A stretch of 64,000 nt of DNA, from positions 10,457,712-10,521,711 of the forward strand of contig JAJEKV010000011.1 of the NCBI GenBank assembly GCA_021234155.1, given 5' to 3'. Positions 1-64,000 of the stretch are shown piece by piece; within the stretch, counting starts at the first letter, position 1; each line of letters begins with the position of its first letter. Origin of the DNA: Isoetes taiwanensis (taxonomy: Eukaryota > Streptophyta > Lycopodiopsida > Isoetales > Isoetaceae). Made by a program: the position numbers and the translations under genes. The notes beneath the pieces were generated by a model that was given only the letters and a program-made list of their open reading frames with translations, did no database searches and was not told where the DNA came from.

Positions 1-539
1 CATAAGCAATTACGTTCACTTCTGTTATTAGCTTCTCCAAGTAAGATACCATAGTCTTCAATAGGTAATCACCGTCATTTATGTCAGGCACGAAGGATCT
101 TGGTGTGATGCAGGAATCTGCATTATTCTTAAATTTCACATACCTGTAAGGATCAATCAGCAAAGTTGTCCTCATGCTAAATTCTGGACATTTCTCATAA
201 ACTTTTGTGAGTTTTTTGATGTAGCAAGAAGTTCCTCCTTTCATTTTCAAAGGTTGCACCATCCATTTGAAAAGAAACTTATCCACTAAGGACAGAGGCA
301 TGAAAGACCTCTGGCAGCTAATCACTGAGTGATTGGAAGACCATATACCAACAGCAAAATGTTCGGTGACGAATTGCATGAACTGCACTGCCCCTGGCCT
401 GACAGCAAGAACCTCTTTTCTTGATGGATAAAGTTGGACACCTTCCACCACATCAGGTACTGCTTCAGCCTTTTTGAAAACCTTGTACATGAAATCTTCT
501 GGCTCAATAACCAAAAGCTTCTTGCCAACAACACTAGCA
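1..539 (-). CDS. FCP1/SCP-like (HAD) domain protein, C-terminal exon, runs off left edge
   Basis: The minus strand is open from about 539 to base 1. It begins after an acceptor-like TTGCACAG and reads VVGKKLLVIEPEDF, then LYPSRKEVLAVRPGAVQFM, then FAVGIWSSNHSV, and later TLLIDPYRYVKF and RSFVPDINDGDYL. The order (a strand ending in acidic residues, a 'RPG..QFM' segment, 'GIWSS', a 'LLIDPY' segment, a late 'D.NDGDYL') matches the FCP1-homology/NLI-interacting-factor fold of plant HAD-like phosphatases. The expected catalytic DxDx(T/V) at the first strand is not seen; IEPED stands there, so the protein may lack phosphatase activity. Both the upstream exons and the end are missing or outside the window. 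Family moderately sure; activity unknown. Confidence 0.6.
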
Positions 540-540
540 C

Positions 541-767
541 TGTGCAATGACAACTATTAGAGAAATTATATCAGTACAACAGGCAGAAAGAAACACACTA
601 GAATCACCTTAGTTTCTGTTAATATTTGTTCAGCTTATAGTTGATAATGATGAACCTATTTGTCTGACTAACTGTGATGTCTGTGATGTTATACAAGAGT
701 CAAGAAGCAAGAAATGATTGATACCTAATGCTAAGATCATAGTTGCACTATAGAGTTGAGATTGGAA
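541..767. other. Unassigned stretch between FCP1-like exon and copia LTR
   Basis: AT-rich sequence without a convincing ORF. It is probably intron or flank of the minus-strand FCP1-like gene, whose acceptor lies at about 540. No RNA gene or repeat recognised. Confidence 0.4.
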
Positions 768-1369
768 TGTTAAACTATTGTTTGAAGGTTCGAAATGAAA
801 CCTAGATTAAATTATTTATGAAATCTAGGTTTCAATAGTTTGAAAAAGGCCCGATACCATGACCAGGCCTGTGGGATATATGTGCAATGAAGTTCTTCCC
901 AGTTTAGCAGTTCAATCCGCTCCTGCACCGCCGGATTTGCTCGTATATATATGCAATGGAGGTCGTACTAGCCAAAGACGGCTTCAGAAGATCATTCTTG
1001 GCAATCGTAGAAGACATTGAAGGACGATTTTGCAAGGAAGCCGACGGTCAACTGTAGCTACAGTATATTGGTCAATACCATAGCTACAGTAGCAGTGCTA
1101 CAGTGTTCATTAAGGTTTTTTAATGGTTCTACCATTTAAATTACATTTGAACTATAGTGTGGCTGCACTCAAGAATATTTTGTGCTTATATTTGCTTCAC
1201 TCTCATTACTAGAGGAAGTTGTTTGTGATTATTTGAATTGGCTTGCTTTGATCAAGTTGGGATTAGTGACCATATTGTGGCTCCCAAGCTTGAATGTTCA
1301 TAAGCAAAGTGATTTAAGGAAATAAGTTATCTTGCTAGGCATTTAATCTAAGGTTATCATTTTCTAACA
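768..1369 (+). mobile_element. 5' LTR of a truncated Ty1-copia retrotransposon
   Basis: The right edge is well defined: the segment ends ...TTTCTAACA, followed by one spacer base and TGGTATCAGAGC, the plant Ty1-copia primer-binding site. The left edge is placed at TGTTAAACTATTG because it forms a short TG...CA inverted terminus (TGTTA/TAACA) with the right end and gives a typical LTR length of about 600 bp. No second LTR is found downstream, so the left edge cannot be checked by alignment and no target duplication can be assigned. Confidence 0.6.
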
Positions 1370-1370
1370 G

Positions 1371-1382
1371 TGGTATCAGAGC
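1371..1382 (+). other. Primer-binding site (initiator tRNA-Met) of copia element
   Basis: TGGTATCAGAGC is complementary to the 3' end of plant initiator tRNA-Met and is the usual minus-strand primer site of plant Ty1-copia elements. It lies one base after the LTR end. Confidence 0.9.
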
Positions 1383-1390
1383 CTACAGAT

Positions 1391-2163
1391 ATGTCTAGCA
1401 GATTTGGGGCTAGTCTTCTGAATCAGGTGGAGGTCTACAAGGGTGGACCTGGTTTCCAAGTGTGGAAGGATGCCATGATTCACATCCTAGAGGTAGAAGA
1501 CTTGTGGGAACTGGTAGAAGACTTGTGGGAACTGGTAGATCCTACCAGTACCTTAGCAGTTAGCACTGGGGGTTTGGTCAGAACTGGCTTAGCAGAATCA
1601 GTGGCAGGAGGAGCAGGACAAACTTCTAAAGGTGCTGGTACAGCAGAAGATGCAGCAGGTAAAAGTACAAGTAGCCTGGCTGGAGCAGTTGGTGCAGGGA
1701 AATCACTCCAAGCAAAACTCAAGGAAGCTCAAGGTATTATTTCTTGCAAAGTCAGTCCTACTATTAGATTGAAACTCAGATCTCTTAGTCCTAAGGACAT
1801 GTGGAAATTTCTTTTGAGTCATTATGAAGAAAAAACATCCTCACAACTGGATTTACTTGAAAATGAGTTGAGAAATTTAAAACTTAGAGAAGAAGAAGAT
1901 GTAGTTGAGTTCTTCAACAAATTTGACAATTGATAGCTGATCTGGAAGGAGCAGGTACCATTATTTCTGAGAGGAGTCAGGTACTTCAAATTTCTAGAGC
2001 CATAAGTGAGAATGAAAACTTGGCTTTGTTTGTAAGAAACACTTGTAGATCCAAGGAAGAGGCTGAGAATCTTCTAAGGACAGAATGGGAACAGAAAAAG
2101 ATACTAAGGCAAAATCAAGAAAATCCTGAAGTATTATTCATTAAAAAGAAGGATAAAGTCACT
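1391..2163 (+). pseudogene. Copia gag (UBN2-type) fragment, frameshifted and 3'-truncated
   Basis: Gag starts at ATG 1391 (MSSRFGASLLNQVEVYKGG) just after the primer-binding site and includes 'F.VWKDAMIHILEVEDLWELV', typical of copia Gag polyproteins. A tandem in-frame repeat encodes 'EDLWELV' twice. The frame breaks at about 1930: FNKFDN then stops, and the next frame continues at once with LIADLEGAGTI and SRAISENENLALFVRNTC. This fits a one-base deletion. Similarity ends near 2163, before the zinc knuckle, protease, integrase and RT, none of which is present. The element is therefore a dead 5' fragment of about 1.4 kb including its LTR. Confidence 0.75.
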
Positions 2164-3352
2164 TGTTATCAGTTATTGATTTGGATGGAGCTCGTTTGCT
2201 GGAGGAAACCTGCTTGGAATTATTCTTAGAAGGAGATTCTCCAACTGATGCCAAATCAGTTTCTTCCTCTGTGATTGTCTTCTCCACAATATCAGCACGT
2301 TTGTCCAAATTGGAAACATAACCATCTACATTCTTCAACACTGCTTCACATTCTTCATCTATTACTTGCACAACATTGTCTTCAATTCTGTTAGAAATGT
2401 CAATTATAGAGTTTGAAATATCCAAACTTGAGCCTGCATCATTCAAATTATCAAACTAAATAAGTACTTATAGAAGAGAAATCCAAAGTAGTTATACTTC
2501 ACAAGAATAACTTACTTTTCAGTCTTTTACAACTATTACTTTGTTCAGCATTGTCTCTCTTCAAGTTTGGGCTTGTGGAAGATAATAAAGTGCAATCTTC
2601 AATGGATTGCATAATTATATCAGGCTCCTCCAAGTCAGCAGGTGTGCTTAATGATGGATCTTGAGTGCATTCAATGGACTGCACTGCACTATAATTGGGA
2701 GCAGAATCCAGTGCAGATCTACATGGAAGTCCAATGGACCTGAACCAATTATGAGGCATCTGGCTCTCACAAGAGGGACAAGTTGATCTCTTTGAGAAAC
2801 ATATGTAAGCGCAAATTGGATGAAAACTGTGCATGCAATGTGCAACAATGGCTGAGACACAAAGTGGGTCATAGGCATATGTACAGAAAGAACAACTTTG
2901 TAATTTTGCAAATGCTACGGTAGAGAATGTTGGATGTTCCAAAAATGGAAGGTTGAGTTGCAGTCCAGACATCTTATTTAGAGATGAAGCTATTTCATTC
3001 AACTTCTCCAGCCTTGGTTGGAGTCTATGTTCGTCGTCTTCTGCCTGTTTAAAAATAAATAAAATGATGAAGCAGAAAGAATAATTATTGAGCACTATGT
3101 AATTGCAAAGGTCATTAGCAATTACCCCTTTGTGAATTTCCTCCATACTCTTGTATGCTGTTGTCGCCTCCAAAAGTTCCTTTTCTTTGAAACCCAAAGA
3201 TTGACGATGGGGAATGTAATGACACCTGGAGTGCTCACACCGGCCTTTTTTGCTTCAATTTGTTTGTTTTGCAGCATCCACCTAAATACTGCACTTCTTC
3301 CACAACTTCCTTTTTCCTTCATTTCATTGGTCGCGACGTTTAACTCTAACAT
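2160..3352 (-). CDS. RING-H2-like zinc-finger protein, incomplete gene model
   Basis: Minus-strand exon-like ORFs lie at 3352-3122, 3050-2518 and 2446-2160. The central one has a C3H2C3 pattern: CSFC, then about 15 residues, CMHSFHPIC, then CPSC. That is C-x2-C...C-x-H-x2-H-x2-C...C-x2-C, the cysteine/histidine order of RING-H2 E3 ligases, though the cross-brace spacing is unusual. A basic tail (NSCKRLKSKLF) precedes a donor-like site near 2517. The last exon is acidic, ends KSITDN and stops at the edge of the copia fragment, so its true end may have been changed by that insertion. No homologue recognised by name. It could be part of the same interrupted gene as the FCP1-like exon further left; this is untested. 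Confidence 0.45.
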
Positions 3353-3377
3353 TCAAGTCATCCTTCTGCTTATCTAA

Positions 3378-3781
3378 GCCAGCAATCAAGGAGTTGATGA
3401 CAGAATAGTCCACTAACAAAGTTGCGTACTAAACGGGAGCAAATCATCGAAACGAGAGCGAAAGGAATATTCCTCAAAGATTCCCTTTTTTTTTTTTACA
3501 AAAAGGGGGTAAAACGAGGTTAAAAAAAAAAGATGCATGAAATTCTATTTTGACCCCCAAAAGTGACTAATTTTTTGTGCAACGAAAAGAATTGACTTTT
3601 TAAAGTGTCATTTTTCTTAGCAAATAGAATGTTCTTGAAGTATATTTTACGAGAGAAACCCTAATTTCGGAGGATAAAATATTTAACAAAAATTGAAGTT
3701 AGTCCAGAATCGAAATCTGTAGTATTCTCAAAATTTGAAGATAGAATCTTCATATTCACATGCAAAATTTACAGTCTTTTT
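3378..3781. other. Spacer between two minus-strand coding regions
   Basis: AT-rich, with homopolymer T and A runs near 3487 and 3521. No ORF, RNA gene or repeat I can support. Confidence 0.4.
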
Positions 3782-6075
3782 CTAAGACTCAGTTATGTGC
3801 AAAAGTATGAGGAGTGATGAAGGAGGGATCCAGGACGTCATCTCATCATGTTCATTTATGCCATCCTCATCACCTTCACTTCTTTCACTGTCACTAGAGG
3901 AAGTGCTTGAGTTATCTTCCTCATCACTATCAACAGATGGTGTAGCATTGCCACCACCTTCTCCATCCTCTTCTTCGTAATTACAAGCTTTTTTAAGCAA
4001 ATTGATAGTCCTCTGGCGTAGACGATTGTCAGATTTCAATTTAAAATCATAGCACAATATAGTCACGTCATTAAGGATCAGCTCATCCCTACAACCCACC
4101 TTCTTGGACTTTCTCCCTTTTCCTTGGCTTCTCATTTCTAACTCATATCTACCTTCAAAAGCATTTTCTGAGCGTGTTGCAAGCCAATGAATCTTGAGTT
4201 TAGTGACTAAGCCTTCCTCCTTGACTGTGTCAAGCACTTTTGCTATCCAAAAAGGTCGACCTTTGTCATCCTCCTCAGTTGGAAGAGCAATTAGCATACC
4301 CTTGGTAATTTCTGTGATATTACCTTGAGGCTCATTCCTGCGTCTTGGTCCGAGGTACATGACTCGATCCTCGTCTTCTTCTACTGCAGGTGCTAATGTA
4401 GCATTGCTTGGATCTGCTTGGTGCTGGGGTTGATGGAAGGTGTTAGGCCATCCAAATGGTTCTTGCAAGCTGTCTTAGAGCTATATTTTTCACAACAATT
4501 TTACATTAGAAAGAAATTACTCCACCACATCCGATCTTCTTCTAAGAAGTACTTAAAGCCTGAGGAAATTCCATTTTCAATGGCTTTTAGAGAGGAAGTT
4601 GCTCAGCACGTTCTATGAAGGAAGTGTCTGGAATATATTTAAGGAAGCGTAATCCCTCTGGTGGACTCCAGTCCTTAGTTGTGGTATACTTCTTTCCCTG
4701 TAAGAAACTTTGGCCATCCTTCAAGTAGAACTTGATGTGATGTTGAAAGGTGAGATCATTCAACTTGTTCACAGCTTGTTCTCTGTCTGAACGTTGAGAG
4801 AAAACAAACTCTCTGAAATCAGCAGTCTCTTTAAGAAGATCGATCACTGGAGTGGGAGTGTAAGAATCTTCAATAATTCGAACTAGTGTAGGAAGAGAGA
4901 AAGCCTTCTTCCTTCTAAGGCGCACAGAAAATCTGCTGAACATTTGGTCAATTTGATCATGAGTGTGGCCTACAAGTAAGAAACCGAGCTTCACTTTTCT
5001 AAAGATCCCTAGCTCCACTAACATAGCACAGTATGCAAAGAGTGTTTGATTCTTGTTCTCCCTTGTAGTGTTGTCAAGTTGCAGGTAAAGCACTGGTGGT
5101 AATTGCTCTTCCTCGCACAGGACCTTGTTAAGAATTGTAATTGTGAGGTTCGGGTCACCATGCAAGTTTGGATATGTCAAAAATACTTTGCACTTTAGAC
5201 TTCCTTTGAAGACCATAGCTCCTACAAGGTGGACCTTAACAAAACATTCCTCTGGCACATCTTTAGGAATGTTCAAGAAATGTGGTAGTTTTTTTTTGGT
5301 CCATTCCATCAATCACAACAGACATATATTGCAGTGGACGTTCAAGAGCTTTTTTTCTGTGCTTGGCAAGCTTTCTTCTCTCTGCTGCTTGTTGTTCACG
5401 ATGTCTGGCAAGGTTCTGTTGCACAATATCTGTAGAAGAAATCAGGTCAAAGCATTTTCTTTAAAACAAGTGAGAGATTGGAGAACGTGAGCTTACTTCT
5501 TTCGACCTCTGTCTTTGCAGTTTCTCGTTGACTCTTTAATTCTGCACACCTTGAGCAAACAGACATTCTATGTTTTCTGGGAATTTTCACAAGACCGAAT
5601 TCACTTTTCCACAGTCTGGTGAAGTGTGAGTAAGAGATGTGCTGAAGCTGAGTGCAAGTCTCTTTGTACTCATTGAAAACATCTTTTTTGGTGATGTTAT
5701 CAGTTAAATGATACATGTTGCTGTTAGGTAGCTTCTCACATGTTTCTCTGAAATATTTCTCCATCCATGACACAGCAGCAAGGGCATGCATGGTTACAAC
5801 TCTTCTTGGTCCACAATGATCATCGATTGCTGGATTTTTGTCCAGTCTTTTATGTATTCTAGACATTCTGGTGGACCCTAAACGGTGGACAACCATAAAA
5901 CATTTCTGGCAAACTTCTTCACGGTTAATGTAGTGCAAGAAGGTGTTGCGGTCTGGTCTTACATGATAAGCTAAGTAGGCATTCTGGTCTGCCAACACTA
6001 GAGCAACACTACCCACCACATACATAGCACAGAAAAGCAGAGAATACATATCACCACGAGCACAACTGTTTGCTA
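3782..6075 (-). pseudogene. DUF7869-type transposase-like protein, frameshifted
   Basis: Three minus-strand blocks belong together. The first (about 6075-5500) has 'GPRRVVTMHALAAVSWMEKYF', 'YSHFTRLWKSEFG' and a VCSRCAELK cysteine pair. After a GT-AG intron of about 78 bases (about 5498-5421) come 'YMSVVIDGMDQKK', 'LYLQLDNTTRENKNQTLFAY' and 'GFLLVGHTHDQIDQMFSRFS'. A charged C-terminal block ends at 3782. The Asp in VIDGMDQ, the Asp in QLDNTTRENKN and the His/Asp in GHTHDQID fit an RNase-H-like catalytic core, which is how this widespread family of repetitive genes is generally read; no reaction has been shown here. The frame breaks in the A-run at about 5290 (one extra A) and again at about 4590, so this copy should not make a full protein. 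The N-terminal region is replaced by a LINE 3' end at 6076. Confidence 0.65.
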
Positions 6076-6340
6076 TGAGTAAGTCTGAATCTGAAGATAT
6101 TGCTCCCAAATGACACTCTTGACGTCATCCGTTAAGGACGAACACTCGTACACCTTAATAATGCGACTACGAGCATCACTAAGCACTTGCGTAGCTGAAA
6201 AGACCCGTCCCTTGAAGATGAGGAGATTTCGTCTCTTCCAGATGGACCAGATGATCCAAGCAGATGCTAAGTGGAAAGCCCTCTTTGCCAACTTGTCCCA
6301 AGAGCTAGGATAGACTGACAATAGGACCTGCTTCAAAAGC
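6076..6340 (-). mobile_element. 3' end of an L1-type LINE ORF2
   Basis: Minus-strand reading gives 'AWQWLLKQVLLSVYP', 'KRAFHLASAWIIWSIWKRRN', 'VYECSSL' and an end at IWEQYLQIQTYS-stop. This parallels the C-terminus of the larger LINE at 43.3-45.5 kb ('QRAFHLGSGWLLWSIWERRR', 'AYECSSL', 'IWIQYLRIDSYH'), so both belong to the same clade. The expected 3' UTR and poly(A) are absent: the stop codon is followed at once by the DUF7869-type coding sequence. Sequence up to about 6546 stays open but is not clearly LINE-like. Confidence 0.7.
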
Positions 6341-6995
6341 CACTGCCAAGCAAGTCGAACATGGTTTCTCCACTGGGTTTTGAGTCCCCCATGTACTCTT
6401 TGTATTCTTTTGAGTAATAAAGGTCCATGTTCATAAAAAAGGGGCCGGGGACCGCAAAGATAAAAATATAAGGTAATACTTGGATGATAGTGTCGAGTTG
6501 CATTCCAAATGCAGCGTAGTTTTTGAGCCTTCGCAAATAGACCCATTAATTTGGCTCAAATCTGTTGGGATGTTACAGCTATATGTCCATTATGAGCACA
6601 TCGATAATAAAGCAAAATGCCTTTCCCTTGGCTGATGAAGCTGCTGATCATACAACTCCTTCTGCCCTGCAATCTGTATGCACAATTGGGCCAAGAAAAG
6701 AAGCATCTGCACTCTGCCAATGCAATCATTGTCGGATCTACACAACTTTTCATTGTGCTCTGCAAGTCAGCTGAGGTAGCCTTAGCACTTAATTCTGTAG
6801 CATGGTACTTAGTTAAGAAGCCCCACTTATTACCTGTTGCAGATCTAGGAACAGGAGTCCAAGTGTCTTGCTTTGGAAGCATGCCATATATTCTCCTGCT
6901 TCGGCCATTACATGCTCAATCTGTTAGTCCTTGGAACATTTTGGAGCTGTAACAGTTTTGCTCCTTTGGTTTTATTAACAAAGCCACAGTTCGCC

Positions 6996-7067
6996 CAATT
7001 CTTGGCTATCTGCCTTGATCCAACTGGTATCGCCCAATTCTTGGCTATCTGCCTTGATCCAACTGGT
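6996..7067 (+). repeat. Tandem duplication, about 36-bp unit, two copies
   Basis: The segment beginning CGCCCAATTCTTGGCTATC and ending CCAACTGGTA occurs twice, back to back. It lies in a region of about 6.56-7.33 kb with open frames on both strands but no recognised product. Confidence 0.85.
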
Positions 7068-7442
7068 AAAGAACTCTGTAACAACTCTGTAGCCTTGATT
7101 CGGCCCAGAAAATCGCAGTTAAGAAATTGTTTGCAACGACATAAGACTTTGATCGGATCGGCTCTACAAATCCCTTGCATTGCCATGACCAGTATAAATG
7201 AAAGCAAACTGAAGAAATAACCTCCAAGGCGATGGCTCCTCAGGCGCCACGCTGCAAGCCGCAATTGGAGCTCGAAGGAGAATATAGCATAGGGTCTTTT
7301 GCAGGAAAACGAATTGTTGCCAGAAAAAGATTCCAAAACACAAGATAATTTTTTTTTTTTTTTTTTCTAGTAATCAATCTTATATATAGTTAGATAACAA
7401 ATTAAAGCACGAGATAATGAAAACTAAGTGACAGTACACAAG

Positions 7443-7618
7443 ACTTAATTTTTTGACAAACTAATAAAAAAGAAGTCATCACTTCCACCTTATGAAAACT
7501 AATTGGCAGTACACGAGACTTAATTTTTTGACAAACTAATAAAAAAGAAGTCATCACTTCCACCTTCGAGACTTAATTTTTTGACAAACTAATAAAAAAG
7601 AAGTCATCACTTCCACCT
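7443..7618 (+). repeat. Three copies of a 52-bp repeat
   Basis: A unit running from GAGACTTAATTTTTTGACAA to CATCACTTCCACCTT is present three times, the first two separated by about 22 bases and the last two adjoining. Copies are nearly identical, implying recent amplification. The 7.34-8.05 kb stretch is otherwise AT-rich and holds no gene I can support. Confidence 0.9.
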
Positions 7619-8093
7619 TTGAGTAACGCCACGCCACAAATTTCCTTAACATGAATTGTAGCACACACTGTAAAAACACAGCTCTTATGAAAGAGCAGGA
7701 AGCTCATAAAAGCAAAGTTTTTATCTACTATAGACTGAAATTTTCCCCAACTAACTGGGTAGACTATGGGAACATTGAAGCTTTATTATTTGTTCTCCAA
7801 TTTGAGTACCAACTTTTTTATATATCAATTACACATACTTAGCATATAGCAACTTCTTTAAGAACTGCTGGAATTATAAGATTATCATAAAAGCAACCAC
7901 GTTTTATGAGATAGAGTAATAATGTGTGGAATCTGTTAAAAAATCATATCCAATCCCTAAAGAAACAAAGCTCCTGGCCAGAAATGGTCCAATAGAAGCC
8001 TTCATATAATGGATACCATAAATGAAAAACTTGCAGCTCGAGATAACACTTATCACAGAGATTCACCTAGATGACGCCTTGAATAACACTAAA

Positions 8094-9597
8094 TCAGAGA
8101 GGGACTGTCTCATAACTTCTAAGTCTCAGTTTCCAGGTATCATTTTGATGATCTAAATACGCTTGCAAGACATCAGCACCAACTACTGGTTTCCCATCAA
8201 AACTAACAGCAAGCATCAGAACAAGCTCCTCTTTCCGTGGATCATATGCTTCTTCTCCACCTGCATCTTGTGTTTTCGTGTCAATGAGTTGCATTGATTT
8301 TGAATTCAGAGAACCATATTCAGTAGGCAAAGTATTTGCAGTTAAACTTAAAAGTCGTGTTCTATCGGCTCCTCTTAAGACAGAGAATAGATTTTCTCTG
8401 CTGACAATTGGAATAGTCACCTGAAAGAGAACATAGTATCACGCCAAATAAACCAACTAATTCATGTAATCTCAAGGTAATAAACTGACATTATACAAGT
8501 ACTTGAAGTGTAATATCACTAAATTTAAATGCATCGTTTCCTTGAATATATGCAAGCATCAACGAAACTAACATGATCAGCAGCCATTGCCTATCAATCT
8601 TTTATTATTTATCATTGTAGACATTAGGGCAACATGGACGGATTTGCGTCAACTTACTGACATGCTCCACAAAGCAATGGTCTATAGTCTCAGCATAATT
8701 CACCTACGAAAGCTTAAATAACATTGATGAATGATGTGGCTCTTCCGTTTGACCATCATCATATATGCTTATATTAATTTGTATGCAATGAAAGGCATGC
8801 AGGAAGCAGCATACATATCAACAATGTTTTTATCTACCTCTTTACGTTTTAAAAGATACAGAAATCTTAAAGACCATGTATAATTGGAGTTTATCAATAA
8901 TTTGATGCTGGAAAGTGGCAACTTCACGCATCTCTATAAGAAGCAAAAACGAGTGGCGATTCATAGGACTGGCAAAATTTACTTCATTTTCTTTTCTTGA
9001 AGTGCATAAGAAATGTATATCAGATGTAAAAAAAACTTATGGCAATCAGGTTAAGGTGTTATCAATTTAGTAATGACTTACTTCTGGAGTCTCGATTGAC
9101 GAAGACACATCCTCTTCTGGTGCAAGCATGGGATCAACAAGAAACTCCCGAGGCACATATTCGGCTTTCCAGCTGACAGAATCACAATATTGAGGGTCTT
9201 CAGGCTTCTCATCTTGTTTCTTAGATAAAGGTTTTGCAGATTTAAAAAGAAACCCACTACCCCTACCTCTCGGCAACGACTTAGCAACCTCTTGGACAAG
9301 CACACAGCCTCTACCATGCAGTTCCAAACCATTCCAGGCTAGTTCCTTTAACGCTAGTGCTCGTTCTGGATTGTCACAGCATCTTTCAAAGAGATAATCC
9401 CATACAACCATCAAATCCTCAAAAACGTCTTTGCTATTGTTGGATTCTCCTCCAAATGGTCTGCTCATACGTTTTTTCTTTCCTTTCTTTTGGGCGTGGC
9501 AAATCAGATGGGGAGCAGATTGGGAAGAAGGAATAAGACATAGAGGGAAGGGAGGGTTCTTTAACGAGCTTGGGAAGAAAAATGGCAGGGTGGCCAT
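8094..9597 (-). CDS. Two-exon gene of unknown function, predicted plastid targeted
   Basis: Exon 1 runs 9597-9082 (172 codons) and ends at a good donor (GAA|GTAAGT). Exon 2 runs 8420-8094 and starts after CTTTCAG. Both junctions are phase 0, so the parts join without a break into about 280 residues. The N-terminus is rich in Ser, Pro, Phe and Leu, then basic (MATLPFFFPSSLKNPPFPL, KKGKKKR), like a chloroplast transit peptide. Further on are an acidic/aromatic helix 'VFEDLMVVWDYLFERCC', 'SWKAEYVPREFLVDPMLAP' and a C-terminal 'ELVLMLAVSFDGKPVVGADV'. I do not recognise the family. Intact frames, clean splice sites and lack of repeats nearby make it the best-preserved short gene here. The 0.66-kb intron is unremarkable. 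Confidence 0.7.
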
Positions 9598-9831
9598 AGC
9601 CGGTCTTATCCGAAAGAGGCCCCATTTCCTTCCGCTTTTTCTCCAGCTTATCTTCTTCTTGTTGTTATATAATGTTTTACCTGTTTTTCATCACGCCCTG
9701 AATCTCATGGTCCAGAAGATTGATTAGGGTTAGGGTTGGGCGTTACACAGGAAGTAGATCGAGCAACTCTGATTCCCTAGAGTTACTCTCATTAACTATG
9801 AGGAAAATTATTTTCTTAGATCATTTTTCCT

Positions 9832-10030
9832 TTTAGGTGAGAAGGGTAGATGGGTTTTCTTTTCTGAAGGCAATGAAGGGAAATTTTTAGCACAGTTCAT
9901 AACAAAGGAAAAGAAAAATTGCTTCCCCTAGCTGCAGGGAGATGAAATAAGTTGTAAAAGAACTGTGGCTAGGTTATTCGCCTCAAAAATGGATGTTTAT
10001 GACAAAAGGCATGCTATGGCTTCAAATGAT
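9832..10030 (+). repeat. Dispersed repeat, first copy
   Basis: This stretch carries two blocks found again nearby. One (about 9832-9960, containing TTTTAGCACAGTTCATAAC and GCAGGGAGATGAAATAA) recurs at 11046-11183. The other (about 9960-10030, GAACTGTGGCTAGGTTATTC through GGCATGCTATGGCTTC) recurs at 13328-13405. The blocks are adjacent here and separated elsewhere, so this copy may be the fuller element. No coding capacity recognised. Confidence 0.75.
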
Positions 10031-11045
10031 CAAAAGCGAATTGTTGTCTACGTAAACCACCGGAAAGCAAAATTCCTCGCTTTTTTCATGTTTGTTTAAA
10101 ACTGGTATTTTTTGCCGTGGTGGTTTAGCTCCGCCTCAACTTCAATTAAATTGAGTTCATATTATAAACTGACAAAAAGATCTTCTCCAGATCACTGATA
10201 TTTACTGATTCATATTTTCAAACACTAACCCAGACAACATATTTGAATAATTTTAAGTAGAAAGCTTCAAACATAACTGCAGTCTGGCTACAAGGAAATT
10301 TGCCTCTGGCAAATGGTTACAGTGATCTGTGCCTTGCTGTGACTTGCTGATATCTGAGCCTTGCGGTGATCATGTCCTCCTTTGCTTGCCTCTGCCACTG
10401 GAGAAAACAAGATGCAAGGGATATCAAATTCGTGAACAAAATCTATCATGTGAAGTTGGGTCTTCCACTGAATGGAATTTGGAGCTGCAGAGCAAACGCC
10501 GCCCATCTCTGCAAGAATAGTTAAGGAAGCACAACTCTGCATGGCCAATCTTCTCTGGACGTTCTTCCTTATAAGGCAAGTCTCCTTATAAGGCATAAAT
10601 GCATATCTATTGCAAGGGAGAAAATGACGTTATACTGCCACTGAAGCTCAAGAACCTGTAAATCATCAAGAAAATCATTAGAAGCTTCTCCATTTCAAGG
10701 AATGACAGCATCAGGACCTCTACACAGGGAATGAACTCGACAAACAAGAAAATATACATCACTGAGCTCCACTGCTCCATTTCAAAAGAAAAGTCGCCAA
10801 ACATGTAGCCTCAACTATCAAGACCTCCAAAAACTTGCCAAGAACTCAAGCGCTTCGACGAGCATGGAGAGCGCCATGGGTGAAGCTCCGAAGCTCCGCC
10901 ATAGCCGGATGCAGAAAGAAAGAGAAAGGAAAAGTAAAGCTGGGAAAAAAAGTACTATTTTCTGCCTCGTCACCGGAATTTTGCTTTCCAGTGGCTTACG
11001 TGAGGGAGCCGCCTGGTTCTCGGGGTTTCCGCGGGTATCATTTCT
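10031..11045. other. No supported gene
   Basis: Several open frames under 105 codons on both strands overlap each other and show no family signature. GCCATAGCC-type motifs appear near 10900 and recur at several places in the window; they look like scraps of a common repeat. Confidence 0.4.
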
Positions 11046-11183
11046 TTTAGGTGAGAAGGGTATCTGGGTTTTCGAAAAAACAGAAATCTGAGGATAGTGA
11101 ACGAAATTTTTTAGCACAATCCATAACAAAGGAAGAGAAAAATTGCTTCCCCTAGTTGCAGGGAGATGAAATAATTTGTACAA
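11046..11183 (+). repeat. Dispersed repeat, second copy of the first block
   Basis: Matches 9832-9960: GGTGAGAAGGGTA, TTTTTAGCACAATCCATAAC and TTGCAGGGAGATGAAATAAT, with scattered substitutions and a small indel. Confidence 0.75.
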
Positions 11184-13327
11184 GAAATTTATCGTGGCAG
11201 CCAAGGCCGCCGCGAACATTTCTCTTTATCGACCCACATCGCAATTCAACCCGTGACAGTAGAATATCAATTGTTTAAGTTCAGACATCATCAAGAATCT
11301 ATTATTTGAAAATGTTGATCGACGATACCATGCATGGGAACTTTGGTTGTAAATATGGTTGTCCAATCAATTACAGAGGATACTATGCATGGGAATGTGG
11401 ATCTAAATATAATTTTCCAATCAAATACACATGTTCCTTTTACTTTCTGTTATACAATATATACGTGATTAATAACATATCAAATGTCAACTGGAACCAT
11501 CAAATACAAATTTAGCATCATCCAACAACCAAAGATGCTTCATCATCACCATAAATTTAGATCTTTCAACCTGTATACTTAAAGCAAAGAATTTGAGACA
11601 ATTTGGAGAATTGCCCTCCTACTTTGTTTGTTTGTCATAGGAGAATGTCAATTGGTGCCTATGCATAAAGTGGGTAGCTCAAGTATGGCATTGTTTTGTT
11701 CTAGTTGAACATGTTCCACAACTATTAATGTTTTGATATGACCTTAGAAGCCATCCAAATGAAGGCGCGTCTGTTCTGTGCAAATGAAAGCTTGTCCACA
11801 CAAGTCCTTTACGGGTTTTCGAAGTACTGGAAGAATGCTCTTCCTTTGTATGTACATGTAATCGTGCAACTTTCTAAAGTATGGATTGGACATAAAAATG
11901 TGGCAAAATTTATATCTTTTTTATGGAAAGATCTTCCAATCCAGTTGTATATTTGACAAAATTTTGAAACCAAAGAAGATACTTACAATGCAAGAATTGC
12001 ATGAGGTTGGAGTCGATATATGGGCAGGATTTACACAACCAGTCTCCACCATTGAGATCGATCCGGTTGATTGATTTTTGCCTTCAATCCCTCCTCTTCA
12101 ACATCATTCATGAAATGAGTCTCTGATATCAAAACAACTTGTATCCAATATCAATTCTTTTTACCCAATCAACCCAAGTTCCCAAACTCCCCTTGGTGGA
12201 CCTGGAAGCCTTGAAGGCATTGGCCACAAAATCAGATACCTATTCAGCTGCTCCGGCCCTCTCATAGCCAGTAATGCAATCTTAAATTGTCGTTCTCTTT
12301 CTTCCCTTATCCTTTCAATCTGAGGCCCAACGCTTATCAAAGCAACCACACACAGTATTGTTGAAAGAGTGAGAGGAGAAAAGAAAAGAACTAAATGGAG
12401 AAGGAGAGTAGAGAACAGCACAACCATCAATCATGCAAGCTGGGGTCGTCTCCCAAAAACAGAAACCATCTGAGATGCCTCCAAAGGCATACTGTATAAT
12501 TGATCAATAAATATAAAGCCAATTTGGACTAGATGAGGAAGGGCAGTTTGGAAATTATCTGATTTCCTATGAATTCATGTGCCAAAGTATCTTATAAGCA
12601 AGCCCAAATTTGGCATAGCGACAGATGAAACGGTGAAAGTTCGAAATAACCACGATTCCTTGACAGGACGAAAGCGCAGGGCATGTAGGTGGAAGAAATC
12701 GGCCATACTGTAATAGACTTTTCAATTAGGTACGAAAGATCTAGAGACACATTAGCATCTTTCCACATGTAATTGAAGATCCAGAAGAAAATCCTATTTT
12801 TTTAAGCAACAAACGAGCTCAATCCTTCTTTACTCGACACATGATCAGGAAAAAAAAAGTACAGGAATAGAGATTGAGATTTTGTATCCACGTCTGCAAG
12901 GTTGCATTTCTTAAGTCCAAACAGAAAGAGAGAAAACAGAGCAACTCTTTGCGTCATCGCCACAACTCGCAAATTATTCGACTCAAAGCAGAGCACTCCT
13001 TGCAGCCATAGCCACAACTCGAAAACCAACAACAATTAAACCAAGAAGGAAAGGGCAGAAAACCTAGAAAACCTGGAATCCGAGAAGGAGGCTTACAGCC
13101 ATGACCAAGCATTTCACTAGGCTGCATGGCCGGATGGGCGACTTGAGCATCTAGGTATGGCAAGTCCGAACTTCTTCGCTTGCCCACTGGCCTCTGCAAG
13201 TTAGAAGATAAGAGCTTCGGCCATAGCCAGCGCACAGAGGAATAAGAGAACAATGGTGCAGATTGTTTTAAAATTCCATAAACGGTCGAGATGCATGCCT
13301 CGACGTCAATTATATATGTTAAGAAAA
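11184..13327. other. No supported gene
   Basis: AT-rich interval with only short, unrelated open frames (for example 11738-11956 and 12161-12430). At about 11330-11400 a CCATGCATGGGAA.../CTATGCATGGGAA imperfect direct duplication is visible. No RNA gene, splice-linked ORFs or mobile-element ends recognised. Confidence 0.35.
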
Positions 13328-13405
13328 GAACTGTGGCTAGGTTATTCGCCTCAAAGATGGATGTTTACGCAAAAGGCATGCTATGGCTTCAAATGATCAA
13401 AGGAT
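13328..13405 (+). repeat. Dispersed repeat, copy of the second block
   Basis: Matches 9960-10030 almost base for base (GAACTGTGGCTAGGTTATTC, GGCATGCTATGGCTTCAAATG) except for substitutions and a small deletion. Confidence 0.8.
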
Positions 13406-15431
13406 GAGAGCATGACAAGGGATGAGATCCTCTTCATGCACGAGGTCGACATCAAACCCTAGGTTGCCACGTCATCAAACAATAGATTGCCACGTGGCAT
13501 TAACTATGAAACTTGAAACGCCACACTAATAAAACGTTGTTTTTTCTTTTTCTTTTTCCTGCCCGTCTTTGTAAAACAGATCCTTGAATATGTTATGGAG
13601 ACTTCAGGAGCTCCGGTGGGCAAAGAGGGTGGATTGGTTACTCTATTTATAGATCTTTCTTCATCGTCATCTGCTTTCACCTGCGTTTAAACACTAGAGA
13701 TCTATTGGTGTTCATGTTAAAGATATCGCATGAACAATTCCATTGCATCCTCTATTATTGTAGATTTTGCAGGCATGGCTTCCACGGGAATAGTAGGTTG
13801 CAATTTTTCCTTCATATCGGCAAATGACATACATGTTTCCATCTTCGCAACTGACACAGCAGAAGAAGACGATTAGATCATATTAATTGGATAAAGTTTG
13901 GGCATTTGTTACTTCCGCCATAGCAGAATTACGGCTTTTGTTTCTTCTCAGAATGTTGTTTTTTTCTTCAAGTTGTTAAGGTTTCAAAGCTTCTCTTCAG
14001 AGACTTTTGAATCTTAGCTTTTAATCTTTTTGATAAAAATTATATTCAGTGTTTATTATTTTAGAGTACTCAATAACAGCTACATCTGCCAGAAGTTCCT
14101 GCGATTTGTGCGTCCTATTTCTGTCTACATTTGCGTAGATCTGGGGCTGTATCAAGAAGCTCGAATGCACCTCAGTTGTTCTTAGCAGCATGCAATTTGA
14201 AAGGCATGTCCTCTCTTATAAGCTTATGCTCACACCATTTATGTTCACACTAGAGAACATATTCTATCCTCTTACCATTTTTTATTCTTATAGATTGATT
14301 CATACATTGATTTGTATTGCAATTTTAGAGTACATGACTATCGTTAATCTGATCCGTGCTTCAAATTCCACGACCAGATCTCCTTTACTAATTGATCTTG
14401 AATCAATCTGCGGTTCTCCCTTGAGCTGAGAAATGAATCATAGGAGTGACAACAACAAAGTACACATCTTTCTAACATTACTGGACGGCTCATTTAGAAC
14501 AACATGGAAAGTGGGTCGCATTTTTTGCCTGAAGATGAGCCACAGGCCGCCACGTGGCATATCCCTACAATCCGGAATGGAAAGTGGGATGCCTATTCCG
14601 AGCATTTAAAAATTTATGGGTTATAACCGGTTGCCAAAAATAAGCACATGTTTCAGTTTAAACAGAAGTAGATTTCCACACGAATAGATTTACACAAAAG
14701 TAGATTAACTCAGGAAGCAAGTTCGGCACTGTAAAAATCATAAAGAAATGGATAAGCTTTTTAGCCCTTGTATTCATCAATGCAGCTTCTACAAAAACTG
14801 GATACAAAGGTAAAAAAACTACATGAGCCCTGTCGGCTAGAATAGCTGCAAAAAAGACATGTTTCTGGCCGTGAAAAGCAAAGATATGAAGCTTCAAAAC
14901 TTTTACAATGCATCACAACCAAGCTTAGCAAATAAGACCAACTTCGAGCAAACAGATAAAGGAACAGAGCAAACAGCTACAGCTTAGCCGATGTTGCAGC
15001 TTCAAAGCCGAAAACTAGGAGCAAATCTTTGAGAAATGTGTCTTCAGCGGCATCATATTCTGCCCCTGCCGCTCCAAACTAAAAGAAACAGACATGCAAA
15101 GTAAAAATCCAGAAGAATGAACAAGAAAAGTTCAAAAACAGAGTAAAGACACCGGATCTTCAAGATACAGCAAGATTTGAACCTAGAAGAAGAAATAAAG
15201 ATCGATCTTGCAGAATGCCCCCTTTTACAAAGCTTGCAGCTACGAAAATGCTGGATCCGGCCGAGAATGCTGGACGAGAAGCTTGTTTCTACAAAAATGC
15301 TGGACCAGCCCAGCGTTAGGGAACGCCGTCGGGCCAAGCGCCATCGCCCTAGCCGAGGAGCCCAGCGCCATCGCCAGACCTCAACAAAAAAAAATAAAAA
15401 AAATAAAAAATGCTCCCACTTTCCATGTTGT
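13406..15431. other. No supported gene
   Basis: Mostly AT-rich with short frames only. The last 250 bases turn GC-rich and contain an A-rich stretch (about 15387-15412) just before a strong inverted repeat. I see nothing that identifies a gene. Confidence 0.35.
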
Positions 15432-15546
15432 GGGGGGATGCCCACCGGTCGCACATTCCGGTGTGGCCGGTGACCCTCTCCCGACTCCGCCGGTCGCGGG
15501 GCCCCACCGATCCACACCAGAATGTGCTCCCGGTGGGCATCCCCCC
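15432..15546. repeat. GC-rich inverted repeat (hairpin), arms 35 bp
   Basis: Left arm 15432-15466 starts GGGGGGATGCCCACCGG and right arm 15512-15546 ends CCGGTGGGCATCCCCCC. The arms pair over 35 positions with about four mismatches, leaving a loop of about 45 bases that is also GC-rich. Base composition differs sharply from the flanks. It could be a small fold-back element or the end of a larger inserted piece. Confidence 0.8.
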
Positions 15547-15831
15547 ATACATCTCTGCAAGGCAATCAAAGCATGAACTATAGATGTGCTTGGAACGTGG
15601 TATTATGATTTGCAGTTTTGTTGCACAAGAAGGCCATAAAATGACTCAAGATTTAAAATACAGATATTTAGCAGGTCACTTAATAATCCAAATATCGTTG
15701 TCAATGAATCGGTGTGTAAGAGCTTTTGCTTCTTCAAAAACTGTATTTTGTAAGGCATTTGCTCTGCCATAGATAAGCTTATCATCATGACCGAGGTTAA
15801 GATTAGTAATGACTCGAGAAATTCGATAGAT

Positions 15832-16963
15832 CTTTGGCTCATTCCACAGCTAAAAATATGGTGATGCACACGGAGGGTTGCCCTCTAGTTTCTTGAGGGT
15901 GAAGTGGCCTAAATCAAACCATGAAATCATGTTTTCACAATCTATATTTAAATTAAAATAGACTCCTACCATGTTCTTACAATCAATTTGTAGGTCCCCT
16001 ACATTTATGTACAAGCCCATCCACAAGTGCCCCTCGATTAGTTTAATGTTGTAGAAATGTATGTACGTGTTTTATATCTTGCAGGCACAATCACAGCACG
16101 TCTCAGTACTCACAATATTTTAAGCTATAGGAGTTCATATATAACATCGTTGAACGAGTCACAACATACAATAAACAATCTTGCGGGCGATGTTCCACTT
16201 GAAAGACATTGAGAGAAGTTATATTGTTATTCCATCTTATTTCAATCATATTGAGTCTATTAGTATCACCATTGTGTTGTGAAATCCAGGTATAACATAT
16301 GACTCGTAAACGTATGTCCAGCATTACTCCGCATAAGTATGGGTGTGAGATTATATGCCATTTTGATATATGATTTATGCATATGAACCACCCTAGGACG
16401 AGGACGAAAAAGGGGGAGTAAGGTTCACGATGTCGAAAGGCAGGATTGGATTTTGGGAGTACATAGCGTCCATCACCTTGCACAATGTCACTTCCTAGAG
16501 AGGCAACAAACATGCATCCTTCCGTGTGTTTTATGTGCATTGTAATACCTAAATCATCCTTCAGCAATCGTGGACATCTTCCTTGTAATCTGTTGTGCTG
16601 CATTTGTTATGTATGCCGCTCTGTGTTAGAGTTGTAGGAATTGCAGGAATATATTGTGGAACGGTCTAGGGTCTTTCTCTTTCCATTTCTTTAAATTTGT
16701 CTGATGCACCACGTACTACACATTTGATGCCAACGACACCAAACGAAGCTCTGCAGCTTTGCTTTGGCAACAAGGGTTGCAACATTTACTTGTTGGGAGA
16801 TATCCCCACATGTATTTGATGCCGTATGGGTAGTGTTGTGCTATACAGAGGTGTGAGGAGTAAATTCCTCCATCCTTGATTCGGTATATTCCAGGGCTTA
16901 TTTTGTGATCCAATGATCACACATGAGAACAAAAGCGATGTCTCTTAGTAAATTGCCTCAGAA
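15832..16963 (+). repeat. Left arm of a 1.13-kb inverted repeat
   Basis: This segment is the reverse complement of 18416-19546 over its whole length, with only scattered differences, and both copies keep an open frame beginning MQHNRLQGRCPRLLKDDLGI (minus strand here). Near the outer end lies GCACACGGAGGGTTGCCCTC followed by GAGGGTGAAGTGG; the same block recurs at about 46853, so the arm is a member of a dispersed family. The encoded frame resembles no protein I know and may be non-coding. Loop between arms is about 1.45 kb. Confidence 0.9.
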
Positions 16964-18311
16964 GCTTAAAGGGTCATGTATATGCACATATATCTGACCA
17001 CTGATCAGAAATTTGTTGCAATATGAGCACGGATTCACTGCCTTGTACTCTCGACTTGTCCAAAATTTGCTTATCTTGGCTAAACCACAATCTTATATAG
17101 ATAGTAGATAATGGAGTTTGTTAGGAGGGGCTTAGCTGCTTTAATGCACCTGGTTGATGTGCTTCCCAGTGTTGCTACATCCATCTGTTTTCATCTTGAA
17201 AGCTTGTGGCAGTTGCAAAACAAGACTGCAACAAGATGCATTGTTGGTAGTGCCATGACACATATGCATGCTAGATGTGTTTCAGTTGTGGAGGCACATG
17301 TTGTCATTGATAAGCTGAAATTGGAAAAAATATTTGTCGCAGAAGGTCCGTATGTCTACAGTTCCCAACTATTCCCTTTTTTTGCTAGGTGTTTTCGTAA
17401 AGAAGCTATTTATGACAGGTATCATATCTTAGCAACTTATTTAGTCTTTCAAGTGATGATGATGTGTAAGTTTGTCCAGTGAATTTATCTAGTAGGCTAT
17501 CTAGCATGTTTCACAATGCTTTTTTATTGTAAAGACTAGGCTACTTTTAAGGTTATTCTTCTTTACCAAGTTGGGAGCGTATTGTCATATAAATAGTTTC
17601 CCATGGTTGCAGCTTATGTCTGTTGTAATAAGCTGGAAGAAACCTGGGTTATACGTGACAAAAAACCTGGTAGGATTATGGCCTCTTGAAATGAAATGCT
17701 AACCGCATTTGCAGAGATTGAAGAAGTTGATCTAGATTCTTTGAAAAAATGCACTTTGAAGGCTTTATATTTGCTTACAGTCATGCAGGCAATCAGATGT
17801 TTCAGCTTTGCAGGTTCTCAAGCTCCTCCGCAAAAGAATATTGCCATCGAGATTCAGAGTGATGTAGAATATTGCCATCGAGATTCAGAGTGATGTAGAA
17901 TATTGCCATCGAGATTCAGAGTGATTTATTTTCCCTTTAGCATAAACAAAATGTTGCAAGAGATATATTTATGAGAAGTCTAGTTTGTATTTACGACATG
18001 AAGGCATAATTCTAACTTGTGATATGGCATAAGGAATAAAAATGCTTTATAACATTTTCTTTGTATAGGTTACTTTATGTATTATGTATCATGATGCTAT
18101 CGCACTACCATTTATTAGGCCATTATGCTAGACAGTTAATGAATGAGCAATTCGTTCTTCATTTAGGTGTCGAAGAGGGTTTTGCATTTGTTTGGCTAAA
18201 GCTTTCCACTTGTGCAATGACTAAGGATTTAGTTTAAGCCTCCACAACTTTGGTTTAGATCTATATGCTCCCCTTTAAACTTCTAGTTCTTGAGTCGTAG
18301 TAAGCCATCAC
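16964..18311. other. Loop of the inverted repeat
   Basis: Two plus-strand open frames (17111-17482, 123 codons; 17696-17893, 65 codons) lie here. The first begins MEFVRRGLAALMHLV and has hydrophobic and aromatic stretches but no motif I recognise; the second ends inside a 31-bp tandem repeat. Neither is supported as a gene. Confidence 0.4.
17838..17930 (+). repeat. 31-bp tandem repeat, three copies
   Basis: The unit AGAATATTGCCATCGAGATT continuing CAGAGTGATGT is present three times in a row; the last copy ends TTT instead of TGT. Confidence 0.9.
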
Positions 18312-18413
18312 TTGTGTTGTGCAATGTACAAATTTTAATTAAGCTACAAGTTTCACCTTTGAAACCATTTAATAATGCATGAATGTAGATCCTTAAATGA
18401 TGGTAAGATGCAA
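18312..18413 (+). repeat. 102-bp direct repeat, left copy
   Basis: CTTGTGTTGTGCAATGTACA ... GATGGTAAGATGCAA is repeated identically or nearly so at 19547-19648. The two copies exactly bracket the right arm of the inverted repeat. Confidence 0.9.
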
Positions 18414-18415
18414 CT

Positions 18416-19546
18416 TCTGAGGCAACTTACTAAGAGACATCGCTTTTGTTCTCATGTGTGATCATTGGATCACAAAATAAGCCCTGGAATGTACCGAATC
18501 AAGGATGGAGGAATTTACTCCTCACACCTCTGTATAGCACAACACTACCCATACGGCATCAAATACATGTGGGGATATCTCCCAACAAGTAAATGTTGCA
18601 ACCATTGTTGCCAAAGCAAAGCTGCAGAGCTTTGTTTGGTTTCGTTGGCATCAAATGTGTAGCATGTGGTGCATCAGACAAATTTAAAGAAATGGAAAGT
18701 GAAAGACCCTAGACCGTTCCACAATATATTCCTGCAATTCTACAACTCTAACACAGAGCGGCATACATAACAAATGCAGCACAACAGATTACAAGGAAGA
18801 TGTCCACGATTGCTGAAGGATGATTTAGGTATTACAATGCACATAAAACACACGGAAGGATGCATATTTGTTGCCTCTCTAGGAAGTGACATTGTGCAAG
18901 GTGATGGACGCTATGTACTCCCAAAATCCAATCCTGCCTTTCGACATCGTGAACCTTACTCCCCCTTTTTCGTCCTCGTCCTAGGGTGGTTCATATGCAT
19001 AAATCATATATCAAAATGGCATATAATCTCACACCCATACTTATGCGGAGTAACGCTGGGCATACGTTTACGAGTCATATGTTATACCTGGATTTCACAA
19101 CACAATGGTGATACTAATAGACTCAATATGATTGAAATAAGATCAGAATAACAATATAACTTCTCTCAATGTCTTTCAAGTGGAACATCGCCCGCAAGAT
19201 TGTTTATTGTATGTTGTGACTCGTTCAACGATGTTATATATGAACTCCTATAGCTTAAAATATTGTAAGTACTGAGACCTGCTGTGATTGTGCCTGCAAG
19301 ATATAAAACACGTACATACATTTCTACAACATTAAACTAATCGAGGGGCACTTGTGGATGGGCTTGTACATGAATGTAGGGGACCTACAAATTGATTGTA
19401 AGAACATGGTAGGAGTCTATTTTAATTTAAATATAGATTGTGAAAACATGATTTCACGGTTTGATTTAGGCCACTTCACCCTCAAGAAACTAGAGGGCAA
19501 CCCTCCGTGTGCATCACCTTATTTTTAGCTGTGGAATGAGGCAAAG
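18416..19546 (-). repeat. Right arm of the 1.13-kb inverted repeat
   Basis: Reverse complement of 15832-16963. Both ends carry TGAGGCA: the inner edge reads CTTCTGAGGCAAC and the outer edge GGAATGAGGCAAAG, so a TGAGGCA direct microrepeat marks both limits. The arm is flanked by the 102-bp direct repeats. Confidence 0.9.
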
Positions 19547-19648
19547 CTTGTGTTGTGCAATGTACAAATTTTAATTAAGCTACAAGTTTCACCTTTGAAA
19601 CCATTTAATAATGCATGAATGTAGATCCTTAAATGATGGTAAGATGCA
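19547..19648 (+). repeat. 102-bp direct repeat, right copy
   Basis: Second copy of 18312-18413. After it the sequence diverges (ATATGATTTGGC here, CTTCTGAGGC after the first copy). Confidence 0.9.
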
Positions 19649-20404
19649 AATATGATTTGGCATGGTAATAAGAGAAGGAAATAAATATGAACATCAAAAC
19701 CATACCTATATGTGGGTCAGTATCGCTGCATTCTTTACAGAAGCAGACATTGGAAGTTTTACTTAAGCCTAGAAAACCACGAGCATAATAGCTCAGTCCT
19801 ATAAAAAAGAAAGCAATATTAACAACATGAGCGAGCCAAAATCTGCTTGGTGCTTTTGTCTGAATACAAGAGGAAATGTCTTGCCTGAATGATTAGAAGC
19901 TTATCTTTAAAACTTGAGAAGCTGTCACTTCTTAGAAAAGAACGGGCAAAAATATGGTGAAAGCATTGATTGATAGCATTGATTGATTGATACTCTTCTT
20001 CATCGAGGTCGAGGCATTGAAAATTCGCAGCTGAGATTACGGCAGAAAATGGAATGTAGACGCTCATAAGCAGATTGCCCAACGACCAGACACAATATTT
20101 AATGAGCAGCCACGTAACCTCTGATGCTTCGATCGAATAGGACCTCAAAATAAAAGCTCTGGCTAAAGAAAAGAAGGTGAAAGACGCATAAACCCTGACT
20201 AAACTTTGTTCCTGGCCAAGAACCCTATTAGCCGTATATCTAGCCAAGAACTGCCATAATATAAGCCATAACACAGGTGACCCCATACATCGACTTCCAT
20301 AGCTGAGCTCGGATATGGAGCCGGTTAGCCAGTTTCCACATCGACTGCCTAGCAACACTGGCGACTGCCAGTTTACAGGCAACGCTAGGTTTGGAGCAGT
20401 TTTT
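19649..20404. other. No supported gene
   Basis: One minus-strand open frame of 196 codons (20409-19819) begins MPKTAPNLALPVNWQSPVL and has hydrophobic stretches, but it overlaps the repeat that ends in the hairpin at 20405 and shows no recognisable domain. It may be a chance frame. Confidence 0.3.
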
Positions 20405-20450
20405 GGCATATCCTAAGCATATTCCAGCATATGCTTAGAATATGCTGGAA
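20405..20450. repeat. AT-rich hairpin of a dispersed family
   Basis: TTCCAGCATATGCTTAGAATATGCTGGAA-type palindrome followed by ACCCACATGAGCGAAGG and a GCCCC..GGGGC motif. The same order (GGCATAT palindrome, AAACCCACxTxAxC, GCCCC.....GGG) recurs at 56881 and 57049, so it is a mobile or processed repeat with a conserved fold. Confidence 0.75.
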
Positions 20451-20863
20451 ACCCACATGAGCGAAGGTTTGCCCCATAGGGGCAACACAAAAACTGAATC
20501 TTTCCAGAATGGATTAATCCAAATTATAATTTAGCATATGCTGGATGTGGACAGAGACTGCGTGCACATATTAGCTTTGTTACAATTTTGGAAGGATATG
20601 TGGATTGTGATTGCATTATCTAATTCCAAGCTATGGCATTGTTTGTAGGTGCAATAGGCCAGCTATCCGAAATGTCCCACATGTCACTATATTTTAAACA
20701 TCCATCTTATAGACATTGCATATTAAAAATGCATAAGAATGCACATAGATATTTGTTTTTTGTTTTAGTGATTTGGATTAAAGATGCTTGCACGCCCCAC
20801 TTGGGCTACACATGCTTGGAAGAGAGAGATAGATCTTATGTAAATGTTAGTTTTTTACAATAG

Positions 20864-22980
20864 AATGCACACCTCATTTTTCATAGAGACTCGAGTATAT
20901 AATGCACCGTTATGACTTGCCTTTCGAGCATTGATTGACTGTAACCATAAGCAAAAACCTAGCCTTTTGCAATACGTTCAAAAAGAAAAATTAGCTTTTT
21001 ACACAAAAAAAAAAGAAAAAAAATAGTTTCGTGTGTTTAAAAAAAAAAAACAAAGATCATCGTGCCTTGGATTACAATTTTTGTTTATGGACGGGCGTCA
21101 AAGGCATTTAGATTAGGACCTGAGCCAAAAGAAAGCTGCATGGCATCTAGATTGAGATCTTAAACAAAAAAGGGTGCATGCAAGCTCTTATATATCTTTT
21201 AAAGCAGAGTGTTGTTTGAAACGGGGTCTAGACATCATTCAATGACGTCGAGGCGTCGTTAAACTACGTGTCGATTGCGACGAGTATTTCGACGTCTGAC
21301 GTCGTTAAACTACACCGCAATAACGACGTTGACGTTGTGTCGTCGTTAAATGACACCTTGACATCGTTGAACAACGATGATCCAATTGACTTGCATATTG
21401 ACTTGGCACAATGGTTTCAGAATCATATGTTGACGTGGAAAATGGTGTTTGACCCCATCATAGATTTGGAAGTCAATGGCCATGGCCACAATACCCGCAA
21501 AAATATATCCTTCCATCATACAGATACCTTCGCACACGACCATTACACAGATCTCACACACGTACAAAAGAGGCATGGCGCACTCTCTCCAGAGAACACA
21601 TCAAGACCTACATACGTACTCTTCTCCTAATAGATACCATTGTACAAGACACATGCATATAAGGAAGAGGCTATGAACAAAAAAAAGGATATCAATGCTA
21701 ACAAGGTACCTCCATTCCACCAAAGAACATGTTGTCATCGTCTAGAAACTGCTTTTGATGAAATATGTTCCCTCCACAGCTCACACAACAAGATGCATCG
21801 AACATGAAAATCCCATCTCCTAATAAGGTACGTCATCCCACTCCAAAAAAATAAAGAAAATCCCTGCATTAACCTTGCGAACCATAGGAATATCCATTTC
21901 TTAATAAGGTATGTCATCTCACTCCAAAAAAATAAAGCAAATCCTGCATTGACCTTCTGGCCCATAGGATACACATGCTATTAGTTGATTACCATGACAT
22001 TCCCCTCATTCATAGATCTTGACCCCAAAATGTTGTTCTTGTGGCTGAATTAGTCCATCTAAAATTTATGAAAACAATCTATGAATCAAACATAATCCTA
22101 CTCAATCTGTTTTCTGATAAAATCAGGCCAGATACTTTCCTTATTATATAATCTCATTCTGGCCTTTCCATAATCTCTAAAGGAGGATATATAGCCTCCA
22201 ATCCAGGGGGACAAGAAAATTATTAGTATCTTTACTCATTATATTGGGGATATGAAGTTTCTGATGGACAAGTTCGAGAGTCCACTGTGATTATAGACAA
22301 TCTCAAAAGTGGCACTTGACGTTATCCTATTGGAGAAAAAAAAAATTTAAAAGTGTTGGCCGGCTTCTCTTCTTTACGTCAGCACATGCAAAAGCACTCA
22401 TCAACAAAGACGGGAAAGAGAGGTTGCCAATCTACAAAGTAATGTACAAAGTGTACAAGTGCTGCAAAAGTACACATGTATAACTCTTACATTGAGCAAG
22501 GAATCCTGCAACATAAGCGCTTTCAAATTCACAGACATGAATTGAAAACTCTTGACCTTGGAGTTTACTGCCTTGGTCGTTCTTAAAAAATTCTCCCAAT
22601 CCTATTTCCGCCGTGCATTCCTCTGTGCCCTCTGTTTCCTTCTATAAGAAATTGGTGCCCTCAAATGTTTCGACTGTGACTGGCATGCTTTTGGCAAGAA
22701 GACAGTTGCAGACCACCTTCAAGCATGCTCTTCAACATCTAACTGCATATGATAGAATTTGTGGCGCAACCTACACAAAAGAAACTTCATACTCCTGTTA
22801 AAATATGTACTAAGAAGAGAGGTAACAAATATAAGATTATGAAGCTGGAATGCACAAGTAACCTGTATAGAGCGACTCCTAGTATAGCGTGAATTTGGAA
22901 TTCTTCCTGAGTCGCAAAAACGATCATCCCTTTCCAATTACTTCCTCCCAATTCTGCTATTGACCATACTCCGTGTATGA
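20864..22980. other. Repeat-containing region without a supported gene
   Basis: Contains poly(A)-rich tracts (21005-21050) and a cluster at 21240-21370 in which CGTCGTTAAA-like words recur four times among other GACGT words. Open frames stay under 121 codons and none shows a domain. The minus-strand TilS exons start just right of this region. Confidence 0.35.
21808..21975 (+). repeat. Tandem duplication, unit about 80 bp
   Basis: ATCCCATCTCCTAATAAGGT ... CTCCAAAAAAATAAAG ... CCTGCATTAACCTT is followed by a second copy with TTCTTAATAAGGTATG and the same A-rich block, about 90% alike. Confidence 0.8.
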
Positions 22981-23023
22981 TTAGATGGATATTCTTATCA
23001 GAGCCAAGATGAGCGGCCCCCTC

Positions 23024-26000
23024 CTAAAGGAACTCTTGGCTCAAATGATGCGACAATGGAGATGTATGGACAATGTTGAAATTCAATATTCTGCAACAAT
23101 ATAGAAAAGTCAGCAGACTCCTTAAAAAAGGCCACATCACGTGCCTAGGAGTTGACAGTGTTAAAAGGCATACCGGAACACCAAGGAGCAAATTCTGCTC
23201 AGTAACAAATACTGGCAACCCACGTCGTACAGGAATTGGAAGTGATTTCAACAACAACAAGGCCTTTCTAGCTTTTCTCACAGTATAGTTCATGGCCAAC
23301 GGTTTACCCTCTGTTTGATCAGCATCCAGACGAGCAGCACAGCAACAGACATCAACTGTACAATCCTCAATACTACCTTTGGCAAGTTTAGAAATGTAAA
23401 TCCAATCCCTTTCTTCAAAATGGCGAATCTTCACTTGCTTTTCCTTTCTAAGCGTGCAACTTTGTTTTATTTCTCTACTTAGAGTATGTTCACCAGTATC
23501 TAACAATTCGTTTCTCCAGGTCACAAGAAACCGATCCATAAAGTACGCAGAATCTCCAGATGTAAGAATTATGCTTGGATTATAAATTTTGGGACTAGTA
23601 GTAGCAGAGTGACTTTGCCTGTTCCTAAGTTCATTCATAATCTTCTTGCTGCCTTCAAACATGTCTTTGGACATGTCTTCAGCTAGTGTGATTAATGCAG
23701 AAGCAGTACTTTCTGAAAACAAGCTCAGAATAGCCTTGTCTATTGTCAGAGATGAGTTAGATTTCTGTACCATTCCAAGATTTTCATCGCTTTCTTCGTC
23801 ATTGTTCAGATAGGATGCATTGCCTCTGCTAGACAACCCTGTCCTCGATGACCTTGGCATATCTGGAGAGAAGCAGACAAGAACCTTTGTAGATTTTGAA
23901 CCAGGCTTTAAACATGCATAGCAGCCACCTAAAGTCAAGGCACCCTGGAAAAGGGGTTGTCTTTAGCTAGGCCATACGCCAAAAGAAAAGACTACAAGAT
24001 GCATGCCTAGACTACAAACTTAGAAGTATACTAAGTGGACGTCTAACCTGCAAGGGAGGAGAACGATTGATGAACTTCATAAGTGCTGTTAATGCCCGTC
24101 CTCTGACAGGCCTCTCTTTCTGAGCAACAAACTGTATAGCAAGAAAGCGATGATATATTTGATACAAAGAATTGAGGGATGACGCAGAGAGATCGAAGAA
24201 AACACCTGGATTAATGCACCTAATGCACGCAAAATTACTGCTTCATCATATAAGCCACTGCTCAATTTTTGGATATCTAGGACTGCATACCCATAGACCT
24301 TAAAATGGATAAAATAAATTATGTAAGACATGGCTATTGCCAACATTAAGAACAAATTACTTTTTGTACTTACCTCATCAATATGGACTGTTTCCATTAA
24401 TAGCTTATCCCTAGCATCCTCTAGGCACTGCCTATGCTGACGTAGGATAGAAATTGCAGAAAGGATTTCCCGTCTAAGTGAGCCTGGTTTCAAGTTATAG
24501 CTTAGAGACCCACAGTTTACTAAATAGGCCTCATTCCCAATGCAAAAGATTCGACCAAATCGCTGAAATATGTAATCTTTATCTATTTCCTATTCATGCC
24601 ATTATTGAGAACAATTTTCTTAAAGTATAGAAATCCAAATTCAGGTGACATGAACATATATGCTACGGCTCAGAAGCTAGAAACTGGATCATTGGGAACG
24701 CAAAACTATCTTAATCAAACATAGAAGATGACATCATCCAAATAGGCACCACTGCAGAAATATTTGCAAGGACAGATGTGTATTTAAACACATGTGGACA
24801 TCTAACAAGACTCTGAAGCTAAAACTACTTCAGACCAACTCTTTTGCTGCAAGCTGCTGTGCCAAGTGCACTAGGAGGTTGGATATGATTGGAAATTAAA
24901 CGGTAATTAAACAACTGCTTTTCTGTCAAATGATTGATTTGGGTAACTAAAGTTGCAATTGAAAAATCTAACAGTCATTAGCGCCACCTAATGTAAAGCA
25001 AGTTACTCGCCAGCAGAAATTTCTATTGGAATTCAATAGATCAAGATCTCCTTTCACTTTAGGCATGTCCCCTTTCCCATGATGTGTATTTTTTATGTTG
25101 GATCTGATTCTTACAACGCCTGTCACTAACACATGTTCATGCAGACTATGTGTATTCTTAAAATTCCTAAAAGTGTGCTTGCACTTGTCAGCAAAGAGGA
25201 CATGCGATCACATAAATTGTGTTCTCAGGCAATGAAGTGGAAAGCTGCATACCTGAGGATGTTTCGAATAGCACATTCCGAATGCGATTACGCACAAAAA
25301 GCAAATTTTGGTTTGTTGGGTCTTCAACCCAAGCTTGTTCTGCTTGTTCACAAACCTAGTGCGATGTAACCAAGCAAAAAGTTATAATCTGAAAAATAAA
25401 CTTACCTACCAAGACTATGTTATGTCAGGTGTATTACTTACCCTGTATAGATCACGTTTCGAGAAATCTAACAAGGGACGCACAAGGAATAAACTTTGAT
25501 GAACTTCTTCTGCAGGCTTAATTGGCCTGTAAAATATTTCAGTTAAAAATCCCATCCCAGCCAGCCCAATGGGTCCACTCGATCGTGAAAGTCGCAGAAC
25601 AAACAACTCAGCCTGCTCAAAACAAACAGCAAAGATGGTGTTGATATGCATCCAAGCCCAATCTTGTTGTTATTACTTCTCCTATAGGATGAAAGGACAA
25701 AGTCCGCTAACCTGGTCATCTGAATGATGGGCTGTCAGAAGTATTTTTATCTTGTTTTCTAGGCATTCATTGGAAAGTAAGGAATATCTGCATGTCATGC
25801 ATTAAGCAGTTTCATTTAGTTATCCAAAGCACAAATAACCAGCTATAGATATATTAAAAAGATGAAACATTATTGTGTGTGACCTATGATCAACTTGCCT
25901 ACCCAACAACTTACAAGGCCACAACTTATCAAGCGGCCACCAGAAAAAGAATAGTGTGCAGCTGATATGCATCTTATTATGCAGTAGCCATGCTATTCAT

Positions 26001-28196
26001 GCCCAACTGATAAAAGAAACACGAGATATGTCCACTTGGGCTACAGATATCCTGTTTACACAAATATGTCAAAACATAAATATTTTTGCTACCTTTTCTT
26101 CCATATGCAGGAACATGTACTGTGTGGGTGAGCTTGGATTTGGAATCTCGACAACCCAGTTTTTTTATGGCAAGCTTATGCACAAAAAAATAGTCTGCTT
26201 ACTCTGATTAAGCTTATTCTAATGTGTGGGGAACAGAAAGTTATCTGAAATAAACATTTTTAATTTTCAGAATTGTATTTAGCTACTCCAACTCAAGCAG
26301 CATTATGACTTTTGTCCTATGCTGAGGCAAAGAATTCCTTCGCTGACAAGTGTGTCAATGTTATTGCCTTCCATGTTCTTCTTCAAGCATAATGACCACA
26401 AAATCTGTCGGTTGCGTTCAACTCAGTTGCAACATAGAGACAGACACACAGAATCATTAGTTCTACTTATGGATTTTCATGAGTCAAAGTTGATGTTAAA
26501 AGTCCTGACTAAATATTTCTGGATGAGAATGGCAGAGTTTGGATGCAGTACTGCTTTTCACAAGGTTTACAAAAGGAGTTCCATCCCTCAGGTTCCTGTG
26601 ACGATAAACGTAAATTACACCTTCACAGCTCGCAATACTATTGTACATGGAAAGCCGATAGTAAGTCCTCGCTCTTTCTAACTTACGGGGTGCATTTCCT
26701 GTTTGAGACAGCTTATAACAGTTTATTGCAACATCCCCTAAAGTCCACAAAGAAAGATTTTAAAAATGCCCATACCATTGTATAGGCATTTTGCGTACTC
26801 TGCATTGTAGACAACTATACTAACTCTGATAACTTTGAAAAGGAAGGCAAGATTGCATCCTGTTTATTCTGGGTTTTCTGACCACATATATCGTCTGTGA
26901 AAAAAACTATCCTGCAAACAAACAGTTGATAGTGATACTGCTCTAGATATCACAGTTGATAGTGACTGCTCTAGATATCACCTAACTTATCTTTCCAGAA
27001 TATGGATATGCCATAGTCCAGGTACCAGATTCAATGTGTAAATAAATACATCCACATCCAAAACGAAAACATTCCATCAATGCAATTAAAAACACTCGAC
27101 CTTGCCTTGCGTGCAGCTTCTTGAATATGTCCAGGAGAAGGTATGCCTTCCTCCCAAGTACACTTCAATATTTTGCATGTTATACCTATCAAGAGAATTA
27201 CAGCCTTTAAATCAATTCTGATTGTATATGGATCAAGAAAAAGCTAAGTTTCAATACCTAGATTTGAAACCCATTCCTGGACTTTTTCTGACTCCAATGT
27301 GCTCTCTGATCTTAGACCATGGTCAACAACAATAGCTATGAGGCTTTTACATGCTTGGTCTGTGATATTAGTATTTGTTAGCTTCCACCTCATCGTAAGG
27401 AGACAAAGTGCCATGCTGTCTGGGCCACCTGAAACAGCAATTGCTGGAACCCACCAAATGCAATTCATCAGCTTTATCATCGTACTGAAGTAATTTAACA
27501 TCACCCAATTCCTCAGCATCATGTGCATTACATAGCGACAGCTATCATTAATCTCAATCAGCACGACAAACTCTGTTAAAGACCCTTTTCAATATCCTTA
27601 AAAATCCCAAAGTGCTGTTGCATTTGATATAATCAATGATTAGGCTCCATCAAGATAGGGCGAATCTTGAAGGTAAACTATCTGTCCTACAAGACTACAA
27701 CATCACAGTGATACAACGTTAACCATGAAAATGCAACTTCCTTTCTGGAAAAAAGCTTGCTTGTTCATAAGCCCCTGGGCTTCATACACAAAACATCTGT
27801 TTCACCAAATTGCTTGAGAGTAGGAACCTATATTCTGAGATGCGCTATAATTATAACAACATTACGTTCAGCTAACAAGAGAAAAAAGGTACCAAGTGGT
27901 TCTTCAGGGGAGATGCCAGCCATGCTCATTCTTCTTGAAAACATGTGATCATAATCTGTCTTTTCATCCAATTGGGCATTCCGGTTACAAGGTTCACTAA
28001 TGGTCTGTAACACATCCTGCTGGGCATTCACAATCCTCGGGCTTGGCTTGTTGATATGTTGGCCAGCACCCAAACTCCAAGTATGGGCGTGATCCAACAA
28101 GTACCGTCTCAGAAACGGCGGATGGCATCCAGATTTGGTTGTAAAGAGAGGTCCCATTGCCGCTGATGCCATTCTACATACGAGTAGAGGCGCCAT
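23024..28196 (-). CDS. tilS: tRNA(Ile)-lysidine synthase, ten exons
   Basis: TilS adds lysine to C34 of the tRNA-Ile(CAU) anticodon, changing both codon reading and charging; plant copies act in organelles. Exons on the minus strand: 28196-27893, 27443-27258, 27185-27101, 25797-25713, 25612-25442, 25355-25253, 24483-24374, 24298-24206, 24131-24050 and about 23944-23024. Phases agree for the first nine. The P-loop AIAVSGGPDSMAL spans the start of exon 2; LTAHHSDDQAELFVLRLSR spans exons 4-5; WVEDPTNQN and RNRIRN lie in exon 6. All are ATP-pyrophosphatase TilS signatures. About 70 residues precede DHMFSRRMSMAGISPEEPL, suiting an organelle transit peptide. The C-terminal exon has GALTLGGCYACL. 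I could not reconcile the phase of the last junction, so there may be a small indel. Exon 1 has an inverted copy at 32.2-32.9 kb. Confidence 0.9.
25798..27100. other. 1.3-kb TilS intron
   Basis: Lies between exons 3 and 4 (donor AAG|GTCGAG at 27100, acceptor ATGCAG at 25798). Contains short frames on both strands and a near-perfect local repeat at about 26930-26985 (CACAGTTGATAGTGA ... GCTCTAGATATCAC twice). No nested gene seen. Confidence 0.6.
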
Positions 28197-28453
28197 AGCA
28201 GTTTTTTTTATTTAAGATTTAGTTGTACGCCTGTGCAAAGTTTCGGGAGCTATAAAGACAAGCAAGGATTATCGGACAAAATGCCCCTACAAGGTATGCT
28301 ATTCATCCAAATGCTCAAAGGAAATGCTCCTAATAAGAAAGCATAGAAACCGAAGTTTCTTGCTAAGGTGTTTGCTAGATTTTGTCACGTATTATATGAG
28401 ACTATGTATACACTAAAGGGTCATGTATACAAGCAAGACCATTTGGCATTGAC
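27776..28453 (+). repeat. Left arm of inverted duplication covering TilS exon 1
   Basis: This 678-bp stretch, holding TilS exon 1, its first donor and about 255 bp upstream, is the reverse complement of 32201-32870. Inner edge of homology is ...CATTTGGCATTGAC. Because it contains the true exon 1, it is taken as the original. Confidence 0.9.
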
Positions 28454-29045
28454 ATCCCAAGAATGGTCTTCCCTATAACGTGGGGACAACTTACCTCCAT
28501 TTCTCAAAGGTAAATATTCTTGAATGCTAGGTAAATCACTCTAACGTCGAGTAAGTCGAGAGAATCCTAGATAAATTCAACAAATTGATGGGTAAATGTT
28601 AGAGAATTTCGGATTGTAGCCTTCTTCAAGAATCAATGGCATTTTCTTGAATTTCATATAGAAACGCGGCATCGGTCGTGCCATTACATGACAAGCCATA
28701 ATTGAAGGTAAATTGTTTTTTGTATTTGGTGACAATAGCACCACTATGTCATCTAGACAAGGTGTATGCCATGATCGATATTGTAGTTTTATGATTTATC
28801 ATTTGGGTTCATCGTATGTTTCTGTAGGTTTAGACCACGTAACCTACACCACCTAGAAATTCCTTGAGATTATCTACTAAGTTTTTTTCATGTCTTTTTT
28901 AAGTGTTTTCGAGTGTTTTATCTGTGTTAAATTTCAGGCGGCGGTCTGGTGGCGCCGCCACCACAATATACAATAAGATTACAATACAACATAATTTTTC
29001 AATACAGCTTAAAATCTGAAGAACTGGAATTGTAGTATCACTAGG

Positions 29046-30114
29046 TTTGATGATTCTCACTTCCGGCCTCCTATTTGGAGCTACGAAGTAGATTTTGTTG
29101 AGACATACAAGCAGTATGTCCGACACTTGCCTGAAAAAGAGAATGAAATGCCACGACACTTCTTCTTGCAGACAATTCCTAATCCTCGATACAATGTAAG
29201 TTAATTACTATTGTTTTCTTTAAATATTTTATTTTGCTAATATGTTTCTTGTTTTTTGCAGGTGTGGTATCAAAAGTGCCTATGGGTGTTAATAAATTAC
29301 GGACTTGGCTGCAATCAATGGGGAGTCTTGTGAGTGATATCGAAATCACTAATAAGAGTGGTCGTGTTACTTTAGTTTCTGAGCTTTTGATGGCTGGAGT
29401 TCCACCAGAAGTTGGCATGTTGATCACTGGCCACAGGAAGGTCGAGTCTTATAGCAAGTAAGTACTTTATATTTATTTGTTTTATGGTTTGTTTTTTCTT
29501 ATTGCTAACAGTATTTCCTGCAGGTATGATAGGACAAAGGAAATGCAGGTTGATGCTGCAATGAGCATTCTGGCATCTCCATATAATGAGGATGGAACTT
29601 TAAAAGTTTATAGCGATGTGTTACAGCAAGAGAAAACAAGAAAAAGTTCAATTATGTCAGCATTTAATGGTGGAGCAAGTTCTAATAAAGGAATCAAGGA
29701 TGCTACTAGTGAGAAAGTTGCAGGTGATCAAATTAAAGCTTCTGATAAGGTAATACATTTCTCTATTCCTTAATTTCATTGTTAAATTTCTTTAGTAACC
29801 ATTTATTTAAACAGGTTGCTATGTCTGTTGTTCCTTCTATACCCATTGCTTCAGTTTCTACAAATATGGATGTTGCTACTATTGGAGATGTTCTGAATTC
29901 AGGAAGTATCACTGTAACAGTTTTGAAGCAGCTGGAAATAGACAATGATGTTTGGGAAAAGTGCCTCAAGAATTGTCCTCAGTTAGAAGGTGGTAGCATG
30001 ATTGCAAATTCTACAATGACTAATACAGGTGGTCAGTCTTTCATGGCGGCAACAAACAAGAATTGCGTGTTTCTGTTCGATTGCGAATCCTTTACAGGCT
30101 GGACCGATTATTGA
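29046..30114 (+). pseudogene. Tyrosine recombinase (Crypton/DUF3504-like), C-terminal half
   Basis: Four plus-strand exons: about 29046-29195, 29262-29457, 29524-29749 and 29815-30114, all with GT-AG borders. Reading: 'RPPIWSYEVDFVETYKQY', 'VWYQK', 'PMGVNKLRTWLQ', then 'SGRVTLVSELLMAGVPPEVG', 'ITGHRKVESYSKYDRT', then a Ser/Thr-rich tail. The Arg in SGR, His in TGHR and Tyr in SKYDR fit box II of tyrosine recombinases, and TGHR..ESYSKY resembles Crypton/DUF3504 domains. A base is missing where VWYQK meets PMGVNKL (about 29277), so this half is frameshifted. The N-terminal half lies on the opposite strand just to the right. Confidence 0.65.
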
Positions 30115-30229
30115 AAATGTCATTGCTTCAATTCCAAAAATTTCTTGAGGATGTTTGATCTAACTTGGAGATCTGATAGTAACTGAATTTTGAAATGTGA
30201 AACTTTTTGAACTTTTTGGAAATGTGAAT

Positions 30230-31301
30230 TTGATATGCGTTCTCTGTACTGAACAGAATCTCCAAATTCATCATTCCGCAGACTCATGTCACAATCGAGG
30301 ACCCCATGCAACTCTGCATGACCTCTGATTCCAAACCTACTAACCATATAATAGCACAGCCTTTTTTGACAACCTATAAATAAAACAAAAATTACATTAG
30401 TGTAAACCATAACCCTGAAAACAGTCTAATAACAGTGTCATAACCCTAAAAACGTAAGCTAAAACTAGAAAAAACTAGCTAAAAAAACTAGCTTACAACT
30501 AGAAATAACAAATAAACGAGGAAAGTTACCTGTGTTAAAGGCAATTTGGTGGTCACGATCTGCCAATAATTCGCGCTCAACATTAAAGCTGATTTCTGCT
30601 GTCTTCTTCTTCTCAGCTCCCACACCAGCACGTCGTGAACGCTCCGCAGCACCAATGAATGCCTTGCAAGCCCTACCAAAGATTGGATGCTTTAAAATAT
30701 TGAACCTCTCCCTATCAACTCCTGTCTGCTCAATAATCATGTCTTGTCTCTTCCTTATAATTCGACCGATAGTCTTAAACAGGTTATTGAGGCTGCAAGA
30801 ATAACAATTAAAGAGGTTAGAACTAATAATTAAAAAACAATATTAACAACACAGTCATTAACCTGCTTGCAGGAAATATTTTGCCATTGTTTTTCTTCAC
30901 CTGGATCATGAACATGACCAGCATATCATTCATCTCCTGTAAGGGAACATCTTCAATTGGAACAGAAGTGTCAAACTTTCTAAATACCTTCCAAGCATCA
31001 AATTTTTTCCTTGCCCAATTAGTGCCTTAGAAGACCGATCTCTCCCTCCATGATACACATCATGCATTCATTTTTCATCAAGAGGCAAGAACCTCGGATC
31101 CTCAACCTCTTTCTCTGTATCTTTTTTCACTGGATCCCTGAAATCAACATTATACCACTCTTCTTTCTCAACTTCTGCCATAAACTTGTCTATTTCGTCA
31201 AGATTCCCATTTTCCAGAAACTGATCAACATCCCCTATCTCTTCTTCAGCACCAAGAGCAGCAGTCAACTGTATAGAAAAGGACGGACATTCCACATCCA
31301 T
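30230..31301 (-). pseudogene. Tyrosine recombinase, N-terminal half, opposite strand
   Basis: Minus-strand exons contain, in order: an acidic start (ATG 31301, MDVECPSFSIQLTAALG) with DEIDKFMAEVEKEEW; 'NWARKKFDAWKVFRKF', 'EMNDMLVMFMIQVKKNNGK'; 'LNNLFKTIGRIIRKRQDMII' and 'HPIFGRACKAFIGAAE'; and 'MVSRFGIRGHAELHGVL' with 'DEFGDSVQYRERIS'. This is the layout of the core-binding domain and the first part of the catalytic domain of DUF3504/Crypton-type recombinases, including the first-arginine region near FGIRGHAEL. It stops about where the C-terminal half should begin; that half is found inverted at 29046-30114. The gene is therefore rearranged and presumably inactive. Class assignment (Crypton rather than DIRS) is inference; no RT is seen. 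Confidence 0.6.
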
Positions 31302-31970
31302 ACTGTTTGAAGTAATACTAATAAACACACAACAATTAGATAAGATAATCAGGACAGTAAGCCAGAACACACCAACCATTGCAACCTACAAACAAAAACT
31401 AAAGCTAGAATGCATCTTAGCTTTAATAAACAAAAAAATACAGTGTCAAACACAAAAAAACAAAGTTCTAAACCTTAAAACTTCCACGAAAATTTGTAGA
31501 ACTTGATCTTCTCTGAAAAAATGTGTTCACTTGCACACAAGAGCTGCATGCAACTGCAAATAACTCAAGAAACATCTCTGACTACCAATACAGTCGAATA
31601 GAGTAAATCCAGCGACTCCACTACACTAAATCCGAAGATTTACCACCAAAAACAACTGCACAAGAGCAGATCTACACAAAAACCTGCAAAAAAAACTCAA
31701 AATCACATAAGTAGTCAAGAAAACAGAAAAAACCACATAAAAATAAAAAGAAAAGTAATTCAAACTGAAGCTTAGATCCTGGCGCCTCGATTGACGCCAC
31801 TCCGACGCCTTGCCGCCAACTCCGACGCCCTAGCGCGACGAAAAAGCTCCGGAGCTCCACTGCCGGAATACACGTCGGCAAAAAGGAAAAAGGGAATTAA
31901 ACAATTAAAAAAATTATATCTATACCCCTGCCGACGTGGCAGGGGGAATTTCCAGGTGGATGTAGGCCAC

Positions 31971-32037
31971 GTAGGGGAACTTTCGCCACCTGCGGATTTC
32001 CACCCGAAAACCGCCAGGTGGCGGAAGTTCCCCCCTA
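31971..32037. repeat. GC-rich hairpin near the edge of the recombinase insert
   Basis: GTAGGGGAACTTTCGCCACC pairs with GGTGGCGGAAGTTCCCCCC around a spacer of about 15 bases. It lies in a short GC-rich region (31770-32040), unlike the flanks, about 160 bp inside the right copy of the TilS duplicate. It may be the terminal or subterminal structure of an inserted element. Confidence 0.7.
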
Positions 32038-32200
32038 CAATATACGGGCCCTTCTTTAATAGTGGTATATAAAAAAGCGAAATCCCAGCACGTCCTAAGC
32101 ACCCCATCCTCCCTTTTCCTTTTTCTCGCTCGGCGACGAGATTAATGGGGCAGACTAAATTGTTTGAGTCTACCGCAAAAGAAACCTAGTTCATAAGATG

Positions 32201-32870
32201 GTCAATGCCAAATGACCTTGCTTGTATACGTGATCCTTTTGCGTATACATAATCTAGTATAATACGTGACAAAATTTAGCAAACACCTTAGCAAGAACTT
32301 CAGTTTCTATGCTTCCTTATAGGAGCATTTTGTCCTATAGTCCTTTGAGCATTTGGATGAATAGCATACCTTGTAGGGGCATTTTGTCCGATAATCCTTG
32401 CTTGTCTTGATAGCTCCCGAAACTTTACAACTAAATCTTAATAAAAAAAATTGTTATGACATCTCTACTCATATGTAGGGCATCAGCAGCAATGGGACCT
32501 CTCTTTACAACCAAAGTTGGATGACATCTGCGGCTTCTGAGACGGTACTTGTTGGATCACGTCCATTTGGAGTTTGGGCGCTAGCCAACATATCAACAAG
32601 CCAAGCCCGGGGATTGTGAATGCCCAGCAGGATGTGTTACGGACCATTAGTGAACCTTGTAACCGGAATGCCCAATTGGATGAAAAGACAGATTATGATC
32701 ACATGTTTTCAAGAAGAATGAGCATGGCTAGCATCTCCCCTGAAGAACCACTTGGTACATTTTTTCTCTTGTTAGCTGAACATAATATTGTTATAATTAT
32801 AGTGCATCTCAGAATATAAGTTCCTACCCTTAAGCAATTTGGTGAAACAGATGTTTTGTGTATGAAGCCC
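32201..32870 (-). pseudogene. Inverted duplicate of TilS exon 1 and flanks
   Basis: Mirror copy of 27776-28453. Plus-strand reading keeps HINKPSPGIVNAQQDVL and MFSRRMSMASISPEEPLG with the same donor, at high identity. Upstream the frame is broken near 32520 (a deletion around the start), and there are no following TilS exons on this strand, so it cannot make a synthetase. Its promoter-side sequence is also copied, so a short transcript is possible. Confidence 0.85.
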
Positions 32871-33757
32871 AGATGAATGGTTCCGACGACCTCAAGAATG
32901 CACGCCAGATCCTATTTCCATAAACGTCCTTATCATTTCAGAATTGTCAAAGCTGAGGTATGCCATTAGGTGTGCTTAGTTTTTTTTTGGGATTTTTTGC
33001 TTGATCTGGCGATGGATTACAAATTGAAGGTATCTTTCCCCTTTTTTTCTTTGTTAGTACTTGAAACCTTGAATTTGTAATGTTTCTAACTGACATGCCT
33101 TTAACCAATTGGGCAAAACCGTCTAGACGGTTATGCCTAGTCGCTTCTACCCATTTCTGACGGTGTCTCAGGAACGCCACACTAAGATATACTCAATCGA
33201 TCTCCCATGGGTTTGTTACAGAATTCTAACATCTACTTTTTCTTTTTGCAGCTTCTGGTTGCTACGGTAGAGTATGAGTTTGCCCTTTTTGCGGGTCTGC
33301 CTTCTGTGGGAAAGAAGACAAAAAGCCAATAGATGTTTCAGAAATAGAATGACTGCACAAGTTTGGAAGTATGCTTTTGATAGTGGCAAAATGAAGATGA
33401 AGGAGGTCAGACCAATGTTTAGGCAAAATTGGTAGAGCTCGTCCACAAGGTTTATCCAAAGAAATTGGTGAACAATGAAGTGAGAACTCGGTTCGCAAGG
33501 ACATTTTCTTGGCAGCATACAAACAAGGCTTTAGCAAACAAAATAGACCATCTTATGAGCTAGGCTTCTTTTGCTGTAGCAGGGAAAAAAATTAAGCATA
33601 CTATATACTTTTTTCATAAACAATGGTTTGGCTATTTTTCAAAATCTTACAGTATTTTATGACATAAATTTGGCTAAAGTTATTACCCAAGGCAGTAATG
33701 GATATACCATCAGGTTGGATCAAAGAAGTGCAAGACTAAGTTGGCCGATGGGGAATT

Positions 33758-34310
33758 ATGGCAGAAAATTGGCCAGATTCTGAAATAGATGTGAGAGAGG
33801 TGGTTCAAGAAAGTTTTGTCAGGAAATTATGGGAGAAAAGAGGCTCAAAGATGAGCTTCTATCAGGAGGAGGTAAATCCATTACTCATCTATGGTAGTTC
33901 TGATTACTTGTATGCTCCTATTTCAGAACAACTGAAAAGAACCATTGCACGATACAGAATAGGGTTACACTTTTTGAAAATAGAGACAGGGCGATGGAAG
34001 AAACAAGTCCGAGAGGAGAGAATTTGTGACATTTGTAAATCTGGCCAAGTGGAAGACGAGGAGCATGTTTTCTTACGTTGCTCGGAATATAAGTACATAA
34101 GAGACAAGTATGGCATTTGTCAGCCAAATTTCCACTCTCTGTTATCATTAGATCCTAGACAATTAGGCAGTTTTATGAAATCAGTAGAATCTCATAGAGG
34201 GTTTTTGCTCAGCCTAACACAACAATAGGCACCATTCATTGTAACTGTTGCTTCATGACCCTTAGGGTCCAACAAAGCATGATATCATCATCATCATCAT
34301 CATCATTACC
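33758..34310 (+). mobile_element. LINE 3' remnant with (ATC)n tail
   Basis: A 156-codon frame (33758-34228) contains 'QLKRTIARYRIGLHFLKIET', then 'ERICDICKSGQVEDEEHVFL' and 'RCSEYKYIRDKY'. The C-x2-C...H-x4-C layout and the RxR...E.GRW context match the C-terminal zinc region of non-LTR retrotransposon ORF2 proteins. The frame is followed by a short 3' UTR (CTTAGGGTCCAACAAAGC) and then six ATC units, a simple-repeat tail of the type that ends some LINE clades. RT and endonuclease are absent. Upstream to 33240 are further degraded frames. Confidence 0.65.
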
Positions 34311-34874
34311 ATTATATGTATTTGGACTTGGCAAAACTTTTAAATTAAATATTCCTTTAAACTTTCACTTGACTATTTTTTCTAACTAGATAGAAAAAGC
34401 AAAAAAATTAAATTCTATAGTTTTAGACATATTGTACTACAATTACAAATATTAATCAACAATCAAGGAACATATAATAATATAAAAAAACTTGTAACAG
34501 AAGTGCACCACATAGCTTATAACATCCATAGTCTAAACTACATTCAATGCAACGACATCCTTCTAGATATAGTGATCAATTTGCACTTATCTCTAACCCT
34601 TGAAGAGAAGTTATGCAACCAATTCAAGCATCTAGATGGATATTGGCCATCTCTTACAACTCCTTTTTTAAGATGCATATGTGGTATACGTAATAAAAAT
34701 TCTTGGTTTAGAAAAGATGATGGTAGGTGGCGATCTATAAATATCTTTGATAAGAATTTATTTTTGTTTGGCTATTAATGATCTAATATATAATTATTGT
34801 AATATAAACAAAGGCTAATCCCTTCTTCTTTAAGGGAAAGGGGGAAAATAGTTTGGCTAGTCCTATAAAAATAC

Positions 34875-35732
34875 GGGAAAAACTACAAAATGCCATTATG
34901 TTTTCACCAGATGCCCCTGAGTTTTTATCATTTCACCAAATGCCCTTGGTCAATGTATATCTTCCTGTAGAATTTTAATTTTTACAAAATGCCCTTCAGT
35001 TTTGAATATTCAACATAATGCCCTTCTAAGCACCAAAATCCAGTTGCAGGGCATCGGAATTGCTCCAATTGCTTCAACGAACTACAGGGCATCGAAATTG
35101 CTTCAATGAAATTGCTTCTAAAAGTAAAAAGCACGGCACAGAAATCTTTTGCCAACGAATTTGCTCTGTCACAGTAATCCTCTGAAGCCGAAATCCTCTG
35201 CCACTGGAATCCTCTTGAATCATTTTGATCATGCTTTGAATAACAGGTTGATTTTGCAGCAGTTCTTGTCTGCAATTCTACAACACATCATTCTTAGAGT
35301 TTTGAGATTAGTTTTCTTTTCTTTTGAAACTACGATTCATCTGGCAATGCTTGATTTTTAAATCTTATATGAAGAATTTCTGTTTTGTCAATGAAATCTC
35401 TTCTACTTGCAGAACGGTTCTTAATTCCTATAGGGATTTCCTATATCTATTAGTTTAGCTATGGAACTGCAACAAGGTTCAACCTTTGCTTCACTGAAGA
35501 ATTGAGACTAGCCATAAAAGACTATGCAATACTAAAACATAAGGGCATTTCGGGAATTTGAAAGAAACATAAGGGCATTTGAAGAATTAACGTAAATCTT
35601 AATGGTATTTGAATAATTTTGAAAAATACAAAATATATTGTACGTTGACCAAGGGCATTTGGTGAAATGATAAAAACTCAGGCGTATCTGGTGAAATTCG
35701 GCAAAACATAAGGGCATTTTATAGTTTTTCCC
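34875..35732. mobile_element. 858-bp nonautonomous DNA element with long terminal inverted repeats
   Basis: The left end GGGAAAAACTACAAAATGCC and right end GGCATTTTATAGTTTTTCCC are inverted repeats, and the similarity continues about 90 bp inward (GAGTTTTTATCATTTCACCA, AATGCCCTTGGTCAA on both sides). Subterminal AATGCCC/GGGCATT words are repeated inside both ends. The interior has no transposase. A clear target-site duplication is not visible (flanks TAAAAATAC and AAAAGGTGC), so the family is not assigned. Confidence 0.8.
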
Positions 35733-35915
35733 AAAAGGTGCTCTGGCCGCGATTTTGAGTCCCCAAATTGGATTCTGAGCACCCTTTTTGCAGCCAGAGA
35801 CCCCTCAAACTTTGGAACCCCCAAAACCCCAAAAGGTGCTCTGACCGCGATTTTGAGTCCCTAAATTGGATTCTGAGCACACTTTTCGCAGCCAGAGACC
35901 CCTCAAACTTTGGAA
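35733..35915 (+). repeat. Tandem duplication, unit about 97 bp
   Basis: AAAAGGTGCTCTGGCCGCGA through CCCCTCAAACTTTGGAA is followed after CCCCCAAAACCCC by a second copy with about six differences. It adjoins the right end of the 34.9-35.7 kb element. Confidence 0.9.
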
Positions 35916-36039
35916 GTCAGCGCACACAATAATGTTGAGATAGGCTCCAACATTTGCCTGACATCGCCATAGCCCAACCAACTGCCGCTTGGCCTTGCCT
36001 AGCCTGGCCACCACCGCCATAGCCCCGCCATAGCACGCT

Positions 36040-39000
36040 TAGGCCCGGACGACGCCCCCCTCCCGCCATAGCCTAAACCTTGCTTGGCGTCGCACCCCGG
36101 TCATGGCCCACGGGGAAGATGGGCCTTTGGGAAAACCAAGCGAGAGAGGCCGCCACGCAAACGGTCCCGATCAGCTATCATGGACAGGGGAGAGTCATCC
36201 TCCATGAAGAAGGAGGCTCGGGCTAAGTCTAACCCCCCCCGGCGTACAGCCCGCCGGAAGGGATTGATTGCTCGGACCACCGCAGGGAACTCTTGCCTCG
36301 CAGCCCGGTGGAGCCACGTCAAAGCCGGCGTGGAGGCTAACGGTGCCGCGTGAGGCTAACGGTGCCCTACCGGCATGGCGCATGGAGATAGAGTCCCTCG
36401 ACACCCCATGTGCTCATAAGGCAACTGGGGTCGGGGAAGAACCGCATCATAGGCACGGAGACCCGCGACACAACGGCCGTAGAAGATGGCCTTGGCACGG
36501 CACGCCGAGCGGCATAAGGCCGGCGAGGAGCCGGCGACATGCGGCCCGCCTAGACTACGTGTTCATCACTTGGGCACCATGACCGCGAGGGAGAGGGGGC
36601 AATGCAATGCGAGGCGATGGTCACCATGTCACCGGCTGATCCGAGAAGGTTGAGGAAGCCACCACCATGTACGGGGAACGCGCGGGCGCTCTTGCGGGCG
36701 GCCCGAACCACGGCCGGGTTCTTCAAATCACGGCCCGTGTCTTTGGGGCTCGAAACCGCTCCCTTTAGCTACTCCGAGCACGGAGCTCCGGGGTTGCGGC
36801 TGACCATCCATAGACGGGGCTAGGGTCTTCCCTACCGAGGTTCATAGTCATTTGCGGCGGTCTGGGGGCGGGGAGATGGCCAAGCGGCGTGAGACCACGC
36901 AAGAGCTATGCTCCAGGCTTCCCCTGAGGCTGAGGGGCGAACCGCTACCTACCCATAACCCCGGTATGCCGCGGCTTGCCCGCGTCGCGACGGCCGGGAC
37001 CACGCCTTTGCTGCCCCCATTTGAAGCCACCCCCGCCATCCCGGCCACCACCACCACCACCCGGCCGGGCCGGCCCTCGCCCACCTTTGACCTGGCCCGC
37101 GAGAACTCAAAGCCTTGGCGGGAGGCCGCTTAATCGGTAGTCCGGGGCATGCCGGGAAGAAGGGGAGAGTCGCCCACAACATCCGAACACACATTCTCGA
37201 TCGGATGACATTCCTGGGCGATTCACATTTCGAGCAGAGCCCGCCATGGGGCTCGGTCGTTAAATGTCGCATTGTCATAGCCAGCGGTTGTGGATGCGGA
37301 GTGCGTGATGCCATATTGCGCCGGGGGCAAGATCTTTGAAGGGGGCGTCCCCTCGTGGGCCAGGGACCTCACACCCCACAACAGAGGCATCTGAGGGAGG
37401 GGCTTCGGGCCTGAGCTACTGATCTGCCGGGTTACCAACATTTCTCGGTCTTCAATACGCATGCAGACGGAGGGTCATGGTGGGGTTGCTTGCTACTACC
37501 GGACAACCTTGGCACATTCGGTTACCCTCCGGAAAATGAGGCAGACACAACCGGTACTTGTGGGTTCGTGTGCATACTACCGGTGGCAACCCTCTTTTCA
37601 CGGCGCTTTGTTATTTCCCTCACGCGAGAGAGCACCTTCTATCGCAGCCGCCGATGCGGATAGGATGGTCCCTTATGTCGATCTATATGATGACATACTG
37701 GCGGCATAAGCGGTTGGGTAGGGTCCTTCCTTCTTGGGGAGACTTGACCCCATGACGACTTGATGTCCTCGCGATGTCCTACGCTCACGTCCCTTGAGAG
37801 GCAACGCCACGAGGATCGGATGGCGGCCAGGTCTTTCGCTTTGGCGAACCGGTTGCTCTGCTATGTGGTATTTTTGACTTGATAATTTGCAATGGCACAT
37901 CACGGTGGCCCGCTTTCGCAAGTGCACCGAGCAAGGACAAAGAGAGGGGAGGGTCTAGTGTGGTGGACTATGTGCTCGTAGTTGCGCCAAGATATGCATC
38001 TCATCAGTCGTTTCCGGGTGGGCACCGAAAGTCGGGATGAGGAGGTCGACTCAGATCACCTCCCACTTTATTTGGACATGGTTTGGCAAGCCACCAAAAC
38101 CCCCACTATGCCAGCCCCTCGCCATCCCGGTTGCATTGGATTATGAGCAGGCAGAGGACTACGCCGAGATGCTCATGGATGCCCCGCCAACAATTCTGCG
38201 GACCACCACACTAGAGCGTGAGAGCGGACCAGTTGGCCCGAGCTATTGCGGGATGCGGCCGGACATGTGCTTTGGCGGACTCCCCGTCGCCGCTCAGGGA
38301 CAACAACATTTCCGCATAACTGGTGGTTTGATGCAGAGTGTAAAAAGCAAGCGCCGGCTCCGTCACGATACGGATCGGTGCACCCTTTGCGAGCCACCAC
38401 GATTACCACGCCCATCCGAAGGACACAAAGGCGGTACCTTGCAAGGCATCGGGGAGATGTTCGACTGCTGGACACTCATCCTCGAACCTTTTGGCGAGAG
38501 TGCTCAAGGCCAACCGACCCTCGGGGACATCACACAGGCGGTGGGAGCGGTACTGCGGCGCTATATGACCCACGAGGGGACGCGTCGCCCATACCCCCGC
38601 GGGGATGGCCCCCATTGGTTCTCGCGGAGGAGGATGTTGTGGAGGGCCCTGCAACGGCGGCTAATGGGAAGGCGGTGACCTCGATGGTATGCGAGGCCGA
38701 AGTTACTCAAATGGGGGCGGGGGCCGCCATTTGATCCTCACACTACCGTTCAACGAGCATTGCGGGAAGGTTTCCCCGACAATGGACCACAAGCGGTTGT
38801 CCCCATTCACAAGGCGAGGCCCACCCCACCTTTGTCCAGGCCAATTATTGGACGATCATGGTGATTCAATTATTTGCCAAACGTTGTATGGCATTCTCGG
38901 CGATGGAGTTGACCCGGCGCAGGGGCGGCAGATGTCGCGAGCCCTCACACAAGCGCTTTTTTAGACCCGCCACTCAGCGATTGACCATATCTTTACAATC

Positions 39001-40772
39001 ACGGGCGATTGAAAACAATTTGAAACCATCGGCGAGGACTTGTATTCTTTGCTTTGTGGACAGCGAAGGCTTTTTGATCTGGTCCCAGGAAAAGCTATAG
39101 GCTAGGCTGCGTCAAGCTGGGGCTGCATTTTGCACTGTGCTGAGAATGCCATATCTGGGTGTATGAGAGTTGTTTTGGCGGGATGCGGCCGGCGGGCCAA
39201 GCATTCACCGATAGTATCGGGGTCCGGCAGGGCTGCCCCCTCTCACCAACACTTTTTGGCCTCTACATTGACCAGTTAGAGCCCTGGCTTACTGAGCATG
39301 GGGAGGATGGCATACAGCTTTTGCACCGGGTCATCCGCCCCACTCATCTATGTGGGCGATGTTGACCTTACTCGCCCACACCCCGAAGCTATCTTGATCT
39401 CATCCGGATGTCCTAGACACATTACGCCGGACTCTGAGACATGCGGCGTGAATCGGCCAAGACCGGGGTGGTTCTCATATCCTCTTCCGCCACCCCCGCC
39501 CCTGCACTCACATATCGGGGGCGGACTGTGGAGGTCACGCCCACCTACAAGTACCTAGGGGTGGAGTTCCCCTCCTCGCTCTGTTGGGAGGCGTCCATCC
39601 GCTTGCGGGTGGCCCGAGGCTGGAAAGCGCTTTATGCCATGCAGAACAACAGTCACCAAGCAGAGCTCTATGATTGGGGCCATCGAGTCACATCATTTGG
39701 GCACCGGGTGAACCTCGTCTTTCATGCGACGGTCGAGGTTTGGGGCCCGATCGTCTCTTTGGCGACTGGAATGACTTGGAGCAGGTGCGAGAAGGCATTT
39801 TTGGGCGGGCACTTGGGGTGAAACCTTGAGGTCCCCTATCGGTCTGGCTGCGAGGAAACTAGATTCTTGCCGCCCGGCCGGCAGTATGATAGACACATCG
39901 TCTATTTTCGAGAAAGTGGTTAATATGGGTGATGCTTTCGGCTCCCGCCCCCGCTTCTGGTTGTGGCAATGGGCCCTTGGCGGCTCGGGCCTGTTGGAGG
40001 GTAAGAGGGATAAGTGGTTCGCCCGGATGGGCGATGCGGGGAGCACGATGCGTCGCGGTGGACCACGAGGGCGATCGTGATAGCTGCGGGGAGTACTGGG
40101 CGCTTGCTTCCTTGGCAAGTAAGCGGGATCCCAGCTCTAGAGCAGTCAAAACGGCCCATTACAAGGAGCACATCAACCCCCGCGTTGGCGGGGCCCTTGG
40201 CTCTACCTGCGTTCCCGGTACGCCCCTGAAAAAGCGGAGACTCATTGCCTCCATTCGACAGGTGCCCCCATCTTCGCGATCGAGATGGCCGGGTGGATGG
40301 GGAGCCCCCGCGGGACAAGCTCTGTCGGTCTTTGTCAAGCGGCCGCCATTGAGGATGAGTCTCACACTTTCGAGTTGCCCAAAGATTCGGTCCGGATCCG
40401 GGCGGATCACGTTCCCTTAATGCGGCGGACTTGCCCTACATTTGCCGATGAACACACCCAGGTCGAGACGTGCTCGGGGTCATTACATACGAGGTACTTG
40501 GATCTATGAGCCCACCTTTGCCCCGCCTGGCGGCCCGTCGATCGGGCACCACGGTGCTGGTACATCGGTGTATATATTTGTGTGTTTTGCATTTCATGTA
40601 TATTGGAGCGGTTTGTCGGCCAGGCTGATTCTTCGCCACGGTTTTTCCTCGAAAACCCTTGAGGGGGTTTAAACCGGGTAGTAATCCGCTTGCTGCGCTT
40701 TTGTATTGGGTCCCATAGACCGATTGGTCTCCGTGGACGATAAAAATACCTTCCTTCCTTCCTTCCTACAAA
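36040..40772 (+). mobile_element. GC-rich LINE with endonuclease and RT remnants, (CTTC)n tail
   Basis: Base composition jumps to GC-rich at about 36040 and falls back to AT-rich after 40770. Parts found: an APE-type endonuclease ('GGVACYYRTTLAHS', 'WVRVHTTGGNPLF', 'CYFPHARE', later 'SDHLPLYLDMVW', the SDH motif) near 37470-38100; reverse transcriptase motif 'GVRQGCPLSPTLFGLYIDQL' at about 39220 and 'YKYLGVEFPSS' (RT thumb) at about 39549. The YADD-box region is not intact and the frame changes many times, so the copy is dead. It ends with CCGATTGGTCTCCGTGGACG, then a short A-rich stretch and CCTTCCTTCCTTCCT, a simple-repeat tail. The left border is estimated from composition only. Confidence 0.75.
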
Positions 40773-41425
40773 TAATATAGTATTTATTTTAATTATGGTT
40801 AATTGTTATTACTTTAAAAGAACGCTCTTTATAAAATTCGCCACAAAAATTGTCTAGACCCCCTAAAACATCACCATTTGGCTAATAATGGCCGCTAATT
40901 TTTTCCATGTGCTGTAGACTCATACAAGGATTCATTGAAGAAGAAGTTCAAGAAAATCCCTTCGAGCACGTTCAATAGGAACACCCAGAGTTTCATGAGC
41001 AAGGTTAGGAAGTTGTGTGAAATGAAAAGAAAGCGGAAGAGCATGCTAAAAAAAAAAGAAGGGGGGAGGCTCTTATGATGGAGGGAATCCTGTCTAGCTC
41101 TAAAATTCACTGCAACAAATTAGCAAATGCTATCCAAGACAAGTATGAGCTTAGATATGACTTGCAACATGACCTCGAAGATGATACTGAGTATCTAAGG
41201 CAAGCAACAGGTTTCAAGAGTGAGGAGGACTTGTTAAGGGGTTCTTTGGAGCAGATCTTGTAGCATAGATAAGAATACAATTCTTTGACTGATGAAGTTT
41301 TCGTGCTAAAACATGATATCAAAGCTTATAAGTAAAGCATTGAACCATAGCATTCAAAGGCCACTCAAATCTATGTGCTACAATATAAGGGGGGGAAAGG
41401 GGGATGTTAATCGCAATTAGCATCA
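40773..41425 (+). other. Possible fragment of a coiled-coil coding sequence
   Basis: From about 40914 to 41263 the plus strand encodes lysine-rich (KKKFKKIPSS, CEMKRKRKSMLKK) then acidic helical sequence (DLQHDLEDDTEYLRQATGF, EEDLLRGSLEQIL), with one frame shift at about 41058 in a run of A. It looks like a decayed coding piece, but I know no family for it. Confidence 0.25.

Positions 41426-41427
<2 letters not shown>

Positions 41428-41511
<84 letters not shown>
41428..41511. repeat. (TA)n microsatellite, about 42 units
   Basis: Uninterrupted TA dinucleotides. Confidence 0.98.
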
Positions 41512-41513
<2 letters not shown>

Positions 41514-42142
41514 TCCACGTGCCCTCAATCTCTGAAACTTGTCAACTATGTTGTTTTGATTTTAGTGAAGACTACACCATGCATGTCCAGCTGAAGCGCA
41601 ATTAAGTGACGCTTAACATGCATTGCAGCTATGCTGGATAGCATGCATTATTTAGTTGCAGGGTGCGATGAACAATGCCACATTGGGCCACGTTTCTCAG
41701 CATACAAGTACTGTTGACTTAGAAGAATTGAATGCCAGCCTTGATGAGCAGGAAACTGGACAGAAGACAAAAAATGATGAACCAAGATGTGTTAAGCTTC
41801 AGAAAAAAGGAGCATGCAATTAATGAATCTAGTAGTAGCTCCACTAAGATATTGTGCCTGAGAGGAAGCTATAGAAGCATATGACAAGGAGTGCCAAAAA
41901 CAAAATATTTGATGGTAAGTTTGTGCTATGATGTGCTAAAATGCATAAGTTTTCTCACTCCTTATATCGTGTAGATGCAGATGAAGTTAAGATGACCTCA
42001 GAGGGCATCCAAATCGATGGAGGAGGAGCTAAAATAGTGAAACTCACAACGATAGGTCTATATTGGGTTTAAGGTTTCTGTACTTATAAATATATATATA
42101 AAAGTTAATCAAACGTATGTAGGTAACTTATCGTGTACATAG

Positions 42143-42975
42143 GTGCTATTAAGTCGCATTTAATTGAACTAGGTCTCATGCGATTCCCTTTTTTTTGGGA
42201 CCTTCTTATTCCGAACGGAAAGGACGTTCGAAGCATTTTTAGGTCTTATTTGTCATTGAAAAGAGTTTTTCGCGTGAGGGTGAATCCCTTTACTAAGAGA
42301 TTTCGGCTCTTTTTCCTTGGATGGGTAGATGAGAAATAAAAAACTCCAACAAAATTTGAAAGTGTTTACTTATTTACTTTATATTTATAAATGGATTTAT
42401 TACAATATATATTATAGTGGATGAAGAGACCATGGCAGCCATGCTGTCACAACCATTACGCCCTATTCACATATGGACCACTCAATGCGAATGTCATGTG
42501 GAGCACTCTCTGGCCATGGGTGCAAGTTGAAGACGATAGAAATTTGTACAAGAAGTGCTTCATGGGCCATGTGCTGGCCTATCCAACCGATGTCACCACA
42601 TTCTTTTTGCCCTCGTTTCTTTAATGAAAGGGTCTTTCCATTGCTTCCTAGCATGTACTAGCTAGCCAAAATGAGGACTGCAAAAGATAACATCAAGTTA
42701 GTCAAGTGACGCTACAGAGAAACAAATAAAATAAAAACCAGTTCTAAACGTAATTTTTGAAAAACGTAGGTTTAAAAGTCGCAAGTTGAGAAAGGCAGCT
42801 CAGAGTGAAGAAGGCAGGTCTGAGGGCCTCGACTCGGGCGTCGAGAAAGTAGCTCAGAGTGAAAAATGCAGGTCTGAGGGCCTTTCTCATAGCTCAGAGT
42901 AAAAAATGCAGGTCTGAGGGCTTTTTTCAACTTTTTCACTTTGAGCTACAGTCGAGAGAAGCCCTTAGAACTGTG
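42143..42975 (+). mobile_element. Truncated relative of the 47.2-50.6 kb inverted-repeat element
   Basis: Begins TTAAGTCGCATTTAATTGAA followed by GGTCTCATGCGATTCCC and a T-run plus GGGACC, matching the left end at 47228 (TAAGTCGTATTTAATTAAAG, GACTCATTCCATTCCC, T-run, GGAACC). Internal segments at 42660-42730 (ATCAAGTTAGTCAAGTGACG ... AACCAGTTCTAA) match 47685-47740, and GTCGAGAAAGG-type words follow in both. No right terminus is found, so the copy is incomplete. Confidence 0.65.
42784..42940 (+). repeat. Short tandem repeats with CTCAGAGTGAAAAATGCAGG unit
   Basis: The block AGCTCAGAGTGAAAAATGCA-GGTCTGAGGGC occurs three times with small changes, the first two separated by CGACTCGGGCGTCGAGAAAG. 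Confidence 0.8.
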
Positions 42976-43292
42976 TTTTCTGTTATGGTTCACAACAATA
43001 AACCATACCTTTTATCTCTTCTAAACAGAAGATCAGACTTCTTCAAATAAATCATAATCTCATAACCTGTAAACCGTCCAGGTTTGCTACACAATCCATA
43101 GAATAAACTGTTAGCAATGACAAAATGATCTAAATATGAAATACAATGACAAATAAGCACAGATCCAATAAACATAGGATACGAGTTACACCAATAACTC
43201 AGATTGGTCAAGCTCTTAGTTCACCAAAACTAGAGCTAGATGCAGATGCAATAACCAGTCTTTGGTAGTTCACCGCCCAACCGGATCACTCG

Positions 43293-45455
43293 GTGCTAAG
43301 AAGTGGCAGAATTATGGCAAGGCTTGTTGGCAATGGCAGTATGCTGAGACTGGGATTTGGGGAACAATTCACATCAGATATTATGAAGCTGCATATCTCC
43401 GCTCGGGCGACTGTCCTCTTCCATGGTGAGCCGTCACATGCCTTTTCACTCGGTCGTGGTATTCGCCAGGGATGCCCTTTAGCACCATTGCTTTTCACAA
43501 TTGTTGCAGAGGCTTTGTCACAGTTATTCACCATTGCAACGACAGAGGGACTTCTCCATGGACTTGCAATGGAGGACGGCACACAAGAGGTTTGCAATCA
43601 ATATGCATACGACATGTTCCTCTTTCTAGTCGCTAATGATGAGAATCTTGCTGTTGCCAAAATGCTTTTAGATACTTTTTTTTCTTTCGGTGTTCTTGTT
43701 CTTGTGGGTGGCAGTGTACGACTTTGTGGACTTTGGATAATCCGGCTCCGGCATGTGTTCACGATTATCCATGGAAATTACTTGCGCATGGACAGGCCAT
43801 CAAGTTGTTGGGGATTCCAGTTGGCATCCATGTTACTATAGGAGCTGCATGGGAGGAGATCATTAGGGGTTTGGAGAAGCACTTGTTACGGTGGTCCTTT
43901 GCTAAGTTGTCTCTTCTTGGGGGCATTACGGTGGCCAAGTCGGGTCCTTAGTAGTACCCATGTTTATATGGCATCCTTACTTGCTAGCTCCACATATCAA
44001 AGTCGTGAGCTCATTGCAAATTAGTTCAAACTTTATTTGGGCAGGTCTTGAGGAAGGTGTTGTGGTTAAGGTGGCTTGGTCGAAGTGCATCCTTCCAAAA
44101 TGGGCGGGTGGTGCAGGTATGATGGACTTCTTCTTTGCGCAGAAAGCAAAGTGCTTATTTCAAAGTTCATTTGGAGACTTCGAATGGTGAGGATGACTCT
44201 CCGGTTCACGCCTTCTTAGACAAGCCCTTGGTCCTTTGTATCCCTCTAGGCAAGAAGGTTGTCAAACCAGTCCTACCTTGGGCTTTATTTGGACTCTGCG
44301 GCCTTTTCCAAGTGCTTCTCCATTTTTTGCGTGGCTTATTGGCGTGTGGGAGGCAGATCGGACATCTTTTTCTGGCCATGCCCCTCTATCCACACCCTAT
44401 TAGAGACTCGTGGTGGTGGTGGGCACCACTTGCCTCCGAACCCCTCGGCACCTCCATTGGCAGCCTCGGTTCATCCCCTCACCACAGAGGCGATGGGTTC
44501 TTGCGGTGTTGTCTCTATTCAAGCATGGTATGAGGGCGGATTCGGCCCTTTGTCTTGGCCTGAATTTGGGCAAAGTTCCTGCTCTCTCGTTGGGATGTAT
44601 CTCTATGGGAGAAGGTCGCAGAAAATTTGCCTCTTATAGTGCAAGTTGGTGTTGCTGAAAGGGTGCCATGGGACTGTCATGAAAATATTCACAAAGGCAA
44701 GCAATTTGTCAGATCAGTATATCGCCTTCTTTTAGCACCACAACCCCTCCAGTTGCCAGATGGGTGGCACCTACATGTTTCACAGCCCACTTTGTGTCGT
44801 ATATGGCGATGGCTTTGGGATAGGTTGCTCCACCCTAAAGTCTCTGTACTGTGGTGGCAGGTTATCCACAGGTGCCTGCGGGTTAATACCTTTCGACATC
44901 GCTTTGATCCTCACATATCTGCAGTGTGCCCGCTCTGTCTTTCGGATGTTGAGACTCTTGAGCATTGTCTCTTTGATTGTCCTGAGGTTCAACCAGCGTG
45001 GTCCTGGCTACAAGGTTTGTTTAACAGTACATTGGACTGCCGATGCATCCTTTTGGCGTCCTATCCCGATGCATGGCCTTCAGCTAAACAAAGGGCATTT
45101 CATCTTGGCTCCGGTTGGCTCCTATGGTCGATATGGGAGCGTCGCAGACACCACATCTTTCAGGGCATTTACTCATCTGCACACAGTGTTATTACAATGG
45201 CCCATAAAAAGATATTGACAGCCTACGAGTGTTCCTCCCTTGACTCAGAACTGGTGGAACGCATCTGGATTCAATATCTTCGAATTGATTCTTATCATTA
45301 GTCTCCTATTCTGGAGTAAGTACATTGTGCTCCAGGCTCGTGCTCCTGTGGCATCTTTGTGTGCTTACACAGTTAGATGAGACATGTAAATTTTGTACTT
45401 TTTCTCTGATTAATAAACTTTTTGGCTTTCGTCCTTCAAAAAAAAAAAAAAAAAA
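43293..45455 (+). mobile_element. 5'-truncated L1-type LINE with poly(A) tail
   Basis: The first readable motif is 'LGFGEQFTSDIMKLHISARA', then 'GRGIRQGCPLAPLLFTIVAE', both RT, then CNQYAYDMFLFL at the catalytic box, where the usual YADD is altered to YAYD. Frames then shift several times. The C-terminus is intact from about 44690 to 45301 (CPLCLSDVETLEHCLFDC zinc motif; 'QRAFHLGSGWLLWSIWERRR'; stop at 45299). A 3' UTR of about 140 bp with TTAATAAACTT and a 17-A tail follows. A target duplication is not certain; AGATGCAAT-like words sit on both sides. Confidence 0.85.
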
Positions 45456-45730
45456 TGATGATGCAAACACAAATTCTGCAGATTCCTAAACCCAAATCCT
45501 TCAAATACATGGAGACGGCTAGGAAAAGTCCAAATCTCTCCTGTGAATAACAGATACGAAGAATGGTTAGAGGACGAGGATCAACAGTTTAGGTTCACAA
45601 AAATTTAAGGAAGGGATTCGAGATATTAGGTCCGCAGAAGCATATCAAATATGGTTAAGCAAATCGATTGCCCCAGTGGTCGCTAGAGTGAGGAGAAATT
45701 CGAAGGTCACTCGAGTAAGGAGAAATTAAA
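45456..45730 (+). repeat. Segmental duplicate, first copy
   Basis: GATGCAAACACAAATTCTGC ... CAAATCCTTCAAATACAT ... GGTTAGAGGACGAGGAT ... ATTGCCCCAGTGGTCGCT is repeated in the same order at 46405-46680, about 90% alike. No ORF. Confidence 0.85.
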
Positions 45731-46404
45731 AAATGTACAGCAAAATATACATTTTTGCTGGTTCCCAAAATGTACAACAGGGAATACCTTTAGCTGCTAA
45801 TTTAGCAATGGCCTTCAAAGAATTCCTCTTTAGTAAGTTCATTGGTGCCCATCAGTTTTGAAAAGGAAAGAGTGTTAACTGCCAAATATTACAACGCCAT
45901 CCCCCACAGCAAGCAAATGTTGAGAAAAATAAAGATGAGAATGAAATGCTTAGACCTTATCTTATTGAACATGATGTTCCGCTTGTCCTATATGTGTTAA
46001 AGCTTCATGCTAATAATGCAATTGAAGTTGCACCTGAAAAGCACCCTAGTCTTATAGGTGTAACAAACAATAGTGATTGTTAACGTATTGTAGCTATGAT
46101 GAGGGTCCAATTTGCTTTTAAGATACACTTGAAAGATGTGAAAGTTGTCTAGCTACTGCAGCTAACAAATTGAGGATCTTGGCCATGTTAGCGGCAAGCC
46201 ATAACCACCATGGAACTTTAGAATTGATCTTGTTGCAAGCAGCAGGTGGTTTTCTGTACATACCATAGGTATTCTACTTGAATCTGCAGTACAGAGCTCG
46301 GGATCATAAGAACACCAATGTTCTTCATAAGCTCATTCATCTTAAAAGTTGCAAAAACTAGTTGCAGTTGAAGCAAGCACTGACCTTCCCCCTGCTTCAA
46401 GCCA
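45731..46404. other. Spacer between duplicates, no supported gene
   Basis: Short frames only. A plus-strand stretch near 45950-46080 (LRPYLIEHDVPLVLYVLKLH, then VAPEKHPSLIGV) looks faintly coding, but without motif or clear exon borders. Confidence 0.3.
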
Positions 46405-46680
46405 TGTCGATGCAAACACAAATTCCGCAGCCAAATCCTTCAAATACATAAAGACGGCTGAGAAAACTCCAAATCTATTATGCGAATAACAGATAGGAAG
46501 AATGGTTAGAGGACGAGGATTAACAGTTTAGGTTCACAAAAATTTGAAGGAAGGGATTTGAGATATTAGGTCCGCAGAAGCATATCAAATATGGCTGGAC
46601 AAATCGATTGCCCCAGTGGTCGCTGGAGTGAGGAGAAATTCGAAGGTCGCTAGAGTGAGGAGAAATTCGAAGAAGGTGAA
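46405..46680 (+). repeat. Segmental duplicate, second copy
   Basis: Second copy of 45456-45730. It has a further internal duplication of GTGAGGAGAAATTCGAAG near its end. Confidence 0.85.
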
Positions 46681-46849
46681 TGCTTTTGCCTATACACGTG
46701 GCGTACAGATGTATAAGCTAGAATTGCACGAAATCGTGCTGTGTATAGGCTAGAATTGCATGAAATTGTGCACCTCGGATTATGGTTATGCAACCCTACT
46801 AAAAATTACAAAGAATAAAAACATCTTGAGAAAAAAGAACAAGGTGCTG

Positions 46850-46910
46850 CACACGGAGGGTTGCCCTCTATGGCCCGAGGGTGAAGTGGCTTAAATTAAA
46901 TCCACATGTG
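46850..46910 (+). repeat. Fragment of the family forming the 1.13-kb inverted repeats
   Basis: GCACACGGAGGGTTGCCCTC then CGAGGGTGAAGTGGC matches the outer end of the arms at 15867 and 19514. Confidence 0.75.
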
Positions 46911-47766
46911 ACCTCTGTCACGAAGCCAATACTATACTAAGGAGCTTAAAATTGTCAGGGAAAAGGCAGGTAGATCATGTTGAACGTGGTCTTAAGTTCT
47001 TCACCACGGGTTTATTGCAAAAAGGGGAACCATTGATTTATGTTGAGAAATCGGTAACATACCATGGACGTATATCACTCCCATTGATTCTTAAAATATT
47101 CTCCCTTAGTGCTAAGCTTGTGTAGAAGAGTAAGAGCCAAGCCTGAAACACCACATGATCTGTATTTGAGAAATAAATTTATGAAAAATGACAATTGTGC
47201 AGCATGACAAAACAGATGAACCTGATATAAGTCGTATTTAATTAAAGTGGGACTCATTCCATTCCCATTTTTTTTCGGAACCCTGTTAATTTACATGAAA
47301 AAGAGCACCCCGACCCGAAAACTATCCTTAATTCGATTTTTTGTCTAGAACTCTGCATCGAAGCTTTCCTCCAGTTTTCCCTGATTAGCGAGTCGAGAAC
47401 AAGAACAATGCAACTGCAATGGAAATTCATTACAGATTGAAATCAAAGTTCTAGATTGAAACCAAAGTTTACAATGGTTGAAGATATCATGATGGTCGGG
47501 CTGACACAAATATTACATCATCTTCGCACACAGACCACCTACTGGGAACAACATGCGAGCAAGGTGCGGCGTTCCAAGCCACAAGAGCAACTTGAAGAGA
47601 ATAGAAATCTGAACACGCTTAGGCCCGACATGGCTCCCGATCATGTCCTTTTCATTCGCGATTTGTGCTGGGAAAGGCAAAATCAAGTTAGTGCAAGTGA
47701 TGTTACGAACAATACAAATAAGAAAACAACCAGTTCTAAGGGCCATTTCGAAGAATGTAGGTGTGA

Positions 47767-48080
47767 GGCCTTTTCGACTTCATGAGTCGAGAAAGGCCCC
47801 TCCGATGTAACTTAGAGCCCAAAAACAAAAAACAAGGAAAAAAAATTCCTTCTTTTTTTCTAAGTAAAAAAAAAAAAAATTTTTTTTGGGGCCTTTTCGA
47901 CTCGCGAGTCGAGAAAGACCCTCAAGGCCCCCTCTAATGGCCTTTTCGATTTCAGCGAGTCGAGAAGCGCGAGCTTCGAGTAAAAAATTTTTTTTTTTTT
48001 TTTTTTTTTAACTAGGAAAAAAAAAGTTTTTTCAAGAAAAATTTTTAAGGGCCTTTCTCGACTTCGTGGATCGAGAAAAG
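47767..48080. repeat. Series of GTCGAGAAAGG palindromes
   Basis: At least three near-perfect palindromes occur: 47767-47798 (GGCCTTTTCGACTT/ATGAGTCGAGAAAGGCC), 47888-47921 (GGCCTTTTCGACTCGCGAGT/CGAGAAAG) and 48049-48080 (GGCCTTTCTCGACTTCG/GATCGAGAAAAG), with a partial one at 47940-47966. They alternate with A- and T-runs of up to 22 bases. Confidence 0.8.
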
Positions 48081-49317
48081 CATCGAGAGTAAAAAACGCA
48101 GTTTTGGGGGTTGAGAAAGGCAGTTCGAGGTGGAAAAACATTCGAGGTTCAAGAAATGCCGATTTGCCCTCTGGAGATATAATTTCTAGCTCCAATCTCA
48201 TAGAGCACCAATCATGACTAATTGGACCAGCAATGGTATTTTCTATGTATTTTCTAATGCACACCATATCTTATGCATTTATTATGTATACATATAAAAA
48301 AAATAGACCACGCCTTTTATAATATATCAATGTTTACCCATAGCTTATTTCAAATATAGATTTTCCAAATGGGACACTATGCCTAGCACCACTAAGGTCA
48401 ACATAAGGGGTAAAATATGATTATACAACCATACATATATAAATACACAACCATGCTATTAATTTGCGACAAAAATTCAAATATTTATACGGGTGACACT
48501 AATAAAATGATAGCCCACGCTATAAGGATTTTAATAATAAGGATTTTAATAATTCAAATTTTCCCATAACCTTAGAAAAAAAACCCATTAACCTTAGAAA
48601 AATAACTCATTTGCCACGCTATATCCGTATTTTTTTTTTCTCTAGTATTTGGCTTTTTTTTCCTCCCACCTCTTAAGTTCGAAATTTAAAATTGAAAAGG
48701 GGGGAGATTTTCGAAATTTGAAATTGAAAAGGGGGGGAGATTTGGTACGTACCTTTTGAGAAGAAGAAATTTGGTACACTTACGAAATCGTGGCTGGCTA
48801 TGGCGACCTCTCAAGAACCTGGCTATGGCATGGAAGCGGAGCTATTCAAGAACCCTCTACGCTACATCCTCCATATTCATTGCAGCAATTCTCCATATCC
48901 ATCATTTGTAAAAACAAGCTGGATTCAAATCAAGCATCCTCATACTGTTTTTTCCAACTATAACCTCAAGAACTCATATCCCAAAGCCTCCTCCGGGGTT
49001 TGCATCCGAAAAGCTGATTTCTTGTAATAAATCAGATATGTAACTGAAGCATTCCTTGAAGATCGAGGAAGGAAAGAATCGATCGGATTGAGCGAGGGAC
49101 TACCGTCATGGTCGAAGCTCGAGGTAAGATCTTGCATTTATAAGTGTAAGAAAGAAGCCGCCATAGCCGGGGTAAAATCGATAGTGGAATCGAATCTCCA
49201 TAGTGGAATCCGACCGATAGAGGGAAAACCCGGCTAAGAGACCGCTGGAATTGATGGCGCCGGAATCGAAATGTATTGGAGCCCTCCCAGCCTGCATCGG
49301 GATGATTCCACGCCTGA

Positions 49318-49376
49318 TTTGCTCGGTTTTAGCAGTTCCGGATATTGCTCGGTTTTAGCAGTTCCGGATATTGCCA
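49318..49376 (+). repeat. Tandem duplication, 26-bp unit
   Basis: GCTCGGTTTTAGCAGTTCCG-GATATT occurs twice in a row. Confidence 0.95.
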
Positions 49377-49512
49377 ACAACACATCGGATGGGAAATAGA
49401 AAAGGGGCGGGGGCCAGCTACAACAAGAAACAAAGATCCAAGGGAGCAAAGGTGGAGGGAGGCTATGGAGGCAGGGAGCAAATGGAAGGAATTGGATCTG
49501 CGAAATTAGAAT

Positions 49513-49995
49513 TGGAAGGTATGCGAAATTGGATTTGGCAACGGGGGTTCTGCGCAGGCTTAATTTTTTTGGCTGGCGGGGGTTTCGGAGAATCGCCTTA
49601 TCGCATTGGGATGCTCGTCCGGATGGGCAAGCCATAGCCGTGAAGCGACACAAGCCCGCCGGTGCCCAAGGGGATAAAGAGTTTCGAGCGAAGTTGAGGT
49701 CCTCATTTGCGCCAAAGACCAAAACGTGGTCATGCTCATCTGCATCGTGATCGAAGATAGCAGGCGGAGTTCATCTGCAACGGATCTCTAGATGCCCATT
49801 TGTATGGTGAGATTTGCCAACCGAAGATTTATTTGCCCAGTGCTAATTGGGTTGGTTTCATTTTTGCAGGACGGAACCGGCCCACTTTGGAGTGGTGTTC
49901 TTGTGAGAAAATCGCTATTGGAGCTGCTAGAGGACTAAGCTATTTGCATAAAGAATGCCGCGTTGGTTGCATTGTGCGTCCCAACATATCACCAT
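49513..49995 (+). pseudogene. Captured receptor-like kinase fragment
   Basis: In shifting frames the plus strand gives YAKLDLATG, NFLAGGGFGE (glycine loop), DGQAIAVKRHKPAGAQGDKE (catalytic Lys), EVEVLICAKDQNVVML, then CNGSLDAHLYG. After an intron at about 49806-49868 (GTGAGATT...TTTTTGCAG) come 'RPTLEWCSCEKIAIGAARGL' and SYLHKECRVGCIV. This order and wording match the plant receptor-like cytoplasmic kinases related to PERK and the 'inactive protein kinase SELMODRAFT_444075' group. The fragment ends before the HRD loop proper (IVRPNIS where IVHRDMRPNNI is usual, so H, R and D are lost) and lacks the C-lobe. At least two frameshifts are needed. The retained intron shows it was captured from genomic DNA, not from mRNA. 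Confidence 0.8.
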
Positions 49996-50159
49996 GCTGA
50001 GCCCATTCTCGCCACGCGGGGCGAGAAAAAAAAACAAAGGAAAAAAAAAAATTATCTAGTTAATTATGTTTGATTTGTATTTAATAAATCATTGAGTGTA
50101 TTTTAATTGTATTAGTTATTATATTGTATTTATTATATTTATTTATTTTATTATTTACA

Positions 50160-50470
50160 ATCCCTACTTTTGGATTCATCCCTTCTCCCCTTTTTTCCCT
50201 CCCCTTGCCATCTCCTCTTTGCCATCTCCTCTTTGCCATCCCCTCTTCGACTTTGCTTCTCCCCTTGTCATCCCCTTTGCCATCTCCCTCCTCCTTTGCC
50301 CCTCCTTGTGCCCCCCGTTTGCCCTTTGCCATCCCCCTCATCCTTCGCCCCTCCATGTGCCCCTTTGTCCCTCCTTGCCATCAGATTTGCCCATTGCCAC
50401 CCCCTCCCCCTTTGCCCCTCCCTGTGCACCTTTGCCCCTTGCCCAGCCACCCTCCATGGGCATTTCCTTT
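50160..50470 (+). repeat. Pyrimidine-rich minisatellite
   Basis: Degenerate repeats of CCCCTTTGCCATC and CCCTCCTTTGCCCCTCC words fill 300 bases. Long frames on both strands here are products of the composition. Confidence 0.85.
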
Positions 50471-51420
50471 CTACTCTTCTCCCGGTGAACTAGTTGTAAA
50501 TTCTATGAGAAAATCATGTGAACTAGTTGTATGAGTCCCATTTTCAGTCCGAGTCCCAAAATTCAAGATTTGTCCCACTTTAATTAAATGCGACTTATAT
50601 GCCTGGACCGGCAAAGCTGGAAAACAGCCCTTCCAAAGGAGATCCTTCAATAACAAAAAAACACATGGGAATGCCAGAAACAGCACTGCAGTGGTATCCT
50701 GAAATCAGAAAATCGTAATAAAACCAATAACCAGTATAAAGAATAGCTTTTATACAATAAATCAAAGCTGTGGTTTCTAATAATATTACCCTATAAGCAT
50801 TATACTCTTCCTTTACTTTTAAACGAATATCGTTTCGCGTTGCCCTCACGTTCACTGGACCAAGCAGTAACTTAAGCAAAAGTCCTATATGCAATCATGT
50901 AAACAGGATGAGATTAAAATCTATCAAAAACAAGAATAATAATTACGCGCCAAATCACCATTTGTTTTATGAGGTAAGAGTGCAGCAACATCCCCTTCAT
51001 AAATCATAGAGCAAGCCCTGTACAAATCTTCCTCTAGCTGCAGAACCATTAGTAAATTAAGCGTTGCACATACTGCATATCTTGGAACTATTATTCCTTA
51101 CTTTCTCGACAAAGTTGTTTGAAATTGCATCTTTTTCAATCAAATCATTCAGCGCTCTCTTCAATTGTTTAATTTCAGAATCAAGGGCCAAAGCCTGTTG
51201 GCTCAAAGCCTGAGATTCTGTTCTTACATAGCTACTATGTGCAGAAACTTTGTCTTCTAGAATTTTTGCCCTGTCAAGCAAGCTTGTAACTTCTTGCACG
51301 AATACCGTTTCCTGGCTACTATTTTCGACAGCCCTCAAATGGTTATCACCAGATTGTCTGCCATTAGTCTCAGTCGCAAGTTCCTCAGGGCCAGAACTAG
51401 TCATTTTGCCTTGCTTCTAC

Positions 51421-53060
51421 GCTAATTCTGATTCTAACTAAAAATCCAAGTATGAATTGCACACTCCATGGAGTATGGGAAAAATCGTGCCAAGTATAGG
51501 AGCTTATAAGAGGCACATGAAGCCCTGAATAGAATGCCAAGTCGGGATGTCAAATAGTGGACATTGTGGTTCCTACTTATACAGAGCTTCTGTTGGAGAG
51601 TGTCTTGAAGATACGCATCAAATCAAATGATGTGATTTTTCTTACCATTGTTGCTGCATCCAGTCATCCAGGTCTAGTAAATGAAGGTCTAAACTATATC
51701 ATTCATGTCCATCATGCCAGATACTCTATACCTGCATAGTCGAGCTCCGTGGTCGTGCAAGATGTTTGAAGGATGCAGAGGATGCCTTTCAATCTTTCCA
51801 GGCCAAATATTGCTGGCTGGACATGCTTGTTTAGTGATATCAGCATATATTCTGATGTTCAGATATGAGAGAAGGCTGCAAAAGAGCTTAGAGAATGATG
51901 AAAAAAACCTGCAAAGGCATGGATTGAGAAGTTGGTATGGTGGTTTATGAATTTGTGTCAGAGATAAATCACACAGATAAAAGTCAGGAGATGTTACAAT
52001 GTTAAAGAGATTAAGTAGACAAATGCAGAATGAATGTTTCATGCCAAAAATGGATCTAGTGTTGCTGAGAATATCACGTTTGGTGGGAAGGAAGCACTGT
52101 CAGAAACTTGCAATAGCTTCTGGACTTATCAGAATAAGCCTAGGTGCAACCCTTCATGTTACAAAGAATCCTTGCGTATGCCAAAGATGGGTTCTGTTCT
52201 CTTGGGGATTATCATTAGTGTTCTAATCCAAGAATGATAGTGGTTTACGTTTTGTCCTTTGAATTATAAAAGGCCCAAAACATATCAATATATAATGGCC
52301 CTTCTTCGGAAGCATAAGCGAAAGCATAAGCAATCAAGCATAAAAGGCCAAGATTCGGAAGGGAGGAGGGTGGCAAAGCAAGCGGGGAAGCGCATGCAGA
52401 GAAGCAGACGGAAGGAGAGGAGGCGGTGGCCGCTCCGTAAAACCGGGAAAACCGGGAGCACTATTACTTAAATATTATTTTAAAGGAAAAATGCCATAAT
52501 TTCAACCTTAGGTGATTACGTTATTACCTTGAGTTGTGAAGCATACAATATGAATGGAGTTGAGTATATTGAGTTGATTCCATTTTTATGGTCCCCAAAG
52601 ATAATAGATCAAAGACCAGAAACAAAAAGATAACAAAAAAAATCTTGGTGGGGCCATTTTCTTAACTCATTAATAAATTTTGTTGTTTCCTTCCAACCGT
52701 CAATATAAAATGTAGTTGGCTTTTTTTGTAAGAGCAATAGAATTTCTGATAAAATTCAATCTTGAATTAGAAGCTCTTGAAAATTATGGATTGTTTCGTT
52801 TACATTTTGTAGCTCAAGGGTTATCTTTTCACTCTTCTTCCGATTATCCTCCGAATTTTAGTTGGCACTTTCTTCGTGTATCCCGGAAGGTTTATTTTCT
52901 TCAGCAGGTGTTTCTTGGTCCCCGTGATAAGAAAAGAAATACTTTAACACAACAGAATGTATTCGCTTATGTGCCATGGTCCAATGCTACCAAACGGTTT
53001 CACAAAATCAAGATGCAAGCCCTATTCACCGGCATTGTGGAATGCCAATATGCCAACTAG
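51421..53060. other. No supported gene
   Basis: Short frames only. The 52716-53060 plus-strand frame (114 codons, starting MAFFVRAIEFLIKF) is the longest, without a recognised motif. A purine-rich block (52330-52450) gives a lysine/arginine-rich frame that is probably compositional. The 51404 start of the TMEM120-like gene suggests its promoter is at about 51405-51600; no clear TATA box. Confidence 0.35.
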
Positions 53061-53099
53061 AATTGCAAGAACTTTTGTCTAAACAAAAATGACTGGCTC

Positions 53100-53899
53100 T
53101 TGGCTTGATCCTTAGATACCTTCCTCATCCAATGGGATAATCTTATTGCAGATGTCCATGGCATGGACTATCTATTGCAACTCCAGAATATCCGAGACCA
53201 CATGGTGCCATTAACGAACGAAATTTGTGAGCGACAAGCTAGGTTAGACACATATCGGATACAAAATGGACATGCATCTGCGGCAAGAGATGAATAGCAG
53301 CGTGCTATCATAAACAAGATCTAACCGCTTGTCTTATCATCGACAGGTCCATGCATATCAATATGGTGGATAACTTACCCGCTTGTTGTTCTTGAGTTCC
53401 TATCCAAATTCCAATCGCTTTATGAAAATAAGACAAAGGCTGCTTTGGTACTTTACCTCATAAGTTGTTCTTTACGCTTTTCCATCCCGGATATTTCCAA
53501 AGATAAAATCAACAACACCTTTGAGCAGTAAATATGCGGTGACATTCTCATCAACTATCTCGAACCACACACCCATGTGGAATACTATCCATCCTGTCTT
53601 AGTCCCCGCGAAAAGAAATATGTAAATATTGAATGATTGCAAAGATGATAAAGATGACAAACGATCACTGTTGCATGTACAAAGATATATGATAAAACAA
53701 GCCGACCAAAACAAAAGAATTTTAAAGCTTAACCTTAACAACCGATAATGCCGCCAAAGTTGCAATATCTCATGCACGGTCTTCTATAATAGAAAAGGAA
53801 TTGTCAAGACGGCAACCTACTTAACAGCTCCTACCGCCATGGACCAACAAACAAGTGAGGATAACGAAGCCTAGTAGTTAATCTAACAATATATTACCT
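53100..53899 (-). other. Possible decayed ValRS 3' sequence
   Basis: A minus-strand AMDICNKIIPLDEE-like string near 53160 could be the start of the anticodon-binding helix bundle, but the similarity is slight. An open frame at 53777-53472 is hydrophobic and unassigned. Confidence 0.25.
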
Positions 53900-55797
53900 T
53901 TGCCTTGGATGCACGTTGTACACATCACGCAAGTTGGGACTACCTTTCACCAATGGAGTAACTAAAGACATTTGCTCCCTTACTTCTTCATTTGCCCATT
54001 CCGGTAATGCCTCTAATCTCTAATCTTCTTCTAATCTCTTATGTAATGCCTCTAGGGTGACACCATTGATGATTTCAAGTGGATCAATCACATTGCCCAA
54101 TGACTTTGACATCTTACGACCATGTGCATCCCCGACCATTGCATGGAGATAGACCTATGTCAAGACAAAGCCACATATTGTCGGGTAACTTCAGATAGGA
54201 CAACAGGGATAATGATCAAGCCTATCACTAGTTTAACCTGTTTGAATGGAGTATGACCGTTAACCTCATTCCCAAAGATCACCATTCGAGCAACCCGGAA
54301 AAACAAAATGTCGTGGCTGGGTTTCCAAGAGAAATGTCGGATAAAACGTTTTTTAAATCCAAGGTATCCCCCGCCACCCCATCACCGAAAAGGGGAAAAG
54401 CCCGGAGGAAAACCAAGTATCAAGAACATCGTGGTCCCGAAAGTGATGCGATAACTCTTTCCAGAAACCGCTGTGCAAAAACGGTGAGTTTGCATCATCT
54501 TCATTCCTTGCCACTATCCAATTGGTCGTTATATGCACCAAGCTCTTTCATATATCATCATCTTCCAATGTTACATACCATGCGGTTACGATGCCCCCAC
54601 CAAAACCGTCTAGAAACACACCAATCCCTAATGTCTTCCAACCACCTAAAATGGAACCCAAGAAAACACAAAATGAAATCTTTATTCTTATGTCACCCGG
54701 ACATATTTAGAAAAAGTTATCAACTACCCGAACCATACATCTTCAAACTGGCTAGGAATAATCTCTAATTCCCCATTTTTCACAAGATCGCAGCAGCCTT
54801 TGCCATGCCAGCACAGCTCACATACCACTGGGGTTTGATTATGGGTTCTATAACATCATTACTTCTTGAACAGATACCTAATCTCATAGGGTTATCAGCA
54901 ACTCCTTTGTACAAACCCTGCCAAATTAAGATCTTATTATGTTAAAACCCCATACTTGCTTTTCTAAATTCCTTTGCAGCTTGAAGTCCTAAAGCGACCC
55001 AATAGCTTCATGTGCAATTTTGCCTCATCGGAACATTTTTATTTGCCAGAAGACTATTGATCAATCAAAAGCTAAATATGTGGTTTAGGCTTGCTCAGTA
55101 GATCAAGGAGGTTCATACCTTTTCCTCCAATGCAGTTACGACAGCAACACGTGCATCAAACCGCTTTAATCCCTGGAACTGAGTCCCACCATTGCTATTT
55201 ATATTACCATCATCAGTAAAAATATTAATAAATGGCAAGTTGTGCCGTTTGCCAACTTTATAGTCGTTTGGGTCATGTGCTGGAGTTATCTGCAATATGA
55301 ATACCACTGTAATTGGCCTAAACATGGAGAACAAATAGATATAGGAACACATTGAGTACCTTCACTGCACCAGTGCCAAAGGACATATCTACTAGTTCTC
55401 TATCACAAATGATGGCAAGCTTTCTCCCATTGAAGGGATGAATTGCAAATTTCCCATGCAGCTTCAGATATCTTGGATCATCTGGATGGACTGCAATTGC
55501 AGTATCACCAAGCATTGTTTCGGGTCTTGTGGTAGCAACAATGATTTCTCCCAAGTCACCTTCTAAGGGATATGCGAACGATGTTATTGCTCCAAATTCA
55601 ACAGTAGTTTCATATCCAGGTACCCTAACTGATGTCCTGCCTGGAAGGTCAATATATTCAACCTATATACAGAGTATAGAGCAGCGGTCAATATACTCTT
55701 GAGCATATAACACAGATCATATATCACAAAAACACACCTCAATATCAGATATCGCTGTTCGAAGCGTGCAATCCCAGTTGACAAGCCGGTTATCCCT
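53900..55797 (-). pseudogene. Valyl-tRNA synthetase, internal exons, 3' part frameshifted
   Basis: Minus-strand exons carry, in order: 'RDNRLVNWDCTLRTAISDIE' (about 55797-55739); [20 protein letters not shown], '[20 protein letters not shown]' and MSFGTGAVK (editing domain, about 55664-55360); [20 protein letters not shown] and [15 protein letters not shown] (about 55290-55120); [20 protein letters not shown] and [16 protein letters not shown] (about 54919-54790); '[19 protein letters not shown]'; [18 protein letters not shown] (about 54440); and [20 protein letters not shown] with [15 protein letters not shown] (about 54155-54040), including the KMSKS loop. These are diagnostic of class I ValRS. 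Exons right of 54920 are clean; those left of 54800 need several single-base frame changes and contain stops. The 5' end (HIGH motif) and the anticodon-binding domain are not found intact, so I call it a partial, probably dead copy. Confidence 0.8.
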
Positions 55798-55859
55798 GGT
55801 CAAATAGGCAAATGATTTTAATTTGACATCCTAAAACAATGCCCAATGCAATGAAGCAA

Positions 55860-56880
55860 ATGAATTGATTCTAACATCAACCTATAAGGATCAACTAGAA
55901 AATTGATTAAGCCAGGCTTTTAAAACCAGGCAATTGATTAAGCCAGACAAATTCAAGAAGACTTCTTAACCACAAGTTTCGTAATATTACAAATAACAGA
56001 AGAACTTCTTCCTATGGGATGCAGAAAATTAGCAAGACTCTGGAGATGTTAATTCATTTGTTCTTTATTTTTGGAAGACGTCGTAATTGGAGATAAAAGG
56101 AATACCTATAAATCAGATTTTCCTTGTGCAATTGAACAAAGGCTTCTATAATGACCTTTACATCCGATATCGCCCATTGTGAAACACCGGTTTTAGAACA
56201 AAAAAGAGGTCGTGGTCAATGAAATAGGGGTTTCAACCATATAACAAGAATGCCTTTAGAAAACCATGACCAATCAAAATGATAGATAAATCTATTGTAG
56301 TGTCAGTAGTTTCGCGGATTCCCGATGCAAATGTAACTCATGTGTCATAGCTTCTTCAAGGACAAGTGGTAAGGTAGATGCAACATCATATGGAGTTTGA
56401 AGAAGAAAAGTTAGTCACAATAATTATAGATTCAAAATGATAGGGATGTGGAAGGATCAGATTAGTAAGGACAGAATCATGCTGAAGCTAAGGCATTGAA
56501 CTTAAATTTGGTGTATCAGTCTGTTAAGCATAAAAATTATCATGCCTTGGCCACCGCTGCAAAGAAGAGAGAGAACCATATAAGAAACAAGTTATGTACG
56601 TTGGATGTGCTGCAATGGGATAATGGGGCCACCTAATACCAACTTTGCAAGAACATGGTCATGTCTGCTCATAAAATCCAAAAAATCCGTCGACCTACCT
56701 GTGCGCGGAATTCGTGAATACGGATGGCGTCCTTTTGTGATCCAGTATACATGAAGAGTATTTGCTTGGTCCTATTGTAAACTGGGCAAATATCTATGGC
56801 GGATCAGGATCCAAACTTCGGTTAGCGGGATACCGGCAACGGCGATGACCTAACAAACAAAGGGTTTTAGAGAAGATTTT
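55860..56880. other. No supported gene
   Basis: AT-rich; this is where the ValRS 5' exons would be expected on the minus strand, but I do not find the HIGH-motif exon. No long frame. Confidence 0.35.
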
Positions 56881-57130
56881 GGCATATTCTAGGTATATGC
56901 TAGCATATACCATGAATATGCCAAAAACCCACATAAACAAGGGATTGCCCCCCTTGGGTTGCTTCCGGTTAGCCGGTATGCACAGCAGCCGCCTGCCAAC
57001 AGCGATGACCTAACATTTACAGCTTACAGCAGGTTTTTAGCAGTTTTTGGCATATTCTAGGTATATACTAGCATATACCATGAATATACCAAAAACCCAC
57101 GTAAACAAGAGATTGCCCCCCTAGGGCAAC
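56881..57130. repeat. Tandem pair of palindrome-bearing repeats
   Basis: GGCATATTCTAGGTATATGC/TAGCATATACCATGAATATGCC at 56881-56922 is a 42-base near palindrome, repeated with substitutions at 57049-57090. Both are followed by AAAAACCCAC and a GATTGCCCCCCT-type motif. The same arrangement occurs at 20405. Confidence 0.8.
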
Positions 57131-58560
57131 CCAAAAACGGGGTACTTTTATATTGCCACATGGCAAAGTGGGATGCACCCTGAGTGCGCGAAATCTCTGA
57201 TAATACCGTTATTGAAGGGAATGGTTTGGTCTAGAAAATGTTTTGGACGATGTCTGAAGCGTTCGTGCGGATTCTAGAGTGTACGACCTCGTATACTGGT
57301 CTCAATTTTCAGTTACTCCAAGGGAAGAGGTAAAAAATACCTGTTTTTGGTTTTTTCGTCGGGAAAGATACCTTTGAAGTCGGATGTTTCTTTTGATCAG
57401 ACTGCCGTGATCTACATCATCCTGTGTTTTCCCGATTGCCGTTGAGAGTTCAGGTTTGCTTAAATCTGGCTGTAAATATGTTAGAAACTTTGTTTCTCTG
57501 CTATTTCCTTTCGCTAGAGCTCAGAGTAGATAGATGAATGCATCGGCAAAATTAAGAAATTCCGTGGTCCAGGTTGTCAAGACTTCAGAATGTCTTCTTT
57601 TCTATAGGATTTAAATGCAGATCGTAGTATCACAACATATTTGGATGATCCCTAACTAGGTCTGGTCCTTCGGTCCCATCTTCTAGAAATTCCTTAGACA
57701 GGTGCACTCCCAACATTTTTTTGACAGATTGATAGACAGACAAACATTTTCTTGACTATTTTTCTGTGCTTTCATGAGGTATAAATTGCACTGCAGATGT
57801 CTTTGTCATTCATACAGCCATTCCCCTTTACGTATTTGGTTGGTTTGTTACAATCAATGCTGTTAGATGAGGTTCGTGCATTTCCCTCATTATGGTTGAC
57901 CTGAAGCATTGATATCCACATCAGCACACCAAGGTTCATTTTTCAAGTAATAAAGAATGGCATATGAACTGGGGGACCACTGGGGGACCAGTGTTGGTCT
58001 TACTATACCCAGGCATGTTCTTGTCTTAACAAGATTTCGACGAGCCTTGTCTTTAACATTTATAGGAATATCCATAAGAGCTGCAAAGGATGAACAGCAA
58101 CAACTTCTATGAGGGCCAAGGATTTTATTCCGGTCTTGACATCACAAGCCTTGGTGCTTAACGTCTATGAGATTCCAATTTTTGGTATCTACAAAGTTCC
58201 ATAGTTCTGGAATATCCTTAAGAACTGCATATGGGACCTTCCATCAGGGACAAGGATATTCCTGTCTTAACAAAATTTGCACACACAGGACTCGGTGTGG
58301 ATATCCAGAAAAGTTGCATAAGCGTGGGATGTTCTGTCTCCATGAGAATACCTGCATTAAGTATTCTTTATTCATTCTCGAAGAATTGTATCGTCTTAAC
58401 CTTTGGAGAATCATGTATTAATACCCATTAGCATGATGTTCCATAATGATATGCAGAGGTACATATCAATCTGCCAAAGCCAATATTCATGATGATGGCT
58501 TCTAGTGGATATGTGATGATACATGCAGATCGTCCACGCGTTTTCTCGTTCTGGACTCTA
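57131..58560. other. No supported gene
   Basis: One minus-strand frame at 58075-57890 (starts MDIPINVKDKARRNLV) has exon-like composition. Parts of 58030-58075 are echoed at 58210-58300 (CTTGTCTTAACAAGATTT, TCCTGTCTTAACAAAATTT). No family recognised. Confidence 0.3.
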
Positions 58561-58580
58561 GAGTCACCATTTTGTGAGAG

Positions 58581-58920
58581 TTAACCTGGGCCTTCAACAA
58601 ATTCTCCATGCTTCACCCCAGCTGAAATTTCAAGCTCTGGTGGTAAAACATCATCAGCTTCAGCCTTGACATACCAAAATACATGAGAAGGCAACAAATT
58701 CTTGCATGTACAAATAATGCACGGACCATTAGGCACTATCCTTCTTGCTCTTCCAGGATGATCATCATCAGGCATTGGCATTTTTAGAGGGCCAACCCAA
58801 TAATCTTTGAGATTTTTTACAGGTATATGCACATGGCAAATCCCATTGACAGAAGTATTACAAGCCGTCCAAAATGCACCTGGCCAGCACGAGATTTGTC
58901 TTGGCCTGAGACGTCAATTT
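58581..58920 (-). CDS. Unidentified exon
   Basis: The minus strand reads PGAFWTACNTSVNGICHVHI, PVKNLKDYWVGPLKMPMPDD, DHPGRARRIVPNG and ends GVKHGEFVEGPG-stop. Composition and dense Pro/Trp/Asp content are exon-like. I do not recognise the family. A degraded copy of the segment 58700-59000 lies at 59570-59870, so the piece has been duplicated locally. Confidence 0.4.
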
Positions 58921-59195
58921 AATAATATTATTTGTCCTTCATGATCCTCCTTGGATTTTCCTTTGTGCAAGAAAGAAGCAACAAAATGGTTCGTGCCGAC
59001 TTTACTCTAACTAGGATGCCAGACCAACAGTGATCTTCTTTGCATGTTGTAAACCCTGCTTAGCTTTATCTCACCATGGAACATATAGTGAACTATCCCT
59101 CGTTTGAAATTCTTCTGTATTCAGGATTTAAGCACATTATTAACATAGGCTCCTACCCATTTCCTAGGATGAGGTCAATATATCTTATTCTGCGT

Positions 59196-59550
59196 GGCAT
59201 AGTTCTCTCCAACTTCTACTGTCAAGCTGGGTCCATAATAGATATTAAGGACTTAGATTAAGAATAAAGTTGACCTTGCCAAAGCAAGTTGTCTGGGTCA
59301 CAAGATGTGGCGAAATACGCAATAATTCATGAACCTAAACACTACCGTAACAAGCAATAAGGCGACTGGCATAGTTCTCTCCAACTTCTACTGTCAAGCT
59401 GGGTCCATAATAGATGCCTATAAAGTATTAAGGACTAAGTGTAAGAATAAAACTTGACCTTGCTAAAGCAAGTTATCTGGATCAAGATGTGGCAAAAAAT
59501 GCAATAATCCATGAACCTAAGCACTACCATAACAAGCAATAAGGTGACTT
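59196..59550 (+). repeat. Tandem duplication, unit about 170 bp
   Basis: GCATAGTTCTCTCCAACTTC ... TGGGTCCATAATAGAT ... CATGAACCTAA ... AACAAGCAATAAGGYGACT is present twice in direct succession with an added 12-base piece in the second copy. Confidence 0.9.
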
Positions 59551-59569
59551 GTATATTCAATCTGCTAAA

Positions 59570-59870
59570 GTACACAGACCATTTGGCACAATCCTTCTCG
59601 CACTTCCAGGATGATCAGTGTTGTGAGACATTTACGCTTTTATAGGGCCTACTTGATAATCTATATTTTGTACAGATATATGCACACGGCAAAATGTGAA
59701 TCATAAGCAACCACAATTTCATTGACAGAAATAATGCAAGCCATGCGAAGTGCACCATAAGATTTGTTCTTGCCTGAGGTGCCACTTTAGGAGAGTTAAT
59801 AGTGCTCTTCATCATTCCAATCTTTAGTCTTCCCTTTGTAACAGAACGAAGTAACAAAATGGTGCCCTTA
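59570..59870 (-). pseudogene. Degraded copy of the 58.7-59.0 kb exon region
   Basis: Matches 58700-59000 in order (TTTGGCACAATCCTTCTCGC, CTTCCAGGATGATCA, ATATGCACACGGCAAA, CAATTTCATTGACAGAA, CCTGAGGTGCC), but frames are broken by stops and indels. Confidence 0.6.
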
Positions 59871-60970
59871 TATCTTTCTTCAACTAAGAAAGTAGAGTGT
59901 AGTACTCTTTACTTGGTGGACCAAAATAGATATCAAGTCAATGACATAGGTCAATGAGATTGATAACATACTGCACAAAGAAATCATCAATCTCAAGGTT
60001 GACCAGCTCCTAGTGGGATTATGAGATCATGCTGTGGACTAAGGGGCTACTCCAGAACTACTCCAGAAAGATCAATATGGTGAAGATAATCTCACTTGAA
60101 GACTTAGAATGTATTTGTTAGCGTAACCAAGATGCTTTCATATGCTGACCAACAATTTAGTTCCATAAATGAAGTTCATAATATCACACGCTTTGGAGCA
60201 TCATAATTGCATTGTCAAATTTTTTTGGCAATTACAGTATGTACAGAAGGAGCTTAATCTGCAACCCAACATTGCATTGTTGACTGCCCACTTTATTTCA
60301 TGCAAAACCTATACAGGTGCTTGCTTTCTTCCTATTATTTTCCACTTTTATGAAGTGATCTTAAAATGCACAAAAAATGGAAGAAAAGGGGTGATATTAT
60401 ACAGGAGGAGGATAGGGATAGATGTGCTAAGGTTAGTCTGGGATAGTTTGGAGCCAAGCCAAAAATAGATGTGAGGGCCAAGACAGAAGGGATGTTGCTC
60501 GAGGAGCCATCTTCCATCGTTCCATCTTTATTATTCATCTTCTTTTGTCTAGACAAGTTCTCTAATTTTTGCCACAGGAATGCAAGTTAATATCAAACAT
60601 GCCATGGAAGCTCCCATAAGCTCAACAATCCATGTCTGGCCCAGGTTATTGAAACCTCTCAGGTTCACAATGTTAAATGTTTATTTACTTGACAATTCCA
60701 TGGAACAAAGGCCATCTTGCTGAATAATAATGGCCATGCCTTTATAATCCAATTCCAATGCTTTAACAATCACACTTCTGCTTCAATTTAAGTCTCCATA
60801 CCAGGAATTAGTGTATTACTAGCATAGCTTAGGATTTATCGGGAGGATTTAGGATGGGATTCAGATCAGGAGCATCTGAAGGAAGCAAACTAACCTCAAT
60901 CAGTCATGACTAACACAGAGAAACTGAAACCATTATTGAGAATGCTTCATATAGATATCTAATGCAACAG
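59871..60970. other. No supported gene
   Basis: Short frames only; no motif, RNA gene or mobile-element end recognised. Confidence 0.35.
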
Positions 60971-60975
60971 GTCTG

Positions 60976-61112
60976 TTACCTTCTCCAACTGCAGCCATGC
61001 TTAAGGGCAGAAGTTGTTCGGCAATAGGTCTCGTTGAATTGCTTTTAAGTACGCCTGCTAGTGCAAGTTCTTTGACCAAAGGATAGATCGCATAAAAACT
61101 TTCTGCAGCCTG
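60976..61112 (-). CDS. Unidentified exon with clean splice borders
   Basis: After a CTGCAG acceptor (minus strand) the sequence reads SFYAIYPLVKELALAGVLKS and NSTRPIAEQLLPLSMAAVGE, followed by a GTAACA donor. The alternating helical pattern suits an alpha-solenoid or HEAT-like protein. Whether it joins the 58.6-kb exon is not known. Confidence 0.4.
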
Positions 61113-61536
61113 CAGATTTTTGAGTTCCAGTTATGAGCTGTGTTTTTTATGTTTTGACTTGTGGATAGAATGTTTAGTTATGATCACAACAGGAACTTAG
61201 AAAGGAGATCGGTCCTTTTAGTCCACATAAGGAATTGACAAAAAATCGAACTCACAACCTCTCAGTTAATTCGCCTCTGCTAGTCCCTCCCCCGCCCGGG
61301 TCATATTCCTTTACGATTTTAAGATTTCAACTGTTATAAGTTCCAGATGTCAATTACTATAAATTTTAATTTTCATGTTCGGATTTCTCGTTTTATTGTA
61401 TTGGAACTTTGTGCTACTAAGTATCATGTCCTATCAAGTTTGATATGAAAAAGATTTTTGTATTCCTTCAATTCTAGGTAAGATGGAAAGCAACATTTGT
61501 ACGTGGTAATTGCACTCTCTACCTAGGAAAGCAAAG

Positions 61537-63943
61537 ATGGAGGATTCGGAGGAGGATTTAGAGGAAGGCACGAGCATGCAGGAAGTTGGGCATGGATATG
61601 GCCATGCCCTAGATCCGGTAGAGGTGGTGGATAAATCAGTTCTCGAGCCCCCTCCTGAACCACTGCAAGTTCCAGAAACCATCGCGGAGGAACCTCCTTT
61701 GGAGAAGGAATTAGTTCTCCTTGGAGCCAACAAAGTGCTGGTCTTTGGCTTTCTCAGAGGTTTTCTTGAGAGACTTAAGCTGTTAAGTGTGCTTCCCGGT
61801 GCAAAAAGTGTAAGACATGCTTAATCAACATTAGTTTGTACATTTTGATGTTGATTAGAAGCCTAGTGCATAAGGATAGAAATTATCATAAGGCATTCAG
61901 GTGTCTGTCTCAAAGCTTTATAAATTTGATATTTGGATAGCTCATATAAGAATTTAGAAAACTTATGGGAGAAATTAGGGAGAATTTAGAAAACTTATGG
62001 GGGAATTTAGAAACTTATTGCTAATAAAATATAGTAGAATGCAAGGGGGTTTTGTTTCACCAAGTTTACGAACGTGTACATGTAAAACTTACTTTTGTCA
62101 TCCTAATGTTATATAGAGTGGAGATACAAGCATACGGATGGAGAAAATCAATGATGGATATGAAATTGTTAAGGCAAAACTACTTGAGAGTGCAAAACTT
62201 GTACTTAGACCATTCCAACGAGGACCGAAGCCTTCCAAGTTTGCAATAGAAACTGCTTGGCTTATGGATGTTATATCTGCGACTCTCAAAGAGGTGTGAA
62301 TGCTCTTTTGAAGATAAAATTTTTTATTTACTTATAACATGACTGTATAGGCTTGAATACATCTAAGATCTCGCCATCATGATTAATGTTAACGTTTTCA
62401 CAGAGGATTAATATACCTTCTTTGACCTTTTTCCCACTACTTCATGTTGCATGTTAACTTAATATATTTCGGCTGTTTGTGGTTTAATCATTGACTGCTT
62501 CGACTGGCTGTGGTGGTCCAAATCTTTGTTCAAGATTGGTTGAACTGACTTTCTTTTTTACCATTCATGGGACTTGCTTTATGTTGTCTGTAGTAATGCA
62601 GCATCTAAATATGTTCTCTGATCATGGTGTTTAGGTAGAACTAGAAGGCACATTTTCTATCTTAGTGAAGGCCATTGAGGAGGGAGAGGCCAGGGAGAAG
62701 CGGCTTCCTGAAAGTATCGAGCATATAAAAGTGCTTAATCTAGAGATGCATCAAATGAGGGCAACACTTTTCTCTGAAGCGGAAGAGCATAAGATGATGG
62801 TTCGTCAATGGAATAAAAACTTGGCTGCACTGAGGCAGGTTGGTTAATTCGCCATTGCAAAATTTATTAACAGTGCAGAGACTTATTCTATGCTAATGTA
62901 TCAGGTAAATGATGTGACTTGCTCAGTTGAAACTTATAGGCAAAGAAACTGATGTATCAACTTTCGTTTTTCAGGGCATCAAAGACCTGAAGAAACAAAA
63001 TAAGATTGCTGCAAAGTACAGGTAATGTTTGTGTTCGACTGCCTTACTCTTCATTTCTTTAGTTCTGGTACTTTGCTTAACATGAGGCCATATTGGACTG
63101 GAGTATAGGGCAGATATTCTAGCTGCTCAGACTGATTCGGCTAAAAGAGTTCGTGATGTCCGTGTTAATGACTTGAAACATGAAAATGAAGAACTCAAAC
63201 GTCAAATTAAGGTGCGTTGGTTTTACATAGTATTTTATCTTTAAGTTGGCAAAAACGGCACAATTATTTGCTGGCAACATCAGTGGAGCTTTGTATTGGA
63301 TATAGAAGTTAAGTGGTCATGGTGGAAGCAAAGCGAGTTCAGATCAGTTACTTATCAAGTTTAGTATTGGTCCTTGTCATCCGATTCGCAATGGTTTTTT
63401 GGGAATCACACATTGTTGTTAGAAGAGGCTGTATAATGTATCCAGCACAAAGCCGAGGGTATTTCAGTGGAGAGCACTTGGCTTGTAAGCAGGAGGTATT
63501 TGGCTTTAAGACCCAGCAGTTTTTAACATAGAATCATTCAAGGCTGGCCCTTGCATGGCCCCAATGGCAGGTGCAAGTATGAGGATGGAAATGGCTTATG
63601 CAGTGTCCCATTAAGGGGGAAGCAGCATTGGAATAAATGATAATGAGCACCCGTAGCACAAAGCATGTATGGGACATTTGATGTAAGAGTGTATTAGTAC
63701 ATGTAGATCGTTTTTCTATTTTGGTAGAATAATTTTAAGGAATATGTGTATCTTGCAGATCGAGAAACATGTGAGTAGCAAGAATCTAGAGTTCTTGAAA
63801 AAGCAAAGTGTGCAACTTATGGAGGAAGCCATAAGTCTGCAGGCAGGCCATGAAACTGATATCCAGGAAATGGATCTGATGATTAAAAAGCTGCTGGATC
63901 AGAAGAAGGAGAAGGAGGAAGTGATTGCAGAGCTGGAACCACG
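61537..63943 (+). CDS. Long coiled-coil protein, gene runs off right edge
   Basis: Seven plus-strand exons with matching phases: about 61537-61809, 62117-62293, 62635-62838, 62975-63021, 63109-63211, 63759-63943 and onward past 64000. The N-terminus is acidic (MEDSEEDLEEGTSMQEVGHG), followed by 'GFLRGFLERLKLLSVLPGAK', 'GYEIVKAKLLESAKLVLRPF', then heptad-rich coiled coil: 'LNLEMHQMRATLFSEAEEHK', KDLKKQNKIAAKYRADIL, DLKHENEELKRQIKIEKHVS and LDQKKEKEEVIAELE. Upstream of 61537 the frame stays open to an acceptor-like CCTAG, so an earlier exon may hold the start. This kind of protein is common in centrioles and motile cilia (CCDC146-type is one candidate), which would fit a plant with flagellate sperm; that identity is a guess. 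Gene structure itself is secure. Confidence 0.7.
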
Positions 63944-64000
63944 GTACTATTTCTCTTCTCTCTTTCTATGGGGTTTGATAACATTAAAAGCATTACTGAA

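Follow-up and report, generated by a model that had tools for sequence, protein, structure and literature searches.

The insert at positions 47229-50596 of the window, by which we mean the whole stretch of 64,000 nucleotides of Isoetes taiwanensis DNA that was analysed, is a Pack-type element, a cut-and-paste DNA transposon that is non-autonomous and carries a gene piece. It has inverted ends and a target duplication, carries a host gene piece with a parental locus elsewhere, and lacks a transposase: no Pfam match was found in the plus-strand frames of 47700-49500 or in the plus-strand stretches around the kinase piece. We are confident of the overall explanation, leaving the superfamily name aside, that such an element, for which a DUF7869 protein would act in trans, carries a gene piece that was captured once and then amplified, and that it was recently inserted at its present site.

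Extent of the insert and its target site

An alignment of the two ends of the element extends over 29 letters, ATAT included, and has a single mismatch. The positions given by the first-pass annotation for the inverted ends, the 3.37-kb insert, the exon junction and the kinase piece agree with the sequence, but its choice of TA or ATAT as the duplication holds for ATAT alone. An exact 4-bp duplication of varied sequence flanks 23 of the 25 listed inverted pairs of the family (0.33 expected) and is missing from two; two of the 25 pairs, both on contig C128, have identical flanks and represent one duplicated locus, which gives 22/24 independent pairs. Hence the duplication is the 4-bp ATAT, as the empty site also indicates, and the element proper is AAGTCG...CGACTT. 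TA is ruled out, as a search pattern without TA still gives 4-bp duplications in the listed flanks. The features are as follows.

46836-57137, no strand: repeated unit holding TMEM120-like exons 1-5, the insertion host of the element (boundaries approximate, right end against one copy only)
47222-50698, minus: exon 4 of the truncated TMEM120-like copy, interrupted by the element (50698-50601, 47224-47222 and one ATAT; from flank joining and the empty site)
47225-47228, no strand: left target-site duplication ATAT (listed-pair flanks, empty site)
47229-50596, plus: non-autonomous Pack-type TIR element, 3,368 bp (inverted ends, empty paralogous site, genome-wide family ends)
47229-47253, plus: left terminal inverted repeat, 25 bp, AAGTCGTATTTAATTAAAGTGGGAC (end-to-end alignment)
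47229-47461, plus: left end region found in the 12-kb members too, at 87-90% in two copies (alignment)
47774-47790, no strand: internal palindrome, a variant of the TCGACTCGCGAGTCGA type
47897-47912, no strand: internal palindrome TCGACTCGCGAGTCGA (4,623 exact sites genome-wide, control 0)
49519-49986, plus: captured protein kinase gene piece of exon part, intron and exon part, frame broken (80% DNA identity to C1082:3034385-3034870, minus strand, intron included)
49807-49869, plus: retained intron of this piece, shortened relative to the parent (alignment to parent, ends read by eye)
50528-50596, plus: right end region found in the 12-kb members too, at 94-97% in two copies (alignment)
50572-50596, minus: right terminal inverted repeat, 25 bp, identical to the left one but for one mismatch (end-to-end alignment)
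50597-50600, no strand: right target-site duplication ATAT (listed-pair flanks, empty site)

When the flanks are joined with a single ATAT, the exon reads ALPVQAYQ and is followed by a GT donor. Exactly this site exists at a paralogous locus, C1100, with 1100/1119 identical positions (98%) and no gaps, which confirms that removal of the element restores Ala-Tyr-Gln and a proper donor. Two further paralogues, C919 and C949, match contiguously across the insertion site. The exact duplication and the three paralogues without insert bear out the single insertion event that had been proposed. What did not hold is that the transposon split a TMEM120-like gene. The copy is recognizable (Pfam PF07851, E 5.9e-8), and its last exons are not detectable in the window; as it is truncated and sits inside a repeated unit, no intact gene was split. 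One copy of the element would have inserted recently at an ATAT in this truncated copy.

One might suspect an ordinary long intron or an error of the assembly, given the insertion point, which lies three letters ahead of the splice donor, and the duplicated stretches that the assembly contains (flanks on C118 and C128). This is already contradicted, and we give it practically no weight: at the three paralogous loci the 3.37 kb is absent rather than a normal intron, in one case with no gap over 1,119 bp, the exact ATAT duplication marks an insertion, and the ends of the element recur thousands of times in the genome.

The kinase gene piece and its capture

Pfam does not recognize the kinase piece itself, which was identified because its DNA resembles a kinase gene at another place in the genome. 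That locus on C1082 matches PK_Tyr_Ser-Thr (Pfam, E 1.7e-14), and its 7-kb slice yielded no family end. By sequence comparison, the C1082 gene, which lies on another contig, is the likely parent. With this gene found and the intron present in the alignment, the initial idea of a DNA-level capture that kept the intron is borne out. The window piece is 80% identical to the C1082 gene and 79-87% identical to several other element copies. It is thus no closer to C1082 than to these copies, and a paralogue that was unsampled or lost is therefore also possible as the parent. The element copy on C1045 is 93.8% identical to the C1082 locus over 534 bp.

At six loci the kinase piece occurs together with at least one family end. 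The right capture junction is identical letter for letter in all four element slices that reach it, and across this junction the window copy agrees at 98.7% with L001, a fifth copy. The common junction indicates one capture which was then amplified. There would have been a single DNA-level capture, from the gene now at C1082, and the capturing lineage would then have been copied to at least six places. Several independent captures could account for the left edge, which differs between copies (L003 keeps about 18 more parental bases than the window copy), and for the difference of up to 20% between copies within the kinase piece. Yet neither the identical right junction nor the flanking element sequence, which is also common to the copies, fits with this, and we judge it quite improbable.

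The family and its likely transposase

The first-pass annotation had called for a genome search for the terminus in inverted pairs and for an autonomous copy. Further copies were indeed found. With a pattern of 25 end letters and one A/T ten places out, and up to one mismatch allowed, 2,566 ends were counted genome-wide (1,274 forward, 1,292 reverse); a 28-letter end pattern with up to three mismatches gave 1,636 forward and 1,665 reverse matches. The reversed-pattern control gave none in either case. The family may be undescribed, as the first-pass annotation proposed; no description of it was found in the literature, a search outside of which Repbase lay.

Six other short members (L012-L017) make up all short inverted pairs among 100 listed end places, the window's own aside. 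They were chosen with TA adjoining the end and are therefore uninformative on the duplication. One of the six (L015) holds an acyltransferase piece, with matching loci elsewhere on C22, C917 and C1056, and one (L013) a histone-H4-like piece below the Pfam cut-off. The interior frames of L012, L014, L016 and L017 gave no Pfam match; the scan of L015 covered three stretches. The left part of L015 matches copies on C1030 and C908 and its right part a copy on C1036; a fusion of two elements was considered as its origin.

Full-length relatives measure 11.8-12.3 kb, and their similarity to the 3,368-bp element is confined to the ends, about 230 bp and 70 bp; no DNA match between this element and their interior was seen. 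Two of them are 88% alike over their whole length. The member at C907:9786513-9798279 combines the family ends and the duplication AAAG/AAAG with an uninterrupted frame of 830 aa that has a DUF7869 domain (E 8.4e-44) and stops where the copy on C1038 reads on. The C1038 member has the family ends too, and its duplication is TGCT/TGCT. The family also carries a frame for a NIF/FCP1-type phosphatase, opposite in strand to the putative transposase.

DUF7869 is listed only as a domain of unknown function, and no paper naming it was found. The alignment of DUF7869 proteins has conserved aspartates at (I/V)xDxMDQ, QLDN and GHTHDxID, the first motif being missing from the truncated row of the window. 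A PDB sequence search with the DUF7869 protein and the second frames returned nothing useful, and structure predictions of two DUF7869 pieces had a pLDDT too low for fold use (37.8 and 35.9). Among 227 pattern stretches in viral contigs no relative was found, and among 77 in bacterial and archaeal contigs there was one (L042). It has the same conserved aspartates and comes from a bin labelled cyanobacterium, which may be a misbinned eukaryote.

From its sequence and its place in the full-length copies, the DUF7869 protein is likely the transposase of the family; the search for an autonomous copy thus led to full-length copies with a predicted transposase, which would move the 3,368-bp element in trans. 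Alternatively, the DUF7869 gene could be a captured passenger and a different transposase could move the family. In two copies (A996 and A974) the gene is decayed, and DUF7869 proteins are very common here in at least one other family (L026, L027; 150 scored of 9,907 first-look candidates). Against this stand its presence at the same place in 4/4 12-kb copies examined, a dN/dS of 0.16 over 441 codons between C907 and C1038, and at least 89% identity in each of the 150 places that were scored out of 7,253 candidates. Nor did Pfam find any other transposase family in the six frames of the copy L008 (its last 2.5 kb, L009, lay outside the scan). We regard a passenger as improbable.

Superfamily and comparison with known systems

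Could the element be an ordinary Pack-type member of a well-known plant superfamily? Mutator, Tc1/Mariner, CACTA, PIF/Harbinger and hAT all have gene-carrying members in rice or maize, as the available text of PMC8903248 states, and 167 matches to PF02992 show CACTA transposases to be common in this genome. But the 4-bp duplication differs in size from those of all five groups: 9-11 bp for Mutator, TA for Tc1/Mariner, 3 bp for CACTA and for PIF/Harbinger, and 8 bp for hAT (excerpts of PMC8903248 and PMC10741241, in part textbook knowledge). In the listed pairs no TA duplication was found as for Tc1/Mariner; one of the 25 pairs matches beyond 4 bp, in an A run, so that neither Mutator nor Pack-MULE fits, for which 7-12 bp would be expected; and none matches over 7 or 8 bp as for hAT. 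The ends do not begin with CACTA, and the scanned frames of L008 hold no PF02992 (Transposase_21) match and no Pfam transposase of the other groups. The genome search with PF02992 is uninformative because CACTA is common here while its ends differ. We hold membership in these superfamilies to be very improbable. The inverted ends and the target duplication also rule out Helitrons, which have neither.

Set against published descriptions, a duplication of 4 bp together with the DUF7869 protein restricts the choice to a Sola-like group, and on balance we favour Sola itself. The DUF7869 protein is probably a DDD-type transposase of Sola or of an unnamed neighbouring group, judging from its sequence. 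According to the accessible parts of PMC10741241 and PMC12477816, Sola and Sola1 elements have a 4-bp duplication, as found here in 23/25 listed pairs, variable inverted ends and a DDD-type transposase, to which the three conserved aspartate positions would correspond. Autonomous Sola1 copies exceed 10 kb, with accessory genes and a second gene opposite to the transposase strand; an example is Sola1-1_Ec32 from Ectocarpus (PMC12477816, in part). In contrast to Sola1, the second frame here has no ParB or methyltransferase match, and the family carries the NIF/FCP1-type phosphatase frame instead. A ParB-like second gene in the AAGTCG-ended family had been read from motifs and found no support: neither Pfam nor NCBIfam gave a match for the C907 frame, and the weak match that exists belongs to the other DUF7869 family (L027, TIGR03764, E 0.0021, 17.8 bits where the cut-off is 143.75). 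BLASTP at 1e-3 finds no likeness between the second frames of the two families. Sola is described as not common in flowering plants (PMC10741241, available portion), whereas about 2,566 ends are present here. With Sola2 the family shares A/T-rich 4-bp duplications and chimeric members that have one end in common and differ inside; however, the AWWT duplications of Sola2 fit only 3/23 of the exact ones here (PMC3627910, in part), and unlike in Sola2 Pfam detected no Fanzor protein in the L008 frames scanned.

A more far-reaching interpretation, which we put forward as doubtful, is that the DUF7869 proteins form a transposase superfamily of their own beside Sola and the dominant gene-capturing cut-and-paste system of this lycophyte genome. 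Full-length members would then carry at least two further opposite-strand genes, one of them the NIF/FCP1-type phosphatase under constraint, and an element protein would bind short palindromes arranged in an array, TCGACTCGCGAGTCGA in this family and AAAGTGTATTCCGGAATACACTTT in the second, with a half-site that also forms the tip of the inverted repeat.

Whatever its name, the family resembles the Pack-TYPE elements (Pack-MULE, Pack-CACTA, Pack-hAT, Pack-PIF, Pack-Mariner) in being non-autonomous, with inverted ends and a duplication of its own, no transposase, host gene pieces inside, multiple copies and a role as a source of new composite elements. It differs from them in its ends, its 4-bp duplication and its partner transposase (PMC8903248, in excerpt). 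Sola is not mentioned in the available parts of that paper or of a 2026 review (PMC13317346). The Pack-TIRs of animals likewise capture unlinked genomic DNA between inverted ends, for which gap filling or template switching has been proposed, but these are mostly single-copy and mostly hAT or Tc/Mariner (PMC8277862, in part), whereas here a single capture reached at least six loci by amplification. Descriptions of gene-carrying TIR elements come mainly from flowering plants and cover five superfamilies, as far as the text of PMC8903248 at hand goes; this behaviour now appears in a lycophyte genome, with a likely partner transposase of a different, 4-bp-duplicating group. DUF7869 thereby gains a concrete element structure of ends, duplication and gene order, and since donor gene, captured intron and shared junction are all readable, the capture mechanism becomes testable outside the usual superfamilies.

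The insertion and its target

The first-pass annotation had placed an insert with inverted ends in exon 4 of a minus-strand TMEM120-like gene, and the insert proved to lie within a longer repeated unit:

47229-50596: insert, 3,368 bp, starting with AAGTCG, ending with CGACTT, ATAT on either side
46836-57137: repeated unit with TMEM120-like exons 1-5; more copies at C919:14551... and C949

Its ends are inverted copies of each other along 25 bp, apart from a single mismatch (29 letters when ATAT is counted in). Rejoining the flanks with a single ATAT gives GCA TAT CAG/GT, which restores ALPVQAYQ followed by the donor, as had been proposed. Loci without the insert also exist. An empty site at C1100:5217300-5220300 is identical to the rejoined flanks at 1100 of 1119 positions with no gaps, the C919:14551... 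and C949 copies cross the insertion site without the insert, and from C1058, a diverged gene, the insert is absent at that site as well.

The claim that a gene was split did not hold. The TMEM120-like copy in the window (PF07851, E 5.9e-8) comprises exons 1-5 alone, whereas the C1058 and C1100 copies continue further; an approximate probe for the later exons found none in the window. This truncated copy sits in the repeated unit, and the insertion broke a partial copy. The left boundary of the unit (46835-46838) is common to the window, C919:14551... and C949 copies; the right boundary (~57137) was seen against C949 only. Immediately left of the insertion site the window is 97-99% alike to these two copies, and the insertion is younger than the split of the window unit from them. 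The unit ends in AACAAGGTGCTGCRCACGGAGGG and GGGGCAACCCAAAAA, and its C919:14551... copy is partly doubled in tandem. Nearby, a direct repeat (45460-45727 and 46409-46667, ~950 bp apart) is 88% alike over 269 bp, and on visual inspection 44600-45455 resembles a non-LTR retrotransposon 3' end that carries a poly(A) tail.

The element family and its full-length members

A search pattern free of any TA requirement next to the end gave 1,274 + 1,292 family ends in the genome (reversed-pattern control, 0 + 0). Among the 100 ends listed, pairing of neighbours in inverted order at most 30 kb apart yielded 25 pairs, 23 of which carry an exact 4-bp duplication; 0.33 were expected when left and right flanks were exchanged between pairs. 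Since two C128 pairs with identical flanks represent one duplicated locus, this amounts to 22 of 24 independent pairs. The pairs without exact duplication lie on C6, with a one-letter difference, and on C10. Hence, of the suggested target duplications TA and ATAT, the latter stands and TA does not. Beyond the duplication GC is preferred; of the 25 right flanks, 17 have G at +5. The listed pairs measure 3.5-5.8 kb (n=11), 11.0-14.8 kb (n=12) and 23-25 kb (n=2), the last two probably holding other insertions.

Two full-length members, A996 (12,287 bp) and A974 (12,113 bp), are 87.8% alike over their whole length and both decayed; the first 2.6 kb of A996 matches in 40 scored places out of 2,506 candidates. 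Two others are better preserved:

C907:9786513-9798279: full-length member, 11,767 bp, duplication AAAG/AAAG
C1038:15175938-15188256: full-length member, ~12.3 kb, duplication TGCT/TGCT; read at both ends
C907, opposite strand: 229-aa frame, PF03031 NIF phosphatase, E 2.9e-10
L029:2149-2832(-) and L031:481-1311(+): NIF/FCP1-type phosphatase frame of the 12-kb members

The C907 member has an uninterrupted 830-aa frame matching Pfam DUF7869 (E 8.4e-44); the C1038 frame has 591 aa and continues beyond the stop of the C907 frame. Between the two, dN/dS is 0.16 over 441 codons, and the DUF7869 gene of the full-length members is under constraint. The phosphatase frame, whose C1038 counterpart also matches PF03031 (E 4.4e-10), gave a dN/dS of 0.35 over 180 codons in the same comparison and is a passenger gene of possible use to the element. 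Opposite-strand frames of 288 and 397 aa in C907 had no match in Pfam. The window element has ~230 bp at the left end (87-90%) and ~70 bp at the right (94-97%) in common with the C907 and C1038 members, and no further similarity by BLASTN.

A TCGACTCGCGAGTCGA-type palindrome was found in every sampled member (window 47229-50596, L008-L017, L028, L029) but the short member L014. Each of three 12-kb copies holds 7-11, seven short members hold 0-4, and the other 60.6 kb of the window has none. The exact 16-mer TCGACTCGCGAGTCGA has 4,623 genomic sites versus 0 in the control, and half-sites occur at 2.1-3.3 per kb in members versus 0.13 per kb in the remaining window. Because the half-site resembles the element tip, the palindrome is likely bound by a protein of the element.

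At 3782-6109 (minus) lies a further DUF7869-type transposase copy, broken up over several frames. It belongs to a different family, with L026 and L027 as relatives, in which a divergent second gene matches ParB weakly and has palindromes AAAGTGTATTCCGGAATACACTTT close by. A few kb from this copy, a frame at 2-553 (minus) resembles an FCP1/NIF-type phosphatase by eye; it had no meaningful NCBIfam match. A 947-aa DUF7869 protein with 32% identity across 640 aligned positions is encoded on CADCWO010000071.1 (L042), a contig binned as cyanobacterium that is possibly a misbinned eukaryote.

Captured gene pieces

The kinase piece reported inside the element, intron included, was confirmed: 49519-49986 is 80% alike over 497 bp, with the intron, to a kinase gene at C1082:3034385-3034870(-), whose locus matches PK_Tyr_Ser-Thr (E 1.7e-14). 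Pfam gave no match to the window piece as such, and it is named by this DNA similarity. A 7-kb slice of the C1082 locus, searched with up to 5 edits allowed, contained no family end. Element copies at C1045, C1031 and C734 are 93.8%, 86.3% and 83.4% alike to the kinase gene. Six element slices were aligned with the parent, and all four that extend to the right junction (window, L003, L035, L036) pass from parental to element sequence at an identical point, CCCAACA/TATCAC against CCCAACA/ACATAC. Across this junction the copy L001 is 98.7% alike to the window copy; at the left edge L003 retains ~18 more parental bases than the window copy. We read this as a single capture, the product of which was then amplified and trimmed.

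Other captures were sought in six short members, L012-L017. L015 contains an acyltransferase piece (PF02458, E 1.1e-12), to which loci at C22, C917 and C1056 are 95, 91 and 81% alike over ~345 bp; the slices of these loci have no family ends. L015, considered together with L045, looks composite: its part left of 3217 resembles members at C1030 and C908, and its right part a C1036 member that carries this acyltransferase piece too, which would fit a fusion of two elements. A 27-aa stretch in L013, which we take to be histone H4, matched CENP-T_C alone in Pfam (E 1.8e-5, under the Pfam cut-off). L012, L014, L016 and L017 had no Pfam match.

Probable mechanism and comparison with known elements

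In the most likely mechanism, the DUF7869 protein would cut at the AAGTCG ends and stagger the target cut by 4 bp, the short members being mobilised in trans. The kinase piece would have entered an element from its gene via repair or template switching, as proposed for other Pack-type elements in the available text of PMC8277862 and PMC13317346. A shared CAACA at the right junction agrees with this, but is short.

The literature searched contained no mention of DUF7869. The available text of the Isoetes sinensis paper does not mention Sola, 'DNA transposon' does not occur as a term in that of the I. taiwanensis paper (PMC8566536), and no Sola-type Pack element or lycophyte gene capture was recognised in titles and abstracts, Repbase being outside the search. 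The duplications do not follow the rule AWWT that the consulted part of PMC3627910 gives for Sola2 elements: only 3 of 23 exact duplications obey it. Feature by feature, the element shows Pack-type behaviour. In the 4-bp duplication and large size its family fits the description of Sola (passages of PMC10741241 and PMC12477816), and we call it Sola-like without assigning it to that superfamily.
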